Of a stretch of 64,000 nucleotides of DNA, positions 1 through 64,000 are shown piece by piece. Both the position numbers and the translations under genes were made by a program. The notes beneath the pieces are model-generated. The model saw nothing but the letters and a program-made list of their open reading frames with translations, ran no database searches and was not told where the DNA came from. This stretch comes from a virus. Positions within the stretch are counted from its first letter, which is position 1; the number at the start of each line of letters is the position of its first letter. The stretch is taken from positions 124,001-188,000 of IMG/VR virus record IMGVR_UViG_3300035698_029839, one strand, 5' to 3'.

Positions 1-86
1 AAGAAAAATTAGACGAAATGGTAAAAGGTGAAAATATGATTGCACGATCAGATAACTGCGAAGGACTGGGAGATATGCATGGCTAA
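1..86 (+). CDS. 3' end of an upstream gene (partial)
   Basis: Frame 3 is open from the window edge to a TAA at 84-86. The last residues read GLGDMHG. The stop overlaps the next start (ATG at 79) by 8 bases, the coupled arrangement seen throughout this window. Too little is present to assign a function. Confidence 0.6.
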   Translation, partial: EKLDEMVKGENMIARSDNCEGLGDMHG

Positions 87-534
87 AGCTACTAAGAAAA
101 AGACTTTAAAAGTGAAAAGCAAAACGGTAAAATCTAAAAATAAGGTTACTAAGAAAAAAGTAACTAAAAAAAAGATTAAGAAAAAGTCCCTTGCTAAGAA
201 AAAGACTACTAGAAAAAAGGTTAAGAAAAAAACTAAAAAGAGAGTCAAGAAGAGAGCAAGGAGAAAGAAAATATTAATGGAAGATATTTATTCTATCATC
301 AATAAGGTACAATTTGGTAAAAGAAAAACTACATTTGTTACCGAAATAACGGACGCACCTACAATAGAAAATAATATTAAAGATGTAGATTTAAGGTATG
401 ATAAGGTAGAAATGAAAACTCAAGTAGTTTTTACTCTTTATCCTAATGAACAACAACATAATGACGAAATGGATACTATACATTTCGAAATAATGGATGA
501 TGAAATTCCCGATATAGGGCAAATTTTTGGGTAA
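79..534 (+). CDS. Lys-rich basic protein, possibly DNA-binding
   Basis: The first ~75 residues are almost a Lys/Arg/Thr repeat (AKATKKK, KVTKKK, RKKVKKK types), similar in composition to histone H1-like tails. An acidic, ordered C-terminal part of ~75 residues follows. I start it at ATG 79 because GGGAG sits about 6 bases upstream; a TTG at 40 would also be in frame but lacks a site. Binding to DNA or RNA is inferred from charge only. A similar Lys-rich tail occurs on the gene at 19327. Confidence 0.75.
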   Translation: MAKATKKKTLKVKSKTVKSKNKVTKKKVTKKKIKKKSLAKKKTTRKKVKKKTKKRVKKRARRKKILMEDIYSIINKVQFGKRKTTFVTEITDAPTIENNIKDVDLRYDKVEMKTQVVFTLYPNEQQHNDEMDTIHFEIMDDEIPDIGQIFG

Positions 535-585
535 GTCGTTTGCTAATAACGATTTATATTATTTCTTTATAATTTAAAAAAACAT

Positions 586-613
586 TTGAAAGTGAAAACG
601 AATCAATTATAAT
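586..613 (+). promoter_or_regulatory. Promoter, TTGAAA/GTGAAA/TATAAT family
   Basis: TTGAAA (586-591), GTGAAA directly after it (592-597), and TATAAT (608-613) with a 16-base spacer. It lies in the 134-base gap before the gene at 669. The same arrangement recurs at several other sites, so it is a repeated promoter pattern rather than chance. Confidence 0.8.
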
Positions 614-668
614 AATTATTCATAGTGGGTTGAGATCAATAAAAGTAGAAATTGTGATAGGATAAAGT

Positions 669-1553
669 GTGAAAGTAAAAGATGAACAATTATTAGAAGA
701 AGCTCTTAAAACTCCAGATTTTCTTTGTGAATCAGGTAGTCATTTGTACGGAATGACTACGCCTACATCAGATTATGATTTGAGAGGTTTTGTATTCCCA
801 CCATTTGCTTATTTTGTAGGTGTTAAGAAATTTGAATGTAGAGAGATGGAGGGAGATAAAAAAGTTTATAGTGCTGCTCATTTTCTTAAGTTAGTTATGA
901 AAGGAGATCCTCAATGTTCAGAATTGTTCTTTGCTAGTGATAAGAATATCATTAATTGCTCTGATCTCGGTAAGGAAATAATGGATATGAGGGACGATAT
1001 AATTAGTAATGCTATTTATGGCAGGATTATGGGTTATAGTACTGGGGAATGGCGTAAGGCAATGGCTGTTCGTCTTGTCTCTAAAGAGCGTAGCAAAAAT
1101 AAGAAAGAAGTTATTAATGATGTCAGAACATTTTGGCAACTCAATAAAGAGAAGATGGATAATATTATTGAGATTTTAGATTCTGTTGATGAGAAAAAAA
1201 TGATTTCTTCTCAAGCTGGGTTGGGAGTAAAAAGAAAAGCAGATATTAAGAAATATGGCTTTTGTAGAAAAAGTGCTGCCCACTCTATTCGTCTTGTAAA
1301 GCAGTTAACAGAACTTATGAATACTGGCAAAATGGTATTTCCTCTTTCTTTCAAAGAGATGTTGTTGGATATTAAAAATGGCAAGTACACTAAAAAAGAG
1401 CTAGAATTAATTCATGATGAAGTTGTTGCTGATGCAGAAAAAATGCGTGATAGATCTGTTCTTCCAGATAAACCAAATGAGAAAAAAGTTTGGAATACAT
1501 ATCTAAAATTAGTAAAAAAAGTAATAAAAAAAGATAAAGAATTTTTAAATTAA
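669..1553 (+). CDS. Predicted nucleotidyltransferase (RlaP/Pol beta superfamily)
   Basis: 294 residues, GTG start preceded by ATAGGATAAA. Near residues 20-38 it has ESGSHLYG followed by TSDYDLRG, the GS...DxD arrangement of Pol-beta-fold nucleotidyltransferases in the RlaP-like family. The rest is helical and Lys-rich. The substrate cannot be told from sequence; RNA or a nucleotide is usual for the superfamily. It is the first gene after the promoter at 586 and is followed 15 bases later by the gene at 1568. Confidence 0.8.
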   Translation: MKVKDEQLLEEALKTPDFLCESGSHLYGMTTPTSDYDLRGFVFPPFAYFVGVKKFECREMEGDKKVYSAAHFLKLVMKGDPQCSELFFASDKNIINCSDLGKEIMDMRDDIISNAIYGRIMGYSTGEWRKAMAVRLVSKERSKNKKEVINDVRTFWQLNKEKMDNIIEILDSVDEKKMISSQAGLGVKRKADIKKYGFCRKSAAHSIRLVKQLTELMNTGKMVFPLSFKEMLLDIKNGKYTKKELELIHDEVVADAEKMRDRSVLPDKPNEKKVWNTYLKLVKKVIKKDKEFLN

Positions 1554-1567
1554 AGGAGCTTCTTGTT

Positions 1568-2062
1568 ATGCAATCAAAAAGAAAATATAGAGGTTTAAAA
1601 AAATATGAGTCTCTTTTGCAGGTTATTTGTAAAACTGAAAGTCCTGAGTGGCTTATGGCAAAGGAGTGGGAAAATTATTTGGGTATTCAAGGTCTTTCTT
1701 CTCATATAAAAAATAACTATGATAATTTAACAGAAGAAGAATGGGAGGGGTGCTTAGGGGTGGCGTGTGTTATTTCTGTTATAGAGGGCGTGAATTCTAG
1801 TTTGTTCTCTCTATCAAAACATTTAGATATTTCTAATAATAATCCTCATTTACAGAATGCTTTTGAGAGGTTAAGGGTTAGTGGTGTTTTTAATGCTAAG
1901 AGAGATATTAGGAATGATCCGTTATTGACGGGAAATGGTAAGGATAAGGAATTGAGAGCTGCTGCTGATTCTGAAAGAAGCGCATGGTGTCATATTGCTG
2001 GTATTGGTGCTGGACTAATTGGGCTAGGAAAAACCTTGAAAAGTGAAAGTGAAGTAGTATAA
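1568..2062 (+). CDS. Hypothetical protein, 164 aa
   Basis: Not recognised. ATG with AAAGGAGC upstream, 15 bases after the nucleotidyltransferase. The mid part is mildly hydrophobic (LGVACVISVIEG) and the C-terminus has AGIGAGLIGLGKT. The last codons, encoding LKSESEVV, double as the promoter at 2036-2063, so the protein tail is shaped partly by a DNA signal. Confidence 0.75.
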   Translation: MQSKRKYRGLKKYESLLQVICKTESPEWLMAKEWENYLGIQGLSSHIKNNYDNLTEEEWEGCLGVACVISVIEGVNSSLFSLSKHLDISNNNPHLQNAFERLRVSGVFNAKRDIRNDPLLTGNGKDKELRAAADSERSAWCHIAGIGAGLIGLGKTLKSESEVV

Positions 2063-2063
2063 T
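2036..2063 (+). promoter_or_regulatory. Promoter inside the 3' end of the upstream gene
   Basis: TTGAAA (2036-2041), then AGTGAAAG, then TATAAT (2058-2063), spacer 16. It overlaps the final codons and stop of the gene at 1568 and points to the DUF3892-like gene at 2108. Confidence 0.75.
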
Positions 2064-2107
2064 AATAGAATATTGTTAAAGGTTATTTCGTAAAATAGGA
2101 GAATATA

Positions 2108-2323
2108 ATGAAAGTTCAAAAAAGACGAGTAAATGTAAAAAGACATACAACAGGATATAAGATTGGTGGGAAATGGGTCTCTCGTAAAAAGGCGTGGGAA
2201 CTTGCTAAATCAGGGAAGATAGATGGTGTTGTGGCTTGCCGAGGTGAACATGGGGTTTATATACAATCCCATCCTGAGGCGGTTGAACGACTTTATGATC
2301 TTGAAGAAGTTATAGAAGCTTAA
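2108..2323 (+). CDS. DUF3892-like small protein
   Basis: 71 residues with a basic N-terminus, then TGYKIGGKWVSRKKAWELAKSG and GKIDGVVACRG: the pattern of the short DUF3892 domain (a G-containing strand, then WELAKxGKIxGV, then a short Tyr-containing strand). Function of the family is not established. It has its own promoter (2036) and is followed by a terminator hairpin at 2357, so it is probably monocistronic. RBS TAGGAG at 2096-2101. Confidence 0.7.
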   Translation: MKVQKRRVNVKRHTTGYKIGGKWVSRKKAWELAKSGKIDGVVACRGEHGVYIQSHPEAVERLYDLEEVIEA

Positions 2324-2356
2324 AGATATTAAATAAAATTCTTCATCCTCCTCCAC

Positions 2357-2405
2357 GACATAGGTGTGTAAATTTTTATATTTATGTGCCTATGTCATTT
2401 TTTTT
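2357..2405 (+). terminator. Rho-independent terminator after the DUF3892-like gene
   Basis: GACATAGG (2357-2364) pairs with CCTATGTC (2389-2396). The stem can extend inward through four G-U pairs and five A-U pairs. It is followed by ATTTTTTTT. It separates the DUF3892-like gene from topA. Confidence 0.8.
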
Positions 2406-2417
2406 AAAGGGTTATAT

Positions 2418-5400
2418 ATGGCAAAATATTTAGTAATAGTAGAGTCTCCTAAAAAAACAGGGTATATTAAAAAATTTCTTGGTAAGGATTATGAAGTAAC
2501 AGCTTCTGTAGGGCATATTAGGGACTTACCACCTAAAAAAATTGGTGTTAGTATTAAAAAAGATTTTGAACCAACATATGAAATTTATCCTGATAAAAAA
2601 GATATAGTAAAAAATATACAAAAAATGGCTGGTAGATCAGATCTTGTTTATATAGCAACGGACATGGATCGTGAAGGAGAAGGAATAGCTCAACATATAG
2701 CAGATATACTTCCCCAAGGAACAGATTTTAAAAGAATAGTTTATGGTTCGGTTACTAAAAAGGCAGTAGAAGATGCTATAAATAATGCTGGTGAAATAAA
2801 TAAGGATATGGTTAATAGTTATGAGTGTAGGCGTATACTGGATCGTATCGTAGGATGGAAATCTAGTTTCATTGTCTCTCAGGCTACTGGAGGAAGATCA
2901 GCAGGAAGAGTTCAAAGTGCGGCCTTAAGAATACTTGCTGAAAGAGAGAAAGAAATACAAAATTTTATCCCAAAAGAATATTGGCCTATCGAGGTAGAAT
3001 TGGAAAGAGAAAATGGAGAAAGGGTTATTGCCACTATTAAAGTCCCAAAATCCTTAGACATTAAGACTGGGGAAGAAGCTAATAAAATTATCGATGTCCT
3101 TAAAAAAGAAAAATGGGTTGTTTCTAAGTATGAAGCAAAAGAAAAAACAAATAAAGCTTATGCTCCATTCACAACATCCACCTTATATCAATCATCTTCT
3201 TCTATTCTTGGTTGGAGTTCCAAGAAAACAGCATCTGTAGCTCAACAACTATATGAAGAGGGGTTGTGTTTGTCGGGAGATGAAGTTATAACTATGGAGA
3301 ATGGAGCAATTATTCCTATAAAAGATGCTGGTAAATATATTGGTCAAAATGTTAAGGTATTCGGGGGAATAGAAGAAGAAATAAATTTGAAGATTCAAAA
3401 CGCTAAAATTAAAGATTATCAAAAAATTCCTTATGCAGGACATATGTATAATATTAAAACTTTTGATGGACAAGAGATATCTGTTACTCACGATCATAAA
3501 CTGTTAACATATAATAAAAATGGATTTGAATGGAAAAAAGCTTGTCATTTATATAAAAATGATTTTGTCATTTGTGCAAAAAAAATAGAATGTAGCAGGG
3601 GGGATAGGGACATTCATATAATAGATTTTATTTCTCAAATGCCGTCGTCGATAACTGATAAAATTTTGGTAGGCTTTTATCCTAAATATAAAAATAAAAT
3701 ATTAAAAATTATAGAGGATAATAGAGGTTTTATATCATCTCAGTCTACTTATTATAAATATAAAAGAAATCTTAAAATACCGCTTTCTTTTTTTAATCTG
3801 TATTACGATATGGATTTTCTAAAAAAGAGTATAAAATATTTTCAATGGCAAAGTGCTGGCTCTAAAAAAGAATACATGAAAGCAGACAATTTTTCTTATT
3901 TTTTGGGATTATGTCTTGGAGATGGACATATATGCAAAGATAAAGCAATGATTAATTTCCCGAAATGCGTAGCAAAGGAAGGGGAATGGAAAAAGATATT
4001 TAAAGGTATTATTTATGAGCAAAAAATTAATTTGAATAGAAATGAAATTCAGTTTTCAGGTAAAATTTTATATGAATTATGTGCTTATTTCGGTGGGGCT
4101 AAGGGATCTAAAAGTGATAAAATTTATATTCATCCATTTGTTTCGTCTTTGCCTGAAAAATATATATATAATTTTATAGCTGGTTTGTTCGATTCTGACG
4201 GGTGTATTAATCTTTCGAAAAATCGAAAAATTAGCATATCGTATACTAGTATCAGCCAGAAGATGTTGAAACAATTTGTAGTGCTTCTTAGAACACTGGG
4301 ATACTGTAGTAGTTTGCATCGCAGAAAGAATGATAATAAAAATGGAAATATTAAAATTTGGGAAGAATCAATTAAAGATTTTCTTCTAAATATAAAAAAA
4401 TATTTGATAGTCAAGCAGTTTAAAGTTTCAAGTTTGTTAAATTTGATAGATGAAAAATCAGTTGTTTTTACAGGAAAAAGTAGGAACCAGAATTATCCAG
4501 TTATGAATATTATTGAATATGAGAGACAAAAACAAGGTATAACAAAACAAAAGTTATCTCAGCATGTTTTTAAAAATAATAGCGGATATTGGTCTTATAC
4601 AAGAACAAATGATGGTCATACAAGAAGTAGTTTTCCTAGTAAAAAAAATCTTTTAAAAATAAATGAAATACTAAAAATAAAAGATATTGAAAAAATAATT
4701 AACGGAGATGAATATTTTGCGAGAATAAAGGAAATTGATGTTCAGTATTTTGATGGATATGTTTATGACATTTCTACTTCTTCAGAGAACTTTATAGCTA
4801 ATACATTTTATAGTCATAATTGCACATATATTAGAAGCGATTCAACGTTTATTGTCCCTGATTTTGTTGATGGGATAAGATGCTCAATTCCTGCTAAATA
4901 TGGGGATAATTATCTCCCTAATAAATCTAACGTGTTTTCTAATAAGGCATCTGCTCAAGAAGCTCATGAGGCTATCAGAATCACCAATATAGCTGTTGAA
5001 ACTGTTGGGGGTGTTGATACCCAAAAGCTTTATAAAATCGTCTGGAGACGAACTGTGGCTTCTCAGATGGCAAATATGGAGCAGTTTGTGGGGAATGCTG
5101 ACTTTGACTGTAAAAAGTATAAATTTACGGCAAGCGGAAGTAGAGTTATCTTCGATGGCTGGAAAAAAGTATGGACTTACGGCTCATATTCTGACTCAAT
5201 TTTACCTGAATTTGTGGTTGGGGAAGAGTTAAAATTGATAGATGTGAAAACCGAACAAAAATTCACTTCTCCACCTCCGAGATACTCAGAATCATCTCTT
5301 ACAAAAGAATTGGAAAAAAGAGGTATTGGCCGTCCGAGCACCTATGCTTCCGTCCCAAATACTCTATTTTCTAGAGGTTATATAGAAAAACAGAAAAATA

Positions 5401-5978
5401 TTATCCATACAACAGATATGGGAGTTAGAGTATCCGATTTCCTAGTCGATGTCGATTTCTGCTTCGTAGATCTTGATTTCACCAAAAATATGGAGAATGA
5501 TTTAGATTGTGTGGCAAAAGGAGATTGTAATAAATTAGATATTTTAAATTGTTTCTGGAATAGGTTGAAAAGTGATATTACCAATGCAAAAAATAAAAGA
5601 GAAGAAAATAGTAAGACAGATTATAAGTGTCCAGAATGTGGGGCTTATCTTCAAAAGAAACATTCTAAGTATGGTCCGTTTCTGAGTTGCTCAAATAGGG
5701 CTAATAAAACTATTGAATGTCAGTATAAAGCGGATATTAGTTGTGACGGAAAACCGAAGGAGAAAATAAAGGTAGAATTAGAGAAAAGTGATTTTAATTG
5801 TCCTAATTGTGGAAAGCCGCTACTTAAAAAGAAGAGCAAAAAAAACTGGGAGTATTTAGGCTGCGAATCATGGAATAAGGATGATCAGTGCAAAGGTTTC
5901 TATGATAAAGAGAGTGGAGAAAAAATAGTATTTAAAAAGAAAAAATATAAGAAGTGGGGAAAAAAGAAAAAAAAATAA
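2418..5978 (+). CDS. topA: DNA topoisomerase I (type IA) interrupted by an intein
   Basis: Relaxes negatively supercoiled DNA through a covalent 5'-phosphotyrosine. The N-terminal Toprim domain has YLVIVESPKK and the acidic ATDMDREGEG. ECRRILDRIVG and GRSAGRVQSAALR belong to the core. The active-site segment CTYIRSDS places the catalytic Tyr at precursor residue 804 (286 after splicing). Two C-terminal zinc fingers have CPEC..C..C and CPNC..C..C spacing, and the end is Lys-rich. The precursor is 1186 residues; removing the 518-residue intein leaves 668. I start at ATG 2418 (AAAGGG upstream); the earlier in-frame TTG lies inside the terminator. Confidence 0.95.
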   Translation: MAKYLVIVESPKKTGYIKKFLGKDYEVTASVGHIRDLPPKKIGVSIKKDFEPTYEIYPDKKDIVKNIQKMAGRSDLVYIATDMDREGEGIAQHIADILPQGTDFKRIVYGSVTKKAVEDAINNAGEINKDMVNSYECRRILDRIVGWKSSFIVSQATGGRSAGRVQSAALRILAEREKEIQNFIPKEYWPIEVELERENGERVIATIKVPKSLDIKTGEEANKIIDVLKKEKWVVSKYEAKEKTNKAYAPFTTSTLYQSSSSILGWSSKKTASVAQQLYEEGLCLSGDEVITMENGAIIPIKDAGKYIGQNVKVFGGIEEEINLKIQNAKIKDYQKIPYAGHMYNIKTFDGQEISVTHDHKLLTYNKNGFEWKKACHLYKNDFVICAKKIECSRGDRDIHIIDFISQMPSSITDKILVGFYPKYKNKILKIIEDNRGFISSQSTYYKYKRNLKIPLSFFNLYYDMDFLKKSIKYFQWQSAGSKKEYMKADNFSYFLGLCLGDGHICKDKAMINFPKCVAKEGEWKKIFKGIIYEQKINLNRNEIQFSGKILYELCAYFGGAKGSKSDKIYIHPFVSSLPEKYIYNFIAGLFDSDGCINLSKNRKISISYTSISQKMLKQFVVLLRTLGYCSSLHRRKNDNKNGNIKIWEESIKDFLLNIKKYLIVKQFKVSSLLNLIDEKSVVFTGKSRNQNYPVMNIIEYERQKQGITKQKLSQHVFKNNSGYWSYTRTNDGHTRSSFPSKKNLLKINEILKIKDIEKIINGDEYFARIKEIDVQYFDGYVYDISTSSENFIANTFYSHNCTYIRSDSTFIVPDFVDGIRCSIPAKYGDNYLPNKSNVFSNKASAQEAHEAIRITNIAVETVGGVDTQKLYKIVWRRTVASQMANMEQFVGNADFDCKKYKFTASGSRVIFDGWKKVWTYGSYSDSILPEFVVGEELKLIDVKTEQKFTSPPPRYSESSLTKELEKRGIGRPSTYASVPNTLFSRGYIEKQKNIIHTTDMGVRVSDFLVDVDFCFVDLDFTKNMENDLDCVAKGDCNKLDILNCFWNRLKSDITNAKNKREENSKTDYKCPECGAYLQKKHSKYGPFLSCSNRANKTIECQYKADISCDGKPKEKIKVELEKSDFNCPNCGKPLLKKKSKKNWEYLGCESWNKDDQCKGFYDKESGEKIVFKKKKYKKWGKKKKK
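3267..4820 (+). mobile_element. Intein with LAGLIDADG homing endonuclease, inserted in topA
   Basis: Begins with Cys (CLSGDEVITMENG, typical splicing block A) at precursor residue 284 and ends with SHN, followed by extein Cys+1 at residue 802. Block F-like FIANTFYSHN is present. The two DOD endonuclease motifs are FLGLCLGDGH and IAGLFDSDGC, each with an acidic residue, so the nuclease looks intact. The insertion lies two residues before the catalytic Tyr, so the enzyme should be inactive until splicing. The 518 residues are in frame with no stop. Confidence 0.93.
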
Positions 5979-5993
5979 GAAGGATTTCTTTTT

Positions 5994-6030
5994 TATTATT
6001 AACAATTAATAGTATTGAATGTTAATAATA
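5994..6030 (+). promoter_or_regulatory. Stem-loop directly before the endonuclease ribosome binding site
   Basis: TATTATTAACA (5994-6004) is perfectly complementary to TGTTAATAATA (6020-6030), with a 15-base loop. The GGAGAG site of the endonuclease follows at once. No T-run follows, so it may tune translation rather than terminate. Leader hairpins of this kind are known for some free-standing T4 homing endonuclease genes. Confidence 0.5.
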
Positions 6031-6040
6031 GGAGAGAATA

Positions 6041-6931
6041 ATGATAGAAGGCGATATATTTACTAAAAGAGTTAAGCATTCTAAAAATGGGACAGTGCCT
6101 TGTAAATTTGTTGTGAGAATATGCGATCATTGTGAAGAAAGAAAAGAAGTAAGATATGATACCATAGTGAGGGGAAGAAAAAAAAAGAATAATGAAAAAG
6201 ATTATTGTAAAAAATGTTCTCATTTGAGATTAAATCAAAAATCGGATAAAAGAGGAACGAATCACGGTAATTATAAACAAACATCTAATAGAAGTTATTA
6301 TAAAAATATAACCACTTCTGATGGTAGAAGGATGTCTTTGCATCGTTATTTATATGCGAAACATATAAATAGAGAGTTGAAAAAAGAAGAAAAAATACAT
6401 CATATTGATTTAGATAAACAGAATAATGATATTAAAAATTTATTTTTATTTTTAAATATGAAGGATCATACTTCCGCTCATGCATTTATGGAGAGATGTG
6501 GTTATGCTATATTGAATAATTTAATATGGTTTAATAAAAGAGATAATAAATATAAATTATACAAATCAGATAAACAAAAAGAGTTATTAGTAAATTTTGA
6601 TGAAGCAGATTATAAGTTATGCAATAGTATGCCTGTTAAAAAAAGTAAAAATAAAAAAAATAATTATTATATAAAAAGAAAAATTGATGGAGAGCTTCGT
6701 GAAGTTCATATATATATAGCTGAGAAAAAAATTGGTAGAAAATTATTTAGGGACGAGTGTGTCCATCATATAAATGGTAATAAATATAATAATTATCCAT
6801 ATAATTTAACAGTGATGTTGAAAAAAGAACATAGATTGTGTCATATATCTCTCCAACATTGTATGGCAGAATTGTATAAAAAAGGTATTGTTGGTTTTGA
6901 TATAAATATGGGAAAATATTTTGTTGTTTAA
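6041..6931 (+). CDS. Free-standing homing endonuclease with two HNH modules
   Basis: 296 residues. A possible zinc pair (CDHC, CKKC) lies in the first 60 residues. The first HNH module is near residues 100-140 (LHRYLYA, then IHHIDLDKQNND, then HTSAHAF). The second is near residues 225-275 (VHIYIA, then VHHINGNKYNN, then EHRLCH). This is the HNH_3-type architecture. The gene sits alone between topA and the MazG-like gene and is even more A+T-rich than its neighbours, fitting a mobile gene. RBS GGAGAG, ATG 6041. Confidence 0.88.
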   Translation: MIEGDIFTKRVKHSKNGTVPCKFVVRICDHCEERKEVRYDTIVRGRKKKNNEKDYCKKCSHLRLNQKSDKRGTNHGNYKQTSNRSYYKNITTSDGRRMSLHRYLYAKHINRELKKEEKIHHIDLDKQNNDIKNLFLFLNMKDHTSAHAFMERCGYAILNNLIWFNKRDNKYKLYKSDKQKELLVNFDEADYKLCNSMPVKKSKNKKNNYYIKRKIDGELREVHIYIAEKKIGRKLFRDECVHHINGNKYNNYPYNLTVMLKKEHRLCHISLQHCMAELYKKGIVGFDINMGKYFVV

Positions 6932-6953
6932 AAGTGAAAGTAAAAATTATAGA
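6927..6953 (+). promoter_or_regulatory. Possible diverged promoter of the GTGAAA family
   Basis: TTTAAA then AGTGAAAG, and TATAGA at 6948-6953 (spacer 15). It overlaps the endonuclease stop. If used, transcription would begin downstream of the ATG at 6954, so either the promoter has decayed or the next gene starts elsewhere. Confidence 0.35.
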
Positions 6954-7241
6954 ATGCAAAAAAGAAGTGATAAAGATTATAGGAAACAAATTAGTCCTCA
7001 GCAGTTATCTGTTTCTATAAAAGAAATAGAAAAAAGATTATATGAAAGACTTGAAGAAAAAGGTTATGGAGCATGGTTATCGAGACATGAAATACTTGGT
7101 TTTTTAACTGAAGAATATTATGAGGTTATCGAGGCAGTCCATAATCAATCCACTAAAGAAATAAAAGAAGAGTTAAAAGATATTGCAGTGGGGTGTATTT
7201 TCGCAATGTCGTGTATAGATGCTAAAAGTTTAGATTGGTGA
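6954..7241 (+). CDS. MazG-like nucleotide pyrophosphohydrolase domain protein
   Basis: 95 residues. Helical, with EEYYEVIEAV followed by KEIKEELKDIAVG, the ExxE...ExxD metal-binding pattern of all-alpha MazG-type NTP pyrophosphatases. Such enzymes hydrolyse NTPs or dNTPs to monophosphates; phage forms often adjust nucleotide or alarmone pools. Start uncertain: ATG 6954 has no clear RBS, and an in-frame TTG lies at 6921. The homing gene just upstream may have displaced the original leader. Confidence 0.65.
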   Translation: MQKRSDKDYRKQISPQQLSVSIKEIEKRLYERLEEKGYGAWLSRHEILGFLTEEYYEVIEAVHNQSTKEIKEELKDIAVGCIFAMSCIDAKSLDW

Positions 7242-7245
7242 AGAA

Positions 7246-7584
7246 ATGAATAAGAATATACCAAAAAACCTAATCGAATGTTTTGGAGAATTAAGCAGGG
7301 AACTTTCTCCTGAGAATATTGAAGAAATAAGAAGTGGAAAAGAAGAAGATATGGTTCAACATCATCATGGACTTGGAAGATATTTAAGAAATGAATGGGG
7401 GTTGTGGCAAGATTCTCTTCTCTCTAAATGGTTTAATGAAAAAGGTATTCATCATGCTGATGATATGTCTGGGATAATTCTTGATTCATTTTGGAGACAA
7501 CTTAATTTGCAACCTATTAATCTAACAGAACAAATAAAACATTATCAGGATTACTGGGTGGAAATGTCAAAAGAAAATGAGTGA
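7246..7584 (+). CDS. DUF6794-like protein
   Basis: 112 residues. HHGLGRYLRNEWGLW, then GIHHADDMSGIILDSFWR, matches the conserved core I associate with DUF6794, a small bacterial and phage domain of unknown function. Follows the MazG-like gene by 4 bases and overlaps the next gene by 8. Confidence 0.7.
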   Translation: MNKNIPKNLIECFGELSRELSPENIEEIRSGKEEDMVQHHHGLGRYLRNEWGLWQDSLLSKWFNEKGIHHADDMSGIILDSFWRQLNLQPINLTEQIKHYQDYWVEMSKENE

Positions 7585-8002
7585 AATGAAAAATGTAGCA
7601 GAGATGACTCGCAAAGAGTTTGATGAATTAAAACATAGGCATTGGGATGAAGATGTAGAATGCGATAGTATAATTATTTTACCTGGACGTTCGAAAGATT
7701 TACACGATTCTGGTTTTAGATGTATGGATTTTGTTGCTGTTGAAGACAATAAACCAATTTGTCTTCTTACTGGTGGAAGTGATGTTATTCATATAGATGG
7801 TATAGGTGGATTGGGTGATGATTGGTTAAATAAGAATAACAGGGTTCCCGAGTTTGTTATCCCTACAGGATGGTCTATAGATTGTTTACCAAAAAGCGGT
7901 TTATTAAGAATGTGGCCAAATAGCAGGAAAATGAAGTGCGGTAGTGCTCTTTCTAGTTTTGAAATATTTGCTATTATGAAAGATAAAGAAGATGTCAATT
8001 AG
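7577..8002 (+). CDS. Hypothetical protein, 141 aa
   Basis: Not recognised. Mixed alpha/beta composition with DSIIILPGRSKDLHDSGF and a C-terminal part with PTGWSIDCLPKSGLLRMW. Starts inside the end of the DUF6794-like gene and overlaps the next gene by 11 bases, so it is part of a translationally coupled run (6954-8855). Confidence 0.7.
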   Translation: MSEMKNVAEMTRKEFDELKHRHWDEDVECDSIIILPGRSKDLHDSGFRCMDFVAVEDNKPICLLTGGSDVIHIDGIGGLGDDWLNKNNRVPEFVIPTGWSIDCLPKSGLLRMWPNSRKMKCGSALSSFEIFAIMKDKEDVN

Positions 8003-8855
8003 ATTAAATGATCTTAAAAATATAGCCACTATTGTAAAAACAAAATATGGCTTTAATTTGCATAAAATGAATTTTATCTTTTGTTTTAAAAAAGATTTTA
8101 ATTCATATTTTATTTTTCAAGAAATACAAGGCATGCCTATAAAAAGACTGGTTTATCATGAAGAAAATAATTCTGTGACTTTTGTTTCAAGCTGGTCGTC
8201 ATGGTCAAATCCTTATGCAATGGTGGTAGATGCTAATTTCGAAAAAATAGAAAATTGGAAAGATCTTCAAGATCGTAGCAGACCATATAATTCTTATATA
8301 GAAGAAGGTGGATTCCATACTAGTTATTGGGAATCTGTCTCTAGAAAAAATAAAACAGATAAAATAAAAAAACATAAGAATAAATCTGATACTTTTGTAG
8401 AATTTAGAATTGATAAGATTCAAAGAGCAAATTTTAATAAATGGGGTTTTGAATTATATAGTCCTACTATTAGTATGATAGGTTTTGATACAAAACATAA
8501 TTTCCCGTATAGTGTTCACGATGTAGGAGAGCAAAATATTATTTATGGTTTTACTCAAGGTAGTGGCCCTCCTGTAGATGAAGATGGAATACTTAGGTAT
8601 AAAACAACATGGCAGGGAGGTAGTTTCCATGTTCCTGAATTTGAGAATAGCGGGGAAATATCTCAAGTATCAGATCCTACGGGTTTGCCAGGAGGTCAAA
8701 ACTGTGATTTGTCAAGTTATTGGGATATTAATGAATTTAATGAAGAGAATAAAGCATTTGATGAAGAAATAGCGAATATTATTCTTCCTGATAGAGAAGA
8801 TGATGATACTATTTTTGATGTGGGGCAAAAAAAAGTAGATTTATATTTTGATTAG
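7992..8855 (+). CDS. Hypothetical protein, 287 aa
   Basis: Not recognised. Rich in aromatic residues and beta-prone segments, ending in an acidic tail (DREDDDTIFDVG). It ends at TAG 8853-8855, and the same frame stays open for 26 more codons to TAA 8934-8936 with protein-like composition; this is too short to prove read-through. Last gene of the coupled run. Confidence 0.7.
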   Translation: MSIRLNDLKNIATIVKTKYGFNLHKMNFIFCFKKDFNSYFIFQEIQGMPIKRLVYHEENNSVTFVSSWSSWSNPYAMVVDANFEKIENWKDLQDRSRPYNSYIEEGGFHTSYWESVSRKNKTDKIKKHKNKSDTFVEFRIDKIQRANFNKWGFELYSPTISMIGFDTKHNFPYSVHDVGEQNIIYGFTQGSGPPVDEDGILRYKTTWQGGSFHVPEFENSGEISQVSDPTGLPGGQNCDLSSYWDINEFNEENKAFDEEIANIILPDREDDDTIFDVGQKKVDLYFD

Positions 8856-8967
8856 GATTTATGTGAAAAATCGTTAGGACAGGTTAAAGAAATGGTAAAA
8901 GAAAAAGGGATCACAGTTTGTGATACCTTAAATTAAGTTGCTAAGTATTTAAATAGGAGCAAATATT

Positions 8968-9168
8968 ATGGCAGAGTTTTGTGAGCTTTGTGCTAAAGAT
9001 CTTAATTTTCCATATGGAGATTTTAAAGGACTGACTGCTAAGAAAGCGTGGAGTGAAGGGAGGGCAGCTGTTGTTATTTGCGAGGGTTGCGGTCCTATCC
9101 AAGTAGATCCTGAAGGGAATTGTGTAACTATTGATTGTTTTAAAAAACATGGAAAAAAAGTTAAATAG
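8968..9168 (+). CDS. Small zinc-ribbon protein
   Basis: 66 residues. CELC near the N-terminus and CEGC near residue 42 form a CxxC...CxxC zinc-ribbon pattern with GDFKGLTAKKAW between them. RBS AGGAGC. Probably a zinc-stabilised adaptor; no specific role is visible. Confidence 0.7.
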   Translation: MAEFCELCAKDLNFPYGDFKGLTAKKAWSEGRAAVVICEGCGPIQVDPEGNCVTIDCFKKHGKKVK

Positions 9169-9179
9169 GAGTAAAGAGT

Positions 9180-9713
9180 ATGAATAATTTAGATGGAATA
9201 AAAGCGTTTTTGTCTGGTGGAATAGATAGAGTAGAAGATGATGGGACGCAATGGAGACAAGAAATTAGACAGAAATGTGAGGATCTACCGATAATTTTTT
9301 TTGATCCTACTGATAAACCTGATGGACTAGGATGTGAAGTTGGAATGGAAAAAGATACAATTAAAAAATACTTAAGACAAGGAGATTGGGAGTCTGCTTC
9401 TGAATGGAGTAAAAATGTACGTCATATTGATCTTAGAATGATTGATAAAACAGATTTATATATTATTTATGTGGATTTAGACTGCCACTTATGTGGTACT
9501 TATAATGAGCTTTTTGAGGCAGAAAAACAACAAAAACCACTTTTTGCAATAATGAAAGAACCTTATAGGAAATGTGATTTTCCTGCATGGTTGGTTTCTA
9601 TATTTAGAGAAAAAGAGGTTTTTGAGGGCATCGACAATTGTGTAGATTATCTAAAGCAGATTAATAATGGTCAAATAAAGATGGACGATAGGTGGCTGAG
9701 AATTAATGTTTAA
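9180..9713 (+). CDS. Nucleoside 2-deoxyribosyltransferase-like protein
   Basis: 177 residues. AFLSGGID near the start, a WR pair, DPTDKPDG, RHIDLRMIDKTDLYIIYVD and a CGTYNELFEAEKQQKPLF stretch match the fold of nucleoside 2-deoxyribosyltransferase-like proteins (GG near the N-terminus, Asp at the end of a central strand, then GTxxE). These cleave or exchange the N-glycosidic bond of deoxynucleosides or related nucleotides. Catalytic assignment is by pattern only. RBS TAGGAGT. Confidence 0.7.
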   Translation: MNNLDGIKAFLSGGIDRVEDDGTQWRQEIRQKCEDLPIIFFDPTDKPDGLGCEVGMEKDTIKKYLRQGDWESASEWSKNVRHIDLRMIDKTDLYIIYVDLDCHLCGTYNELFEAEKQQKPLFAIMKEPYRKCDFPAWLVSIFREKEVFEGIDNCVDYLKQINNGQIKMDDRWLRINV

Positions 9714-9716
9714 TGT

Positions 9717-9742
9717 TTGTAAAGTGAAAGTAAAGATATTAA
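9717..9742 (+). promoter_or_regulatory. Weak GTGAAA-family promoter candidate
   Basis: TTGTAA followed by AGTGAAAG, but the best -10 (TATTAA, 9737-9742) is off consensus and only 14 bases away. It sits in the 78-base gap before the gene at 9792. The GTGAAA element is clear; the -10 is not. Confidence 0.35.
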
Positions 9743-9791
9743 GATAGTAGAATATTAAGTAATTTTAAAAATAAATATAGGAGTTATAAGA

Positions 9792-10241
9792 ATGGCACAA
9801 GAAAAACCAAATTATGAAGTAAATGATGAATTCAATAACATGGCAGTCAAACTTGTTGAGAAGTATTCTGAAAAATTTAATAACATTGAAGTTGGTAAGG
9901 TGTGTTGTGTCAATTTGACGAACAAGCCTCGTAAAGAGGTGGAGGGAGTGGTTGAGAGAATATGGAAACTTAAGGCTGTTAAAATGCCTGAGGCTATTCA
10001 TAACCCATTCGGGTGGTACGTTATTCTTCACACGGATGACTGGGAAGCAATGAGTGAAAAACATAAATTAGCTCTTGTCGCTGATGTCCTTCATGGAATA
10101 CCAAATGATCAAGATAATGAGGGTAGGGTCAATCCTTGTAATGTCAAAGGTTATCTTCCTATATTTGAAACTCTTGGAATCAAATATCTTGATGATCCTA
10201 ACATCCCTCATCTTCTTGATGAGGATGTTGTCTGGAAATAA
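9792..10241 (+). CDS. Putative phage metallopeptidase-like protein lacking the HExxH motif
   Basis: 149 residues. Layout resembles the putative phage metallopeptidase family: GWYVILHTDDWEAMSEKHK, a helix, then a late Asp-rich segment. Where the family carries HExxH, this protein has ADVLH, so a zinc site is doubtful. It may be a non-catalytic descendant or an unrelated protein. RBS TAGGAGT; overlaps the next gene by one base. Confidence 0.45.
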   Translation: MAQEKPNYEVNDEFNNMAVKLVEKYSEKFNNIEVGKVCCVNLTNKPRKEVEGVVERIWKLKAVKMPEAIHNPFGWYVILHTDDWEAMSEKHKLALVADVLHGIPNDQDNEGRVNPCNVKGYLPIFETLGIKYLDDPNIPHLLDEDVVWK

Positions 10242-10438
10242 TGAATAAAGATAAATGTAAAAGAAATCCTGTTTGTATGTCAACTGCTGGAAAATGTAAT
10301 TGGTGTAATAACAAAAGAGCAGTTATTTCTGATGGGACATATGTTTATTGTTCTAAAGAATGTAAAGAAAAATTCTTAAAGAATGCCATGGAAGCAATGA
10401 GAGATCCTTATAGCCAATTAGGAGATAATGATGAGTAG
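10241..10438 (+). CDS. Small Cys-rich zinc-finger protein
   Basis: 65 residues. CNWC followed by YCSKEC is a treble-clef/TRASH-like pattern (CxxC...CxxxC), preceded by two more Cys. Starts in the stop of the gene before and overlaps the next. Likely a zinc-stabilised binding protein; partner unknown. Confidence 0.7.
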   Translation: MNKDKCKRNPVCMSTAGKCNWCNNKRAVISDGTYVYCSKECKEKFLKNAMEAMRDPYSQLGDNDE

Positions 10439-10748
10439 ACAAAGAGTAGGTATAATTATAGGTGATTTGAGCGGTGGAGATGCTATTTTCCAAGTGGTTT
10501 CTGAAGAAGATTATAAAACAGTATGTGCTTTTAATCCAACAAGAGAATATGATGATATACAACATGGGAAAAAACAAATTCTTGATGTGGACAAATATCA
10601 GGAGATGGTTGGAGCATATTTTTATGATGCAGAAAAAGATGGAAGTAATGAGAAAGTCTTAAAAGAATTCTTTACTCAAATATTTGCTCCTAAAAAAATA
10701 GATTTATCGGAATATGATATCGTTGGCATATTGACTTTACCAGATTAA
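10431..10748 (+). CDS. Hypothetical protein, 105 aa
   Basis: Not recognised. Begins SRQRVGIIIGDLSGGDAIF. Two ATGs (10428 and 10431) are possible; TAGGAG at 10419-10424 suits the second better. Overlaps the zinc-finger gene by 8 bases. No motif decides a function. Confidence 0.65.
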   Translation: MSRQRVGIIIGDLSGGDAIFQVVSEEDYKTVCAFNPTREYDDIQHGKKQILDVDKYQEMVGAYFYDAEKDGSNEKVLKEFFTQIFAPKKIDLSEYDIVGILTLPD

Positions 10749-10765
10749 AAGAATAGGAAAAAATT

Positions 10766-10963
10766 ATGTGTTGGCATAAATATTCAAAATGGGAATTAAC
10801 TGGAGGATATGACATTTGTAATTATCCTATTCAATCCAGAATATGTAAGAAATGTGGAAAAGCAAAGGTACGTTCAATTAAAGGCACTTTTATTATTATT
10901 AGTAGAAACTCTATTTCCGTTGTAACAGAAAAAATAAAGGAGCAACAAGAATGTATAGAATAG
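10766..10963 (+). CDS. Small zinc-binding protein
   Basis: 65 residues. Starts CWHKYSKWEL, then QSRICKKCGK: the CWHxW...RxCxxCG pattern of small phage zinc proteins. RBS TAGGAAA. Overlaps the next gene by 13 bases. Confidence 0.65.
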   Translation: MCWHKYSKWELTGGYDICNYPIQSRICKKCGKAKVRSIKGTFIIISRNSISVVTEKIKEQQECIE

Positions 10964-11166
10964 ATGAATTTTTAAAATATTATGATAGTTTAAAAGGGGT
11001 TGATACATTGATTTCTCCAGGGGTTTGGGTACATGCTAGACCTTTACCTTTTTATTATGGTATTCTTTCTAAATCTTTTTGGAGAGAAAGAAAACAAAGA
11101 AAAAAAGATGCTAAAGCTGTCCTAAAAGGAGAAGCTATAGCAGTAACTTGGAAAGCAGAAAAATGA
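10951..11166 (+). CDS. Hypothetical protein, 71 aa
   Basis: Not recognised. Aromatic N-terminal half (PLPFYYGIL) and basic middle (WRERKQRKKDAK). AAGGAGC precedes the ATG. Its TGA overlaps the next ATG (ATGA). Confidence 0.6.
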   Translation: MYRIDEFLKYYDSLKGVDTLISPGVWVHARPLPFYYGILSKSFWRERKQRKKDAKAVLKGEAIAVTWKAEK

Positions 11167-11411
11167 AATTAGAATTATTAAAAATTGATAAAGAATTTCT
11201 CAAAGAAAATTGTTTTATTGTAAAGGTAGGGAGTGAAGATAGACCTGCTGATGTCATAGACATACAAAATATTCAAGAGTGCTTGAAGGATTTATTTAAA
11301 ACGATGGAACTGGATTTTGAACCTGCTGTTTTAGTGACTCATCATTGTATGGATTTTGAGAAAATTAGTAAAAAAGAGGCAAAAGAATTAGTAAATAGTT
11401 TACTTAAATAA
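11163..11411 (+). CDS. Hypothetical protein, 82 aa
   Basis: Not recognised. I use ATG 11163, which overlaps the preceding stop as ATGA, rather than the upstream ATG at 11148. Mixed alpha/beta, ending with a KKEAKELVNSLLK helix. Confidence 0.6.
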   Translation: MKLELLKIDKEFLKENCFIVKVGSEDRPADVIDIQNIQECLKDLFKTMELDFEPAVLVTHHCMDFEKISKKEAKELVNSLLK

Positions 11412-11425
11412 AAATAGGAGTAAAA

Positions 11426-11881
11426 ATGGCAAAGTATCAATTGTGGTCAAGAGATGAGTACGGACAAGGAAGTATTATTACGACTTCCGAAGATGTAGAT
11501 GAAGTTATCAAAGCAGCTAAGGAAGAAGTTACAAATCTTAATGTTAATAATGCTTTAACCGCTACGGACAGAGAAAATAACTGGGAAGCTTATTTTGTAG
11601 ATGTCAAAAACTCAGCAAAAAATTCAAAAATAAAATATGCTTACTGTGGCATGGATCTTCATACTAAAGATAGAGTTTATGCTATTTCAGAGGATAGCGT
11701 AGAATCTACTGTTATGTCAGAAGTTTCTGATGTAGCTGTTGAAATTTATCTTGGTAATGTTTCTACAAGTAGAAAAGAAGAGAAGGATTGGATCGGGACG
11801 GATTTGAGAGTTAGACCAATCCACAATACAGATCATCCAGATCTGCAAGGTAAGACGATGTTTTTTGTAAAAAAGATATAA
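11426..11881 (+). CDS. Hypothetical protein, 151 aa
   Basis: Not recognised. Starts AKYQLWSRDEYGQGS with an N-terminal strand-helix layout (EDVDEVIKAAKEEV). RBS TAGGAG. One base separates it from the gene at 11883, suggesting co-translation. Confidence 0.65.
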   Translation: MAKYQLWSRDEYGQGSIITTSEDVDEVIKAAKEEVTNLNVNNALTATDRENNWEAYFVDVKNSAKNSKIKYAYCGMDLHTKDRVYAISEDSVESTVMSEVSDVAVEIYLGNVSTSRKEEKDWIGTDLRVRPIHNTDHPDLQGKTMFFVKKI

Positions 11882-11882
11882 T

Positions 11883-12302
11883 ATGGCAAAAAAATTTGAT
11901 AAAGTAAAAGATAGTGGAAAAAGACAGGAATTTGGAACAGGTAGTGTCAGAGATACGAATATAGGAAAAGGACGCTTTGATTTAATGCCTCCATATGCTC
12001 TTTTAAGATTAGCCCAGCATTATGAAAATGGGGCAGAAAAGTATGGAGACCGAAACTGGGAGAAGGGCCAACCATTAAGTAGATATGTTGATTCTGCTTT
12101 AAGGCATATGTTAAAGTTATTGATGGGTTTAGAAGATGAAGATCATCTTAGTGCCGCAGCTTGGAATATTTTAGCTGTTGTAGAAACTCAAATGAGAATA
12201 AGGTTAGGTCTTTTGCCTAAAGAGCTGGACGATCTTCCAACTGTTTATAAAGATTTTTTTGATGAATTATTTCCACCAGAAGAAAAAGAGAGTAAAAAAT
12301 GA
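11883..12302 (+). CDS. dATP/dGTP diphosphohydrolase-like protein
   Basis: 139 residues. GKGRFDLMPPYALLRLAQHYENG, then YGDRNWEKG, SALRHMLKLL and ED.HLSAAAWNILA match the family annotated as dATP/dGTP diphosphohydrolase N-terminal (MazG-fold, related to MazZ of 2-aminoadenine phages). It would hydrolyse a purine dNTP to the monophosphate. No PurZ is seen in this window, so base replacement is not supported here. ATGA overlap with the next gene. Confidence 0.8.
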   Translation: MAKKFDKVKDSGKRQEFGTGSVRDTNIGKGRFDLMPPYALLRLAQHYENGAEKYGDRNWEKGQPLSRYVDSALRHMLKLLMGLEDEDHLSAAAWNILAVVETQMRIRLGLLPKELDDLPTVYKDFFDELFPPEEKESKK

Positions 12303-12493
12303 AAAAAACTTATTGTAATATTTGCGAAAATAAATTTGATGATAGAGATGAATATATCAATGGCAAAATGATACTTTCATATACAGAATATCTCGGAGAT
12401 GATGGTTCTTCTTCTGTGGAAGAAGATAATGATCTTTGCGAAGAGTGTCTTATTAAGATTAGAAATTATATTTATGATATAAGGAAGAAATAA
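12299..12493 (+). CDS. Small zinc-binding protein
   Basis: 64 residues. CNIC near residue 6 and CEEC near residue 49 form a CxxC...CxxC site. Overlaps the stop of the diphosphohydrolase-like gene by 4 bases. Role unknown. Confidence 0.65.
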   Translation: MKKTYCNICENKFDDRDEYINGKMILSYTEYLGDDGSSSVEEDNDLCEECLIKIRNYIYDIRKK

Positions 12494-12495
12494 TA

Positions 12496-12894
12496 ATGAT
12501 TAAAGTAGAACAAGCAGAAATAGATATATCGGAAACAACGGTTAGGGCTCTATTAGCAGCTATAGAAAAGGCAAAAGAAACTGTTGAATTTTCAGAGGGC
12601 ATGAGTCCTATGCCTGATGGAGATATGTCTATGTATCAATATGAAGTAGAAAAAAGAAAAAGAGGTTGTGTCCTAGTTTCTACTCCTTACAGTGGAATAA
12701 AATATAGGGTTGAGGTTGAGGTTATACCTCATTCTCAAGAAGGTTTGGGATATAAGTTAGAAGAGCTACAAGAACCAAAACCTTCTAGTTGCAGTGGAAT
12801 TATTTTAGAAAAGAAAAAGGAATCTGAAAAAAATAATACTGAACTTTGGCATGATAAATCCTTGTCCAGAGATATGAAAGATAAAAAACAATAA
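12496..12894 (+). CDS. Hypothetical protein, 132 aa
   Basis: Not recognised. N-terminal helix (TTVRALLAAIEKAKET), a central beta region (YRVEVEVIP) and a charged C-terminus. Starts two bases after the zinc protein. Confidence 0.6.
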   Translation: MIKVEQAEIDISETTVRALLAAIEKAKETVEFSEGMSPMPDGDMSMYQYEVEKRKRGCVLVSTPYSGIKYRVEVEVIPHSQEGLGYKLEELQEPKPSSCSGIILEKKKESEKNNTELWHDKSLSRDMKDKKQ

Positions 12895-12918
12895 TATAGT
12901 TAATGAAAGGGTAATAAA

Positions 12919-13185
12919 ATGAAAGAAGTTGAAGGTGTAGATTTAAATGATTTAGTATCTGAAGTATCTGAAAAGATTTTGGTGGAAAGAAGAAGTTCGG
13001 CAGCAGGTCTTATTAAACATTAGTTGCAAAGAATAGAGCAATTAGTTTGTGATGTTAATAGTGGAGAAAAAGAATTGAAAAAGAAAAAAGAGAAACTTGC
13101 TAAAGCACAAGAAAAAATAGATAAAATAAAAAGTGGTAATTGGCAAGTCCTTTCAGAAATAGATAATAAAAATAGAGAACAATAA
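12919..13185 (+). pseudogene. Small ORF interrupted by an in-frame TAG
   Basis: ATG 12919 (after AAAGGGTAATAAA) opens a frame that meets TAG at 13021-13023 after 34 codons and then continues 53 codons without a stop to TAA 13183-13185. The second part is a Lys-rich coiled coil (KELKKKKEKLAKAQEK). The final TAA overlaps the next ATG as TAATG, the usual coupling here, which suggests the full 88-codon frame was one gene. TAG serves as a stop elsewhere in the window, so this is an amber mutation, a suppressed stop, or a restart at TTG 13024. Confidence 0.55.
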
Positions 13186-13373
13186 TGATCCCTGATCCCA
13201 TAGAAAGAATGGAAGCATCTGTTGAAAGATGGGCAGGGAAAAATATTAAGGGTGATAAGTTTTTATGCGGATGTGGCAAATGGTGTGATTTGGATAAAGC
13301 AGAATCGTTGAGCGACAATCCTTATGCTATTCCTGTTTGTCGTGATTGTTGTAAAGAATATATGAAAGAATAA
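13185..13373 (+). CDS. Small zinc-binding protein
   Basis: 62 residues. CGCGKWC near residue 29 and CRDCC near residue 52 give a zinc-ribbon-like set of Cys. Start shares one base with the preceding TAA. Confidence 0.65.
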   Translation: MIPDPIERMEASVERWAGKNIKGDKFLCGCGKWCDLDKAESLSDNPYAIPVCRDCCKEYMKE

Positions 13374-13376
13374 AAG

Positions 13377-13658
13377 ATGAAAGTCCTATTTGTTACGAGT
13401 GATGGAGATTATGGTGCTTGGAATTTTGAAGAGTATTGTGATCTGAAAAAAATTAGCCACATAGAGATATGGGAAAAAGTAAATAATTCTTCCCAGGAAA
13501 TATGGACTTATGAAAATGAAAAAGAAGGTCTTAACTTTGAGGTGTCCTCTTTTGAATTCGGAGATATTGATACTGATTTTGTTAATTTTATCAATGATAA
13601 AATTGTAGATTATGATGGTGGTAAACATACAAATTTCTATGTAATAGAAGAAGAATAA
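13377..13658 (+). CDS. Hypothetical protein, 93 aa
   Basis: Not recognised. Begins KVLFVTSDGDYGAWNFEEY with an N-terminal strand and acidic surface. Two bases separate it from the next gene. Confidence 0.6.
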   Translation: MKVLFVTSDGDYGAWNFEEYCDLKKISHIEIWEKVNNSSQEIWTYENEKEGLNFEVSSFEFGDIDTDFVNFINDKIVDYDGGKHTNFYVIEEE

Positions 13659-13660
13659 AA

Positions 13661-13882
13661 ATGAAAGTATGGGTTACAAGAGATAAGACAGATAGTGTGA
13701 GGGGTATTGTAAAGGTATGGGCAAGAGAACCTGAGAAAAAAGATAATAGTTTTTTTGATCCTATTTTTACTGCGATTCGAGGATGGATAATTATGTCAGC
13801 GAGAGATTTTAAAGATTCTTTTGGTTTTACTCCCCGCAAAGGAAGTTGTAAACAATATGAATTAAAGATTGAGAAAGGATAA
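13661..13882 (+). CDS. Hypothetical protein, 73 aa
   Basis: Not recognised. KVWVTRDKTDSVRGIVKVWAREP suggests a small beta fold. Member of the tightly packed run 12919-14182. Confidence 0.6.
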   Translation: MKVWVTRDKTDSVRGIVKVWAREPEKKDNSFFDPIFTAIRGWIIMSARDFKDSFGFTPRKGSCKQYELKIEKG

Positions 13883-13885
13883 AAA

Positions 13886-14182
13886 ATGAAAGAAACCAAA
13901 AAATCATTAATACCATATTATAAAAAAATAAGCTTAAGAGGTAGAGAAACAGTAAGAAATTATGTTTTTCCAGGTGGAGAAATGGTTACGATTTCTCATC
14001 CTGATTTTTTAATAATATCTGATAACGGGCATAGATTATATGATATGGAGGGGGTGTCTCATTATATTCCTTATGGATGGATACATTTGTATTGGGAAAA
14101 TAAAGGTGATAGATCATTTTTTTGTGAAGCGCCCATTAAAGAACAAGAAGATATGTTAGGAGAGAATGATAGTGAAAGTTGA
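13886..14182 (+). CDS. Hypothetical protein, 98 aa
   Basis: Not recognised. Basic start, then beta-prone segments (VSHYIPYGWIHLYWENKG). Its last 17 bases overlap the start of the clamp-loader gene. Confidence 0.6.
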   Translation: MKETKKSLIPYYKKISLRGRETVRNYVFPGGEMVTISHPDFLIISDNGHRLYDMEGVSHYIPYGWIHLYWENKGDRSFFCEAPIKEQEDMLGENDSES

Positions 14183-15281
14183 AACCCCACTCTCTCTAAA
14201 ATATCGTCCTAAAAAATTATCTGAAGTTATTGGACAACCAGTAGTAGTTAAGGCATTCAGGAATGCTTTTAAGATGAATAATCTTCATCATGCTTATATT
14301 CTAGCAGGTCAATTTGGTTGCGGGAAGACTAGTGTTGCTAGAATTGTAGCAGCTACAGAAAATTGTTTGGAGAATAAGAAAGATCCATGTGGCAAATGTA
14401 GTAATTGTAAAGAAATTTTGCTTGGTAAATCATATGAAGTTTTAGAAATAGATGCTGGCAGCGAAGGAAAAGTAGACAATATTAGGAGTCTACATAGGTC
14501 ATTACAGATATGTCCCGTTGAGTGTAAAACAAAATATGTTATTATTGATGAAGCTCATTCTCTAACAGGTTCTGCGGCAGAGGCCTCTCTTAAAATGATA
14601 GAAGAACCTCCTCCAATGGTTAGATTTATTCTTTGCACAACAGAGCCTCAAGCTTTTAAGGAGACTATTCTTAGCCGTTGTATTATGTGGTCTTTCAATA
14701 AGGTTTCTAGATCTGATATATTTCAGCATTTACAGAATATTTCTGAAAAAGAGCAATTAAATTGTGATGATAAAACACTTCAAATAATTTCAAGATATTC
14801 AAAAGGGTCAGTAAGAAATTCCTTACAACATTTACATAAGATTATGAATTATGTAGGAGAGGAACCTATAACATATGAATCTGCTGTTGAAGCACTCGGA
14901 GTTATAGATGATGTATTATATTTTGATCTTTTTGATGGTATTATAGCAAAAGATGCTATAAAATGTTTTATTACTATTAATAAAATATTTAGCGATGGCA
15001 AAGAAGCTAAGATAGTTATAGATGGAGTTTATGAACATCTAAATAATTTGCTTATTTCAAGAACTTGCAGAAAAGAACTTGATTCTTTTGATTTTACACA
15101 AGAAGAGGTTAAGAGATATTTACATCAAAATTCTACTATTGCCAAAAATGGTGGGGATGATATATTGCGAATGATGAATCTTTTAAGTTCAGTTTCGTTT
15201 GGAGTAGAGTATAGTTTGAATCCTGCTCAATTGCTTAACAAATTTGCTGTAGAATCGATTCGAATGTTTGCAAAAAGATAA
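14166..15281 (+). CDS. dnaX: Clamp loader subunit, DNA polymerase III gamma/tau-like
   Basis: 371 residues, AAA+ ATPase that opens the sliding clamp. LKYRPKKLSEVIGQ at the start, Walker A GQFGCGKT (48-55), a four-Cys zinc module (Cys67, 75, 78, 81), DEAH Walker B (128-131) and LSRC (169-172) are as in bacterial gamma. There is no tau extension. With the beta-type clamp (16361) and delta-like gene (17671) it supplies a phage clamp-loading set. GTG 14172 is an alternative start with better spacing from TAGGAG. Confidence 0.92.
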   Translation: MIVKVETPLSLKYRPKKLSEVIGQPVVVKAFRNAFKMNNLHHAYILAGQFGCGKTSVARIVAATENCLENKKDPCGKCSNCKEILLGKSYEVLEIDAGSEGKVDNIRSLHRSLQICPVECKTKYVIIDEAHSLTGSAAEASLKMIEEPPPMVRFILCTTEPQAFKETILSRCIMWSFNKVSRSDIFQHLQNISEKEQLNCDDKTLQIISRYSKGSVRNSLQHLHKIMNYVGEEPITYESAVEALGVIDDVLYFDLFDGIIAKDAIKCFITINKIFSDGKEAKIVIDGVYEHLNNLLISRTCRKELDSFDFTQEEVKRYLHQNSTIAKNGGDDILRMMNLLSSVSFGVEYSLNPAQLLNKFAVESIRMFAKR

Positions 15282-15360
15282 TAAAATCGGGCCTCAAGAC
15301 AATTTCAATCATATGTCGATATAAATACATAATTTATAAATATGATTGAAAGGAGTCCAT

Positions 15361-16077
15361 ATGGGTAAACATAGACCCGTTAGACGGATCTCTGGCCCAC
15401 TTGAAAAATTAGAATATGAAGATTTAGTTGAAGTTGTGAGGGGGAAAGCAAGAGATAATAAGAAGAATAATGCTTATAATGAAATTGAGAAAAGAATTAA
15501 AATTAAAGTCTTTTATATTACGAGACAATTTTATATTCCAGGTTTTAATTATGATGATGTGTTACAAGAAGCTTTATACGCTTTAAGATTTAAAGCTATC
15601 CCTGATTATGATGGTAGTAAAGGACAAGGAGATCAACCTTATCCTTTTGATAAATTTGCCATGCTTTGTATAAGGAGGCATTTATCAACGATATTAAAAA
15701 GTAGTTTTCGCAATAAAGAAAAAGCTTTAAATACTAGTTTTTCTTTGGATCAAGATAGAAGTTCTCATGATGATGAAAATTTATATTTATCAGATATTCT
15801 TTCTACTACTAACGAATCGTTGTTGGATAAAGTTAGTCAACAAGAATATTATAAAGAATTAATGGAGAAATTATACGGAAGACTCTCCAAGTTAGAAAAA
15901 AATGTTTTTGTTCTATATATCTGTAAATATTCTTACGATGAGATAACTGATAAGATTAACAAGTTTTATAAGTCCAGAGGAAAAAAAAGGAAGGTTAATG
16001 TAAAAAGCGTTGATAACGCATTGAGTCGTGTGAAAGTGAAGGCTAAAGAAATTTTTGACAAATATGAAAGTGAATAA
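15361..16077 (+). CDS. Sigma-70-family-like RNA polymerase sigma factor
   Basis: 238 residues from ATG 15361 (AAAGGAG just upstream). A region-2-like helix set (NYDDVLQEALYALRFKAIPDYD, then FDKFAMLCIRRHLSTILK) lies around residues 58-115 and a C-terminal region-4-like helix-turn-helix around 165-230 (LSKLEKNVFVLYICKYSYDEI, then SVDNALSRVKVKAKE). It probably redirects host RNA polymerase to phage promoters. Two more sigma-like genes lie at 55110 and 56247. Which promoter each reads is unknown. Confidence 0.8.
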   Translation: MGKHRPVRRISGPLEKLEYEDLVEVVRGKARDNKKNNAYNEIEKRIKIKVFYITRQFYIPGFNYDDVLQEALYALRFKAIPDYDGSKGQGDQPYPFDKFAMLCIRRHLSTILKSSFRNKEKALNTSFSLDQDRSSHDDENLYLSDILSTTNESLLDKVSQQEYYKELMEKLYGRLSKLEKNVFVLYICKYSYDEITDKINKFYKSRGKKRKVNVKSVDNALSRVKVKAKEIFDKYESE

Positions 16078-16079
16078 CA

Positions 16080-16277
16080 ATGATATTATTTGAATCACAT
16101 GAAATTGGTTGCGGTTGTTCATACTGTCGAGGAAAGCATAAATTGCATTATGGATTAAACATCCCTCCTCAATGGTGGGGCTGGAACTCGTGGTATGTTA
16201 TTAAATTATGGTCTCGTATTTATTTCCGATGGACAAATAGGTGGTTTCCAAGGCTGAAAAAAATAAATATGAAATAG
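16080..16277 (+). CDS. Small Trp/Cys-rich protein
   Basis: 65 residues. CGCSYCRGKHK near residues 11-21 and a Trp-rich second half (PPQWWGWNSWYV). Two bases after the sigma-like gene. Not recognised beyond a possible metal site. Confidence 0.6.
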   Translation: MILFESHEIGCGCSYCRGKHKLHYGLNIPPQWWGWNSWYVIKLWSRIYFRWTNRWFPRLKKINMK

Positions 16278-16285
16278 AATAATAA

Positions 16286-16313
16286 TTGAAAAGTGAATGT
16301 AAATAGATATAAT
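16286..16313 (+). promoter_or_regulatory. Promoter, GTGAAA family, before the sliding clamp
   Basis: TTGAAA (16286-16291), AGTGAATG, and TATAAT (16308-16313), spacer 16. Drives the clamp gene at 16361 and the genes after it. Confidence 0.78.
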
Positions 16314-16360
16314 GAAGTAGTAAATTAGCTAATTAGCAAATATTTCTTAAGGAGTAAAAC

Positions 16361-17674
16361 ATGATTTTTGAGGTTAATCGAGAAGAATTCACAAGAGCTA
16401 TTAGACCTGCTGTAGAAGTAGCAAGTAAGAATACTCTAAAAGATTTTAAGTACGAGAATTTATTAACAATCAAAGCAGAACAAGATAGGGTTATTTTGTT
16501 TGCTTATGGTGGAACGGTAAGTCTTGTTGCTCCTATATCGGGAAGCAATTTTGGGGGATTGGATTATAGTTGTGAAGAAGAGGGTAAAACTACTGTTTAT
16601 GCTGATGATCTATTGACGTTTATGCTATCTCTTCCTAAAAGTTATGATAAGGTAAAGATATCGTTAGATTCTAATCAGCTTAAAATAGCATCAGCTTCGA
16701 AAAAAGATAAAAGTAAGAAGGCTAGTTCTGAACGATCTATGCCTACACTATCTGATTTTGTTCGTCCACCAAATATCGGAACAACATACGATCAAGACAT
16801 TGAGTTAGATAGAGAAATTTTTGTTAATGGTATTGATAGTGTTATTTTCGCTCCTGCATATGAGGAAAAATCGTTTTCTTATATGTGTATGTTGTTTGAG
16901 GTTAAGATGGGATTAGATCAAGAAATTAGATTTTCAGCAGGTACGGGTGGAAGATTTGCTATCAAATCTGTTAAGGGCAAGAATATAGTTCTTAATCAAA
17001 ATGAAGCAAAGATGATTTTTCCAAAAAATAGTCTTCCCTCTATATCTAAAATTTTAGCGAGCACAGACAAGCCTTCAATAAGCATTAAATCTGTAGGAGT
17101 AGATCAAGAAAAGAATATTCCTGAGCAAATTATGATTGAGTTTAATGAAATGGTAATGTGTATTTTTGGATTAGAACATTTTACCAAGTATCCTGATCTT
17201 GATAAGTTTTTAGCACATAAATATTCCAATAGGATTTATAGTAGTCTAGAAGATTGGAGGTCCATCGAAAAGACTATTGAAGGAACAAGACATAGATGGG
17301 ATGACAGTATTCATAATACAGAAGTTATTATCGAAGAAGAAGATGAGATTTTTAAGGTAACTCCTAAGACTCCCCATGCTAGTCCTACTTTTATCGATAT
17401 GGTAGATGTTAAGGATTGTATTATAAAGGGAGAAAAAATATGGTTTCGTTGTAATTCTGATTATCTTAGAGAATTAGTAGTACAAGGAAGCGGTAAAGGA
17501 CGTATTCAGTTTAACTTTGAAAGTCAGTCATTAATAGAAGATGTAAAAGATGAGAAACAAGCACAGAAGTTAATGAAACCAGTACTTGTTAAATTTGAAG
17601 AGAATGTTGATGATGCTAAGAACACTGTTGATAATTTTTATATATTCTTTTCAGTGTCTACTAGTAAATCATGA
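16361..17674 (+). CDS. dnaN: Sliding clamp, DNA polymerase III beta-like
   Basis: 437 residues, a little longer than bacterial beta (~370). N-terminal MIFEVNREEFTRAIRPAVEVASK aligns with the first clamp domain; FSAGTGGRFAIKSVKG matches the conserved xTDGxRLA strand of domain 2. A charged insert (KKDKSKKASSER) lies near residues 110-130. It forms the ring that holds the polymerase on DNA. RBS AAGGAGT. Overlaps the delta-like gene by 4 bases, which fits a replication operon. Confidence 0.85.
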   Translation: MIFEVNREEFTRAIRPAVEVASKNTLKDFKYENLLTIKAEQDRVILFAYGGTVSLVAPISGSNFGGLDYSCEEEGKTTVYADDLLTFMLSLPKSYDKVKISLDSNQLKIASASKKDKSKKASSERSMPTLSDFVRPPNIGTTYDQDIELDREIFVNGIDSVIFAPAYEEKSFSYMCMLFEVKMGLDQEIRFSAGTGGRFAIKSVKGKNIVLNQNEAKMIFPKNSLPSISKILASTDKPSISIKSVGVDQEKNIPEQIMIEFNEMVMCIFGLEHFTKYPDLDKFLAHKYSNRIYSSLEDWRSIEKTIEGTRHRWDDSIHNTEVIIEEEDEIFKVTPKTPHASPTFIDMVDVKDCIIKGEKIWFRCNSDYLRELVVQGSGKGRIQFNFESQSLIEDVKDEKQAQKLMKPVLVKFEENVDDAKNTVDNFYIFFSVSTSKS

Positions 17675-18843
17675 ATCAAATAATAGTTATAGATGGTAAT
17701 ATATCTGAACGCAAAAGAATCCTTAAAAAGATTAAGGATTCTTTTGCTAACGATTATGATGTTATTATTTTTGACAAAAAAGATCAGTATGACCATGTTG
17801 CTCAGGCACTTACTGAAGTTTCATGTTTTTCTGGATATAAGTTATTTATCATGCAAGAACTTCCTACTATTGAAGCTCCTACTGCGTCTCAGGCAAGGAC
17901 TAAAGTTTTAAATCATCTTAAGAAACTTTTCCCTTTTATTCCCGCTGGTAATGTTTTACTGATGGACAATATCGGTATTTCTGGAGAGTCATTTTTAAAA
18001 GAAGTTAAAAAATATGGGGAAGTTCACAAATTCGACCAAAAGATTAAAAAATCTGATGGAAATAGAATAATTAATAACTATTTTAAAAGTAAAAAAATTG
18101 TAATTAGTCAGGAAATTTCTCAATTATTAGTAGATTCGTTAAATTTGCATGGTGATGATATAGATGTTGATAAATTACATTTATTGTTAAAGAAATTTCA
18201 TCATTATATTCATGGAAAAAGCAAAATAGTCAAAGAAGACGTGTACTCTATTTGTTCTTCTCATGATTTTATTATTTGGTCTCTTTATAATGAACTAGAT
18301 AGTATAAGTTCATCAAAGGAGAAAAATATTGGATCGATTGTTAGTTCAGTTTATGATTATTTGGACAATGTTAAATATTTTGAACATGAAGTTGTTATGA
18401 TTATCAGAGGAATGATTTGGAGATATGGGCTTTTGTTATTAACTAAGAATGGGGTAAATAATAAGATGTCCCAGCAAGAAATTAAAAAGAATATATCGAA
18501 TATAAGTAAACTTGAAAGTCATGGTAGATCTTATAAGATACAAATGAATCCTAAAATATTAAAAGATTCATTAGTGCCAGAATATTCGAGTAAAATGATT
18601 AATTCTGTTATGAATGATTATTATGGCAAGCCTTCATTAGCTTGTTATGCTTATGATCAGTTATTGTTGATTTATTATACTTTAATAAAAACTCTTCTAA
18701 AGATAAGGTCTGGGTGTACGGATTCAGAGAAGAAAATAGCAATGTTGATTATTATTTCTGTTATTTGTGGGGTGATAACTAAGAAAAATACGATAGATGG
18801 AGTATTAGAGCATAGTAAGTTAATGTACGGGATTAATGGATAA
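17671..18843 (+). CDS. holA: Clamp loader delta subunit-like protein
   Basis: 390 residues. IIVIDGNISERKRILKKIKDSF, the KLFIMQELP strand and the helical C-terminal collar part fit HolA/delta, which lacks a functional P-loop and binds the clamp to open it. Similarity is weak at the residue level but the position between clamp and small genes, with ATGA coupling to the clamp, supports it. Confidence 0.7.
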   Translation: MNQIIVIDGNISERKRILKKIKDSFANDYDVIIFDKKDQYDHVAQALTEVSCFSGYKLFIMQELPTIEAPTASQARTKVLNHLKKLFPFIPAGNVLLMDNIGISGESFLKEVKKYGEVHKFDQKIKKSDGNRIINNYFKSKKIVISQEISQLLVDSLNLHGDDIDVDKLHLLLKKFHHYIHGKSKIVKEDVYSICSSHDFIIWSLYNELDSISSSKEKNIGSIVSSVYDYLDNVKYFEHEVVMIIRGMIWRYGLLLLTKNGVNNKMSQQEIKKNISNISKLESHGRSYKIQMNPKILKDSLVPEYSSKMINSVMNDYYGKPSLACYAYDQLLLIYYTLIKTLLKIRSGCTDSEKKIAMLIIISVICGVITKKNTIDGVLEHSKLMYGING

Positions 18844-19112
18844 TGGAAGAGATTTATAAAAATATTTTATTATTAGTTCATTCTTTAACTCAATTGTCTG
18901 GCATAACTTACAAGTATAATGAAGATCCTACAGAAGAGAATGGTGAGAAAATAGTTGAAATAGCAGACAAATGTGAAAATAAGTTCTTGAAAGTGAAAGA
19001 AGAAATTGTTAGAATGATTCAAGAAGTAGAAAAAGGTAAAGAGACAGAAGATACAGAAATAAAAGAGATAAAAATTATTGAAAAAGAACAAGGTTTTTTA
19101 ATTAAGGAATAA
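18843..19112 (+). CDS. Hypothetical helical protein, 89 aa
   Basis: Not recognised. Predominantly helical and acidic, with a KVKEEIVRMIQEVEKGKE coiled-coil-like stretch. Starts in the stop codon of the delta-like gene. A GTGAAA promoter-like sequence lies inside it (18987). Confidence 0.65.
   Translation: MEEIYKNILLLVHSLTQLSGITYKYNEDPTEENGEKIVEIADKCENKFLKVKEEIVRMIQEVEKGKETEDTEIKEIKIIEKEQGFLIKE
18987..19015 (+). promoter_or_regulatory. Possible internal GTGAAA-family promoter
   Basis: TTGAAA immediately followed by GTGAAAG, then TAGAAT at 19010-19015 (spacer 17). It lies inside the coding sequence at 18843, so chance from Lys/Glu codons cannot be excluded. Confidence 0.35.
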
Positions 19113-19118
19113 TATATC

Positions 19119-19313
19119 ATGGCAGGATTAAAAACAGTTACAGTATTAATTAATGATGATGGGACAATGGAATTTGATCAGATCGGTTGGGAAGGTAAGA
19201 AATGTGAAGGCGAACTTGATGAGTTAATTGCCGCTATGGGAGAAGAGAAAAAGGTAACTAGAAAACCCGAATATTACAAAGATCAAAAAGTTCAAGTAAA
19301 ACAAAGATTTTAA
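19119..19313 (+). CDS. DUF2997-like small protein
   Basis: 64 residues. VTVLINDDGTMEFDQIGWEG then KCEGELDELIAAMG matches the short DUF2997 pattern (a strand with DGT, an aromatic-Gly turn, a Cys and a final helix). Family function unknown. Confidence 0.6.
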   Translation: MAGLKTVTVLINDDGTMEFDQIGWEGKKCEGELDELIAAMGEEKKVTRKPEYYKDQKVQVKQRF

Positions 19314-19326
19314 TAAGGAGAATGTT

Positions 19327-19695
19327 ATGGGATTTAAAAAAGTCCTAACATCGGATGGTCGTCCTATAATTATAGGATCTACTAAAGAAGAATATCTTAA
19401 ATTTCTTCCTGGTTTTTCTTACAGGATAGGTGGTTTGATCTATACTGTTAAAGAAGATGTTACACAAGAAGCTAATTCCCCTACAAGGGAAGTGATTGTT
19501 AGTGATGGTTCCGTGGAAATTATGCTTGTAACAAGTATAAAAAGAGATTTAAAAGAGTCCGATTGTCAAATTCTGCCCTTAGATATGAAATATGCTAAGA
19601 CAGTAGAAAAAAAAGAGACCAAAAAGACAACAGCTAAAAAGAAAATTGTCAAAAAAAAAGTTGTTAAAAAAAAGAAAAAAAATGCAAACAAATGA
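19327..19695 (+). CDS. Protein with Lys-rich C-terminal tail, 122 aa
   Basis: A globular N-terminal part of ~90 residues followed by a tail of almost only Lys, Thr and Val (KKTTAKKKIVKKK). The tail resembles the head of the gene at 79. Nucleic-acid binding is inferred from charge. RBS AAGGAG. The tail codons overlap the start of the next gene. Confidence 0.7.
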   Translation: MGFKKVLTSDGRPIIIGSTKEEYLKFLPGFSYRIGGLIYTVKEDVTQEANSPTREVIVSDGSVEIMLVTSIKRDLKESDCQILPLDMKYAKTVEKKETKKTTAKKKIVKKKVVKKKKKNANK

Positions 19696-19888
19696 TATTA
19701 AATTAGAGATTCTTCCAAGTGGACATATAAAATTCAGACGTGGAAATAAGGCATATAATGAAAAGATGAGGGAGATTATATCATTTGTTGTTGATGGTGA
19801 TGAAAAAGTGTTAAAAGAAATAGATGATTTTCTAAGTGGATCAGAAGATACTGAGTTGTTAATAGGGGACACAATATTTTGCGGTTGA
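19682..19888 (+). CDS. Hypothetical protein, 68 aa
   Basis: Not recognised. Start ATG 19682 lies in the Lys tail of the gene before; no clear RBS. Acidic C-terminal half. The stop overlaps the next ATG (TGATG). Confidence 0.55.
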   Translation: MQTNDIKLEILPSGHIKFRRGNKAYNEKMREIISFVVDGDEKVLKEIDDFLSGSEDTELLIGDTIFCG

Positions 19889-20118
19889 TGAAAGTATTTG
19901 ATTGTACTGACATGCCTGACGAAGTAAATGAAGCATTTTTTGAAGAGACTGATAATGCTGACGGTATCGGTAATGACATTTATGTATCTTGGGACCTATC
20001 GGGTTTTTGGCGTGATATAGATGGATATACAGAAAACGAAAAAATGGTTGATAGTTGGCTTATTGAAAAGGGGGCAGTCATAGAAGATCAGGAAGTTATT
20101 ATCAAACGTTGGTGGTAA
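19888..20118 (+). CDS. Hypothetical acidic protein, 76 aa
   Basis: Not recognised. Begins KVFDCTDMPDEVNEAFFEE, ends with VIIKRWW. Followed by a terminator, so it closes the run that begins at the clamp promoter (16286). Confidence 0.6.
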   Translation: MKVFDCTDMPDEVNEAFFEETDNADGIGNDIYVSWDLSGFWRDIDGYTENEKMVDSWLIEKGAVIEDQEVIIKRWW

Positions 20119-20158
20119 TATTTGATTGGTTTCATTGTCATTTATGAAACTCCTTAAG

Positions 20159-20194
20159 AATAGCTATGTGATACTCCTCATATAGCTATTTTCA
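20159..20194 (+). terminator. Rho-independent terminator
   Basis: AATAGCTATGTG (20159-20170) pairs with CATATAGCTATT (20179-20190) with one wobble and an 8-base loop, followed by TTTTC-type sequence. A second short hairpin (GTTTCAT/ATGAAAC) lies just upstream. Ends the replication run. Confidence 0.65.
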
Positions 20195-20253
20195 TTAAAT
20201 AGTCCTCTTAAGTCGATATATATAAAGATTATATATTGATTTAGGAGAATAAA

Positions 20254-20886
20254 ATGGCAAATAAGTTTGATATTATTATAGGTTTAGATCCAGGAGTAGT
20301 TGGTGGGATATCTATTATTTATAAAAATGGAGTAATTGATATAAATAGGATACCAGTCCAGAGCATAGTTGTTAATAAAAAGAATAAGAAAGTTTATGAT
20401 CTTGTAAAAATCGTTGATATGTTAAAACCGTTTAGTGATAAAAAAGTTCTATTTGTTCAGGAGAAAGTGTCATCACATCCTGGAGAAGGAAGCGTATCAG
20501 CTTTTAATTTCGGTAAATCATCTGGTTCTACTGTCGGAATAGCTCATGCTTTGGGTTTTGAAGTAGTAGAAATCAGTTCAATGAGATGGAAAAATCACTT
20601 TCCACAGTTGGTAACTAACGAAATTGTTGATAAAAAAGAAGTGATTAAGAAATTAAGGGCCTTATCCAAAACATTAAAGGATTCGCAAGCTAAAAAATCG
20701 AATAAAAAAGAGATAGATAAATTTAATAGGCAGATTAAGACGCTTGCTAAAGCAGAAGCTAGAAATTTAGCTTCTACTATGTACCCGCAATCAGCAGATG
20801 AATTCAAACAAAAGAATAGTGACGGAATAGCAGAAAGCCTATTAATAGCCTTATATGGTAGGGATAAACAAAATGAACTGGTTTAA
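20254..20886 (+). CDS. RuvC-like Holliday junction resolvase
   Basis: 210 residues, RNase H fold. IIGLDPGVVGG carries Asp12, LFVQEKV carries Glu70, and NSDGIAESLLIALYG carries Asp190, the spaced acidic residues of RuvC-type nucleases. FNFGKSSGSTVGIAHAL matches the family's helix. It would resolve branched DNA before packaging. RBS AGGAG, first gene after the terminator at 20159. Confidence 0.88.
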   Translation: MANKFDIIIGLDPGVVGGISIIYKNGVIDINRIPVQSIVVNKKNKKVYDLVKIVDMLKPFSDKKVLFVQEKVSSHPGEGSVSAFNFGKSSGSTVGIAHALGFEVVEISSMRWKNHFPQLVTNEIVDKKEVIKKLRALSKTLKDSQAKKSNKKEIDKFNRQIKTLAKAEARNLASTMYPQSADEFKQKNSDGIAESLLIALYGRDKQNELV

Positions 20887-21235
20887 ATTTGCAAAAAACT
20901 TTGGTGACAGAAACACGATTAATTCTAAAATAAGATATTTGCAAGAATTGAGAGAAGCTATAGAGTCTAATTCTAAAATAGTTTTTCAAAGCGGTAAGAC
21001 TGTTAAGGAGTCAAATTATGGTATTATAACTTCTTCTAATATTACGTCTTACCCCTCATTACATGAGGTTCTAATTAGGGCTGATTCTTTAGCTTTAGAT
21101 AGCCCTTGGAGATTCGGTGAGTTATGTAATGAAGCTCTTAAGATAGTCGATAGATTAACTTTTGGCTTAAAAAAAGAAAGAGAAGATTTTACTTATGATG
21201 GTAAGAAAAAGAAACCTAAGAAGGGATGGATATAA
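20873..21235 (+). CDS. Hypothetical protein, 120 aa
   Basis: Not recognised. I start at ATG 20873 (MNWFKFAKN), overlapping the RuvC-like gene by 14 bases. Helical, with a basic C-terminal KKKKPKKGW. The stop overlaps the next ATG (TAATG). Confidence 0.65.
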   Translation: MNWFKFAKNFGDRNTINSKIRYLQELREAIESNSKIVFQSGKTVKESNYGIITSSNITSYPSLHEVLIRADSLALDSPWRFGELCNEALKIVDRLTFGLKKEREDFTYDGKKKKPKKGWI

Positions 21236-21894
21236 TGTCCAAGAAAATTGATGTACAGAAAAACTCTATTGTAGTTACTAATGTCCAAAATACAAATATA
21301 GTACCTTATCTGTTTAGTTTAGATAGGATAGAAAAAACAAATTGTAATTTGTGCCAATGCAATCATAGAGATTTTGCAGAAGAGATTTATGAGAATCAGA
21401 AAAGAAAAAACTATTCTGAGATTAAAAGAAAATTGAAAGAAGAACATGATTATGATGCAACCGTAGGTGGGATTAAAAATCATATGATATATCATTATCA
21501 GGCAGCTAAAAGAAATGCTTCCTTACAAGAATATGCTGATGATGTTCAAAAATGGGTGAATATGCAAACTAATAAAGTTGCGGCATTAAAAACCAGAATA
21601 GCGGTACTAGAAAGAGAAATGTTTACTATTGCACAAGAAGGCGAAGAGCTTGAAATATCTGAAAGAAGAAAAAATGCGGAAACAGTTAAAAAATTAGCAG
21701 AAACTATTTTAACTTATGAAGATAAATTAGCAGAGTACCAAGAAGAAGTAAAACCTGTTAGTTTGGTTTTTAATCAATTAAAAGTTATTGTTAATGATGA
21801 ATTATCTCATATTGATAATATTAAGACTAAAAAAGTTGTAAGTACTATTCTTAGTAGATTACATCAAAGTGTTGGTAGTATGATAATAGAATAA
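21235..21894 (+). CDS. DNA-binding coiled-coil protein, possible small terminase-like
   Basis: 219 residues. CNLCQCNHRDFAEEIYENQ, then a helix-turn-helix-like segment (SEIKRKLKEEHDYDATVGGIKNHM), then a long coiled coil (LKTRIAVLEREM) and a helical C-terminus. This order resembles small terminase-type or regulator proteins, but no large terminase is in the window, so the role is open. TAATG coupling with the gene before. Confidence 0.55.
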   Translation: MSKKIDVQKNSIVVTNVQNTNIVPYLFSLDRIEKTNCNLCQCNHRDFAEEIYENQKRKNYSEIKRKLKEEHDYDATVGGIKNHMIYHYQAAKRNASLQEYADDVQKWVNMQTNKVAALKTRIAVLEREMFTIAQEGEELEISERRKNAETVKKLAETILTYEDKLAEYQEEVKPVSLVFNQLKVIVNDELSHIDNIKTKKVVSTILSRLHQSVGSMIIE

Positions 21895-21919
21895 TAGAAT
21901 AATAGAATAATAGAATAAT
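21885..21919 (+). repeat. Tandem AATAGAAT repeat
   Basis: Four copies of AATAGAAT plus AAT. The first copy overlaps the stop of the gene at 21235. Similar simple repeats occur at 33460-33510. Confidence 0.8.
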
Positions 21920-21939
21920 TTGTTTAAAAAGGTTATGTC

Positions 21940-22146
21940 ATGAAAGAAATAGAAAGTAATAATTTTACATATACACAAAAAGATATTATGGTAGGTAATA
22001 GAAAAAGAAATATTATTATTATCGATAAGAAACCAGGTGTTAATCTTGGAGAAAATAAGATTTCGAATACGACTTCTTCTAAAAACAAAACTGTAACAAT
22101 AAGAAAAAAAAGATGTGGCGGTTGTGGAAGAAGAAGGAAGGGATAA
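21940..22146 (+). CDS. Small basic protein with CxxC
   Basis: 68 residues ending KKRCGGCGRRRKG, a basic CxxC tail. Not recognised. Directly abuts the GTG of the next gene. Confidence 0.6.
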   Translation: MKEIESNNFTYTQKDIMVGNRKRNIIIIDKKPGVNLGENKISNTTSSKNKTVTIRKKRCGGCGRRRKG

Positions 22147-24600
22147 GTGGATAAGGATTTAATTTTATCATCTTTAAAAAAAATAAGATCTTTGTTTTCT
22201 TATGTGGTTGATTGTCCAGATAAGTTACTAGGAGATCTTGCGTCTATAATCCCCGCCAGACATATGATATATCCTTGTGATATTATAGATTTGAGAAATT
22301 TTCTTATTAAAGATAGAATTGTTTCCTCTAATCCTATTTTATTGTTTTCTAATCAATTTGCTGAGAAATATTTAAAAGATCACTCTTTATTTTTGGTATT
22401 AGATTCTGAAAAAACAGGGGTAGATAATGATAGGTATGGAGGTTTGCAATTAAATTATTGTGAAGAGCTAGATATTACTAAACTTATTGTGAGGATTATA
22501 GTTAATGAACCTGCTGCTTCTGGATCTTTTAATGAGATAAAAGATATGGTTAAGGAGTTTGGGTTGGAAGTGGAATGTCTAATATCTAATAGTGTGCCAG
22601 GAATTTCTTTTCCAAATAAAAAATTATCATATAGTGTTACTCATAAAAAAGCACAAAGAATAATAGGAAAACATTCTGATCTTCCTCTTTCTCCAAAAGA
22701 AAAAAATATCTTTGAATTTTTAAGAAGAGTTAAAAAAGATAATGGTCTTAATGTCCAAATGAGAGTAGCAGGTGGATGGGTTAGAGATAAACTTCTCGGT
22801 CAAGAAAGTGATGATATAGATATTGCTGTTGATATGCCAGGATATGATTTTGCTAAGATAGTGGCTGCCGATGCTGTTAAAAATAATATAACACATGATC
22901 CTAGAGCTTATAGAGTTAGTCTGGAAAAGTCAGCAGATCCTAATGAGATAGGTATGGCTAATGATGATTTAATGGTAGGTGCTGTTTCTTTATTCGGCCA
23001 AAAAATAGAATTTGTTCCTATGAGAACAGAACATTATCCAGATATTAATAGTCGTCAGCCAACTATTGCTCTTACTAATGACCCAAGAGAAGATGTAAAG
23101 AGAAGAGACCTTACTATTAACTCTATTTATTATAATATTGATACAGGACAAATAGATGATTTTGTAGGCGGGGTAAAAGATTTAGGGTTAGAAGATGGAG
23201 AAATGAATTTAAGAACACCTGATAAAACTAAAAAAACTTATACGGAAGACCCATTAAGATTATTAAGGGCATTACGTTTTCATAGTCGTTATCCTAACAG
23301 TGTATTAGATCCTAAGATTATAGAATCTATGTCTGATCCTAATATCCAAGAAGCATATACAAAAAAAGTTGCTACAGAAAGGGCTGGTCCTGAAATAGTT
23401 AAAATGATGATGGGAGAAAATCCTATCGACTCTATTAAAATTTTATTTGATAGTGGTTTATATAAGAATATTTTTAAAGTTCCTTCGATGGAAGATCTTA
23501 ATGAAGAAGGTATTCATATGGAACAACAAACTCCTTATCACCAATATAATTTAAAAGATCATACTATCGAAGTAGTGAAAAATTTAAATAATATTATGAA
23601 AGATAATGGAGAGAGTGATTACATGAGGGGTCTTATGAATGTTGCTGCTTTATTTCATGATTTTGGAAAAATGAAAAGTGGAGTGCAAAAACCTCATCCT
23701 AAGAATAAAGGGCAAATGCAATATATAGGGCATGAAATAGAATCAACAAAGATGGCTAATGAAATATTAAAATCCATAGGGGTGGGAAAAGATGATAGAG
23801 ATATAGTAAATCAAGTTATTAGTTTGCATATGAGGCCTCATGGTGCTGAGAAATGGGGCCTAAAAGGTAAGGGTAATTTTCTTAGGAAAACAAGAATGCA
23901 TGGTAAGGATGAAGAGCATAAAGATTTATGGAAATATGTTTTGAATTTTAATAAAGCTGATGAGATGTCTTCTCAACCTGATAATTTTGATGAGGCAAAA
24001 TGGCAGAGTAAATATGATAATATTAGAAATTTTGTAGAAAGTCCTACAGGTGTATTTAAAGGAACGGTTTTGAATGGAAAGGATATCATGACTATATTTC
24101 CCGATTTAAATCCATCAACAGGGTATATTAAAGAAGTTCTTAATTTTATTAAAGAGAAACAAGATGAAGGGATAATTAATGTTGCTGCAGATTTAGAAGA
24201 GGCAAAACAGGAAGCATTCAATCAAATTAATATAATAGCTTCATCTATAAGAGATAAATATGGTTATAAGGGAGAGGAAAATAAAATGGGATCTAATTGG
24301 TATAAAAAGGTAAAGACTTCACAAATAGCTCCATTGACTAATAATGTTAAAGATAAAGAAATGGATGCAGAAATAAAAAAAGGTCCTAATGAAGCTCTTC
24401 CAAAATATCATGTGGGTATGAGGGTTAGAGATAGAAGAAAATCTATCTCTCAAGAACAGACTTACGGGAAAGTAGAACAAATAAAAGACAATAAAATAAA
24501 AATAGTTTGGAACTTCGACAATAAAGAAAAAAGACAAGAAGAAATTCTTGACATGGTGGAGAATACAGAAATATTATCTTTAATTGTATCGGAGATATAA
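22147..24600 (+). CDS. Multi-domain CCA-adding-type tRNA nucleotidyltransferase with HD domain
   Basis: 817 residues, GTG start. Residues 1-195 match nothing I know. Residues ~200-420 are a poly(A) polymerase/CCA head: AGGWVRDKLLG, ESDDIDIAVD (Asp near 223 and 225), KRRDLTINS, and EDPLRLLRALRFHSRY. Residues ~450-640 contain an HD domain (FHDFGK, His504-Asp505). The C-terminal ~100 residues begin NWYKKVKTSQ and end in a small beta domain (MRVRDRRKS, KIVWNF). It would add or repair 3' CCA on tRNA-like RNAs; the phage tmRNA at 53330 does not encode CCA. Confidence 0.85.
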   Translation: MDKDLILSSLKKIRSLFSYVVDCPDKLLGDLASIIPARHMIYPCDIIDLRNFLIKDRIVSSNPILLFSNQFAEKYLKDHSLFLVLDSEKTGVDNDRYGGLQLNYCEELDITKLIVRIIVNEPAASGSFNEIKDMVKEFGLEVECLISNSVPGISFPNKKLSYSVTHKKAQRIIGKHSDLPLSPKEKNIFEFLRRVKKDNGLNVQMRVAGGWVRDKLLGQESDDIDIAVDMPGYDFAKIVAADAVKNNITHDPRAYRVSLEKSADPNEIGMANDDLMVGAVSLFGQKIEFVPMRTEHYPDINSRQPTIALTNDPREDVKRRDLTINSIYYNIDTGQIDDFVGGVKDLGLEDGEMNLRTPDKTKKTYTEDPLRLLRALRFHSRYPNSVLDPKIIESMSDPNIQEAYTKKVATERAGPEIVKMMMGENPIDSIKILFDSGLYKNIFKVPSMEDLNEEGIHMEQQTPYHQYNLKDHTIEVVKNLNNIMKDNGESDYMRGLMNVAALFHDFGKMKSGVQKPHPKNKGQMQYIGHEIESTKMANEILKSIGVGKDDRDIVNQVISLHMRPHGAEKWGLKGKGNFLRKTRMHGKDEEHKDLWKYVLNFNKADEMSSQPDNFDEAKWQSKYDNIRNFVESPTGVFKGTVLNGKDIMTIFPDLNPSTGYIKEVLNFIKEKQDEGIINVAADLEEAKQEAFNQINIIASSIRDKYGYKGEENKMGSNWYKKVKTSQIAPLTNNVKDKEMDAEIKKGPNEALPKYHVGMRVRDRRKSISQEQTYGKVEQIKDNKIKIVWNFDNKEKRQEEILDMVENTEILSLIVSEI

Positions 24601-24601
24601 A

Positions 24602-25492
24602 ATGTTACAAGCTGCATATGGGGGATATATTCTTGTTGATGAAGGAACGACAGATTATGTTGACATTCTTAATTATTATGAGCCAGGTTTTAATTTGATG
24701 TCACCATTAGAAATGTCTATTCCTAAAGTTGATCGTCTTTTTATTCTTATCAGGAAAAGAAGTGATGAAACAGGAGATAATTTTGAAAATCTGGAATATA
24801 CCGATGTTTCAGTTACTGCTGTTGATGCTACTAATGGGGAAAGTTTATCGGTCATAACTTCTAATAATAATGTGTACACACCGTGGAATCAAAATCCATC
24901 TGCCAATACTCCGATATTATTGCAAATTGATAGTCAGTTAGATATAGTTGATCCTATTTTAAGAGTTAGGGTTATAGATTGTAAGGTTAAAGATCTTACA
25001 GATGATAATTTTATAAATTTTAGAGTTGTTGTAGATGATGATCCCACTTCTTTGTATTTTAATTATATTCCTGTACATAGAAAAATATATTCAGATAGAA
25101 ATACATTTACTATTGCTGGTAGACAAGCTTATATAAAAATGAGGAGCGAAAGCGATGCTTATATTTTAGTGTCTCCTTATGCGTGGTTAAAAGAAGTAAC
25201 AAAAGATAAATTTGATTTTTCTTATCCACCCGATACATTTTATTATCAAAGGGAGGATACTTATAATAAGGAAGATTTTATTTTTTCTTTATCAGAATGG
25301 AGTCATTCTTTTATCACTGAGAATGTTTCAGTGTTAAATATTCCAAGTTATAAGAAAGTAGCTGTTATCCTAATAGATAACGCTATTTATGAAAATATTA
25401 AAAAAACAAGAGGTGGTGTGAGTTTAACGATGTCTATAACGGGAGAACTCAGCGGCATAGAAGATACGTTTATAATTAATTTTGCTACATAG
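24602..25492 (+). CDS. Hypothetical beta-rich protein, 296 aa
   Basis: Not recognised. Beta-rich with many Asp/Tyr turns (YILVDEGTTDYVDILNYYEPG). RBS GGAG before ATG 24602. Lies before two peptidase-like genes and a Cys-rich pair, so a virion surface or accessory role is possible but unproven. Confidence 0.65.
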   Translation: MLQAAYGGYILVDEGTTDYVDILNYYEPGFNLMSPLEMSIPKVDRLFILIRKRSDETGDNFENLEYTDVSVTAVDATNGESLSVITSNNNVYTPWNQNPSANTPILLQIDSQLDIVDPILRVRVIDCKVKDLTDDNFINFRVVVDDDPTSLYFNYIPVHRKIYSDRNTFTIAGRQAYIKMRSESDAYILVSPYAWLKEVTKDKFDFSYPPDTFYYQREDTYNKEDFIFSLSEWSHSFITENVSVLNIPSYKKVAVILIDNAIYENIKKTRGGVSLTMSITGELSGIEDTFIINFAT

Positions 25493-25503
25493 GGAGATAA
25501 ATA

Positions 25504-26016
25504 ATGGGGTGGTTTAAAGAATCTCAAAATAATGTTTTTGTAAAAAAGGTAAAAGATGTATTAAAAAATCATTCTTTTACTAAGGCAATAGCTAACTATT
25601 ATCATATTCCTATTGAGGAAGTAGATACTCATTTAGAAATAGAAGTATGCGATCTTCATGGTAAATTTGCTGAAGGCAATGGTAAATTAATTAGAATTGA
25701 TAAGAAATTATTGGAAGATGATTTTTTTAATGATAATTTTCATTTCATTATTCACGAATTCTTTCATTGGCTAAAAAGAAGGTCAGAAGATAAATTTTAT
25801 TTTAATGACTCAGAAGAGGTTCAGAGTTTTGTTTTACAAATGACTTGGAATTTAATAGGTGGAAAAAGTAAGGAAGAAGTAACTAGAAAAATTTATCCTA
25901 TCATTAAGGCTCATTTTAAGAATCAAGACAGATTTGAAAGCATATTTAAAGAGATGTTAAATAAAGCTATCAAATTATATGAGGTTTATAAAAAAGGAGG
26001 AGAATTTTCGATTTAA
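25504..26016 (+). CDS. Zincin-like metallopeptidase
   Basis: 170 residues. FIIHEFFHWL carries HEFFH at 84-88, the HExxH zinc-binding helix, followed by ~20 residues and SEEVQSFV with a possible third ligand. SprT/ImmA-like size. The substrate is unknown. RBS GGAG; next gene is a cysteine peptidase-like protein. Confidence 0.75.
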   Translation: MGWFKESQNNVFVKKVKDVLKNHSFTKAIANYYHIPIEEVDTHLEIEVCDLHGKFAEGNGKLIRIDKKLLEDDFFNDNFHFIIHEFFHWLKRRSEDKFYFNDSEEVQSFVLQMTWNLIGGKSKEEVTRKIYPIIKAHFKNQDRFESIFKEMLNKAIKLYEVYKKGGEFSI

Positions 26017-26046
26017 ATATAATTACAGATTTTTTATGGAGATATC

Positions 26047-26766
26047 ATGAAACGAATTAAAGTAACTCACTTTTTGCAAGATCCAGCACATTGTGCAGTT
26101 GCTGCCGCATCAACTATCGTGAATTTTTATAATCCAGATATAGATTACGAAAGTACTAAAAAAATAGCTTATAAGAAAATTAGTAAGAAAATAGCTGAAG
26201 GAGTAGGACTTGATTCTCCTGAGATTTGTACTCTTTTTAATCATCTTGGTTTTCATGATGTTTGTTTAATTACTAGTGATTTTTCATGTATAGATTATGC
26301 ATGGCGTAAATATGGTAAAAGAAAAATGAAAGAAGTTTTGCAGGAATCAATTAATCACAAAAAAGATAAAGAAGAAAAAAATTTAGTTAAAAGTCTTTAT
26401 AAGTGGTACACATTAAAGGGTTTTAATAATAATATTAAAATTGATTATAATTTTGGAAGATATATAAGGAAACAATTGAATCGAAGAAAGCCTCTTATTC
26501 TATCTTTTAATTGGACTATGTTTTTTAAATTTGCTCAAGAAGGAGATTTGGGGGCAGATTCAATTAATGGAGAATATCAAGAACATGCAGTTGTAGTAAA
26601 TGGCTATGACAAAAATGGAGTGTGGGTAGTTGACTCTCATCATAATTTTTATACCTATAATAGAAAAAAATATAGGAGAGGTTTCTATAAAATTTCTTGG
26701 GAAAATTTATTCACTTGCATGGGGCAAGGAGATGTTATTATACCTAACGATTATTATATTGAGTAG
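26047..26766 (+). CDS. C39-like papain-fold cysteine peptidase
   Basis: 239 residues. QDPAHCAVAAAS gives Cys16 with the C39 pattern QxxxxCAxA; EHAVVVNGYDKNGVWVVDSHH gives His180 and Asp196. No signal peptide and no ABC transporter parts, so it is a stand-alone peptidase or peptide-bond hydrolase. It ends in TAG, with the next gene's ATG in the same frame three codons later. Confidence 0.78.
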   Translation: MKRIKVTHFLQDPAHCAVAAASTIVNFYNPDIDYESTKKIAYKKISKKIAEGVGLDSPEICTLFNHLGFHDVCLITSDFSCIDYAWRKYGKRKMKEVLQESINHKKDKEEKNLVKSLYKWYTLKGFNNNIKIDYNFGRYIRKQLNRRKPLILSFNWTMFFKFAQEGDLGADSINGEYQEHAVVVNGYDKNGVWVVDSHHNFYTYNRKKYRRGFYKISWENLFTCMGQGDVIIPNDYYIE

Positions 26767-26775
26767 AGAGATACA

Positions 26776-27822
26776 ATGGTGTTTAATAGATATGTAGAGG
26801 GGTTTGATCAGTGTGATTCACCTGTATGTCCTGAAGATGTTGTTATAACTGTTGTGGGGATTACATGTACGTCCAATAAAATATTATATATAGAATGGAT
26901 TGTTGAGGACAAGTTTGATAGAACAATTAATTTAAATTATGTGGCGTGGTCTTGTGATTCTTTTGATTTTGACAATACTTCTTATCCTACAAATAATACT
27001 CAACCTTATAAAACTTCCCTTAATGTCTCAACATACTCTGGTCTTATTTATTTAAAAGTAAAAGTAAGAATAGGTACAACTTTTGTTGACGGCGACAGCG
27101 AGACATTTGATACTGAATTATGCGGTGGAAGCGAGAAAAATTTAGCAGTCCCAGTAATATGGTGTGGAGATTGTCCTGATAGTATAGATTCCCCACCAGA
27201 GTATCTATTATATGTTAGGTCTTCTACTATTCTTTCATATCCTGTTTATTTTAGTTATGGAGGACTATGTTGGTATGCAGATAATAGTGATAATAAAATA
27301 TCCGTAGAAGAAATACCCCTTGGTTCTATTTTAATAGATGTCAGTACTATTTATTCATCTTGTGATGGTTGCTGTTTAAAATTAGATTGCCCTAGCCCAT
27401 GGACAGTGCTGCCAGCAGATGCTCAGTCATTTTCAGGAGAGACCTCGGGAGTTTTTTATTTTGAATATCAAACGTATGCTTGTCCTGATCAACTATATGT
27501 GGTTAAGAATTTTACAACAGCAGATTGCAATTCGGAAGGTCCTTATATTCCCCCTCCTGAAAAAATATTATTTAATACAGGTTGTGTTGCTACTAGCCTT
27601 GAAGACTGTCCGTCTTTCTTTGTTGGAACTCCTTCATGTATAGATCATAATAGTCCTACATATGGTTTTTGTTTGACTGTTAGAGAAAGTGATCTACCTA
27701 TAGGAATTGTAAATGATGGTGATTGTTATAGTGGCTGTACTACCTATTGGAGGATGTGTGCTGTAGATCCAGATGGGAATACTTCCAACTGGGAAGGTGA
27801 AAATGAGTGTGTAGAGGTATAA
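26776..27822 (+). CDS. Cys-rich surface-type protein, paralog A
   Basis: 348 residues with about 25 Cys and many beta-prone segments; begins FNRYVEGFDQCDSPVCPED. It is a clear paralog of the gene at 29628: both share SYPTNNT, RIGTTFV, a PVYFSY stretch, CPSPW and SFFVGTPSC. No signal peptide. Cys content and repetition suggest a secreted or virion-exposed protein, possibly adhesive; function is inference. Confidence 0.7.
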   Translation: MVFNRYVEGFDQCDSPVCPEDVVITVVGITCTSNKILYIEWIVEDKFDRTINLNYVAWSCDSFDFDNTSYPTNNTQPYKTSLNVSTYSGLIYLKVKVRIGTTFVDGDSETFDTELCGGSEKNLAVPVIWCGDCPDSIDSPPEYLLYVRSSTILSYPVYFSYGGLCWYADNSDNKISVEEIPLGSILIDVSTIYSSCDGCCLKLDCPSPWTVLPADAQSFSGETSGVFYFEYQTYACPDQLYVVKNFTTADCNSEGPYIPPPEKILFNTGCVATSLEDCPSFFVGTPSCIDHNSPTYGFCLTVRESDLPIGIVNDGDCYSGCTTYWRMCAVDPDGNTSNWEGENECVEV

Positions 27823-27872
27823 GTTTTTCAAATGGTAAATAATTAATATATTAAATAGTAAAGAAATAATAT

Positions 27873-27959
27873 ATGGCGTTTAACAAACATATAGAAGAGT
27901 TTGATCAGTGTGAACCATCCGTATGTTCTGAAGATGTTAATAGAAAAGTTATTTTGTAA
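27873..27959 (+). pseudogene. N-terminal remnant of the Cys-rich paralog family
   Basis: ATG 27873 opens 28 codons reading FNKHIEEFDQCEPSVCSEDV, aligned to the first ~22 residues of the genes at 26776 and 29628, then runs to TAA 27957-27959. It is a leftover of a third copy, cut off where the glycosyltransferase gene begins. Confidence 0.75.
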
Positions 27960-27972
27960 AAAGGAATTAAAA

Positions 27973-29616
27973 ATGTTGGATTGTCAAAAAGAAACAAAAA
28001 ATAAAGATATGTTTATTTGTAAGAAATTAGTAGAGAGAACTAATTATGATGATTTTAAAATTCATAAAATGAGTTGTGAACAATGTCAAAAAGTCGAAGA
28101 TCGTGACCAATTTCTATCGCGATTAGAAGAGGGATTTTATATCCAAACCCTGTTGATGCTGGATCGTAAGGATTATGTAGATGATGCAAAAAAATATATC
28201 ATTAATTGTGATAATGAAAAAGTAAGTAAAAGACTTATGCATACTTTATCTACTTTTCTCTATAAAGTTTTTATAAATAAGAATGAAATTGAGCAAAAAG
28301 AATATTTTTTAAAGAATATAAAAAGTTTAGGTATAAAAGAATTTGATGAATTTTTAGAAGATGAAGAAAATATATATTTTTATTTTAAAAATCAAATGTT
28401 ATCTGCTTTGAAAAATCATCAAGATATTGTTGAAAAAAATATAAAACAAGCAGTAGCACTTTTACTCTATAAAAAAGAATTAGTTGAAAGATTAATAGAA
28501 GAAGAAAGAGATAAATTCAGTGAATTATTTCTTGAAGATATTAAAAAATCTTTTAAAGAACAAGATTCTAATATTCGGAAGAAATTAGAAGATTCTAATT
28601 ATAGACCTACTTTAAAAGTTTCCTTAAAAGATAAAATAAAAGGGATAAAGGGGGCATTTAAAAGGATTAAAGATGTGGCCAAGAAAGAGGGTAAAGAAGC
28701 TTTATGGGTTGATGAAAAAGAAGCTCAAGAAAGAGTGGTTTGTTGCTCTACTTGTACAGAGGGAGGAAGTTGTCCTTATTGCGGTTGCCAAATAAAAAAG
28801 TCATGGTTTATGCCATTAGGTAAATCAGAATTAACTACAGAAGGATGTCCTAATCCTAATACTTATCCTCATCTTAAAAGATTCCCCCCTAAAAATTATT
28901 GGGAAGTATGTAATGAAAAAACGTCTGTTATTATTTCCGCGAAAAATGAAAAATATTTAAACAGGACTATTAATGATTTAATAGAAAAGTCTACAGGAGA
29001 TATAGAAATAATAGTAGGATTAGATGGATGTAAATACGATATTGTAGAAAATGAAATAGTTACTGTGTTTCAACGTAATAAATCTGTGGGTAGGAGAAAT
29101 ATATCTAATCAATTAGTTAATCTATCAACTGGTAAATATTTATTCGAAATAGATGCTCATTGCTCTATATCCTATGGATGGGATACTAAACTTAAATGTG
29201 TTTGTGATGACAATACTATTGTTGGATGCTCTGTAAACGCTTTAAATGAAGATTCATGGGAAGGTAATGATGATAGGTGGGTGGGTGGTAAAATAGTTGA
29301 TGATATTAAATGGAATTGGGATAAAATAAATAAAGAAGAAATGAATAAAACAGAAGAAGTAGAAAGTTTTAATTCCTGTGGATGGATGATTAGAAGAGAT
29401 TCTTTTGATGTATTAGGTGGTCACGATGAAGAATTAGGAGAATGGGGATGGGAGAATGTGGAATTTACATTAAAGAATAAAAATAATGGTGGCAAAATTA
29501 TTGTAAGAACAGATGTGATCGTTTCTCATTTGTTCAGAGAAGATTATCCCTATGAAATAAAAGGAAAGAAGTACGATGAAGTAATAAAAATATTTAAGAA
29601 TAAAAATTATTTATAA
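27973..29616 (+). CDS. GT2-type glycosyltransferase with N-terminal helical extension
   Basis: 547 residues from ATG 27973 (AAAGGAA upstream). Residues 1-~240 are helical and Cys-containing (CEQCQK). A four-Cys cluster with CSTC and CPYCGC lies around 255-275. The last ~240 residues are a GT-A transferase: TSVIISAKNEK, GLDG, FEIDAHC as the DxD-like motif, and GGHDEELGEWGWENVEF as the acceptor-side motif, close to GalNAc-transferase-type GT2 proteins. It sits between two Cys-rich paralogs, which could be its substrates. Confidence 0.82.
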   Translation: MLDCQKETKNKDMFICKKLVERTNYDDFKIHKMSCEQCQKVEDRDQFLSRLEEGFYIQTLLMLDRKDYVDDAKKYIINCDNEKVSKRLMHTLSTFLYKVFINKNEIEQKEYFLKNIKSLGIKEFDEFLEDEENIYFYFKNQMLSALKNHQDIVEKNIKQAVALLLYKKELVERLIEEERDKFSELFLEDIKKSFKEQDSNIRKKLEDSNYRPTLKVSLKDKIKGIKGAFKRIKDVAKKEGKEALWVDEKEAQERVVCCSTCTEGGSCPYCGCQIKKSWFMPLGKSELTTEGCPNPNTYPHLKRFPPKNYWEVCNEKTSVIISAKNEKYLNRTINDLIEKSTGDIEIIVGLDGCKYDIVENEIVTVFQRNKSVGRRNISNQLVNLSTGKYLFEIDAHCSISYGWDTKLKCVCDDNTIVGCSVNALNEDSWEGNDDRWVGGKIVDDIKWNWDKINKEEMNKTEEVESFNSCGWMIRRDSFDVLGGHDEELGEWGWENVEFTLKNKNNGGKIIVRTDVIVSHLFREDYPYEIKGKKYDEVIKIFKNKNYL

Positions 29617-29627
29617 AGATAAGTATA

Positions 29628-31076
29628 ATGGCATTTAATAGATATGTAGAGGGGTTTGATCAGTGTGAGCCTCCCGTATGTCCTGAAAACGTTGTTGTAG
29701 AAATTGTAAGCACTATTTGTACAGAAGATAAAGTATTACATGTAGGGTGGAGTGTAGCTGATGCATTTAACAGAAGTTTAAGTTCTAATGTAATTTTATG
29801 GTCTTGTGGCAATCAAGATTTTAATAATACTTCTTATCCTACAAATAATACCGAACCGTATAAAACTTCATTTGATATATCGGGTTGTTCTGGTGTTATT
29901 TATTTAAAAGCAAGGATTAGAATAGGTACAACTTTTGTAGAGGGTGATACGGAGACATTTAACACTGAATTATGCGGTCATGGCGGCGGCCCCGAGGAAA
30001 ATTTGGCAGTTCCAGCTATGCAGTGTGACAATTGTTCCAATGGAATACAACTAGAGGGTCTGTTATATGTCAAATCTTCTACTATTCCTTCTTACCCTGT
30101 TTATTTTAGTTATGTGGGAATATGTTGGTATATAAATAGTAATGATAATGAAATATCTATAGGAGATTTACCAGTTGGTTCTATTTCTATGGACATTACC
30201 ACTACTTACTCTTCTTGTGAAGATTGTTGTTTACAAATAGATTGCCCCAGTCCTTGGGTAGAAACAGAGGATGGTACTGAAATGATAGGAACTTATTATT
30301 TTGAATATCAAACGTATGCTGTTCCTGATCGGATATACGTAGTTAAGAATTTCGTAGAAGGAGAACAGTGTATTCGGGACGAAAAAAATGGGTGGTGGGT
30401 TATTAGCCCTCCCCCCCCTGAAAAAATATTATTTAATACAGGTTGCGTTGCTACTAGTCTTGAAGATTGTCCGTCTTTCTTTGTTGGAACTCCTTCGTGT
30501 ATAGAATGGGAATATCCTACATATGGTTTTTGTTTGACTGTTAGAGAAAGTGATCTACCTATAGGTGTAGTCATTGACTGTGGTTGTGATACTATTTCTC
30601 ATACTTATTGGAGAGTATGTTCTATAACTCCTGATGGAGATACTCTTTCATGGGAAGGTGGGGACGAATGCTTATGTGTATCTGATGATATTTCAAGCTC
30701 AAGCAGCTCAAGCTCAAGTAGTTCAAGTAGTTCAAGTAGTTCAAGTAGTTCAAGTAGTTCAAGTAGTTCAAGTAGTTCAAGTAGTTCAAGTAGTTCAAGT
30801 AGTTCAAGTAGCTCAAGTAGTTCAAGTAGTTCAAGTAGTTCAAGTAGTTCAAGCTCAAGTAATGATTGCGATTGTACCCAGCCAGGATTATGTGAATCTG
30901 TGCCTAAACTATGGCTTGGTGGTAATTGTGATGGGGTTGGTGCTGGTGATTGTCCTCCAGGCATAGATGATTACTGTTTATCTCATCCAACATTTACGGA
31001 GCTTTGCTCATATAGAGATCCAACTTGTATTAGTCATGAGTGCTGGTATGCTACTGTTTGTCATTGTGATTGTTAA
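29628..31076 (+). CDS. Cys-rich surface-type protein, paralog B, with poly-Ser linker
   Basis: 482 residues. The first ~350 are paralogous to the gene at 26776. A run of 56 Ser follows (residues 356-411) and then a ~70-residue Cys-rich tip (CDCTQPGLCES, CHCDC) absent from paralog A. The Ser run would act as a flexible stalk between two disulfide-type domains. Its coding repeat can expand or contract, changing stalk length. Virion tip or adhesin role is inferred. Confidence 0.75.
   Translation: MAFNRYVEGFDQCEPPVCPENVVVEIVSTICTEDKVLHVGWSVADAFNRSLSSNVILWSCGNQDFNNTSYPTNNTEPYKTSFDISGCSGVIYLKARIRIGTTFVEGDTETFNTELCGHGGGPEENLAVPAMQCDNCSNGIQLEGLLYVKSSTIPSYPVYFSYVGICWYINSNDNEISIGDLPVGSISMDITTTYSSCEDCCLQIDCPSPWVETEDGTEMIGTYYFEYQTYAVPDRIYVVKNFVEGEQCIRDEKNGWWVISPPPPEKILFNTGCVATSLEDCPSFFVGTPSCIEWEYPTYGFCLTVRESDLPIGVVIDCGCDTISHTYWRVCSITPDGDTLSWEGGDECLCVSDDISSSSSSSSSSSSSSSSSSSSSSSSSSSSSSSSSSSSSSSSSSSSSSSSSSSSSSSSNDCDCTQPGLCESVPKLWLGGNCDGVGAGDCPPGIDDYCLSHPTFTELCSYRDPTCISHECWYATVCHCDC
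30693..30860 (+). repeat. 9-base AGTTCAAGT microsatellite encoding poly-Ser
   Basis: Most of this stretch is tandem AGTTCAAGT with a few AGC variants at the ends. The unit is a multiple of three, so changes in copy number keep the reading frame. Read in other frames it gives spurious long ORFs. Confidence 0.9.
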
Positions 31077-31129
31077 TAGTTATTTTTAATTTATAAAAAA
31101 TTTTTATAGAAATATAAATATTGGAGATT

Positions 31130-31495
31130 ATGATAAATTTAAAAGATATTCTTAAAAAATATTTTGACAGAAATAAAAAATATTTATTGTCAGATAATGT
31201 TGTTCATGAAATGAATGGAGTAGTTCTTTATAGGTCACAAAATCAAATATTTGATTTTCATTCTTCTCTTATAGAAGAAATTAAGGCTTATTGTAAAGAT
31301 AATGGTTTTGAGCAAGTTGATAAAATTATCTTTTTATCTTCTTATGATATAGATATTCATGAGACTCCTGCAATAAAATTAAAAATGGAAGGACATTCAA
31401 GAATAAAAATAATTAAAGAGCATGGAGATACTATAGTATTAGTATGTATTTGCGAAAGTGTAAATATTAAAGAAAGATGGCAAGAATATGTGTGA
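31130..31495 (+). CDS. Hypothetical protein, 121 aa
   Basis: Not recognised. Starts INLKDILKKYFDRNKKYLL; alternating strands and helices. GGAG lies 3 bases before ATG 31130. Just upstream of the histidine kinase. Confidence 0.6.
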   Translation: MINLKDILKKYFDRNKKYLLSDNVVHEMNGVVLYRSQNQIFDFHSSLIEEIKAYCKDNGFEQVDKIIFLSSYDIDIHETPAIKLKMEGHSRIKIIKEHGDTIVLVCICESVNIKERWQEYV

Positions 31496-31554
31496 TAATA
31501 GTGGCTAGTTATATGACGAAAAATGTTTTTAAGTTATTATAAAAGAGAATAAAA

Positions 31555-32688
31555 ATGAAGAGAAATAATAAAGAACAAAAAGAAATACTAGAACAAAAAG
31601 AGTTTTTAAGACAAGTTATAGATGCATCTCCTAGTTTAGTTTTTGTTAAGGATATTAATGGAAAATATATTTTAGCAAATAAAGCAATGGCTAAATTATA
31701 TGGAACAACTATTACTGAAATGGAGGGAAAAACTGATCATGATTTCGCTAAAAAAAATATAATTAATGTCAAAGAAGCAGATAAATATGTTGATGCAGAT
31801 AGAGAAGTAATAGAAAATAGAAAAGAAAAATATATTAGTGAAGAAACTGTTACCAGTTTTGATGAAAAAATTACTTATTTTCAAACTAATAAAATTCCTA
31901 TTATTTTAAATGATGGTTCTGTATGTTGTCTTGGAGTTTCTTCTGATATTACAGCAAGAAAGAAATCAGAAGAAGAATTGTTAAAAGTCAATGCAGAATT
32001 AGAACAGTTTGCTTATGTGGCTTCTCATGACCTTCAAGAACCATTAAGAGCAGTTTATTCTTATTGCCAATTATTAAAAGAAAAAGAATATGATAATGTT
32101 AATGATGAGGGGAAGAAGTATTTTAACTATATAATAGATTCTAGTCTAAGAATGAGAAATCTTATTAAAGAACTTCTCGATTATTCGAGAGTTGGGAGAA
32201 AAGATAAACCATTTGAAAAAATTAATTTAGGAGAAGTATTAGAGGAAGTATTGAATGATTTTGAAGTTCTGATAAAAGAGACAGAAGCTAATATAATTAT
32301 TGATCGCGATATACCACATATTTTTGGTATACGTTTTAGAATTAAACAATTGTTACATAATATAATTAGTAATTCATTAAAATTCAAAAGTGAGGAAAAA
32401 CCTGTTATAAGAATAATTTGTTGCAATTATAAAAAAAATTCTCATTATTGGCTTTTTTATATTAAAGATAATGGACTAGGAATAGAGCCAAAATATTATG
32501 ATCGTATTTTTGGGATTTTTAAAAGATTGTATTCAAGAGAAGAATATCCTGGTACAGGAATAGGATTAGCATTATGCAAAAGGATTGTAGAGGCCCATGG
32601 TGGTAAAATATGGGTAAAATCTCAAAAAGATAAAGGAACTTGTATCTATTTTACGATTGCTAAATCATGGGGTATTTTTGATAATTAA
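31555..32688 (+). CDS. PAS-domain sensor histidine kinase
   Basis: 377 residues, no membrane segment. A PAS domain (~20-132: VIDASPSLVFVKDINGKYIL) is followed by a short coiled coil and the dimerisation box SHDLQEPLRAV with phospho-acceptor His158. The ATPase has N box HNIISNSLKF, G1 DNGLGIEP and G2 GTGIGLALCKRIVEAHGG. All key residues are intact, so it should autophosphorylate. Two single-domain response regulators lie 3 kb downstream on the minus strand (35668-36551) and are likely partners. Cytoplasmic sensing of a small ligand, light or redox is possible; the PAS ligand is unknown. Confidence 0.92.
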   Translation: MKRNNKEQKEILEQKEFLRQVIDASPSLVFVKDINGKYILANKAMAKLYGTTITEMEGKTDHDFAKKNIINVKEADKYVDADREVIENRKEKYISEETVTSFDEKITYFQTNKIPIILNDGSVCCLGVSSDITARKKSEEELLKVNAELEQFAYVASHDLQEPLRAVYSYCQLLKEKEYDNVNDEGKKYFNYIIDSSLRMRNLIKELLDYSRVGRKDKPFEKINLGEVLEEVLNDFEVLIKETEANIIIDRDIPHIFGIRFRIKQLLHNIISNSLKFKSEEKPVIRIICCNYKKNSHYWLFYIKDNGLGIEPKYYDRIFGIFKRLYSREEYPGTGIGLALCKRIVEAHGGKIWVKSQKDKGTCIYFTIAKSWGIFDN

Positions 32689-32706
32689 ATATAAGTTATT
32701 TTTAGG

Positions 32707-32734
32707 TTGAAAAGTGAAAGTGATATGGTATAAT
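32707..32734 (+). promoter_or_regulatory. Promoter, GTGAAA family, before the vWA gene
   Basis: TTGAAA (32707-32712), AGTGAAAG, TATAAT (32729-32734), spacer 16. Upstream of the pentanucleotide repeat and the vWA gene. Confidence 0.8.
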
Positions 32735-32780
32735 AATTCCATTAAAGTATTTTATTATTTTTATCGATAATAGAATAGTT

Positions 32781-32822
32781 AGTTTAGTTTAGTTTAGTTT
32801 AGTTTAGTTTAGTTTAGTTTAG
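32781..32822 (+). repeat. AGTTT pentanucleotide repeat in the vWA leader
   Basis: Eight tandem AGTTT units (32781-32820) end at the ribosome binding site. Bases 32810-32842, covering the end of the repeat, the AAAGGAG site and ATGA, are identical to 33497-33529 before the next gene. Confidence 0.85.
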
Positions 32823-32838
32823 AGAAAAGGAGTACAAA

Positions 32839-33456
32839 ATGAAAAAGGGTAAAGCGGAATTAGTGTTTATTGTTGATCGCTCAGGTTCAATGAGCGATAT
32901 TGCCTCAGATATGCAAGGGGCAATCAAGTCAGTTCTATCAGATCAAAAGAAAAAATATAAAGGTGATATCGATGTAACCTTTGTGCGTTTTGATTCTGAA
33001 TACGAAGAAGTATTTAGTGGTCGATCTATTAAAGAAGTTTCTGAAAAAGATTTAGAGATTGATCCAAGAGGAGCTACGGCTCTATTGGACGCAATGGGAA
33101 AAACTATCAATAATTTTGAAAGAAAATTCTCTGAAAAAGAAGAGAAGGACAGACCTGAAAAAGTTTTGTTTCTTATCATCACTGATGGAGGAGAAAATGC
33201 TAGTGATGAATTTTCAAAAGATAAAGTTTTTGGTATGATTAAGACTGTTGAGAGAGATCACAAATGGGGATTTACGTTTATTGGGGCCAATCAAGATGCT
33301 ATTTCTGAAGGTAGCAATATTGGAGTAGCAAGAGGTAAATCTCTTAATTATGCAGCAAGTAGTGCTGGAGTTAGATGTATGTCTCAAGAAGTTAGTAATT
33401 TTACAACAAGTTACCTTAGTAAAGGTGATGCAAGTTACTCTTCCGATGATGAGTAA
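32839..33456 (+). CDS. von Willebrand factor A domain protein
   Basis: 205 residues, one vWA domain. LVFIVDRSGSMSD gives the MIDAS DxSxS (Asp13), GATALLDAMG the conserved Thr loop, and LFLIITDGGENAS the second Asp. All metal-coordinating positions are present. Such cytoplasmic vWA proteins usually assemble with a partner. The next gene shares the same 33-base leader and is probably co-regulated. Confidence 0.88.
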   Translation: MKKGKAELVFIVDRSGSMSDIASDMQGAIKSVLSDQKKKYKGDIDVTFVRFDSEYEEVFSGRSIKEVSEKDLEIDPRGATALLDAMGKTINNFERKFSEKEEKDRPEKVLFLIITDGGENASDEFSKDKVFGMIKTVERDHKWGFTFIGANQDAISEGSNIGVARGKSLNYAASSAGVRCMSQEVSNFTTSYLSKGDASYSSDDE

Positions 33457-33459
33457 TTT

Positions 33460-33510
33460 TTAGTTTAGTTTTAGTTTAGAATAGAATAGAATAGAATAGT
33501 TTAGTTTAGA
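33460..33510 (+). repeat. Degenerate TTTAG/AATAG pentanucleotide repeat and copied leader
   Basis: TAGTT, TTTAG and AATAG units fill the gap between the vWA gene and the gene at 33526. From 33497 to 33529 it is identical to the leader of the vWA gene, so the leader has been duplicated or converted. Confidence 0.8.
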
Positions 33511-33525
33511 GAAAAGGAGTACAAA

Positions 33526-34395
33526 ATGAGTTACGATCAAAAGATCCAGTCTGCTCGCAAAGTCATTGACGAGCACAACAACAATGCCGACAAGAAAATT
33601 AATTTTGAGGATTTCATCAAAAAATTGATAGACTTGGGAGGTTCTTCGGAAGACGCATTGAAAGCCGCAAGTTGGGACGACCTCGAAAAATGTGGAATCC
33701 CTACAATTATGGCAAGAAGATTAACATTTCTTTTTAGACAAGATTCTGATAATGGAGGTGGCAAATCTACCTACATTTCAGAAAAGAAGGTTGCAGGACT
33801 TTCTTATAAGGAATTAATTGAACGTTACAATCCAAAAGATGTTAAAAATCCTGTAGGTAAAAGATTAAAAGATCTTTCAGATGGCAAAAAGTTTATTGTA
33901 TTTAATGATAATAGTAAAGTTAATGTCGAAGAAACAGTCAAACTTTTAGAAGATCTTTTAAATGGTCTGGAAGAAGTAAAAACAGCTTTTGTATGTAATA
34001 GGCCATTTCCAACATTTTGTATTGGAGAACGTCCAGACTTCTACGTTGAAGAAAATCCTATTTATCCTGGAAGAGCATTACGTTCTAATGAAACATGTGA
34101 TCAAACAGGACGTTCATGGCAAGGAGTTTCATTAGAAATTCGTCAGTTGTTATATATGGCAGTTGCCACGTATGAGCTTGAAATATCATCTGTATCGAAT
34201 GCTCATGATATACTTGATAAAGTTTTGTCAAAGGATTGTTCTTTAGATAGTATTAGAGCGAGGTACCCAGAAGCATCCAAGCAGTTTGATGGAGATTCTA
34301 AAATAGGACAACTCCCTCTTCTTAAGATCAGAGTAGGAGAACAGGGGAATAAAGGAAAAAGTAACGTTCCTTTTGGTGAAAACACCACTTATTAA
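33526..34395 (+). CDS. vWA-associated protein with SAM-like N-terminal domain
   Basis: 289 residues. Residues ~23-72 (DFIKKLIDLG, ASWDDLEKCGIPTIMARRL) look like a SAM-type helical adaptor. The rest is unrecognised, with a Cys-containing beta region (FPTFCIGERPDFYVEE). The codon use at the start is less A+T-rich than its surroundings. Same leader as the vWA gene; a TTCG-loop terminator follows. A complex with the vWA protein is inferred from context. Confidence 0.65.
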   Translation: MSYDQKIQSARKVIDEHNNNADKKINFEDFIKKLIDLGGSSEDALKAASWDDLEKCGIPTIMARRLTFLFRQDSDNGGGKSTYISEKKVAGLSYKELIERYNPKDVKNPVGKRLKDLSDGKKFIVFNDNSKVNVEETVKLLEDLLNGLEEVKTAFVCNRPFPTFCIGERPDFYVEENPIYPGRALRSNETCDQTGRSWQGVSLEIRQLLYMAVATYELEISSVSNAHDILDKVLSKDCSLDSIRARYPEASKQFDGDSKIGQLPLLKIRVGEQGNKGKSNVPFGENTTY

Positions 34396-34405
34396 TATTA
34401 ATGAT

Positions 34406-34434
34406 AAGGGGGCAACTTCGGTTGCCCCTTTGTC
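34406..34434 (+). terminator. Strong terminator with TTCG loop
   Basis: GGGGGCAAC (34408-34416) pairs with GTTGCCCC (34421-34428) across a TTCG tetraloop; flanking A and T extend the stem. A T-rich stretch follows. The highest-G+C hairpin in the window; it ends the vWA pair. Confidence 0.85.
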
Positions 34435-34452
34435 TTATCAAGGAGACAAATA

Positions 34453-35619
34453 ATGTCACAAGAAATGTCAGTAAAACAAGATTTAAAATGCGTTTTTAAT
34501 ATGCCTGAAAAAATAAGTAGTCAATTTGATGGAGATCAAGAAGCATATCATGGGCTTCCACCGTATGCTCCGATAGATGCTTGTCCTGTAGATGAGTACG
34601 AGGCTTGTCCCACTAGTTGGATACATGGCTCAGATATGGTAAGTAGTTATTTCGTAGGAGTAAAAGAAGGTCATGGTATGTGGATAGATCTTAATGAATG
34701 CTTCTATCATACTCATGATGTTGCTATTGTTATTTCTATTCAGGGTATCAATCCTATTACAGGTCAAAAAATGGTAGCTGAGAAAGCTTTAAAGCTAGAG
34801 CAGTATCATAAGAAATGTCCTATTCATAAAGTGAATTTTAAACAAGATAGATATTGTGAAAAATGTGGTTTTAAATGGCCTGGACAAAATTATCTAGCAA
34901 CAACTGGAACTCCCGAAATGAGGTTATGGTTGGATGGTTTTAGAACTCCAGAGGGAACAGTAAGGCAGTATATTTTTACAGAAGATGAAATGAGAGGAGT
35001 AGCTTCTCAGCTAATAGGAAAGGAAAGAGTTTTTGCTATAGGTATTGCTTATTATCTTAGTAAGAATAAGAAACCTTATACTTTGAAACGTCCTGAAAAA
35101 AGAGAATTGTCTGTTGATCATACAGGAGATTCTTTTACCCCACCTATATTTTTTAGCCCCTGGCATACTTCTCAGAGTTTGAATAAAAAAAGCAACGCGG
35201 GTTCTCCACCATCTTATATGGGGCTAGGACATGACTCAAATACTAACATTGATTCTTTAGAATCTATGAATATAAGTTCTTCTGGTGGTTCAGCAGGTGA
35301 TGCTCCCATTGGTAGTAATATGACTAATAGCAGTAAAAAATCTTCTATGAGAGGAGTAATTACTCCTGATAGTGCTCCAGTAGAAGCGCAAGCAGTTCAA
35401 CCAATTACTCCTGTTAAACAATTAGAGATAGGAGCAGGAGCATTAATACAACAACAAGTTTATGATGATCCTAAAATATTAAATTATTGGGAAGAAAAAC
35501 CCGCTGGTATGATTTACATTAATTATTGTGATGAAGGAACAAAGAAGAAAATTTTAGATGCTGGTAGAAGAGCAGATAAAAAAGATGGTTTTATGAAAGA
35601 TCTTAAAGTAGGTGGATGA
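34453..35619 (+). CDS. Hypothetical protein with zinc motif, 388 aa
   Basis: Not recognised. An N-terminal ~110 residues precede a zinc-type segment, CPIHKVNFKQDRYCEKCGF, near residue 118. A second folded part runs to ~210, then a low-complexity Ser/Gly/Pro linker (SSSGGSAGDAP) and a short C-terminal domain (GMIYINYCDEG). RBS AAGGAG. Lies between two terminators, with its own or read-through expression from the vWA promoter. Confidence 0.65.
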   Translation: MSQEMSVKQDLKCVFNMPEKISSQFDGDQEAYHGLPPYAPIDACPVDEYEACPTSWIHGSDMVSSYFVGVKEGHGMWIDLNECFYHTHDVAIVISIQGINPITGQKMVAEKALKLEQYHKKCPIHKVNFKQDRYCEKCGFKWPGQNYLATTGTPEMRLWLDGFRTPEGTVRQYIFTEDEMRGVASQLIGKERVFAIGIAYYLSKNKKPYTLKRPEKRELSVDHTGDSFTPPIFFSPWHTSQSLNKKSNAGSPPSYMGLGHDSNTNIDSLESMNISSSGGSAGDAPIGSNMTNSSKKSSMRGVITPDSAPVEAQAVQPITPVKQLEIGAGALIQQQVYDDPKILNYWEEKPAGMIYINYCDEGTKKKILDAGRRADKKDGFMKDLKVGG

Positions 35620-35630
35620 TTAGTACAGAG

Positions 35631-35671
35631 AAGGACTGTTCTTTACGTATTGTAGGAACAGTCCTTTTTAC
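35631..35671 (+). terminator. Terminator between convergent genes
   Basis: AAGGACTGTTC (35631-35641) pairs with GAACAGTCCTT (35656-35666), 11 bases perfect, followed by TTTA. It lies between the + strand gene ending at 35619 and the minus-strand regulator ending at 35668, so it may stop both. Confidence 0.85.
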
Positions 35672-36081
35672 ATTGCAGCAGATTTTTTAGATGAATGCGT
35701 TGAATTTAAAGTAGCAAAAGTCAAAGCTCTGGAAAGATCTTTTGGTTGTATTTCGTCTTTAATTAAATAATCTTTAATTCCTAATAACCATGCTTTTCGT
35801 CCGATAGAATAATCTTCTAATCCTGTTAGAACGATAACTGGTATATTTTTGTTGTGTTTTCCGAGATGGTTTAATGTCGTTTCTACTGTTTCTATTCCAT
35901 CTGATTCTGGTAGCGCTAAATCAAGGATGATAGCGTCATAATTCTGTGAGGATAATTTTGTTAGTCCATGTTTTAGACAATTGCATTCGTCAATTATGAT
36001 GTTATTTTTTTCAAATTGGTTAATATAGTTAATTATTAAGTCCCTGTCTTCTTTACTATCTTCTATTAGTAGTACTTTCAT
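35668..36081 (-). CDS. Single-domain response regulator (CheY-like) 1
   Basis: 137 residues from the ATG at 36081 (AAAGGAC upstream on the minus strand). Receiver domain: LLIEDSKED acidic pair, IILDLALPESDG with phospho-acceptor Asp54, VIVLTG switch Thr, and YLIKDE with the conserved Lys. No output domain. It overlaps nothing and follows the second regulator on the same strand, so the two form a minus-strand pair. Confidence 0.9.
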   Translation of the reverse strand: MKVLLIEDSKEDRDLIINYINQFEKNNIIIDECNCLKHGLTKLSSQNYDAIILDLALPESDGIETVETTLNHLGKHNKNIPVIVLTGLEDYSIGRKAWLLGIKDYLIKDEIQPKDLSRALTFATLNSTHSSKKSAAM

Positions 36082-36101
36082 TTTTTTTTTGTCCTTTCTA
36101 T

Positions 36102-36551
36102 TTATAAACAAGAATTCTTATTATCTGGTAGTTTGTTAGATTTTAACCAGTATTCTCCTATCATATTTACTTTTTCATATAATTCATTAATGTCAAAAGT
36201 TTTAGTGACGTATGAATTAGCATGTAATTTATATGTTTCTTCTATATCAGAATAATCTTCAGAAGTGCTAAATATAATGACAGGTATCGCTTTGTAGTTT
36301 TCGTCATTTTTTATTGCTTTAAGTATTTCTTTTCCACTAAGTCCTGGCAAATTTATATCTAAAAGAATAATATTAGGAGTTGGTGCGGATTCAAATTTGT
36401 CTTTTTTATAGAGGAAATTTAAAGCGTCGCCGCCATTAGTTAGATTGAGGATATTTAATGAAAGATTAGGAATCTTGTTTAAAGCTTGTTTTATAAGCTC
36501 AAAATCAGCTTCATTGTCTTCTATAGATAGCACAGTGAATCTTTTACACAT
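36102..36551 (-). CDS. Single-domain response regulator (Rcp1-like) 2
   Basis: 149 residues. Receiver with LSIEDNEADFELI, ILLDINLPGLSG (Asp65), VIIFSTSED and YVTKTFD. Its layout (longer loop after helix 2, PxPNIILLDINLPGLSG) resembles Rcp1-type regulators that serve cytoplasmic PAS or phytochrome kinases. First gene of the minus-strand pair; the kinase at 31555 is the likely phosphodonor. Confidence 0.9.
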   Translation of the reverse strand: MCKRFTVLSIEDNEADFELIKQALNKIPNLSLNILNLTNGGDALNFLYKKDKFESAPTPNIILLDINLPGLSGKEILKAIKNDENYKAIPVIIFSTSEDYSDIEETYKLHANSYVTKTFDINELYEKVNMIGEYWLKSNKLPDNKNSCL

Positions 36552-36626
36552 ATTTTATTCCCAACTTAGTCAATAAAGGCAGAATACTTACTAATTCTTA
36601 TAATCTTATTAAGAATCCTTTTTTAT

Positions 36627-36654
36627 TTGAAAGTGAAAACAAATAAATTATAAT
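36627..36654 (+). promoter_or_regulatory. Promoter, GTGAAA family, before thymidylate synthase
   Basis: TTGAAA (36627-36632), GTGAAA (36633-36638), TATAAT (36649-36654), spacer 16. A weak A+T hairpin with a T-run (36594-36624) lies just upstream. Confidence 0.8.
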
Positions 36655-36685
36655 ATAGAAAACGAAAGTATTAATAGGAGATAAA

Positions 36686-37633
36686 ATGAGTAATGGTAAT
36701 ATTCCAGTTATTAGTATCAGTGCAAAAACCATCCCTGAGGCATGGGAAAGGGCGGTTTTGGCAGTTTGGAGTCAGGGCACGAAAGTGAAAACGCAGTATG
36801 ATAAGCCAGAAGATCCACCAAGTAGAGATGCTACAGTAATGGTATCTGTGGAAGATCCCTTTGCTGAGCCAAGAATTCATAAGAATTTTCCTGGGGGACC
36901 AGCAGAATTAGAATCATATAGGCAAGAAGTGGTAAATGGTATTCATGACCATTGGATAGATCCCGAGAATGATAAATGGACATATACTTACCATGAAAGA
37001 CTATTTAACTATTCTCCTTGTGTAGATTTGAGTAAATCAGACTCTTTACGACCTTTTATTCCTGTTGATCAGATACAGTATATTATAGATTATTTAGCTA
37101 AATCGGGTCACACAAGACGAGCACAGGCTATTACTTGGCAACCTACATGTGATCCACAGACATATGATCCACCATGCTTACAGAGGGTCTGGTGTCGTAT
37201 GATGGAAGATGAGGAAGGTAATCCTGTTTTGAATATGAATACACACTGGAGATCTCGTTGTCTCTATAAGGCTTGGTTTATGAATGCATATGCTATGACT
37301 GATCTTCAAAGATTTATGGCCGAAAAAATAAGTGAAAAAATAGAAAAAACTGTAAAAGTAGGAAGATATATGGATATAAGTGATTCTTTACATCTTTATG
37401 GTAGTTATTTTGGTGAAATTGAGCCAGAAGTTAAGAAAATGAAAGAAAATCCTATATGTCTTGACTGTTCTTTAGAATATAATGAATGTACAGCAGATTA
37501 TATAGAATCTATAAGAAACAATTTAACGCAAAGGACTTATAATACAACAGATACTGCTTTTAAGATGATGACAGATGAAGCAAAAGAAAATCTTAAAAGA
37601 AATCCTGATTATTATAGCGAAGGCGATAAATGA
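36686..37633 (+). CDS. thyA: Thymidylate synthase-like protein
   Basis: 315 residues. DPPCLQRVWCRM supplies the catalytic Cys (Cys164), and NTHWRSRCLYKAWFMNAYAM matches the ThyA dUMP-binding HWRSRD region but with Cys in place of the usual Asp after RSR. It methylates dUMP to dTMP, or possibly hydroxymethylates a pyrimidine. The C-terminal ~80 residues include a Cys cluster (CLDC, C). RBS TAGGAG. It starts a coupled run of small genes. Confidence 0.82.
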   Translation: MSNGNIPVISISAKTIPEAWERAVLAVWSQGTKVKTQYDKPEDPPSRDATVMVSVEDPFAEPRIHKNFPGGPAELESYRQEVVNGIHDHWIDPENDKWTYTYHERLFNYSPCVDLSKSDSLRPFIPVDQIQYIIDYLAKSGHTRRAQAITWQPTCDPQTYDPPCLQRVWCRMMEDEEGNPVLNMNTHWRSRCLYKAWFMNAYAMTDLQRFMAEKISEKIEKTVKVGRYMDISDSLHLYGSYFGEIEPEVKKMKENPICLDCSLEYNECTADYIESIRNNLTQRTYNTTDTAFKMMTDEAKENLKRNPDYYSEGDK

Positions 37634-37932
37634 TAGATTTTATAGATGAAAAATATGGAAGAGTTGTAATATATGATATAGGAGAACTTGGAGAAATACC
37701 AACTGGAGAATCTATAATAGATGCTATTATGGTGAAAAAACTATCACAATTATCAGAGGCTAGTGTTGTAGGATATAGAAATCTTAAAAAAAGAAAAGTA
37801 AAGATATTAAAAAATAGATATGCTTCGATTGAAGATTATGAAACTGAGCAGTTTGTTCTTAACTATGGCGTAAAAAAAGAAAAAGAAGTATATGATCCTA
37901 TAAAAACGAGATTTGAGATATTAGACTTATGA
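37630..37932 (+). CDS. Small protein ending in the RFEILDL peptide
   Basis: 100 residues, otherwise unrecognised. The last residues are KTRFEILDL. The same (x)RF(D/E/K)ILDL ending occurs on several unrelated proteins here (37929, 41890, 42213, 42603, 61456, near the end of 61755). ATGA overlap with the gene before and with the next. Confidence 0.7.
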   Translation: MIDFIDEKYGRVVIYDIGELGEIPTGESIIDAIMVKKLSQLSEASVVGYRNLKKRKVKILKNRYASIEDYETEQFVLNYGVKKEKEVYDPIKTRFEILDL

Positions 37933-38201
37933 AATATAAAGTAGGCGATAGAATAAAAATAAAAGAAGAAAATTCATTTATAAATGAGTGTAGGGATCTT
38001 CTTGAATCAGTAAATCCTCCTTATGTTCTTACTATAATAGAAGCCTGCGATAAGTATGATAGAAATGACGGTTATTGTGGTGAAAGATATAAAGTAAAAG
38101 AAAATGGACAGTGGAACTGGTATACAGACAATATAGAAGGTTTGTATAAAGAAGAAGTATTTGATCCTATAGAATCAAGATTGGATATTTTAGACTTATG
38201 A
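37929..38201 (+). CDS. Small protein ending in the RLDILDL peptide
   Basis: 90 residues: YKVGDRIKIKEEN start, a beta-rich KOW-like or SH3-like body (PPYVLTIIEACDKY, YKVKENGQWNWY), then ESRLDILDL at the C-terminus. Coupled by ATGA on both sides. Confidence 0.7.
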   Translation: MKYKVGDRIKIKEENSFINECRDLLESVNPPYVLTIIEACDKYDRNDGYCGERYKVKENGQWNWYTDNIEGLYKEEVFDPIESRLDILDL

Positions 38202-38359
38202 GTGAGGCAAATTATAGAACTGTAGAATGTTGTAAAAATTGCAAGTGGTGGGATGATGGCTTTGGCGATTATAAATCAACTTGTATCAAATATATTTTTG
38301 AGTCTTATCTCAGTGATAGTATTTGCGATAATTATAAATCAAGGTTTTTAAATGAATAG
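38198..38359 (+). CDS. Short Cys-rich protein, 53 aa
   Basis: ATG 38198 overlaps the preceding TGA as ATGA and runs to TAG 38357-38359. Five Cys (CCKNC, then two singles) suggest zinc binding. It ends KSRFLNE, which looks like a worn version of the RFDILDL ending of its neighbours. Confidence 0.65.
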   Translation: MSEANYRTVECCKNCKWWDDGFGDYKSTCIKYIFESYLSDSICDNYKSRFLNE

Positions 38360-38699
38360 TGATATAGCTGATAGATTTGATTTATTAATATTTGAAGATG
38401 CTCAACAAATGTTCGACAGAAGAGCAAACGAAGCAGAAAGTAGAAAGAAAAAACTTGCAAAAATAGAGGGAATAGGTTATTGTGAAGGTTTTGAAGGAAG
38501 ATGTGAAGGTGTCGAAGAGGGATGTGAAAATACAGAAAGTGTAAAATGGACACCTTCTAGGACTTTTTATCCTTGGAATATTGATAAAGATCCATTAGAA
38601 GATCCGAATAGGGATATATTCCTATGTGATTGTTGTGAAATAAGATATAACGAATACTGGAATGAAACGTGGAAAGAGTATAATGCAGGAAGATTATGA
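38352..38699 (+). CDS. Protein with N-terminal DRFDLLIFEDA and a frameshifted C-terminal tail
   Basis: 115 residues. Residues 6-16 read DRFDLLIFEDA, shared with the gene at 38712. Several CxxxxxxC segments follow. The frame ends GRL at TGA 38697-38699, but one base over, bases 38698-38715 read EILDL then TGA, and that TGA overlaps the next ATG as ATGA. So the ancestral protein very likely ended GRFEILDL and has lost it by a one-base insertion. Confidence 0.7.
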   Translation: MNSDIADRFDLLIFEDAQQMFDRRANEAESRKKKLAKIEGIGYCEGFEGRCEGVEEGCENTESVKWTPSRTFYPWNIDKDPLEDPNRDIFLCDCCEIRYNEYWNETWKEYNAGRL

Positions 38700-38711
38700 G
38701 ATATTAGATTT

Positions 38712-39173
38712 ATGATTTATAACGATATGACAGATAGATTTGATCTTTTAATTTTTGAAGATGCAGAAGAATATATTAAAAGAAAAAAGAAAGAGAAAAG
38801 AGAAAAAAAGAAAAAAGACAAAGAAGATAATAGAGAAATGGCAATCAAAGGAGTATGCGAAGGTTGCGAAGAGAAAAAAGAAAATTTAAGATGGGTTAGG
38901 AATCATGAGTATTATTCTTGTTATGACTGTTTCATACATGACTTACAATGTGAATCAAGCGTAATGGTCCCATCTAGGTCATGTGATCAGCTTGAAGATT
39001 ATATGAGCGAAGGTGTTTGGGACGAACTGTGTGAGGCAGATAGGTACAGAAGATATTGTGATATTTGTGAGTGGAGTAGTTTTAATTTTGAAGATGAATA
39101 TTATTGTGAGCATTGGAATGGGTTAGTAGAAGAAATAATAGTATGTGAAAAATGTTATGAGAAAAGGAAATAA
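38712..39173 (+). CDS. Cys-rich protein with N-terminal DRFDLLIFEDA
   Basis: 153 residues. N-terminal TDRFDLLIFEDAEEYI, a Lys/Glu-rich helix, then Cys pairs (CEGC, CYDC, CDIC, CEKC) indicating one or two zinc ribbons. It carries the same RFD(L/I)L core as the C-terminal tags, but at the N-terminus. Confidence 0.7.
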   Translation: MIYNDMTDRFDLLIFEDAEEYIKRKKKEKREKKKKDKEDNREMAIKGVCEGCEEKKENLRWVRNHEYYSCYDCFIHDLQCESSVMVPSRSCDQLEDYMSEGVWDELCEADRYRRYCDICEWSSFNFEDEYYCEHWNGLVEEIIVCEKCYEKRK

Positions 39174-39174
39174 A

Positions 39175-39372
39175 ATGACAAAATATGAAAAAAAACAAAA
39201 AGAAGCAGCATTAATAATTTCAAGTATTAGTATAATAGTAGGTATTATAGCTTTATGTATAGGTCAATTTGGTTTGGTTTTTATTGGCTTGGTTCTTATT
39301 TGTGGTTTTTACGATATAGAAATAATACTAAAGAAAATTGAAAAAATAATGAAAGAAAAAGAATTAAAATGA
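39175..39372 (+). CDS. Small membrane protein, two helices
   Basis: 65 residues from ATG 39175 (AAAGGAAA upstream). Two hydrophobic segments (~12-30 and ~33-48) flanked by Lys-rich ends. It would lie in the host inner membrane. Function unknown. Confidence 0.7.
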   Translation: MTKYEKKQKEAALIISSISIIVGIIALCIGQFGLVFIGLVLICGFYDIEIILKKIEKIMKEKELK

Positions 39373-39575
39373 AATATGAATATATTCATTTTGTAGAAAT
39401 AGAACAAAAACCTAGAACAAAAGTTTATTCTTGTAGAAATAATAAAAGTAAAGAAGAACTAGGTTTGGTTAAATGGTTTCCTAGTTGGAGACAATATTGT
39501 TTTTATCCCATTGCTAATATAATTCTTAGCAAAGGGTGTTTAAAAGATATACAAAATTTTATGGAGCAATTGTAA
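39369..39575 (+). CDS. Conserved-looking small protein, 68 aa
   Basis: TKVYSCRNNKSKEELGLVKW followed by WRQYCFYP and SKGCLKDIQNFMEQL: a short fold with Trp-Arg-Gln-Tyr core that I have seen as an unnamed conserved protein in phages and bacteria. ATGA coupling before, TAATG after. Confidence 0.6.
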   Translation: MKYEYIHFVEIEQKPRTKVYSCRNNKSKEELGLVKWFPSWRQYCFYPIANIILSKGCLKDIQNFMEQL

Positions 39576-39775
39576 TGGTTTTAATAAAAAAATCAGTGAG
39601 TAATGTCCCTACATTAAAAGAGTTAATACTGTGTCTTTCTCCTGAAGGAAGAAAAAAAGTATTGGAACTTGTTCAGAATACTCAAGCAGATATGGGCGAT
39701 TGTAATGGCATAATAGAAATAGAATCTCAATATTTTGCAATTGAAGAAGAAATAAAGAAATATATATGTGGTTAA
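39575..39775 (+). CDS. Hypothetical protein, 66 aa
   Basis: Not recognised. ATG 39575 shares its first base with the preceding TAA. Helical, ending EEEIKKYICG; overlaps the ligase gene by 10 bases. Confidence 0.6.
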   Translation: MVLIKKSVSNVPTLKELILCLSPEGRKKVLELVQNTQADMGDCNGIIEIESQYFAIEEEIKKYICG

Positions 39776-40785
39776 CAAGAAAACAATTTAGAGAAGGAGT
39801 ATTTAAGAGAGATAACAATCTATGTGTTATCTGCGAAGAATTTGCGGACGCAGCTCATCATATTCTGGAGAGAAAATTGTGGGGAGAATCTCAAGGATAT
39901 ACATTAAATAATGGTGCTTCCTTGTGCCCTAAACATCATATAGAAGCAGAACAAACAGTTTTAAGTTGTGAAGAGATAAGAGAAGATGCAGGAATAACAG
40001 AAGTTATATTACCTGAACATCTATATAAAGATAATACTTATGATAAATGGAGTAATATTATACTTCCTGATGGCAGAAGAGTTAAAGGGGAATTATTCTT
40101 TGACGAATCTGTTCAGAAAATATTGAAAGATGGAGGAGTTTTAGGAGAATTTTGTAAATATATAAAGTATCCGAGAACGATGCATTTATCTTTTAGTCAA
40201 AAAGTTACAGATGATGATAGAATATTGAAAAATGAAGATCAATTTCTGAATAAGAGAGTAATTATTAGTGAAAAACTTGATGGAGAATCATCTTCTTTGT
40301 ATAATGACTACATGCATGCTCGTTCCATTGACGGTCAAAATCATATTTCAAGAAATTGGTTAAAGAATTTTCATAGCAAAATGGGATATAATATTCCTGA
40401 AGAATGGAGAGTGTGTGGTGAAAATATGTTTGCTAAACATACTGTTTATTATGAAAATTTAGAAACTTATTTTTATGTATTTTCAATATGGAATGAAAGA
40501 AATGAGTGTTTAAGCTGGAGTGATACTATAATATGGGCAGAGCTTTTAGAACTTAATTTAGTTCCTGTTTTGTTTGATGGGATTTGGAACGAGGAAATAA
40601 TAAAAGAATTTTGTAAAGACGATAAGAGAGAAGGTTTTGTGGTTAGGATCGCAGATAGTTTTTCTTATGGAGATTTTAGAAAATCTATAGCAAAATTTGT
40701 TAATCCTAAATTTAAAAATAAGTTAAAAGAAGAGGACACTTATCACTGGAGGTATAGTGCTATTACTCCAAATAAGCTAAAATAG
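39766..40785 (+). CDS. RNA ligase fused to an N-terminal HNH-like domain
   Basis: 339 residues. Residues 15-62 have CVIC, AAHHILERKLWG, and CPKHH, a zinc-containing HNH-type module. The ligase domain follows: ISEKLDGE with nucleotidyl Lys170 (motif I), EGFVVR (motif IV) and KFVNPKFKNKL (motif V), as in T4 Rnl2-type ligases. It could seal cleaved tRNA or other RNA; the HNH part may bind or cut nucleic acid. Starts inside the gene before. Confidence 0.82.
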   Translation: MWLTRKQFREGVFKRDNNLCVICEEFADAAHHILERKLWGESQGYTLNNGASLCPKHHIEAEQTVLSCEEIREDAGITEVILPEHLYKDNTYDKWSNIILPDGRRVKGELFFDESVQKILKDGGVLGEFCKYIKYPRTMHLSFSQKVTDDDRILKNEDQFLNKRVIISEKLDGESSSLYNDYMHARSIDGQNHISRNWLKNFHSKMGYNIPEEWRVCGENMFAKHTVYYENLETYFYVFSIWNERNECLSWSDTIIWAELLELNLVPVLFDGIWNEEIIKEFCKDDKREGFVVRIADSFSYGDFRKSIAKFVNPKFKNKLKEEDTYHWRYSAITPNKLK

Positions 40786-40809
40786 AAAAGGTAGTCTGTA
40801 TAGGGGCTT

Positions 40810-41094
40810 ATGCCAATAAATCAAGGCAAAATGATTAAAGTAATTATGGAATTGGAGTTAGTATTTCCTTATAGGTTATCAATGGGGGTGTTGGTGGAAT
40901 TTTGTTATTTGTGGGATACTCTTCTTGTTAAGGGTGGAACAAAGAAATTAAAATCTATTATTTCTATGCCTGGTCATCATTTTAAAAAGATTTTTGGGAC
41001 TAATCCTAGAGAAAGAGAATTTTCTATTCCCAGTGGTATGGAAAAATTTATAAGTAAAATAACAGTTAAAAAGATATTGATTAAAGGAGAGTAA
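40810..41094 (+). CDS. Doubtful ORF, possible ADP-ribosyltransferase fragment
   Basis: 94 residues, no good RBS. The end, REREFSIPSG..KFISKI, resembles the C-terminal ExE strand region of ADP-ribosyltransferase folds, but no N-terminal part is visible. Together with the open frame that follows it may be a decayed gene. Confidence 0.3.
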   Translation: MPINQGKMIKVIMELELVFPYRLSMGVLVEFCYLWDTLLVKGGTKKLKSIISMPGHHFKKIFGTNPREREFSIPSGMEKFISKITVKKILIKGE

Positions 41095-41287
41095 GATTTT
41101 TATTATTTTAGAGGAGTATGGAGTGTTTATAATAATGATATTGACTATAAATCATATCATTATTCAGGAAGAATAGATAAGAGAAATGGCAATTTAAATA
41201 AAGATACTTATATTGTAAAAATATATAAAATAAAAAGTATAAAAAAATTAAGAAAAAAAGCATTTTTTAATATAAAGGAATCTTTGA
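41095..41287 (+). other. Gene-free stretch with a start-less open frame
   Basis: One frame is open from just after TAA 41092 to TAA 41297-41299 (FYYFRGVWSVYNNDIDYK...), but it has no ATG, GTG or TTG near its beginning. Probably the remnant of a gene, perhaps the same one as 40810. Confidence 0.4.
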
Positions 41288-41893
41288 ATGATTAATTTGC
41301 AAGGAGATAATAAAATAGTTATGGGGAGTAAAAAGAATAATGGCCTTCGTTGTGCTTTGGATCTTGATGGGTGCATCGCGTACTGGGAAAAATCTGCAGC
41401 AAGAACTTGCGATATTGATTATGAGGATAAGGAGATAAGAGAAGCTATTAAAAATGGTAAAAGATTAGAGAAATTTGTAGGTGGAGATCCGAAGATGTGG
41501 AAAATGATCGATGCTGAAGGTGAGAAGTGGTGGGAGAATCTCGAGAAACTTCCATGGGCAGATGATCTTATTGAACTCCTAAAGGCAGAAACAAAAGATT
41601 TCTTTTTCTTAAGCTCTCCTTCTAAAAGCCCTATTTGTTATTCAGGAAAAATAAAATGGGTATTGAAAAACTATCCTAAAATGGATAGGAATCTATTCCT
41701 TGGGTGTAAGAAACATCTTTTTGCTAATCCTAATATTCTCCTAGTAGATGATACCGAAAAGAAAGTTAAAGAGTTTAGAGAGTATGGAGGACATGTTTTT
41801 AAATGGCCTTGTCCTCTCAGTATCATAGATGGAGATGTTGAGATAGAAGATGTTTTTCAGGATCTTAAAGATTATATAAAAGAAATAAAATGA
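41288..41893 (+). CDS. HAD-like 5'(3')-deoxyribonucleotidase-type phosphatase
   Basis: 201 residues. ALDLDGCIAYW is the DxDG nucleophile motif, FFLSSPSKSP the Ser motif, GKIKWVL the Lys, and ILLVDDTEKK the acidic motif IV, as in the deoxyribonucleotidase branch of the HAD family. It would remove phosphate from nucleotides. AAGGAA before ATG 41288. Confidence 0.78.
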   Translation: MINLQGDNKIVMGSKKNNGLRCALDLDGCIAYWEKSAARTCDIDYEDKEIREAIKNGKRLEKFVGGDPKMWKMIDAEGEKWWENLEKLPWADDLIELLKAETKDFFFLSSPSKSPICYSGKIKWVLKNYPKMDRNLFLGCKKHLFANPNILLVDDTEKKVKEFREYGGHVFKWPCPLSIIDGDVEIEDVFQDLKDYIKEIK

Positions 41894-42198
41894 AATATGT
41901 AATTACTGGAAAATCGGATTCTTATTGGATTTATCTTAAGAATAATCAATATCATAATGGGGAACAAACAGTACACGCTCGAACAAAAAAGAGATTTGAT
42001 GAAATTGCAGAAAATGATACTATAGTGTTGCTAAATGGTTGGTGGGCCAGGAGTTGGGCAATAGATGCTATTAAAGAAATAACTAAGGCATATCCTACAA
42101 TCACTTTCGAATATCTCGATGGTCCATTTGGTGAAATTGAAAGAAAAAATTTGAAAAGTGAAAACATATCGAATAGATTTGATATATTAGATTTGTAA
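41890..42198 (+). CDS. Small protein ending in the RFDILDL peptide
   Basis: 102 residues. Starts KYVITGKSDSYWIYLKNN, a Rossmann-like beginning with a LLNGWWARSWA middle; ends SNRFDILDL. The codons for LKSE near the end form the -35/GTGAAA part of a promoter-like site (42151). Confidence 0.7.
   Translation: MKYVITGKSDSYWIYLKNNQYHNGEQTVHARTKKRFDEIAENDTIVLLNGWWARSWAIDAIKEITKAYPTITFEYLDGPFGEIERKNLKSENISNRFDILDL
42151..42179 (+). promoter_or_regulatory. Possible GTGAAA-family promoter inside a gene end
   Basis: TTGAAA (42151-42156), AGTGAAAA, weak -10 TAGATT at 42174-42179 (spacer 17). Placed before the gene at 42213, like the promoter at 2036 that also overlaps an LKSE-coding tail. Confidence 0.4.
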
Positions 42199-42212
42199 AT
42201 TTTTGAGTATGA

Positions 42213-42593
42213 ATGGCAAAAATAGATCCAAGATATGATAATGCAACAATCACCATTGGTGAAGACGGGCTTGAAAGAGTTACAGACTTTCAATTTATAG
42301 AAACTCATTTTGCTTCAGCATCTGCGCCTCCTCTGGTTTCCGTACCTGAAGAATTACCATCTTCTATATGTCCAGTTTGTGGAAGTCCTGATATTCAAAT
42401 AGTTAATGGTCATGGTTCTTGTAATGACTGCCAATCAGAAATGACCTACAGTGTAGAACTTACTTGTTCAACTTTGGCAGATATGGGTATTAGTAATCCA
42501 TGTGGTGAGATAAAAAAAGAAATACCTCCTGTTAAAAAATACAAAGATATAGTAAGTGATATAAATGACAGGTTTAAAATTTTAGATTTGTGA
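42213..42593 (+). CDS. Zinc-ribbon protein ending in the RFKILDL peptide
   Basis: 126 residues. CPVCGSPDIQ, then CNDCQ, is a zinc ribbon around residues 51-72. The C-terminus is NDRFKILDL. The body is unrelated to other tagged proteins, which supports the tag as a separate module. Confidence 0.72.
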   Translation: MAKIDPRYDNATITIGEDGLERVTDFQFIETHFASASAPPLVSVPEELPSSICPVCGSPDIQIVNGHGSCNDCQSEMTYSVELTCSTLADMGISNPCGEIKKEIPPVKKYKDIVSDINDRFKILDL

Positions 42594-42602
42594 GGTAATA
42601 AA

Positions 42603-42962
42603 ATGATAATAGCAATTATTCCATTAATACCAGTAGCATATGCTGCAGGAGGATTAGTTCTTGGGGGAGTTACTGGGTGGTTGAGAGGGAAGAGAAAAAA
42701 GAAAAAAGAACAAAAATTCCAAGAAGAGATATTAAAAGAGTTGCAGACTATAAAGAAAACACAAAAAAAACAAGAAAAAGATATTAAAGAAGTTAAAGAT
42801 AATACAGCAGTAGAGGAAGATGATGAGGAATTAGATAATACTCCCGTTCCTCTGCCTACTAGTTCTGTTCCAGACAAAGTTTTAAACAAAGTAAAAAAAT
42901 CTAAAAAAGACGATATTATTGAATGTGGTGGGGATGAAAGATTTGATATATTGGATCTTTAG
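42603..42962 (+). CDS. Membrane-anchored coiled-coil protein ending in the RFDILDL peptide
   Basis: 119 residues. A hydrophobic N-terminal segment (1-~27, IIAIIPLIPVAYAAGGLVLG) acts as membrane anchor, then KRKKKK, a coiled coil (~38-65), an acidic/Pro linker and DERFDILDL at the C-terminus. Lys-rich residues after the segment imply a cytoplasmic C-terminus. It would display the tag at the inner membrane. Confidence 0.75.
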   Translation: MIIAIIPLIPVAYAAGGLVLGGVTGWLRGKRKKKKEQKFQEEILKELQTIKKTQKKQEKDIKEVKDNTAVEEDDEELDNTPVPLPTSSVPDKVLNKVKKSKKDDIIECGGDERFDILDL

Positions 42963-42988
42963 AATTGATATTATAAGGAGAATTAAAA

Positions 42989-43312
42989 ATGTTAAAAGAG
43001 CTTACTGATGCTAATTTTCAACAGGAAGTCACAGAAGAAGCAGGCGTTATTCTTGTTGATTTTTATGCTCAATGGTGTGTACCTTGTAAAGCTATGACTA
43101 AAGCGGTAGAAGAATTAGATAATGAAGGTAATGGGAATGCTAAGATATGTAAGGCAGATATAGAAGAGAACAGCTCGGCTGTAAAAGATTTAAATATCAG
43201 TAGCGTTCCTTTTGTTGTCCTATATAAAGATGGGAAGATCGTTAATAAACATGTTGGACTTCGTTCCAAGCAGGACTTGCAGAAAGATATAGAAAAGGCT
43301 TGCAATGGATAA
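42989..43312 (+). CDS. trxA: Thioredoxin
   Basis: 107 residues, full length. VDFYAQWCVPCKAM has the active-site pair Cys30-Cys33 (CVPC rather than CGPC), and ISSVPFVVLYKDGK the cis-Pro. Provides reducing power, for example to ribonucleotide reductase. AAGGAG upstream; overlaps the next gene by 8 bases. Confidence 0.92.
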   Translation: MLKELTDANFQQEVTEEAGVILVDFYAQWCVPCKAMTKAVEELDNEGNGNAKICKADIEENSSAVKDLNISSVPFVVLYKDGKIVNKHVGLRSKQDLQKDIEKACNG

Positions 43313-43616
43313 AGAAAGAAATATGTTTTGCGAAAAAGCTAGAATTATAGTTGCTAAAGAAATGAATATATCTCCCGATGATATAGATATGGAGTCTATT
43401 TTTAATTGTGCAGAAAGATCAGTAAGAAATCTTTGTCAAGAGATTTATCCAGAGTATAGGATTACCTGTAAGAACAAAAAAGAAGAAGAGGCAATCTTAA
43501 CTGTTCATGGAGCTAAAATTATTGAAAAAATGTTTGAAGAAGCTCCTCCATTTTTTAGTTGGATTTATGAGTATGAGGAATCATATATTCAATCTTTGTT
43601 AGAGGGGAAAAATTGA
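43305..43616 (+). CDS. Hypothetical protein, 103 aa
   Basis: Not recognised. Helical with two Cys-containing helices (NCAERSVRNLCQEIYPE). Overlaps thioredoxin; its TGA overlaps the next ATG. Confidence 0.62.
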   Translation: MDKERNMFCEKARIIVAKEMNISPDDIDMESIFNCAERSVRNLCQEIYPEYRITCKNKKEEEAILTVHGAKIIEKMFEEAPPFFSWIYEYEESYIQSLLEGKN

Positions 43617-44020
43617 TGGCTTATTTACACTGTCATTCATGTGATTTTTCCCAAGATGATTTTTGGGATTTTTCATTCGGGAAACATGGATATAAAAAAA
43701 TACTATTCTGGAGCTGGAAATACAATCCTATCAGTTGTTTTTTAAGTTATGTCTTCGGACAATCTAATTTTTCTTTTAGAGATGCTTTTATTATTCCTAG
43801 GAGAAGAGAATTCGGATCAGAAGTAATTGAGGAATTTGGGTGGAAAAGAACAGATCCTCATTCATGGTGGCTTATATATAATAGTTTTAAGCATATGATT
43901 GGAAAGTTTAAATATCAAAAGTATTGGACATATAAAAGCTGGGAAAAAGCAATTGAAAAAAATGGTGGAGATTGGCCTTGTTGCCATGAATGTGGAAAGA
44001 AGGAATTAGATATTGACTAA
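43616..44020 (+). CDS. Hypothetical Cys/Trp-rich protein, 134 aa
   Basis: ATG 43616 shares a base with the preceding TGA. CHSC at the start and CCHEC at the end could form one zinc site. Many Trp and Phe in between. Not recognised. Confidence 0.62.
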   Translation: MAYLHCHSCDFSQDDFWDFSFGKHGYKKILFWSWKYNPISCFLSYVFGQSNFSFRDAFIIPRRREFGSEVIEEFGWKRTDPHSWWLIYNSFKHMIGKFKYQKYWTYKSWEKAIEKNGGDWPCCHECGKKELDID

Positions 44021-44297
44021 TTTTGAGGAACTAAAAACAAGAATAATAATAGCTCAGTCTATTGGTCTGGCTCCTGATGATGTAGAGATGCTGGCTGAAG
44101 GGCTAAAAGAAGAATATAGTATTTATAGTTTTTATACTTTACACCATTTTAAAGAAAATCATATGTTATTGGGATTTGATAGTGTCCCCACTATATCTAA
44201 GGTTAGAGAACAGGTGAAGGATTTATATCTAATTATGGCAGAAATGGATTTTGATGAAGAAATGTTAAATTTAGATAAAGAAATGAAAGATGTTTAA
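44013..44297 (+). CDS. Hypothetical acidic protein, 94 aa
   Basis: TTG start with AAGGAA at proper distance, overlapping the gene before by 8 bases. Helical; not recognised. Last gene before the minus-strand HNH gene. Confidence 0.6.
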   Translation: MTNFEELKTRIIIAQSIGLAPDDVEMLAEGLKEEYSIYSFYTLHHFKENHMLLGFDSVPTISKVREQVKDLYLIMAEMDFDEEMLNLDKEMKDV

Positions 44298-44301
44298 AAT
44301 T

Positions 44302-44583
44302 TTAAATTTGATTGAATTGTTCTTTTCCAGAACTGTTAATATAATTTAATAATTTACCACCTGTAGAATCGAATACTCCTATTATCTTTATTTCATCAGA
44401 ATGAATTAATCGATGGCATTTAACACAAACACAGAGACAATTATCATTGGAATATTTTCCACCATCTTTTCCTTCAATTCCCCATCGATGAACATCTAGG
44501 AGCTTATACTCGGTTTCTCCACATATGTGACAGTGTTTGTTTTTTCTCTTGAAAATTTTTTTACTAATAAAAGGTATTTTCAT
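44302..44583 (-). CDS. Small HNH endonuclease
   Basis: 93 residues on the minus strand. CHICGETEYKLLDVHRWG, then NCLCVCVKCHRLIH: zinc-supported HNH with two CxxC pairs. One of few minus-strand genes, placed between two + strand genes and right against the SSB promoter, as expected for an inserted free-standing endonuclease. The RBS is weak. Confidence 0.78.
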   Translation of the reverse strand: MKIPFISKKIFKRKNKHCHICGETEYKLLDVHRWGIEGKDGGKYSNDNCLCVCVKCHRLIHSDEIKIIGVFDSTGGKLLNYINSSGKEQFNQI

Positions 44584-44592
44584 TTTTTATAC

Positions 44593-44621
44593 TTCAAAAG
44601 TGAAAGTAAATAATGTATATA
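44593..44621 (+). promoter_or_regulatory. Promoter before SSB, GTGAAA-family variant
   Basis: TTCAAA (44593-44598), AGTGAAAG, TATATA (44616-44621, spacer 17); a TATAAT lies further on at 44625-44630. It abuts the start of the minus-strand HNH gene. Confidence 0.6.
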
Positions 44622-44670
44622 GTATATAATCGAGTGAAAAAGAAATTAAGTTTAATTTAGGAGTTAAGTA

Positions 44671-45123
44671 ATGTCAGATTTTAATAGGGTTTTTTTGATC
44701 GGGAATTTCGCACAAGATCCAGAGCTAAAAGATATTGGTAGCAGCAATAAGGTAGCTAATTTTGTTATTGCTAGTAATAGAAATTGGACTGGGCCTGAAG
44801 GCGAGAAGGCAGAAGAAGTTTCATTTATTGATTGTGTCTCTTACGGAAAACGAGCCGAAACAATTGCTCAGTATTTTTCAAAAGGAAGAAAAATATTTAT
44901 TGAAGGCCGTTTGAAACAAGAGAAATGGATTGATAAGGAAACTAAAAAGTCACAAAGTAGGATCAGGGTCATTGTTGAAAGTTTTAATTTTATGGATAGC
45001 AAAAAAGAAAATGGTACTTGTAGTAGTACTTGTCCAGCAACAGGAGCTATTCCTGTGGTAGCAGGTAATGATATACCTATTGTTGATGCACCTGCTAAAG
45101 ACGGTGATTTCGAGATTATTTAG
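44671..45123 (+). CDS. ssb: Single-stranded DNA-binding protein
   Basis: 150 residues. OB-fold of bacterial SSB: FNRVFLIGNFAQDPELK, VANFVIASNRNW, FIDCVSYGKRAETIAQYFSKG, and IEGRLKQEKW. A Cys/Pro linker and an acidic end (KDGDFEII) replace the usual DDDIPF tip but keep its character, so partner docking may be phage-specific. RBS TAGGAGT. Confidence 0.92.
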   Translation: MSDFNRVFLIGNFAQDPELKDIGSSNKVANFVIASNRNWTGPEGEKAEEVSFIDCVSYGKRAETIAQYFSKGRKIFIEGRLKQEKWIDKETKKSQSRIRVIVESFNFMDSKKENGTCSSTCPATGAIPVVAGNDIPIVDAPAKDGDFEII

Positions 45124-45140
45124 ATGAAAGTTTTTTCATT

Positions 45141-46058
45141 ATGACTAAATTAAAAAAAATTAGGCTTAAAAATTACTGTGGTTATAGGGATTTTGAGTTA
45201 GATTTAACAGATGGTGATAATGTTAAAACATGGGCAATTTTCTACGGCCCTAATGGAAGCGGTAAAAGTAATTTCATTAGGGCAGTAGATTTACTAGCCA
45301 GACCTAAAGCCTTTTTGCAAAAAAAGAATACCTTAACATTCCGAAAACTTAAGTACCATCATGATTACATAGCTGGTGTAGAAACTATGTATAAAGAAAT
45401 TAATGATTTAATGATGGAGGGAGTATTCCTTGTTGATGGAGAACAAAAAAGAGTAATTCTTGAAGATAATATTAAGGGTGTTATTTATGCTGGAAGAACT
45501 GTTGATGAAGAAAAAGGAGAAATCAGCGGTATAAGACTGAATGAACTTGGACCTGATAAACAAGGGGTTATTTTTATAGATGCTGATAGCAGAAACATGA
45601 TGACTAAATTTCAGATTATTTCTTCTATGCAGGAACAATTTTGTGATTTTGCTAGAGAGGTATATGGATTTAACTGTTATTGTCCTTCAGGAGCGATAAG
45701 TTATGATCATGGGATAGAATACATATCAGATTTTGTGATAGAAAAATCTGATGGCACTAAAGTTCACTACAAAAGATTTTCTGATGGAGAGAAAAAAATA
45801 GCTACATTAATTTCTAGCCTATTCAAGAGAGCATATAATGATAGTCCTGATTATGAGGGAAAGGATATTCTTATTATAGACAACATTGAGATGCACATTT
45901 ATTTTAAAAGACATATGAAGTTAATGGAAAAGATGGAAGAATATTTCCCTACTAAACAGATTATAGCTACAACTCATTCTCCAGTTATTATCCAAAATTT
46001 TGAAAGTAAATATATGTATGATTTAGAAGAGTTGTTAAGGGAGAAGATTGTTGGATAA
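45141..46058 (+). CDS. RecF/OLD-like AAA ATPase
   Basis: 305 residues. KKIRLKNYCGYRDFELDL is the typical first strand; Walker A is GPNGSGKSN (~35-43), signature-like FSDGEKKIATLI, Walker B ILIIDNIEMHIY and ATTHSP as D/H-loop. This is the ABC/SMC-type ATPase without a Toprim nuclease part. It may work in DNA repair or recombination, or in defence against the host. It follows SSB by 17 bases. Confidence 0.82.
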   Translation: MTKLKKIRLKNYCGYRDFELDLTDGDNVKTWAIFYGPNGSGKSNFIRAVDLLARPKAFLQKKNTLTFRKLKYHHDYIAGVETMYKEINDLMMEGVFLVDGEQKRVILEDNIKGVIYAGRTVDEEKGEISGIRLNELGPDKQGVIFIDADSRNMMTKFQIISSMQEQFCDFAREVYGFNCYCPSGAISYDHGIEYISDFVIEKSDGTKVHYKRFSDGEKKIATLISSLFKRAYNDSPDYEGKDILIIDNIEMHIYFKRHMKLMEKMEEYFPTKQIIATTHSPVIIQNFESKYMYDLEELLREKIVG

Positions 46059-46395
46059 AATTTGCGTTGTTGATTTTGATGGGACAATATGCGAATTTGC
46101 ATTTCCCGAAATGGGGGAACCAAAGAAGGGGGTAAAAGAAGCATTAACAAAAATAAGAGAGATGGGTTATGAAATCCATATTTTCTCTTGCAGGACTAAT
46201 GTTGAATTATTTAAACATCCTATTGATAGACAAGAGCAAGTTAGAGAGATGAAAAAATATATGGACAAATTTGAGATTCCATATGATCAAATTTTAAATA
46301 AAGATAAACCCTTAGGTCATATTTATATAGATGATAGGGCCATAGGATTTAGAGATGACTGGGAAAAAGCTGTTGAAGAAATGAGGGAATTATGA
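46051..46395 (+). CDS. HAD-family hydrolase
   Basis: 114 residues. VVDFDGTICEF is the DxDGT motif, IHIFSCRTN the Ser motif, IYIDDRAIGF motif IV. Small phosphatase or polynucleotide-kinase-phosphatase-like domain alone. TTG 46051 fits GGGAG upstream better than TTG 46048. Confidence 0.8.
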   Translation: MDKICVVDFDGTICEFAFPEMGEPKKGVKEALTKIREMGYEIHIFSCRTNVELFKHPIDRQEQVREMKKYMDKFEIPYDQILNKDKPLGHIYIDDRAIGFRDDWEKAVEEMREL

Positions 46396-46952
46396 ACAGA
46401 GATTTAGACATATATATAGATGAACCTATTGACTCTGATTTTTTAGAAAGTATTAAAGGCATAACTTCAAATGATATTGTAAAGAAAATCAAATATCCAA
46501 ATCCATTACATACTTTTAAATATAATCTTGAATTAACTAATCAGTGTGTAAATACTGCAAGATTTATGATGGAGGGAGTTGGTTTTTCAGCTAAATATTG
46601 GTTGTGTACAGGTATGAAAACGTTGGATAATATTATTAAATATAATATGAAAGACGAGCATTATAATGAATTGATAAACATAAGTGGTAGAAAAGATGTT
46701 TTGTGTATGAGTGGTTTGCCATTGTTTTATTCAATTGAACATACTTTTGGAGACACTCTATTCTTGGTTTCTGATGTAAGAAAAATACGAGTTATAGTGA
46801 GTTGTTTTATGTGTGATTTGAAAGGTAAAGATGTTGGTGAAAAAACACCACCAAAGACTGCTGAACCAAGAAAAGCAAGAGTAAAGAAAGCTCCAAAAGC
46901 TCCATCATATCTGGACACTGTCGAAGATGACGATTGGGAGGATGATATATAA
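46392..46952 (+). CDS. Hypothetical protein, 186 aa
   Basis: Not recognised. A folded part of ~145 residues followed by a basic Pro/Lys/Ala linker and an acidic tip (VEDDDWEDDI), an SSB-like tail arrangement. ATGA overlap with the HAD gene. Confidence 0.62.
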   Translation: MNRDLDIYIDEPIDSDFLESIKGITSNDIVKKIKYPNPLHTFKYNLELTNQCVNTARFMMEGVGFSAKYWLCTGMKTLDNIIKYNMKDEHYNELINISGRKDVLCMSGLPLFYSIEHTFGDTLFLVSDVRKIRVIVSCFMCDLKGKDVGEKTPPKTAEPRKARVKKAPKAPSYLDTVEDDDWEDDI

Positions 46953-47578
46953 TGTTAAATAAAGAAAAAGCAGAAGTTGTTTTTAAAGAAGAATTAGAAT
47001 ATATAAAACATTCTGGTCTTAAAAATTTTACTCTTAAATGTTTTGAAGAGTTGACTCCAGATTATTTTTGGGAATTTACTGCTTCTTCAACTCAAACTCA
47101 TCATCCTAAAGTAAGTAATAAAAAACATGGTATAGTTTTACATACTAAATTATGTGTGTGGTGGGCTAGGAAATTAGCTGATAATTTTAATGTTAAAGAT
47201 TTGGACATAATAGTATCAGCGTTGCTTCTTCATGATCTACAAAAATTTGGTAAGACATTAGATAAGAATAATAAGCCCACCTTAGCAGAGTATACAGGAG
47301 CTCACGGTCCTGTTCTAGCTGTTCAAATGGAAAATATTTATGATAATACAAATATTAATGAGGAAGTTCAATATGATATTAATTCAATTGTTACCTGTGT
47401 GGCTCTACACATGGGGAGATTTACAAATAAATCTTTAGCTTTTTCATGGGGTAAAATGCCAAGAGATAAAGATGGGCAATTGGTAAATATTGTTCAGCTA
47501 GCAGATTATTGCGCATCAAGACAATCAGATAAAAAAATGGAAGAATTAGATAATTATATATTCCCAGGAGATCAGTAG
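46952..47578 (+). CDS. HD-domain phosphohydrolase
   Basis: 208 residues. HGIVLHTKLCVWWARKLA, then ALLLHDLQKFG (His-Asp), a later H of VALHMGRF and VQLADYCASR complete the HD metal site. Probably acts on a nucleotide or deoxynucleotide. Coupled to the genes before and after. Confidence 0.82.
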   Translation: MLNKEKAEVVFKEELEYIKHSGLKNFTLKCFEELTPDYFWEFTASSTQTHHPKVSNKKHGIVLHTKLCVWWARKLADNFNVKDLDIIVSALLLHDLQKFGKTLDKNNKPTLAEYTGAHGPVLAVQMENIYDNTNINEEVQYDINSIVTCVALHMGRFTNKSLAFSWGKMPRDKDGQLVNIVQLADYCASRQSDKKMEELDNYIFPGDQ

Positions 47579-47757
47579 TGGCATCAGTAATTTTAATAAT
47601 TGATTGGGAAAGTTATGCTGACGATAAAATTGAAGATGTTAGAGTAATGGAAAATGATGCAGGAGATGTTTGGATTTTCTCTTCGATGGAAGATGCCGAC
47701 GAATGGATAGAAGAAAATCATAAGATAGGTCAGGGTTATCATATAGCAGAATTGTAA
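47578..47757 (+). CDS. Small acidic protein, 59 aa
   Basis: GTG 47578 overlaps the preceding TAG, with CCAGGAG 10 bases upstream, and runs to TAA 47755-47757. Begins ASVILIIDWESYADD; acidic. Not recognised. Confidence 0.6.
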   Translation: MASVILIIDWESYADDKIEDVRVMENDAGDVWIFSSMEDADEWIEENHKIGQGYHIAEL

Positions 47758-47773
47758 ATTTTTAGGAGTTAAA

Positions 47774-48028
47774 ATGAGATTACCAAAACTACAAAAGGAT
47801 AAAAATTTTCTTATACAAACAAAGTATGCTGTAAGTAATATAGATAATATTGCTGGTGTTTTAACTTGTTTATCAGTAGAAGCTAAACGAAATGATTTAA
47901 CGTCTATGGCATATGTTTTGATGGAATTAGCTGATGGTTTGGGCGCATCGGCGGAAGAGATTGAAACTTTAATTAGATGTACAGAAAGGCAAAGAGAGAA
48001 TGAGCAAGAGCAAAATAAGAAGGATTAA
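47774..48028 (+). CDS. Hypothetical helical protein, 84 aa
   Basis: Not recognised. Three helices likely, with an IRCTERQRENEQEQ end. RBS TAGGAGT. Confidence 0.6.
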   Translation: MRLPKLQKDKNFLIQTKYAVSNIDNIAGVLTCLSVEAKRNDLTSMAYVLMELADGLGASAEEIETLIRCTERQRENEQEQNKKD

Positions 48029-48049
48029 TCTTAGTAAGGAGAATAAACA

Positions 48050-48262
48050 ATGTATATCAAATTAAAAGTATTAAGACCAGATGGTAAATTAAATGGAATA
48101 TTAGTTAATATAAATAATATATCTATTATTAGTGAGCATATAGAAACAAAAGAACGAGGAAATTATTTGGAAGATCTTTCAAAAATATGTATGATCGGTA
48201 GAGATTATTATATAATTGCTTGCAGTTTTTCAGATTTAGAAGAAAAATTATTAAATAGTTAA
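48050..48262 (+). CDS. Hypothetical small beta protein, 70 aa
   Basis: Not recognised. Begins YIKLKVLRPDGKLNGILVNINN; alternating strands and a final SDLEEKLLNS helix, a layout like FlbD-type or YopX-type small proteins. RBS AAGGAG. Confidence 0.6.
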   Translation: MYIKLKVLRPDGKLNGILVNINNISIISEHIETKERGNYLEDLSKICMIGRDYYIIACSFSDLEEKLLNS

Positions 48263-48332
48263 TTTTATTAAAGGAGCTGGAAGGGAATATATCGAATATA
48301 AGTTATAACAGTATTTTAATAGGAGAAATGTT

Positions 48333-49172
48333 ATGATTTATACAAGAATATGCCCACAGTGTAAAGAAGAATTAACTTATAAATATAAATGTAGTTGGAA
48401 AAAAGCAGAAGAAGGGAATAAAATTTGTCTCCCTTGCACTCGTAAGAATTATTGCAATTCGGAAAGAGGCAGAAAAAAAATGGCTTCTACGTTGTGGAAG
48501 CCTCGATATGGTAAGGACAACCCATTTTATGGAAAGAAGCATTCTAAAAAAACAAAAAAGATACTTGCAGAAAAATGTCCTAACATTGGCAAAAATAATG
48601 GGATGTTTGGTAAAAATGTTTATGATGTTTGGACAGAAAAATACGGAGAGGAAGAAGCTAATAAAAAAATGTCTGAAGCGAAAGTTAAGTGGTCTAAGGC
48701 ATCAAGTGGTTCAAATAATCCTATGTATGGCAAACCTAGCCCTCAAGGATCTGGTAATGGATGGAGTGGATGGTATAAAGAATGGTATTTTAGAAGTTTA
48801 AAAGAATTGTCTTATGTTATTAATGTTTTGGAAAAAAATAATCTAAAATGGATATCTGCTGAAAAAAAGGAATTTACAATACCTTATAAAGATTGGGATG
48901 GAACTAATAGAACTTATCGAGCAGATTTTTTTGTTGAAAATAAAAAGTTAGTAGAAGTTAAACCTAATAGATTAAAACAAGCAATAACTAATAGATTAAA
49001 AACAAAAGCGGCTAAAAAGTTTTGTAAAGAAAATGGTTATGAGTATGAAATGGTAGAAGCTAAAAGATTAAAAGATGATCAAATTTTAGATTTGTATAAA
49101 AAGGGTTTGATAAAATTTATAGATAGATATGAAATAAAATTTAAAGAAAGATATTTAGATGGAAAAAAATAA
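48333..49172 (+). CDS. NUMOD3 homing endonuclease with PD-(D/E)XK-like nuclease
   Basis: 279 residues. N-terminal zinc pair (CPQC, CLPC), then three NUMOD3 DNA-binding modules (DNPFYGKKHSKKT, NNGMFGKN, NNPMYGKPSP). The C-terminal half has YRADFFVENKKLVEVKP, with Asp and EVK spaced as in PD-(D/E)XK nucleases. Probably a free-standing homing gene between unrelated small genes; it overlaps the kinase gene by 14 bases. Confidence 0.82.
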   Translation: MIYTRICPQCKEELTYKYKCSWKKAEEGNKICLPCTRKNYCNSERGRKKMASTLWKPRYGKDNPFYGKKHSKKTKKILAEKCPNIGKNNGMFGKNVYDVWTEKYGEEEANKKMSEAKVKWSKASSGSNNPMYGKPSPQGSGNGWSGWYKEWYFRSLKELSYVINVLEKNNLKWISAEKKEFTIPYKDWDGTNRTYRADFFVENKKLVEVKPNRLKQAITNRLKTKAAKKFCKENGYEYEMVEAKRLKDDQILDLYKKGLIKFIDRYEIKFKERYLDGKK

Positions 49173-49713
49173 AAAAATTAGGCGTATCTGTCTTTTCGGA
49201 GGTGCTTCGTCAGGTAAGTCCATTACAGCAACAAATGTCAGAGCACAGTTAGGATTTAAGGGTTATGATATCGAACTTGTTGAAGAGGTAATTAAAGATT
49301 GGACTTATATTCCTCGTATTCCTAAAGACTGTGATAGTATTTATCTTCAAGCTTCTCAAATACAAAAAGAAGATATTAGATTGAGAGCAGGAGTAGATCT
49401 TATAGTGAGCGATTCTCCTCTTATGCTTCAATATTTTTATGCTTTTTATCATAATGTCCCCTTACAAAAAGCTATGTTATCAGCAGCTCTAGATTTTGAG
49501 AAAATATATCCTTCTTTGAATATTTTTATTGATAGAGAAGATAAATTTTATGATGAAGTAGGGAGATACGAGAAACTACCAGAAGCAAAAAGCATAGATA
49601 GATTAATAAGGGCCGTGTTGGCAGAAAATAAAATATCTTTTAGAAGTTTTTCTTGTTTGGATCAAGAAGGAATTGTTGATTATATTATTGAGAAATTGTC
49701 ATGCCAAAAATAG
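49159..49713 (+). CDS. P-loop nucleotide kinase (NadR/AAA_28-like)
   Basis: 184 residues. FGGASSGKS is the P-loop; a VEEVIKDW region and SDSPLMLQYFY follow, the pattern of AAA_28/NadR-type kinases. Likely phosphorylates a nucleoside or a related small molecule. Overlaps both neighbours. Confidence 0.75.
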   Translation: MEKNKKIRRICLFGGASSGKSITATNVRAQLGFKGYDIELVEEVIKDWTYIPRIPKDCDSIYLQASQIQKEDIRLRAGVDLIVSDSPLMLQYFYAFYHNVPLQKAMLSAALDFEKIYPSLNIFIDREDKFYDEVGRYEKLPEAKSIDRLIRAVLAENKISFRSFSCLDQEGIVDYIIEKLSCQK

Positions 49714-50849
49714 AACTTATAGATAATGAAAAATTAAAAAAGCAATTTTTATTACTTAAGGGAGATTCTAAAGATGTCCTAAAAGATCTTCCTGAGAATT
49801 TCGTTCATACCGTAGTTACAAGTCCTCCTTATTGGCAGTTAAGAGATTATTTTGCTGATGATCAACTAGGTCAAGAAACTACTCCAGAAGAATATGTAGA
49901 AAATTTAGTTATTATATGTAGAGAAATAAAAAGAGTGCTCAGAAAAGATGGAACTTTCTGGCTCAATATGGGAGATGGCTATAATAATAGTTCTGGATTT
50001 GAAAGGACTACTGATTGGAAAAGAGATGGTAGAACAGGCGGTTCGTCTGATAAGAAATCTTTTAAGCATTCCGTTATAAAAGTAAAAGATCTTGTAGGTA
50101 TGCCGTGGAAAGTTGCTTTTGCTTTGCAAGCTGATGGGTGGTATTTACGTTGTGATATTATCTGGGAAAAAACAAATCCTATGCCAGACGGAGCTAAAGA
50201 TAGACCAACAAGAGGTCATGAATACATATTTCTATTAACTAAATCTCCACGATATTTTTATGATTATTATAGGGTATTAGAAGATACAGCAGAGCAACCA
50301 GAACAGATTCAAGGGTTTGGAGCAAATGAGCAATATGGGACTTATAGAATGGATCAAGAGAGAACATTTGAACATTATGGTAAAAGAAATAAAAGATCTG
50401 TATGGAGAACCTCTGTCTCTACTTTTAAAGGGAAACATTTTGCTACATACCCAGCTAAACTCATAGAGCCATGTATTAAAGCAAGTACATCTGAGAAGGG
50501 CTGTTGTGTAGATTGTGGAACTCCGTGGTCTCGTCTTTTTGAGAAAGAAAAGAAACCATCAGATAATAAGAAAGGATACACCTTAGAGTTGGTTGATAAG
50601 GGTTGGAAAAAAGGCTGTTCTTGCGAAACAGACGAAGTAAAAAAATGTATTGTGTTAGATCCTTTTAATGGTTCTGGGACTACGTGTAAGGTGACGTTAA
50701 AATATGATCAAGATTATATAGGAATAGATACTAACGAAGAGTATCTAGAAATTGCAAGACAAAATATAAAAGGTAGTAAAAAAGATACTGAAGATTCTCT
50801 TTCTATTACCGAGGCATCTACATTGGAGAGTTTTTTAAATGATAGTTGA
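49701..50849 (+). CDS. DNA methyltransferase (beta class, SPPYW)
   Basis: 382 residues. Catalytic TSPPYW (40-45) precedes the target-recognition region, and LDPFNGSGTT near the C-terminus is the SAM-binding motif, the order of beta-class N4-cytosine or N6-adenine enzymes; SPPYW favours N4-cytosine. A zinc insert (CCVDC, CSC) lies near 265-310. The next gene is a PD-(D/E)XK nuclease overlapping by 11 bases, as in a restriction-modification pair. Confidence 0.88.
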   Translation: MPKIELIDNEKLKKQFLLLKGDSKDVLKDLPENFVHTVVTSPPYWQLRDYFADDQLGQETTPEEYVENLVIICREIKRVLRKDGTFWLNMGDGYNNSSGFERTTDWKRDGRTGGSSDKKSFKHSVIKVKDLVGMPWKVAFALQADGWYLRCDIIWEKTNPMPDGAKDRPTRGHEYIFLLTKSPRYFYDYYRVLEDTAEQPEQIQGFGANEQYGTYRMDQERTFEHYGKRNKRSVWRTSVSTFKGKHFATYPAKLIEPCIKASTSEKGCCVDCGTPWSRLFEKEKKPSDNKKGYTLELVDKGWKKGCSCETDEVKKCIVLDPFNGSGTTCKVTLKYDQDYIGIDTNEEYLEIARQNIKGSKKDTEDSLSITEASTLESFLNDS

Positions 50850-51546
50850 AGAATTAAATTTAGATCAATTTCAAACAGGGCTAGAGTTAGAAAAAGAATT
50901 TAATAGAGTTAGCCGCTTCTATGAAGATAAAGAAATGGGATATGACGGAACAGAAAAAATTCTTAAAGAGATATTTAATCACGGCAAAACGACTGGAAAG
51001 TTTCCACAAAATGCCTGCAAATATTATATGAAAAGAAAAAACTACAATAATGATGGCACAAAAAGAACTCATTTGGGATTTGCTCTTTCCTTAAGAAAAT
51101 TTCAAAAATTAGAAAAGAAAATTGTTATTGATTTTTTAAGTTTTTGGAGAAAAAAATATTCTAATAAATTTATGGGATATAAAAAATATGGGACAGATGA
51201 AAATGGGTATATGATGATAGTTAGCCCTCAGCTTAAACAGGTTATAAAGCCAGATTATATAATACGTATAGGTAAAAAAGATTCTTTGTTAGAGGTAAAA
51301 TATTTTCCCTACAGGGCTAAGTTTAAAATAGCTAATATTAAGGGATACCTTACTTATGGTAAAGGGGGATGTTTTTTAGCATTTAGGTTAATGAACAAAA
51401 ATTATTGGACAGGAAGTATTGGAATGAAATCAATTTTAAAATTTATACCGACTCATGCGATGGGCCAACAGACAATTATTCTATCTAATGAGCAAATAAA
51501 TACATTAGTCAAAGATAAATTATTAATGGAGTTTACTAGTGCTTGA
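50839..51546 (+). CDS. PD-(D/E)XK nuclease, possible restriction partner
   Basis: 235 residues. KPDYIIRIGKKDSLLEVKYF gives PD (138-139) and EVK (152-154). Residues before it are helical, with a basic YYMKRKNY segment. Translationally coupled to the methyltransferase, so it may cut DNA lacking that modification (host or rival phage), or process phage DNA. Confidence 0.72.
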   Translation: MIVEELNLDQFQTGLELEKEFNRVSRFYEDKEMGYDGTEKILKEIFNHGKTTGKFPQNACKYYMKRKNYNNDGTKRTHLGFALSLRKFQKLEKKIVIDFLSFWRKKYSNKFMGYKKYGTDENGYMMIVSPQLKQVIKPDYIIRIGKKDSLLEVKYFPYRAKFKIANIKGYLTYGKGGCFLAFRLMNKNYWTGSIGMKSILKFIPTHAMGQQTIILSNEQINTLVKDKLLMEFTSA

Positions 51547-52168
51547 TATATTAGCAAAAGAAAAAGGTTTTGTATTATCGGAAGAAAATGGTTTTGATGA
51601 TCTTGGAAGACCATGTATCGATTTATATTATATGAATTTATGTTTTGGAGTTAATCTTAGGTCTATTGATAAATCTTCGAAGTGTGGCTGTATCGCTGCT
51701 CATAAGGACGGAGCATTTTTATCATCAGGATATAATAATCCCTTAAGGGGATCGGACGATCATAATATTCCTGATGTAAGGCCAGATAAATATGCTTATA
51801 TGGAACATAGTGAAAGAAATGCTATTTATAATGCAGCAAGGCATGGTATTAAGATATATGGAAGTACCTTCTACATAACAGGGTTTCCTTGTATTGATTG
51901 TCTTAGAGGTATGGTTCAGTCTGGTGCTAAGAAGATCATATATGGGCCTTTGCAGGTTAAAATGCCCGAAATAAGGGAAGATGCTTTGTACAGCGGAGTA
52001 TTGAAGAAGCAGACTATAGTGATTAAAAGATTTGTATATGATGAGGGTTTGTTCTTTTTAAATCCCATAGCTAAATTTATGGTAGATCTGAAAAAAGAAG
52101 CTGGAATACCAGATGTAAAATTTGAGTGGAATGTCCCTCGTTTGCTAAATAATAAAAGAGGTTTTTGA
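51539..52168 (+). CDS. Deoxycytidylate deaminase
   Basis: 209 residues, GTG start with TGGAG upstream. Zinc motifs HSERNAI (H-x-E) and FPCIDC (PCxxC) define the dCMP/cytidine deaminase fold; YNNPLRGSDDH resembles the dCMP deaminase substrate loop. Converts dCMP to dUMP, feeding thymidylate synthase at 36686. Confidence 0.9.
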   Translation: MLDILAKEKGFVLSEENGFDDLGRPCIDLYYMNLCFGVNLRSIDKSSKCGCIAAHKDGAFLSSGYNNPLRGSDDHNIPDVRPDKYAYMEHSERNAIYNAARHGIKIYGSTFYITGFPCIDCLRGMVQSGAKKIIYGPLQVKMPEIREDALYSGVLKKQTIVIKRFVYDEGLFFLNPIAKFMVDLKKEAGIPDVKFEWNVPRLLNNKRGF

Positions 52169-52187
52169 TTCGCTAATTTTAATATAT

Positions 52188-52415
52188 ATGAATAACATAT
52201 TCATAAAAGGAGATTTGTTTAGCGATGACCTGAACAAATCTTTTTGTTTTAATATGTCATTATTGAAAGAATTTCTTATGACTTCTTTATCAAAAGGTTT
52301 ATTTTTTGCGAGATGGATGAGAATTTACTTAAAATCAAGAAAAGAAAAAAAACAAAGAAAAAGCACAGCCTATTATGAAAGACAGTGGGATAAGAAACTA
52401 AGAGGTTTGAAATAA
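52188..52415 (+). CDS. Hypothetical basic protein, 75 aa
   Basis: Not recognised. A central amphipathic/hydrophobic stretch (LLKEFLMTSLSKGLFFARW) then a basic tail (KSRKEKKQRKS). No clear RBS. Confidence 0.5.
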   Translation: MNNIFIKGDLFSDDLNKSFCFNMSLLKEFLMTSLSKGLFFARWMRIYLKSRKEKKQRKSTAYYERQWDKKLRGLK

Positions 52416-52426
52416 AAGCAGGATTT

Positions 52427-52454
52427 TTGCAGGAAAAATACGATGTAATATATA
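52427..52454 (+). promoter_or_regulatory. Possible sigma-70-type promoter
   Basis: TTGCAG (52427-52432) and TATATA (52449-52454), spacer 16, in the gap before the gene at 52484. No GTGAAA element. Confidence 0.4.
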
Positions 52455-52483
52455 GAAATGTTTAAAGGAGCAATAGAATTAAT

Positions 52484-52861
52484 ATGATAGATGAAAGATT
52501 TCCACCAGAACCAACTACACACAATCCTATAAGTATGAGGATACTAGGACTTGCAAAAACTCCATCAGCATGGGCCCAAATAGCTAGAAGAGCAGAAAAA
52601 GCAAATAAGTTCGGAGATGCTTATTATTACTGGAATGCAGGGGCAACTGCCTATACAAGAAGTTCAGAAAAAAGAGTAGTATATGAAGGATTTAGAGATA
52701 AATGTCTTGAAGTATGGAGAAAAGATAATAAATCATGCGAAGAAGAACATACTCCTAACTCCTTGACTAAAAAGGCATTAGAAGAAACAGATAAGAATAT
52801 AGACTGCTTATGGGTTGATAGTGTGGAAGAATTATTCGAAGAATTAGAAAAAGATGATTGA
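52484..52861 (+). CDS. Hypothetical helical protein, 125 aa
   Basis: Not recognised. WAQIARRAEKANKFGDAYYYWNAG resembles a TPR-like helix pair. Acidic C-terminus (VEELFEELEKDD). AAAGGAGC upstream. Its last bases carry the -35 of the RNA locus promoter. Confidence 0.65.
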   Translation: MIDERFPPEPTTHNPISMRILGLAKTPSAWAQIARRAEKANKFGDAYYYWNAGATAYTRSSEKRVVYEGFRDKCLEVWRKDNKSCEEEHTPNSLTKKALEETDKNIDCLWVDSVEELFEELEKDD

Positions 52862-52885
52862 CAGAGTATAATTTTTTGGTATAAT
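52858..52885 (+). promoter_or_regulatory. Consensus sigma-70 promoter of the RNA locus
   Basis: TTGACA (52858-52863), 16 bases, TATAAT (52880-52885): a perfect match to both host-type hexamers and without the phage GTGAAA element. It precedes ~800 bases without protein genes that end in the tmRNA. Confidence 0.88.
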
Positions 52886-52894
52886 ACTGTTTGA

Positions 52895-53164
52895 AATATT
52901 AATATGTTAGATGCATGGTGTGAAAATGTTGAGAGGCGACATGCCGAAACCACATGAAAAACTTTGAATCCGTTATTAGCTGAAAGGTGAGGTCAAGAAG
53001 TTTAATAGAAGGTGGGTATAAAAAATTATCCGAGGATATCGAGGGCCTTTGGAAGCCAAACGCGTAGGTAAGCCATAAATCGTAGCAAGTAACGGAGAGT
53101 TATATTTTACTTGACTTTGACTCAATGAGAGATAACAAGCCAATCTTGTCTGATATATTAATGT
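52895..53164 (+). ncRNA. Unidentified structured RNA segment 1
   Basis: About 270 bases with no protein gene and many G/C-containing short helices, unlike the A+T-rich coding DNA around it. A 12-pair end stem joins 52897-52908 to 53151-53162 (ATTAATAT with ATATTAAT plus wobbles). Inner hairpins include GGC/GCC near 53044-53056, TATC/GATA near 53026-53039 and ACAAG/CTTGT near 53135-53149. I could not match it to RNase P, SRP, 6S, group I or group II RNA. A boxA-like site follows immediately. Confidence 0.55.
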
Positions 53165-53181
53165 TATTGTTCTTTAAAAAT
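53165..53181 (+). promoter_or_regulatory. boxA-like antitermination site 1
   Basis: TATTGTTCTTTAAAAAT closely resembles the rRNA boxA (TGCTCTTTAACA) bound by NusB-S10. An identical 17-mer recurs at 53307. Its position right after RNA segment 1 fits a role in antitermination of structured RNA, or a processing repeat. Confidence 0.6.
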
Positions 53182-53183
53182 AT

Positions 53184-53309
53184 AGTAGCAGTGGCGTGGA
53201 AGTCTGACAAAACCGTTTGCCAAAACGTATCTCGGGGATAATATTTGGCGAGTATATATAGGCATATATATCAGTTAAAGAGTTAGTTGCAAACCAAATT
53301 GCCTGCTAT
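53184..53309 (+). ncRNA. Unidentified structured RNA segment 2
   Basis: TAGCAG-GGC (53184-53193, one bulge) pairs with GCCTGCTA (53301-53308), closing ~125 bases. Inner pairs include GCCAAA/TTTGGC and an ATATATA/TATATAT hairpin around GGC. No tRNA T-arm and no match to a known small RNA. It lies between the two boxA-like sites. Confidence 0.5.
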
Positions 53310-53323
53310 TGTTCTTTAAAAAT
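53307..53323 (+). promoter_or_regulatory. boxA-like antitermination site 2
   Basis: Exact repeat of the 17-mer at 53165, here followed by TTAAAAG and then the tmRNA 5' end at 53330. Confidence 0.6.
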
Positions 53324-53329
53324 TTAAAA

Positions 53330-53679
53330 GGGGATAAACTGGTTATCGATTCTTACGGTAGAGAGTTGAATGGCGTGTACGAGATGGTAGTCGGCTCGTT
53401 TAAAAATCTACTAACAATTTATAACTGACACTAGTTATGCAAAAGCTGCTTAAGCTAAATTAAGCTGTTTGTTCCAGATTCCTGTTATGGAAACAAGCAC
53501 GAAAACAGGATGGTTGATTATCTTTTTTCTCAAGAGGATATGATGCGAGATTAATTTGAGATAGAAATGAAGAACCTTGTTAATTAGGGTCGGATTTTTG
53601 AATTTTAAATAATTAACTACGCACGTAGAAGTTTAATTTAAAAGTAAAGAAGACGCGAGTTCGAATCTCGCTATCTCCA
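53330..53679 (+). ncRNA. ssrA: tmRNA (transfer-messenger RNA)
   Basis: 350 bases. The 5' GGGGATA pairs with 3' TATCTCC as acceptor stem, discriminator A at 53679; the T-arm is GCGAG-TTCGAAT-CTCGC (53655-53671). CTGGTTATCGA follows the 5' end, as the tmRNA D-like region. A pseudoknot-like CGAG...CTCG with GTAG...CTAC matches PK1. The tag frame ends at TAA 53451-53453, reading (ITD)TSYAKAA; resumption at GAC 53427 fits the UAACU before it. It rescues stalled ribosomes and tags the product. CCA is not encoded, so it must be added enzymatically. Confidence 0.9.
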
Positions 53680-53702
53680 TTATTTTAAAAAGGAAAGAAA
53701 AA

Positions 53703-53837
53703 ATGAATAAAGATAAAGAAACATTACAACTTGTTGTTAAAGATCCAGCTTTTATAAAATTGCTGAAAGAATCTGTTGAAGAAATAAAGAATGATGATGT
53801 TATTCCTGTAGATAAAAATTATTTTAGAGAGGAATAA
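53703..53837 (+). CDS. Small protein, 44 aa
   Basis: ATG 53703 after AAAGGAAAG, stop TAA 53835-53837 overlapping the next ATG. Reads LLKESVEEIKNDDVIPVDKN in its second half. A damaged second copy of this part lies at 54164. Not recognised. Confidence 0.62.
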   Translation: MNKDKETLQLVVKDPAFIKLLKESVEEIKNDDVIPVDKNYFREE

Positions 53838-54160
53838 TGATGCAAGAAATGATTTTTGGGGTCGGACATAATCCGATGGCAGAGGATTTTGAAGAAGGAG
53901 AAGATGATTCAGATGTTTCATCATTTGTTGTCTATGTATCTGATAAAAAGACGTGGGAAGAGAAACATTGCTGTAATGATACGATAGAGCAAGAAGTCCG
54001 TGATGAATTGGAATATATTGGTTTTCTTGAATTTGAAGAAGCTATGTTTGAACCGAATGATCAGAGTATTAGTCGAGAGAGCATGATGCAGAAGATGATA
54101 GATTTAGGATTTTTGCATGATCCTGATTTTGAAAAATTTATGGCAAGTGCAACCGAATAA
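53837..54160 (+). CDS. Hypothetical acidic protein, 107 aa
   Basis: Not recognised. TAATG coupling with the gene before; ATG 53840 is an equal alternative. Acidic N-terminal half (EDFEEGEDDSDVSS), helical end. Confidence 0.62.
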   Translation: MMQEMIFGVGHNPMAEDFEEGEDDSDVSSFVVYVSDKKTWEEKHCCNDTIEQEVRDELEYIGFLEFEEAMFEPNDQSISRESMMQKMIDLGFLHDPDFEKFMASATE

Positions 54161-54163
54161 TTA

Positions 54164-54238
54164 AAATTTATTAATCTTTTTAAAGAATCTATTAAAGAAA
54201 TAAGGAATGATGATGTTATTTTCGTAGAGGAAAACTAT
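54164..54238 (+). pseudogene. Remnant duplicate of the gene at 53703
   Basis: The frame after TAA 54158-54160 reads LFKESIKEIRNDDVIFVEEN, aligned residue by residue with LLKESVEEIKNDDVIPVDKN of the gene at 53703. The N-terminus and start are missing. A partial tandem duplication around the gene at 53837. Confidence 0.75.
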
Positions 54239-54239
54239 T

Positions 54240-54503
54240 ATGGAAGACAAACCAATAGATAAACCTTTTAGTGAAGAGGATCTACAAAAAGCAAAAAAAC
54301 TTGCTAGAGATTCTCATATCGTTCTTGAAGGAGATCAAAAATCAGGATTCATTGGGACTTGTGCAGAAATGCCCACAGTGATGAACGATGGAGAAACAGA
54401 CGAAGAGTGTATAGAGAAGACAAGAGAATCCATTCAAGTAGCAATAGCTTTTATGCTTGAAGAAGGAATGAAAATACCTAAACCAAATTCACGGAAAAAA
54501 TAA
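54240..54503 (+). CDS. HicB-like antitoxin-type protein
   Basis: 87 residues. FIGTCAEMPTVMNDGETDEECIEKTRESIQ then IPKPN is the HicB fold (strand, Glu-Pro, G-x-T-x-E helix, IP-x-P end). No HicA toxin ORF lies beside it, so it is an orphan; it may neutralise a host HicA. Confidence 0.7.
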   Translation: MEDKPIDKPFSEEDLQKAKKLARDSHIVLEGDQKSGFIGTCAEMPTVMNDGETDEECIEKTRESIQVAIAFMLEEGMKIPKPNSRKK

Positions 54504-54613
54504 ATTGATTATGATTAAGGTTAATGTTTTATATAATTTCTACTATCGTAGATTAAGGAGTTGTGATGTCTTATAGGTTTTAGTAAATTAAAATTTTATT
54601 AGGAGATCATAAC

Positions 54614-54967
54614 ATGAGTAAAACTTGTAGAAGATCTATGATGTACATGGATTGTAATTGTGGAGCGCTAGTTCGTCCTCGTCAGAGCTGGAACAATGGC
54701 AAATGGTGCGGAAGTGTTCAGGAAGAGATTAATATCTCAAAAAGAAGAGAAAGTCCACCAGATAGAGAATGTCGTTGCGAACAAAAAATAGATTATTATT
54801 CCAAAAGAAATAGTAAAAGAGATCGTAAGAATCCATGGAGACCTGATAAAGCTTTTAAAGATGTTAGTAGAAAACTTTTTAAAGCACAAGTAAGAAATGC
54901 AATGAACCAAAGAAGATACGATTGCATGCCTATTATTAAAAAAACTAATATCTGGGATTGGAATTAA
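54614..54967 (+). CDS. Hypothetical Cys-rich basic protein, 117 aa
   Basis: Not recognised. CNCG, C, and CRC in the first half, basic helical second half (RKLFKAQVRNAMNQRRY). RBS TAGGAG. Followed by a strong terminator. Confidence 0.65.
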   Translation: MSKTCRRSMMYMDCNCGALVRPRQSWNNGKWCGSVQEEINISKRRESPPDRECRCEQKIDYYSKRNSKRDRKNPWRPDKAFKDVSRKLFKAQVRNAMNQRRYDCMPIIKKTNIWDWN

Positions 54968-55009
54968 ATGATAAATGTCGAGATAGTAACCTAGTATTTC
55001 CTTTCATGG

Positions 55010-55050
55010 AACCTCTCATTTTTAGTAATTGCGAAATGAGAGGTTTTTTT
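55010..55050 (+). terminator. Strong rho-independent terminator
   Basis: AACCTCTCATTT (55010-55021) pairs perfectly with AAATGAGAGGTT (55034-55045) with a 12-base loop, followed by five T. Ends the tmRNA-to-54967 block. Confidence 0.9.
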
Positions 55051-55062
55051 CGCAGAAAATAC

Positions 55063-55090
55063 TTGAAAGTGAAAGTGTGTATGGTATAAT
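55063..55090 (+). promoter_or_regulatory. Promoter, GTGAAA family, before sigma-like gene 2
   Basis: TTGAAA (55063-55068), GTGAAA (55069-55074), TATAAT (55085-55090), spacer 16. Directly after the terminator at 55010. Confidence 0.82.
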
Positions 55091-55109
55091 GCTTTCGAAA
55101 GTTATTAAG

Positions 55110-55661
55110 ATGAAGAATATCCAATTAACAGAGAAACAACAAAAATTAATTACAGATAACTATAGGTTATTATGGAGTTTCATACATAAGACTATTGAGA
55201 ACGGAGAGGTTCCTAAGCATTTAGAAGATGATTTTATTAGCGATATGTTTTTTAAGTTTTGTTTGTCAGCCTTAAAATTTAGTGAGGAATCAGGTTTTAA
55301 ATTTTCTACTTATGCGTATGGAGGTTTTAAATTCGGACTTCATAATATTTTAATGTATAAAAAAAACAAGTTTGGAAGATTATATTATTTTGAAAATATT
55401 GATGAGTACAAATTAAAATATAAAAAAATAGATAAATTAGAAAGTGATTCTTTACATAAATTTATTGATGATGTAGATTTAGATCAAAGAGATAAGTCTA
55501 TAATAAAAGATTATTCTTATGAAGGATTGACTTTTAAAGATATAGGACAAAAACTCAATATGAGTGCTGAGGCTGTTCGGATGAGATTTAAAAAATCTTT
55601 GAAAAAAATTAAGCGTGTTGCTAGTCTAAAAAGATTGAAGTTTGAAGATTTTTATAAATAA
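55110..55661 (+). CDS. Sigma-70-family-like factor 2
   Basis: 183 residues from ATG 55110; earlier in-frame starts lie in the terminator or promoter. Region-2-like: KHLEDDFISDMFFKF and GFKFSTYAYGGFKFGLHNIL. Region-4-like helix-turn-helix: YSYEGLTFKDIGQKLNMSAEAVRMRFKKSLKKI. Leader only about 13 bases. Transcribed from a GTGAAA-type promoter, so phage sigma factors may form a cascade. Confidence 0.82.
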   Translation: MKNIQLTEKQQKLITDNYRLLWSFIHKTIENGEVPKHLEDDFISDMFFKFCLSALKFSEESGFKFSTYAYGGFKFGLHNILMYKKNKFGRLYYFENIDEYKLKYKKIDKLESDSLHKFIDDVDLDQRDKSIIKDYSYEGLTFKDIGQKLNMSAEAVRMRFKKSLKKIKRVASLKRLKFEDFYK

Positions 55662-55674
55662 GTGAAGGAACAAA

Positions 55675-56247
55675 ATGAAGCAAAAAATACTTAAATCAGA
55701 GAAGATAACAGATCAGTTGTGGATCAACCTGTTCAAAGTCAAGTACCTCAACTCCAAAGATAAAGTATGTAATTGGATTTTTGCGTCCAGAAAAAAAGAT
55801 CCATTTAAAGATAAAAAGGTAGATGCGGTAGTTATTGTTGCTACCGTTGATACTCCTGAAGGACGAAAATTAGCAGTAACAAAAGAGTATCGAGCACCAA
55901 TTCATGATTATGAATATGGATTTCCTGCTGGTCTAATAGATGAAGGAATGACAATAGACGAAACGGTAGAGAAAGAATTAAAAGAAGAAACAGGCTTAGA
56001 TCTGATTAGGATTATAGATAAGAGCGGCTCTGTGTATTCTTCTGCTGGGCTATCTGATGAAGCAGTAGTTATAGTATTTGTAGAAGCAAAAGGAGAAATT
56101 AGCGTAAAACATCAAGAAGACACTGAAGATATAGAAATTTTTCTTTATGATATAAATGATATTAATGATTTATTAACCTCTAATAAAAAAATAGGGGCAA
56201 AAGGTTGGGGTGTTTTGTATTATTATTCTAAAATAGGTAAAATATAA
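55675..56247 (+). CDS. Nudix hydrolase (ADP-ribose pyrophosphatase-like)
   Basis: 190 residues. GLIDEGMTIDETVEKELKEETG is a Nudix box with the catalytic EE kept, but Met replaces the first Glu and Lys the Arg of the consensus. FPAG before it matches ADP-ribose pyrophosphatases. It would cleave ADP-ribose, NAD or related nucleotides. AAGGAACAAA upstream; overlaps sigma-like gene 3 by one base. Confidence 0.82.
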   Translation: MKQKILKSEKITDQLWINLFKVKYLNSKDKVCNWIFASRKKDPFKDKKVDAVVIVATVDTPEGRKLAVTKEYRAPIHDYEYGFPAGLIDEGMTIDETVEKELKEETGLDLIRIIDKSGSVYSSAGLSDEAVVIVFVEAKGEISVKHQEDTEDIEIFLYDINDINDLLTSNKKIGAKGWGVLYYYSKIGKI

Positions 56248-56969
56248 TGAAGGAAGATAGACAAGATGTTAAATACACTTTTGAACAGGTGGAAAATATA
56301 CTGTACAAACAAGCTCATAAAGTTCATGAAGTATGGCCTAATAAATATGAAGTAGATGAATTAGTTAATGAAGTATGGCTCAAAGGTGATATACAAAAAC
56401 TCAATAATATTAAATTTGTCTCTAGTAGAGCATATTGGGATATGATAGATTATATAAGAATTTCTGAAGGTAGAGATTTGATTAGAAAAAGTGGAATAAT
56501 TAAAAGACCTAAATATATAAACAATATGCATGATATTCTGCACGATAGGGAAAGCTCTAGCAGAAAAGGTTATGATTTTTTTGACGATATAGAATCAAAA
56601 GAACAAGATATTTCAAAATTTATTGATAATAAAGATGAAATTGATTATTTGCTTAAATGCTTGCCTAAGAAAAAACGTATAATACTAGAAAAATATTTTT
56701 TAGAAGGTATGAGTCTGACAGAAGTAGGAGAAATATTGGGGCTTAAAGATGTAACTGTTTGCAATTTTAAAAGAATGGCTATAGAAAGAATTAGAAAATA
56801 TAATAATATTAAGCCGATAAATTCAAAGATATTGAGAATTATTAATACTCCTAAAAAACAAGTTCTTCCTTTAGAAGAAGTTTTACCAGAATATGTAGTC
56901 GATTATGAAATAGATAATGAATGCGCATTAGAAGAAGATATAGACCTGATAGAGAAAACTTTATTATAG
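56247..56969 (+). CDS. Sigma-70-family-like factor 3
   Basis: 240 residues. Region-2-like KYEVDELVNEVWLKG with FVSSRAYWDMIDYIR, and region-4-like LPKKKRIILEKYFLEGMSLTEVGEILGLKDVTVCNFKRMAIERI. A C-terminal extension of ~45 residues is acidic. In the same transcript as sigma-like gene 2. Confidence 0.8.
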   Translation: MKEDRQDVKYTFEQVENILYKQAHKVHEVWPNKYEVDELVNEVWLKGDIQKLNNIKFVSSRAYWDMIDYIRISEGRDLIRKSGIIKRPKYINNMHDILHDRESSSRKGYDFFDDIESKEQDISKFIDNKDEIDYLLKCLPKKKRIILEKYFLEGMSLTEVGEILGLKDVTVCNFKRMAIERIRKYNNIKPINSKILRIINTPKKQVLPLEEVLPEYVVDYEIDNECALEEDIDLIEKTLL

Positions 56970-56982
56970 AATAGGAGTTATT

Positions 56983-57183
56983 ATGTTTGAAACAATTTTA
57001 TTAATTATTATTGGTGTAATTTTATTTATGTTTGTCGTGTCATTAATGTTAAGTCTTAGTCCAGATTTTTTACTATGGGGAGCAGGAAAAGATAATCCTA
57101 AATGGAAAGAAGAATATGACAAACACCTTTCTGATTTTTTAAGGTTAAAACGTCAAGGTAATTCTACTGATTGGGGAGTGTAA
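56983..57183 (+). CDS. Small single-pass membrane protein
   Basis: 66 residues. Residues 3-~25 (TILLIIIGVILFMFVVSLML) form one membrane helix; the rest is polar with PKWKEEYDKHLSDFL. RBS TAGGAGT. Function unknown. Confidence 0.7.
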   Translation: MFETILLIIIGVILFMFVVSLMLSLSPDFLLWGAGKDNPKWKEEYDKHLSDFLRLKRQGNSTDWGV

Positions 57184-57184
57184 A

Positions 57185-57457
57185 ATACCTACTTACGATT
57201 ATAAATGTGCTTCTTGTAACCATAAATTTGAACTTATGCAGGGCATAAATGACCTTGTTAAGAAGAAGTGCCCTAAGTGCAAAAAGATGAAACTACAAAG
57301 ATTAATAGGTTCGGGTTCAGCAGTGCTTTTTAAAGGACCTGGATTCTATGCTACTGATTACAGATCTGAAAATTATAAAAAGAGCACAGAGAAAAAGCCC
57401 GTTTTTAGTAATAAAACAATTAAAAAAGGACCTGCTAAAACACAAAGAGAACAGTGA
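57185..57457 (+). CDS. FmdB-family zinc-ribbon protein with a probable AUA start
   Basis: 90 residues if begun at ATA 57185. PTYDYKCASCNHKFELMQG, then CPKC, then FKGPGFYATDY is the FmdB/CxxC_CxxC_SSSS pattern, which normally begins MPTY. No ATG, GTG or TTG exists in frame before the first CxxC; the next ATG (57236) would delete half the zinc site. GGGGAG sits 6 bases before the ATA. So either AUA is used or the ATG has mutated. Confidence 0.7.
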   Translation: MPTYDYKCASCNHKFELMQGINDLVKKKCPKCKKMKLQRLIGSGSAVLFKGPGFYATDYRSENYKKSTEKKPVFSNKTIKKGPAKTQREQ

Positions 57458-57545
57458 AAGTGATAAAGTTGTATTTCTTATTGTGATTTTATGTAATCTG
57501 TAAGTCTTTTTCAAATAAGGAGTTAAAATTTTTTATATTTTCTTC

Positions 57546-57573
57546 TTGCAAATAATAGAAATAATTGTATAAT
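57546..57573 (+). promoter_or_regulatory. Sigma-70-type promoter of the Psp/channel operon
   Basis: TTGCAA (57546-57551) and TATAAT (57568-57573), spacer 16, without GTGAAA. It opens the operon 57625-61370, suggesting host-type control. Confidence 0.7.
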
Positions 57574-57624
57574 TACTCTAATGTAAAAATCATATTTTAA
57601 TACTTTAGTTACGGAGATTCAAAA

Positions 57625-58293
57625 ATGAAGAAATGGAAAAGAATTACAATGGCGGCTGTAATGGCATTAGTATTGATGTTTATTTCAGTCGGTGAAGTAG
57701 AAGCAAGAAGAGGTGGTGGGGGTGGTTTTCGAAGTAGCAGTAGACCAAGCAGTAGACCAAGCAGTAGACCAAGCAGAAAATCAACTGCAAAGAAAACAAC
57801 TGCGAAAAAGAGAGCTGCAGCCAAAAGAACAGCTACTGCTCCTAAAAGAACAGCAACACAACAAAAGTCATTTGAGACAGCAAAAAAGAATGGCACAGCT
57901 TATAATAGTAAAACTGCTGCCGTTTCAGCATTCAAAACGAAGAATGCATCAACCTATACTTCTAAGTACACAACGAAACCAACAACTAGGCCTTCTCATG
58001 TTCCGCAGACAACAATGGTAGCAGGTAAAAGTTGTAATGTTTCCTACAATTCTACTATGGGGGGATATGGTTATACAAATTCTTTGGGAACTTGGATGTT
58101 GTATGATGCTATGACAGATGCGGTTATGACGAATAGTCTTATGAGGCGTAATAACTATTACTATGATACATCCCCCGTTGCTATTGCTCGTGCTCCATTT
58201 GGTTATAGTATTATCAAAGTTATTTTCTACCTCGTGATTCTTGTCGTTATTTTTATTGTTGTTGTTGCTCTGTTTAAATCACAGGGAAAGTAA
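57625..58293 (+). CDS. Secreted/membrane protein with basic repeats and C-terminal membrane helix
   Basis: 222 residues. Signal-like N-terminus (1-~26), RRGGGGGF, repeated SSRP units, a Lys/Ala-rich basic segment, then a folded Tyr-rich part and one C-terminal membrane helix (~193-215). The order suggests an inner-membrane protein with a long basic periplasmic stalk. First gene of the Psp-like operon. Confidence 0.7.
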   Translation: MKKWKRITMAAVMALVLMFISVGEVEARRGGGGGFRSSSRPSSRPSSRPSRKSTAKKTTAKKRAAAKRTATAPKRTATQQKSFETAKKNGTAYNSKTAAVSAFKTKNASTYTSKYTTKPTTRPSHVPQTTMVAGKSCNVSYNSTMGGYGYTNSLGTWMLYDAMTDAVMTNSLMRRNNYYYDTSPVAIARAPFGYSIIKVIFYLVILVVIFIVVVALFKSQGK

Positions 58294-58296
58294 CAA

Positions 58297-59004
58297 ATGG
58301 ATACAACTGACAAAGAAAAATTAGCTTATTGGGAAGATGTCCAAGTAGGAGATTTAATACAACTTTCTGATGAACAGACTATCTCTTATTTGATGGAAAA
58401 CCTTTGTAAGAATATAGATCACGGAGCAGATTTCGAAGTTAAAAGAATACGAAAAATTACTGCTCAGAATAGTTCTGCTCTTTGGTTTCTATTCGATATC
58501 TCTTTTTCCAATTTTATGTGGTTCGTAGTTGTGAAATCTATGGATATCAATCTTGACATAAAAGTTTATTATGCTCCTGATGATTTTGAAACAGGAAATC
58601 GTCAGGATATGATGGACAGTGATTCTCTGTGGCTTTTTGAAAGTCGAGATAATATCGACAGTTCTATTCTTCCTCAACTTGGTTTTGCATCTCAAATTGA
58701 GGAAGGAGAAGATACCGTTTATTGTACAAATGGTTCAGAGTTCGGAGAATGTAAAGAAGGTGATGAAAGATCATTTGCTACAATTACCGAATATATCACG
58801 GAATCAGATGTAGAAAATCCTGAGCTAATGATTGTTGAATTCAATAATGTGGAAGAGTTGTCTGATTCAGAAGAAGATGAAACAGATGATGAGACAGCAG
58901 AACATTCAACAATTCTGGGTGTTAATGTAGACGAAGAAAATAGTTTTATTATTTTTCTCCAAGGTTGTAAAGTAAATCCGAATGATATTAAATTGTTGAA
59001 GTAA
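58297..59004 (+). CDS. Psp/Yjf-operon-associated hypothetical protein, 235 aa
   Basis: Begins DKEKLAYWEDVQVGDLIQL. Beta-rich acidic protein (DSEEDETDDETAEHS near the end). It has the size and place of the YjfK/DUF2491- or DUF4178-type partner found beside PspA, but I cannot confirm the family from motif alone. Codon use is less A+T-biased than the phage average. Confidence 0.55.
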   Translation: MDTTDKEKLAYWEDVQVGDLIQLSDEQTISYLMENLCKNIDHGADFEVKRIRKITAQNSSALWFLFDISFSNFMWFVVVKSMDINLDIKVYYAPDDFETGNRQDMMDSDSLWLFESRDNIDSSILPQLGFASQIEEGEDTVYCTNGSEFGECKEGDERSFATITEYITESDVENPELMIVEFNNVEELSDSEEDETDDETAEHSTILGVNVDEENSFIIFLQGCKVNPNDIKLLK

Positions 59005-59041
59005 AAATATTAATGTATTAACGAATTTTAGGAGTTATGTT

Positions 59042-59494
59042 GTGAATGATATTAAAACACTAGTAGATGTAGAACGTATTCTTGCAGAGCAGGGATATAA
59101 GCCACAACTGAATGAGAACAGTGTTGCTGTTCCAGTAGGTAGTGAGAGTGCCCCATTCCCATGTATTATCCTTATGGATGAAACAAATTTGACTATCAGT
59201 TGTGAGATTACAACTTGGGGTCAGATGACAAGCAAAATTACTGATGAGATGAAAGAAGATTTCTTTTTGAGTCTTCTGGATATGAACTCACAAACTCTTC
59301 CTTATGCTTTCAGTGTCCTAACTGATATTGATGGAGAAGGGGATGATAGAGAATCATGGCCTGTCGTGTTGATCGATAGTTTGGCAGTTGGAGATATCTC
59401 ACAGGACGAACTTCTTTCTTCTATGAGAAGTTTGAGTGCGGCTCTTTTAACGGCAAAAAATTTATTCGATGTTAGTCTTGTCGAATCTTTGTAA
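59042..59494 (+). CDS. YjfI-like protein (DUF2170)
   Basis: 150 residues, GTG start (TAGGAGT upstream). IKTLVDVERILAEQGYKP, SAPFPCIILMD and the long C-terminal helix pair match DUF2170/YjfI, which in E. coli precedes the PspA paralog YjfJ. Here too the next gene is PspA-like. Less A+T-rich than the surroundings, suggesting transfer from a bacterium. Confidence 0.78.
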   Translation: MNDIKTLVDVERILAEQGYKPQLNENSVAVPVGSESAPFPCIILMDETNLTISCEITTWGQMTSKITDEMKEDFFLSLLDMNSQTLPYAFSVLTDIDGEGDDRESWPVVLIDSLAVGDISQDELLSSMRSLSAALLTAKNLFDVSLVESL

Positions 59495-59532
59495 ACAATA
59501 ACTAATTAATAAGTAAGTAGGAGTGTTAAATT

Positions 59533-60204
59533 ATGGCAAAGTTTTGGAAAATGTTTAAAAACACTGTTCGTGAGAAAAAAGATCAGGCAGCAGAACAGAT
59601 GGCCGATCCCATTCGTGATGGTAAATTTGCTATCGAAGATTCAAAAAAGAAATTGGCTGAGATCCAAGCTAATATTGCAAAGTATTCAGCACAGATCAAA
59701 AAGAATCAACGTCAATTTGATACTGAAATGGCAGACGTGAAGAAATGGACTAATCTTGCGAAACAGGCGGCAGGGGCAGCTAATGAAGAAGATGTCCGTA
59801 AATGTATTACTCAAAAAACTCAGGCTCAGCAAAGAGCAGATAATCTTAAAGGTGTTATTGCCCAAGATGACAAAATGCTTAACAACATGAAGAATCAATG
59901 GCAGCAACATAACAACAAGGTTAGTCAGGCCGAGAGTAACCACTCTCAGTTGGCTGTTCGTAAGCAGATGGCAGAAGCTAGGAAAGAATTTGCCAAATCT
60001 TCTCAGGGTCTGGATTCGGATAATTGTTTTTCGGAGCTGGATAAACTTCAGGAATCAGTAGCATCTGATGAATGTGAAGCTGAGGCACTTGAAGAGTTGG
60101 CTCCTGTAAATGAGATTGAAGATATGTCAACTAAGTACGGTGCTTCTGGAGATTCGGCTGTTGATGACGAAGTGGCTAAGATGTTGGCAAATGCCAAAAA
60201 GTAA
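59533..60204 (+). CDS. PspA/IM30-family protein (YjfJ-like)
   Basis: 223 residues, almost wholly helical. Amphipathic N-terminal helix (FWKMFKNTVREKK), ADPIRDGKFAIEDSKKKLAE, then long coiled coils, as in PspA. PspA proteins oligomerise on stressed inner membranes and limit proton leak. Follows YjfI-like gene; terminator at 60228. Confidence 0.85.
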   Translation: MAKFWKMFKNTVREKKDQAAEQMADPIRDGKFAIEDSKKKLAEIQANIAKYSAQIKKNQRQFDTEMADVKKWTNLAKQAAGAANEEDVRKCITQKTQAQQRADNLKGVIAQDDKMLNNMKNQWQQHNNKVSQAESNHSQLAVRKQMAEARKEFAKSSQGLDSDNCFSELDKLQESVASDECEAEALEELAPVNEIEDMSTKYGASGDSAVDDEVAKMLANAKK

Positions 60205-60227
60205 TTAGTAGTCTTTTAACTATAATT

Positions 60228-60272
60228 GAAACTTCCTATTGGTGTGGAGATTGCTAATAGGAAGTTTTTTTT
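60228..60272 (+). terminator. Terminator after pspA-like gene
   Basis: AACTTCCTATT (60230-60240) pairs with AATAGGAAGTT (60256-60266), then a T-run. It lies between the PspA-like and channel genes, so the channel depends on read-through or an unseen promoter. Confidence 0.85.
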
Positions 60273-60287
60273 AAAAGGAAAAAGGTA

Positions 60288-61370
60288 ATGAAGAAAATAT
60301 TGATATTTTTAGTTTTGCTTATATCGTGTCAATTATCTTACGCAGAGGACATTGAACGGATAATAAAAATATATGTATCTAATATGAAACCGTGTGTTAT
60401 TATTGAAGATACAGAAAATAGTCACGTCCCTCCTATTATTTCTGGTTTTGAAATAGATCTGTGGAATGAGATAGGAAAAGACTTAAAGGCTCAAAGCATA
60501 ATTAAAAGTTGGGAATTTGTTCCTGTAACTTGGTCCGAATTAGAAAAGAATGTAAGGAATGGAAATGCAGATGTAACTTGTTCGGGTCTAACTATTCGTT
60601 CTAAGAGAATGGAGTGGGCTGATTTTTCTATTCCAACTATGAATTCTGGTTTAGGTATAATGATATTAAAAAATCCTGAAAAAAATTCTTTATTGTTTAA
60701 GTTTCAGGTTCTTTATGATGCTCTTGCAATGCCAGTAACATTGTTTGGATTGTTTGTAATAATCTTTTCTAATATTATATGGATGGCAGAAAAGAAGGGA
60801 GATGGAATTGATACTAAATATTTTCCAGGAATTTTTGAAGCAATATATTTTTGTATTGTAACTTGTTCTACGGTAGGATATGGAGATTATACTCCTAGAA
60901 GATGGACGACTAAAATAGTAACGATAGCACTTATATTCTGTGGTATTATTGCTTTTTGTAATTTCACAGCCTTATTATCTGCTGACTACACCACGGAAAA
61001 AATTTCAGGAGAAATTCAATCTCCACAAGATCTTAAAGGCAAAATAGTTTTAACTCAGATAGGAACAACAAGTGTAGATTACGTTAAGGGGCTAGGAGCA
61101 TCTAAGGTTAAGACTGTTGATGATATAGATAGTGCTTGTGATAATCTACTACTTGAGAGAGGTGATGCTGTAGTATTTGATCATCCTGTTCTTCTCAATT
61201 ATGTGAAAGAGAATCCTGATAAAGTGGAGTTGGTAAATGGTCTTTTCGATGAGCAGTATTATGGGTATGTATTCCCTAAGGGAAGTGATTTAAAGAGAGA
61301 TGTGGATATAGCTATTCTTAAACTCTATGAAGATGGGACTTATAGCAGGCTTTATAAAAAGTGGTTTTAA
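60288..61370 (+). CDS. Glutamate-receptor-like ligand-gated potassium channel
   Basis: 360 residues. Signal peptide 1-19; a periplasmic-binding-protein lobe (~25-130, SBP_bac_3 type, with ITSGLTIRSKRMEWADFS-like region); membrane helix ~147-167; pore helix and selectivity filter CSTVGYGDYTP (TVGYGD 195-200); second helix ~209-231; then the second ligand lobe (~243-360). This is the GluR0 arrangement with a potassium filter. Ligand probably an amino acid. AAAAGGAAA upstream. It sits with PspA and YjfI genes, a bacterial membrane-stress context. Confidence 0.9.
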   Translation: MKKILIFLVLLISCQLSYAEDIERIIKIYVSNMKPCVIIEDTENSHVPPIISGFEIDLWNEIGKDLKAQSIIKSWEFVPVTWSELEKNVRNGNADVTCSGLTIRSKRMEWADFSIPTMNSGLGIMILKNPEKNSLLFKFQVLYDALAMPVTLFGLFVIIFSNIIWMAEKKGDGIDTKYFPGIFEAIYFCIVTCSTVGYGDYTPRRWTTKIVTIALIFCGIIAFCNFTALLSADYTTEKISGEIQSPQDLKGKIVLTQIGTTSVDYVKGLGASKVKTVDDIDSACDNLLLERGDAVVFDHPVLLNYVKENPDKVELVNGLFDEQYYGYVFPKGSDLKRDVDIAILKLYEDGTYSRLYKKWF

Positions 61371-61377
61371 AAAACAT

Positions 61378-61405
61378 TTGAAAGTGAAAGCATTTGCCCT
61401 ATAAT
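61378..61405 (+). promoter_or_regulatory. Promoter, GTGAAA family, overlapping a terminator
   Basis: TTGAAA (61378-61383), GTGAAA (61384-61389), TATAAT (61400-61405), spacer 16. Its -10 is part of the 5' arm of the hairpin at 61397. Confidence 0.8.
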
Positions 61406-61455
61406 ATATAATTAGGTGAAAATATTGCCTTTGATTGTATATTATAGGGTTTTTT
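61397..61455 (+). terminator. Terminator hairpin sharing the -10 of the next promoter
   Basis: CCCTATAATATATAAT (61397-61412) pairs with ATTGTATATTATAGGG (61434-61449), 16 pairs with one wobble, followed by six T and then ATG 61456. It can end transcripts of the channel gene; RNA started at the overlapping promoter lacks most of the 5' arm and would pass. Confidence 0.75.
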
Positions 61456-61758
61456 ATGTCCAAAGAAAATCGTGATGAAATTGAAGAACGTCTTATGAAA
61501 AGATTTGAAGAACTAGATGATATTCCTAACTTAAATTTATCCGAGATGGAAGATACCATAAACAGATTTCTTAAAGAGACTGAAGGACAGTTGGCTCCAG
61601 AAATCATTAAACTTAAAAAAGAAATTAAAAAATTAGAAAAAAACGTTACAAAATGGAGGAATAGTAGTAATAAATTGTTGAAAGAAAATAAAAAATTAAA
61701 GAAAGAACTTAAAGAATATCAAGAATATTATGATCGATTTGATATTTTGGATTTATGA
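61456..61758 (+). CDS. Coiled-coil protein ending in the RFDILDL peptide
   Basis: 100 residues from ATG 61456. Acidic start (EERLMKRFEELDD), a Lys-rich coiled coil (~55-90), and the ending YYDRFDILDL. ATGA overlap with the next gene. Not otherwise recognised. Confidence 0.72.
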   Translation: MSKENRDEIEERLMKRFEELDDIPNLNLSEMEDTINRFLKETEGQLAPEIIKLKKEIKKLEKNVTKWRNSSNKLLKENKKLKKELKEYQEYYDRFDILDL

Positions 61759-62312
61759 AAAAAGATTTTTGCAAACAATGTGATAGAACTCTTTATAATA
61801 GGTACGGAGGTTTTTGTTCGAGTGCCTGTTGTATAGAGTTTTCTATTAAACATAATATTCTTTTTATAGATGCTATGTCATCTTATGGAGATCAAGAAAT
61901 AGAGAGATTGGAAGATGAAATTGCTCGTTCTGAATGTAATTACTCTGGAGTAGTAGGAGAGTACGGAGATATGGAAAGAATGTTTGATAAAGCTGATATT
62001 AAGATAAATAGTTTAAAAGAAAAAGTGGAAGAGTTAAAAAATATAGATTGGGAGGTAGTAGAAAAAGAAAGATTCGAAGAAGTAAAATTTAATGAAAGTC
62101 TCTTTGCGAAAATGGATAATATTAAAGTAGAGAGAGACGGAATAAAAGAAGAAAATAAGAAAGTTAAAGTAGAAAATAAGAAAGTTAAAGTAGAAAATAT
62201 TCTTATTCATGAGCAAAATTTAGATTTGCTTAAAACTATTAAAGATTTAAAAAGTCATTCTGATCGTTTTAAATTACTGGATCTCGGAATAGAATTGGAT
62301 TACGATGAATAA
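61755..62312 (+). CDS. Zinc-finger coiled-coil protein with RFKLLDL near its end
   Basis: 185 residues. CKQCDRTLYNRYGGFCSSACC is a treble-clef-like zinc motif at the N-terminus. A long coiled coil (~55-165) includes a tandem ENKKVKV repeat. SDRFKLLDLGIELDYDE closes the protein: the shared peptide with an acidic extension. Confidence 0.74.
   Translation: MKKDFCKQCDRTLYNRYGGFCSSACCIEFSIKHNILFIDAMSSYGDQEIERLEDEIARSECNYSGVVGEYGDMERMFDKADIKINSLKEKVEELKNIDWEVVEKERFEEVKFNESLFAKMDNIKVERDGIKEENKKVKVENKKVKVENILIHEQNLDLLKTIKDLKSHSDRFKLLDLGIELDYDE
62151..62198 (+). repeat. 21-base tandem repeat in coding sequence
   Basis: Two full copies of a 21-mer starting GAAAATAAGAAAG (62151-62171, 62172-62192) plus a partial third, coding ENKKVKV. 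In-frame expansion lengthens the coiled coil by one heptad. Confidence 0.85.
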
Positions 62313-63300
62313 AATTGTATGTGGAAATGCTTTAGATGAATTAAAAAAGTTAGAAGATGAAAGTATTGATCTTATCATTACTTCTCCTCCCTATTGGGGA
62401 CAAAGAAATTATTCGGAACATTCAGATGAGATAGGAAATGAAAAATATGTTTTTGAGTATTTAGATAATCTAGAAATTGTTTTTGCTGAATGTTTAAGAG
62501 TGTGTAAAATAACAGGTAGTATTATTTTTAATATTGGAGACAAATACATAAAAGGAGATCTTCATCTTATACCATATCGTTTTGCAATCAGGATGAAAGA
62601 GAAATATCACCCTCCTCTAAAACTTATAAATGAGATTACATGGGTTAAGACTAATCCAACTCCCAGACAATATGATAAAAGATTAATTAGTGCTACAGAG
62701 CCATTTTTTCATTTTGTTAAAAATAAAGATTACTATTATAATAGGACTGCTTTTTTAGATTATAATCAACCTATTAAAGCTAATACTTCTCCTAAAAAGG
62801 GTGAGAAATATAGAAAAATGATATATGATTCTAATTTGACTATAAAAGAAAAATTTAATGCTTTATTAAGTCTTCAAAAGACTCAACGGGAGCTTCTTCA
62901 GGGCAAAATAGCAGATTTTCGTATGAAGATACGAGGTATCCATAAGAAAGCCTTTGGAGGGCAATCTGGGGGTCGTAACAGCCAAATAGACAAGCAAGGA
63001 TATACTATAATTAGGATGTATGGAAAGAAGTTAAAAAGAGATGTTATAGAGAATTCTGTGGCAAATACAAAAAATATTGATCATCCAGCGGTTTTTCCCT
63101 TGAAAGTGATTACGGAATTGGTTAAACTACTTTCTAAAGAGAATAGTGTCGTTTTAGATCCTTTTTGCGGTAGTGGACAGGTATGTTTGGCTGCTAAGTC
63201 TTTAAATAGAAGATATTTAGGTATAGATTTAAATAAAAAATACTGTGAATTAGCCATAAAAAGATTACTTGGCATAAATAAGGTAGAAAGTGTATTATGA
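62305..63300 (+). CDS. DNA methyltransferase 2 (SPPYW)
   Basis: 331 residues. IITSPPYWGQRNYS (26-31 TSPPYW) and VVLDPFCGSGQVCLAAK near the C-terminus give the beta-class order; likely N4-cytosine type. No nuclease partner is beside it. Distinct from the enzyme at 49701 in its target region. ATGA overlap with the next gene. Confidence 0.88.
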   Translation: MNKIVCGNALDELKKLEDESIDLIITSPPYWGQRNYSEHSDEIGNEKYVFEYLDNLEIVFAECLRVCKITGSIIFNIGDKYIKGDLHLIPYRFAIRMKEKYHPPLKLINEITWVKTNPTPRQYDKRLISATEPFFHFVKNKDYYYNRTAFLDYNQPIKANTSPKKGEKYRKMIYDSNLTIKEKFNALLSLQKTQRELLQGKIADFRMKIRGIHKKAFGGQSGGRNSQIDKQGYTIIRMYGKKLKRDVIENSVANTKNIDHPAVFPLKVITELVKLLSKENSVVLDPFCGSGQVCLAAKSLNRRYLGIDLNKKYCELAIKRLLGINKVESVL

Positions 63301-64000
63301 TTTACATTAGAAAAAATGGTATATTTTATGAGAATGATTATAAACCTGAGACTGAAAAATATATCATGATAAAAATTGAGAGTGTTATCCCTTATTTGAA
63401 TGAAGTAATTCGTATTGATGCAGGAATTACTCTGGAGGATTTGTTTTCTATAATAGAAGAAGATGAAGATATTTTTAATGTAGTATTTGGATCTCATCTA
63501 GGACATTTTCCTCTTCGTCCATTTATTGATGAGATTAATAAAAATTGTCTACCAGAGAGTAGGGAAGAATTAGAGTTTATTGAATTATCGTGGGTGGCAG
63601 AACAATTCGATTATAAAAAATTCTATGAAAAATTCAAAGATGAAAAAAGAGATGAGAATAATATTTTTACTACACCTTCAGAGCCAGATGGTAGCGAAGT
63701 AAATGAGATCGACATTAATGTAGATGTTCACGGTTGGGGCAAATATGAGCCACAAGAGGATGAGGTATACGAGGAAGGAGAAGAACCTCCGACTCGTACA
63801 TGTTATGGTATTGATTTTATTCCCTTATACAGATTAAAACATTTATCTATTAAACTAAATAAAGATTTTATCTTAAGAGAAGACAAATACGATGGTAAGG
63901 AAAATATTGTAGTGCAGGGAGAAAAAGAATTTACAGTTTTTGAGGTATTCGGAGAGATACTTTCAGAAATAACATTTGCTGGGTTGCCAGAAGATAGGGA
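63297..64000 (+). CDS. Hypothetical protein, cut by the window end (partial)
   Basis: ATG 63297 overlaps the methyltransferase stop; the frame is open to base 64000 (234 codons). Begins IYIRKNGIFYENDYKPETEK; acidic, with a mid linker (EEGEEPPTRTCYG). Not recognised. Confidence 0.65.
   Translation, partial: MIYIRKNGIFYENDYKPETEKYIMIKIESVIPYLNEVIRIDAGITLEDLFSIIEEDEDIFNVVFGSHLGHFPLRPFIDEINKNCLPESREELEFIELSWVAEQFDYKKFYEKFKDEKRDENNIFTTPSEPDGSEVNEIDINVDVHGWGKYEPQEDEVYEEGEEPPTRTCYGIDFIPLYRLKHLSIKLNKDFILREDKYDGKENIVVQGEKEFTVFEVFGEILSEITFAGLPEDR

Follow-up and report, generated by a model that had tools for sequence, protein, structure and literature searches.

A jumbo-phage tmRNA with a lysine in its tag and a conserved structured RNA upstream

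Results

Source, gene content and relatives

The window analyzed here is a stretch of 64,000 nucleotides, bases 124,001–188,000 of a 297,710-base virus record (IMGVR_UViG_3300035698_029839) whose virus is a jumbo phage and which also carries a tRNA cluster. Clamp-loader, sliding-clamp and tRNA nucleotidyltransferase proteins are encoded in the window, as are a topoisomerase, an RNA ligase, a methylase and sigma factors. The type I topoisomerase (2364–5978) is split by an intein that carries a LAGLIDADG homing endonuclease. A DNA similarity search of phage and plasmid collections gave nothing useful, with no match in the phage collection to the tmRNA region described below, and a terminase search of the phage with phrog_2 produced no match. 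Matches from a host search by tmRNA pattern were spread over scattered phyla and pointed to no host.

Two relatives serve for comparison, namely a 350,866-base record (G009; 89% identical with the clamp-loader as query) and a 547,943-base record (G096; 72% identical with a profile query). Both carry a tmRNA at the position corresponding to that in the window, and the order methylase, deaminase, small ORF, RNA cluster, sigma factor gene is common to all three phages. The comparison set thus consists of three phages (298–548 kb), all of them metagenomic.

A predicted GluR0-type ligand-gated channel of 360 amino acids is also present in all three phages (window 60288–61370, plus strand; L235:2786–3865; L236:9556–10632, minus strand), with a solute-binding domain split around a pore that carries the K+ filter motif TVGYG. 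It is full-length in both relatives (77% and 67% identity) and has two weak partial matches only in the phage collection, and its best PDB sequence match is 2pyy, a bacterial ionotropic glutamate receptor homologue. A glutamate-receptor-like channel conserved among phages may surprise more than the tmRNA.

An apparently intact one-piece tmRNA gene

ARAGORN calls a single tmRNA in the window, at 53330–53679 on the plus strand, with the tag DTSYAKAA* and a coding part at gene positions 98–124. The Rfam model RF00023 matches 53330–53682 over its full length (1–374) with 95 bits (gathering score 47; E 9.6e-36), which is far beyond chance. A first-pass annotation made from the letters alone had called a tmRNA here and proposed a tmRNA model scan as the check; the two programs agree on the gene, and the covariance search accepts it. 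We therefore regard the tmRNA (ssrA) as confirmed to be real, phage-encoded and apparently intact. Its order is that of a normal one-piece gene and not that of permuted two-piece tmRNAs, in which the 3′ part precedes the 5′ part. The tmRNAs of the relatives score 124.7 and 105.6 bits with RF00023. Nevertheless, ARAGORN misses both of these genes, probably owing to a T-loop, UUCGAU, that looks one base short.

The acceptor stem (GGGGATA/TATCTCC) and the T-stem (GCGAG/CTCGC) are fully paired in the window, as are the PK1, PK2b and PK4b helices. Hence, the acceptor stem, T-arm, PK1-like pseudoknot and tag frame that had been read into these 350 bases all pair or read as claimed. In each of the three phages all seven acceptor pairs and all five T-stem pairs are formed, with compensatory changes at three of the acceptor pairs and changes on both sides, pairing kept, at every T-stem pair. 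Further compensatory pairs occur in PK1 S1 (one), PK2b (one) and PK4b (two). PK1 S2 pairs in all three phages despite a change on one side, and PK3b is formed in both phages in which it was tested; for the remaining helices of PK2 to PK4 we rely on the RF00023 alignment. The alanine identity pair G3.U70 is invariant in the three phages. Judged from these sequences, the compensatory pattern is characteristic of a functional RNA.

A lysine before the terminal Ala-Ala

The tag reading frame, which follows PK1 and was located by ARAGORN and the sequence itself (53427–53453, plus strand), reads GAC ACT AGT TAT GCA AAA GCT GCT TAA, and the other two frames contain stops. Tags of the relatives are GNNYAMAA* (G009) and GNSYAMAA* (G096), so that the frame is conserved with both synonymous and non-synonymous changes while the Ala-Ala end is invariant. 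Among 61 bacterial tags, drawn as a background from tmRNA loci of two phyla and a few single genomes rather than as a survey, the residue before Ala-Ala is Leu in 39, Met in 20, and Phe and Tyr in one each; Lys occurs in none. By this comparison, the Met of the relatives appears ordinary and the Lys unusual, which bears out the earlier observation that Lys stands in place of Leu. The usual hydrophobic residue, which is not shown to be essential, is thus absent here, and the C-terminal Ala-Ala-COO- expected of an ssrA degron is present. The lysine codon was read from one assembled contig; to reach AAA from any Leu codon, or from that for Met, would take at least two substitutions.

Viral contigs were also scanned for YAKAA followed by TAAGC, and at none of the 13 matches did ARAGORN call a tmRNA, although the TAAGC requirement makes the scan narrow and no demonstration that the tag is unique. 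One match beside a tRNA array had no tmRNA by Rfam either.

A promoter and a conserved RNA upstream

Upstream of the tmRNA is a sigma-70 promoter (52858–52885, plus strand) that agrees with the consensus at 12 of 12 positions, TTGACA and TATAAT separated by 16 nt, and is the only such site in the region. The same perfect promoter lies 5′ of the RNA cluster in both relatives. About 12 nt past the -10 box begins a conserved structured non-coding RNA (52898–53162, plus strand), here called RNA X, which is recognized by conservation and covariation and is located between promoter and tmRNA in all three phages. Over 199 nt the window and G009 versions are 82% identical. Its closing stem (52898–52910/53150–53162) forms 13 of 13 pairs in each phage, four of them compensatory, and a second helix (P2) contributes one compensatory pair. 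In the window and G096 this stem begins 12–15 nt after the -10 box, so that RNA X starts where transcription is inferred to begin, or close by. Folding energies are moderately better than those of shuffled sequences (z of -1.9, -2.5 and -1.7), and it is therefore conservation and covariation in three sequences that make the case for RNA X. The first-pass annotation was right about the tmRNA at this locus but missed both RNA X and the promoter.

Comparison of the three members with all of Rfam 15 at permissive E-values yielded chance hits only. We rejected RNA X as a coding sequence: its plus strand has no open frame of at least 70 codons, and of the three differences from G009 within its first conserved block, examined by eye, two would change amino acids. 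A 22-nt pattern had no exact match in bacterial genomes, nhmmer detected no copy at the other phage tmRNA loci examined (including L205–L207), and no terminator was found by consensus between RNA X and the tmRNA.

The interval between the two RNAs is bounded by exact copies of the motif TTGTTCTTTAAAAAT, at 53167–53181 and, 6 nt 5′ of the tmRNA, at 53309–53323 (both plus strand). With up to two mismatches the motif has eight matches in the window against 2.4 expected, and these two are the only exact ones. A TTGTTCTTTAAAAA motif of this kind lies directly 5′ of the tmRNA in all three phages. We call it boxA-like for what we take to be a resemblance to the boxA of rRNA antitermination, and the assignment is putative. 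The sequence between the copies (RNA Y, 53182–53308, plus strand) is a spacer or a small RNA that folds little better than shuffled sequences (z -0.94), and a search of G009 did not find it. In G009, an RNA-like stretch (RNA Z, L013:1036–1250; z -2.1) lies between the promoter and RNA X; it is absent from the window's phage and has no Rfam match. Each is present in only one of these two phages, and both were dismissed as shared elements. Just 3′ of the tmRNA, a 78-nt direct repeat (53751–53828 and 54167–54244; 78% identity) is adjoined by a small HicB-like ORF.

Processing enzymes and other phage tmRNAs

The tmRNA gene does not encode its CCA end (CTCCATTA), which a phage CCA-adding enzyme, the tRNA nucleotidyltransferase at 22147–24600 on the plus strand (phrog_2244, E 1.5e-41), could supply. 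Searches of the phage found neither SmpB nor ClpP, suggesting that the system would depend on host factors.

A first pattern scan for relatives of the tmRNA matched cyanophage-like permuted tmRNAs instead, and another candidate, L029, was a chance match. Apparent permuted tmRNAs, with the 3′ part before the 5′ part, occur in the tRNA-rich viral contigs L004–L009 and L011 (for example L006:1060–1420); those of L006, L007 and L011 fall below the Rfam cut-offs of the cyano_tmRNA, beta_tmRNA and permuted models. A possible L006 tag read by eye, NNIVSFRRTAVAV*, resembles cyanobacterial tags and ends in VAV. Three other large-phage tmRNAs (L205, L206 and L207) have varied tags, GNLFTKAVSWVKSLFSRPTVALSV, ANRPMLAAA and ANSIKNKIANFFRGFASQRVAALA, two of which lack the Ala-Ala end.

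Discussion

Phage tmRNAs are an established group, to which this gene belongs; as a variant, it merits follow-up for its lysine tag and the RNA X–tmRNA cassette. Such genes are known in Bacillus phage G, mycobacteriophages Bxz1, Wildcat and others (PMC4131195), and in huge phages (PMC7162821). They had been described to us as known but rare, and the second term is apt only in a relative sense, since 402 of 18,146 surveyed phages (2.3%) carry one (PMC9004378). The gene resembles one-piece bacterial tmRNAs (RF00023) in its full-length match, acceptor and T-arm, pseudoknots and short tag ending in Ala-Ala, but it is phage-encoded, its eight-residue tag starts with Asp, and Lys replaces Leu or Met. 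Like the phages listed above, this one is large and has a tmRNA gene, but no DNA similarity was found in the phage collection, and the cassette, which appears from these sequences to be new here, belongs to the present lineage. Moreover, SmpB is reported for the huge-phage set (PMC7162821), whereas none was found here. The tmRNA-derived RNA of mycobacteriophage DS6A is also phage-encoded but has only the tRNA-like domain (PMC4131195), while our gene has its mRNA-like domain and tag in full.

Beyond the gene, fold, conservation and promoter sequence described above, we infer how the locus may work. Probably it specifies a working tmRNA that is transcribed with RNA X and rescues ribosomes by means of host factors. 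A host-type sigma-70 promoter would give one transcript containing RNA X and then the tmRNA, whose 5′ end would be cut by RNase P, whose CCA would come from the phage enzyme or that of the host, and to which alanine would be attached through G3.U70. Together with host SmpB and EF-Tu, the tmRNA would release ribosomes that stall on broken mRNA in the course of infection and would append (A)DTSYAKAA. The Ala-Ala end should still direct tagged chains to host ClpXP, although perhaps less strongly than a tag with Leu or Met does. RNA X would either stand on its own as a structured RNA or serve as a leader for control or processing of the tmRNA. The full-length RF00023 match and the ARAGORN call, syntenic retention in three phages, compensatory pairs, the conserved tag frame, the consensus promoter in each, the CCA-adding enzyme and the precedent of a phage tmRNA with an early promoter (PMC9004378) count in favor of a working tmRNA; the lack of phage SmpB and ClpP, the ARAGORN misses in the relatives and the single-contig lysine count against it.

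The ssrA gene is a frequent phage integration site. Integration at ssrA is also discussed in PMC9004378, and the gene might be a nonfunctional host tmRNA, captured or in decay, such as imprecise excision at an integration site of this kind could leave. We consider this extremely improbable because of the covariation: the gene is complete, and compensatory changes have accumulated at a syntenic site across phages of 298–548 kb.

A different question is whether the transcript exists above all for RNA X, which would then be a new phage RNA in its own right, with the tmRNA a neighbor transcribed along with it. RNA X is about as conserved as the tmRNA, in two of three phages it begins close to where transcription is inferred to start, P1 has compensatory changes, Rfam holds no match, and the RNA-like stretch inserted before it in G009 suggests a modular place. 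However, RNA X is upstream of a tmRNA in all three cases, and a leader role would fit equally well, as in Methylophilales phage Melnitz, where a glutamine riboswitch controls the tmRNA (PMC9004378). That system likewise pairs an early promoter with an associated structured RNA, although there a permuted, two-piece tmRNA is controlled by a known riboswitch, whereas RNA X has no Rfam family. On balance, independence of RNA X is a serious possibility, if the less probable one.

The first-pass annotation noted that ClpX reads the position of the lysine and suggested that a phage version could outcompete the host tmRNA and change the fate of tagged proteins. The substitution is there; the consequence drawn for ClpX is the weaker part. 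ClpXP recognition depends most on the terminal Ala-Ala, and substitution of the antepenultimate Leu brings a modest rise in KM (PMC7652416), while ADAS, altered at two positions, weakens degradation (PMC8512704). In our estimate, DTSYAKAA would still be a degron, possibly a weaker one, and because Ala-Ala-COO- is kept and the Leu effect is modest (PMC7652416), proteins bearing it are probably still degraded; an altered fate is possible. Selection for such a change, with tagged proteins escaping ClpXP or passing to another protease, so that phage fragments are spared and ribosomes still freed, would be in line with Lys in 0 of 61 bacterial tags, the Met kept by both relatives and the lack of a tmRNA at the YAKAA-TAAGC match of any other viral contig. 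With the main determinant retained and Lys in one phage only, we think it unlikely. Still more doubtful is a combined scheme in which RNA X represents a new class of structured RNA in phages and, working together with the tmRNA or controlling it, forms with it a two-RNA module for ribosome takeover, the lysine tag giving rescued chains a non-host fate.

The working phage tmRNA that we favor offers a natural ssrA degron variant, Lys for Leu or Met, with two relatives as controls, so that the effect of this position on ClpXP is directly testable. The conserved RNA–tmRNA cassette in huge phages is, moreover, a concrete lead on how stalled ribosomes are handled during takeover of the host.
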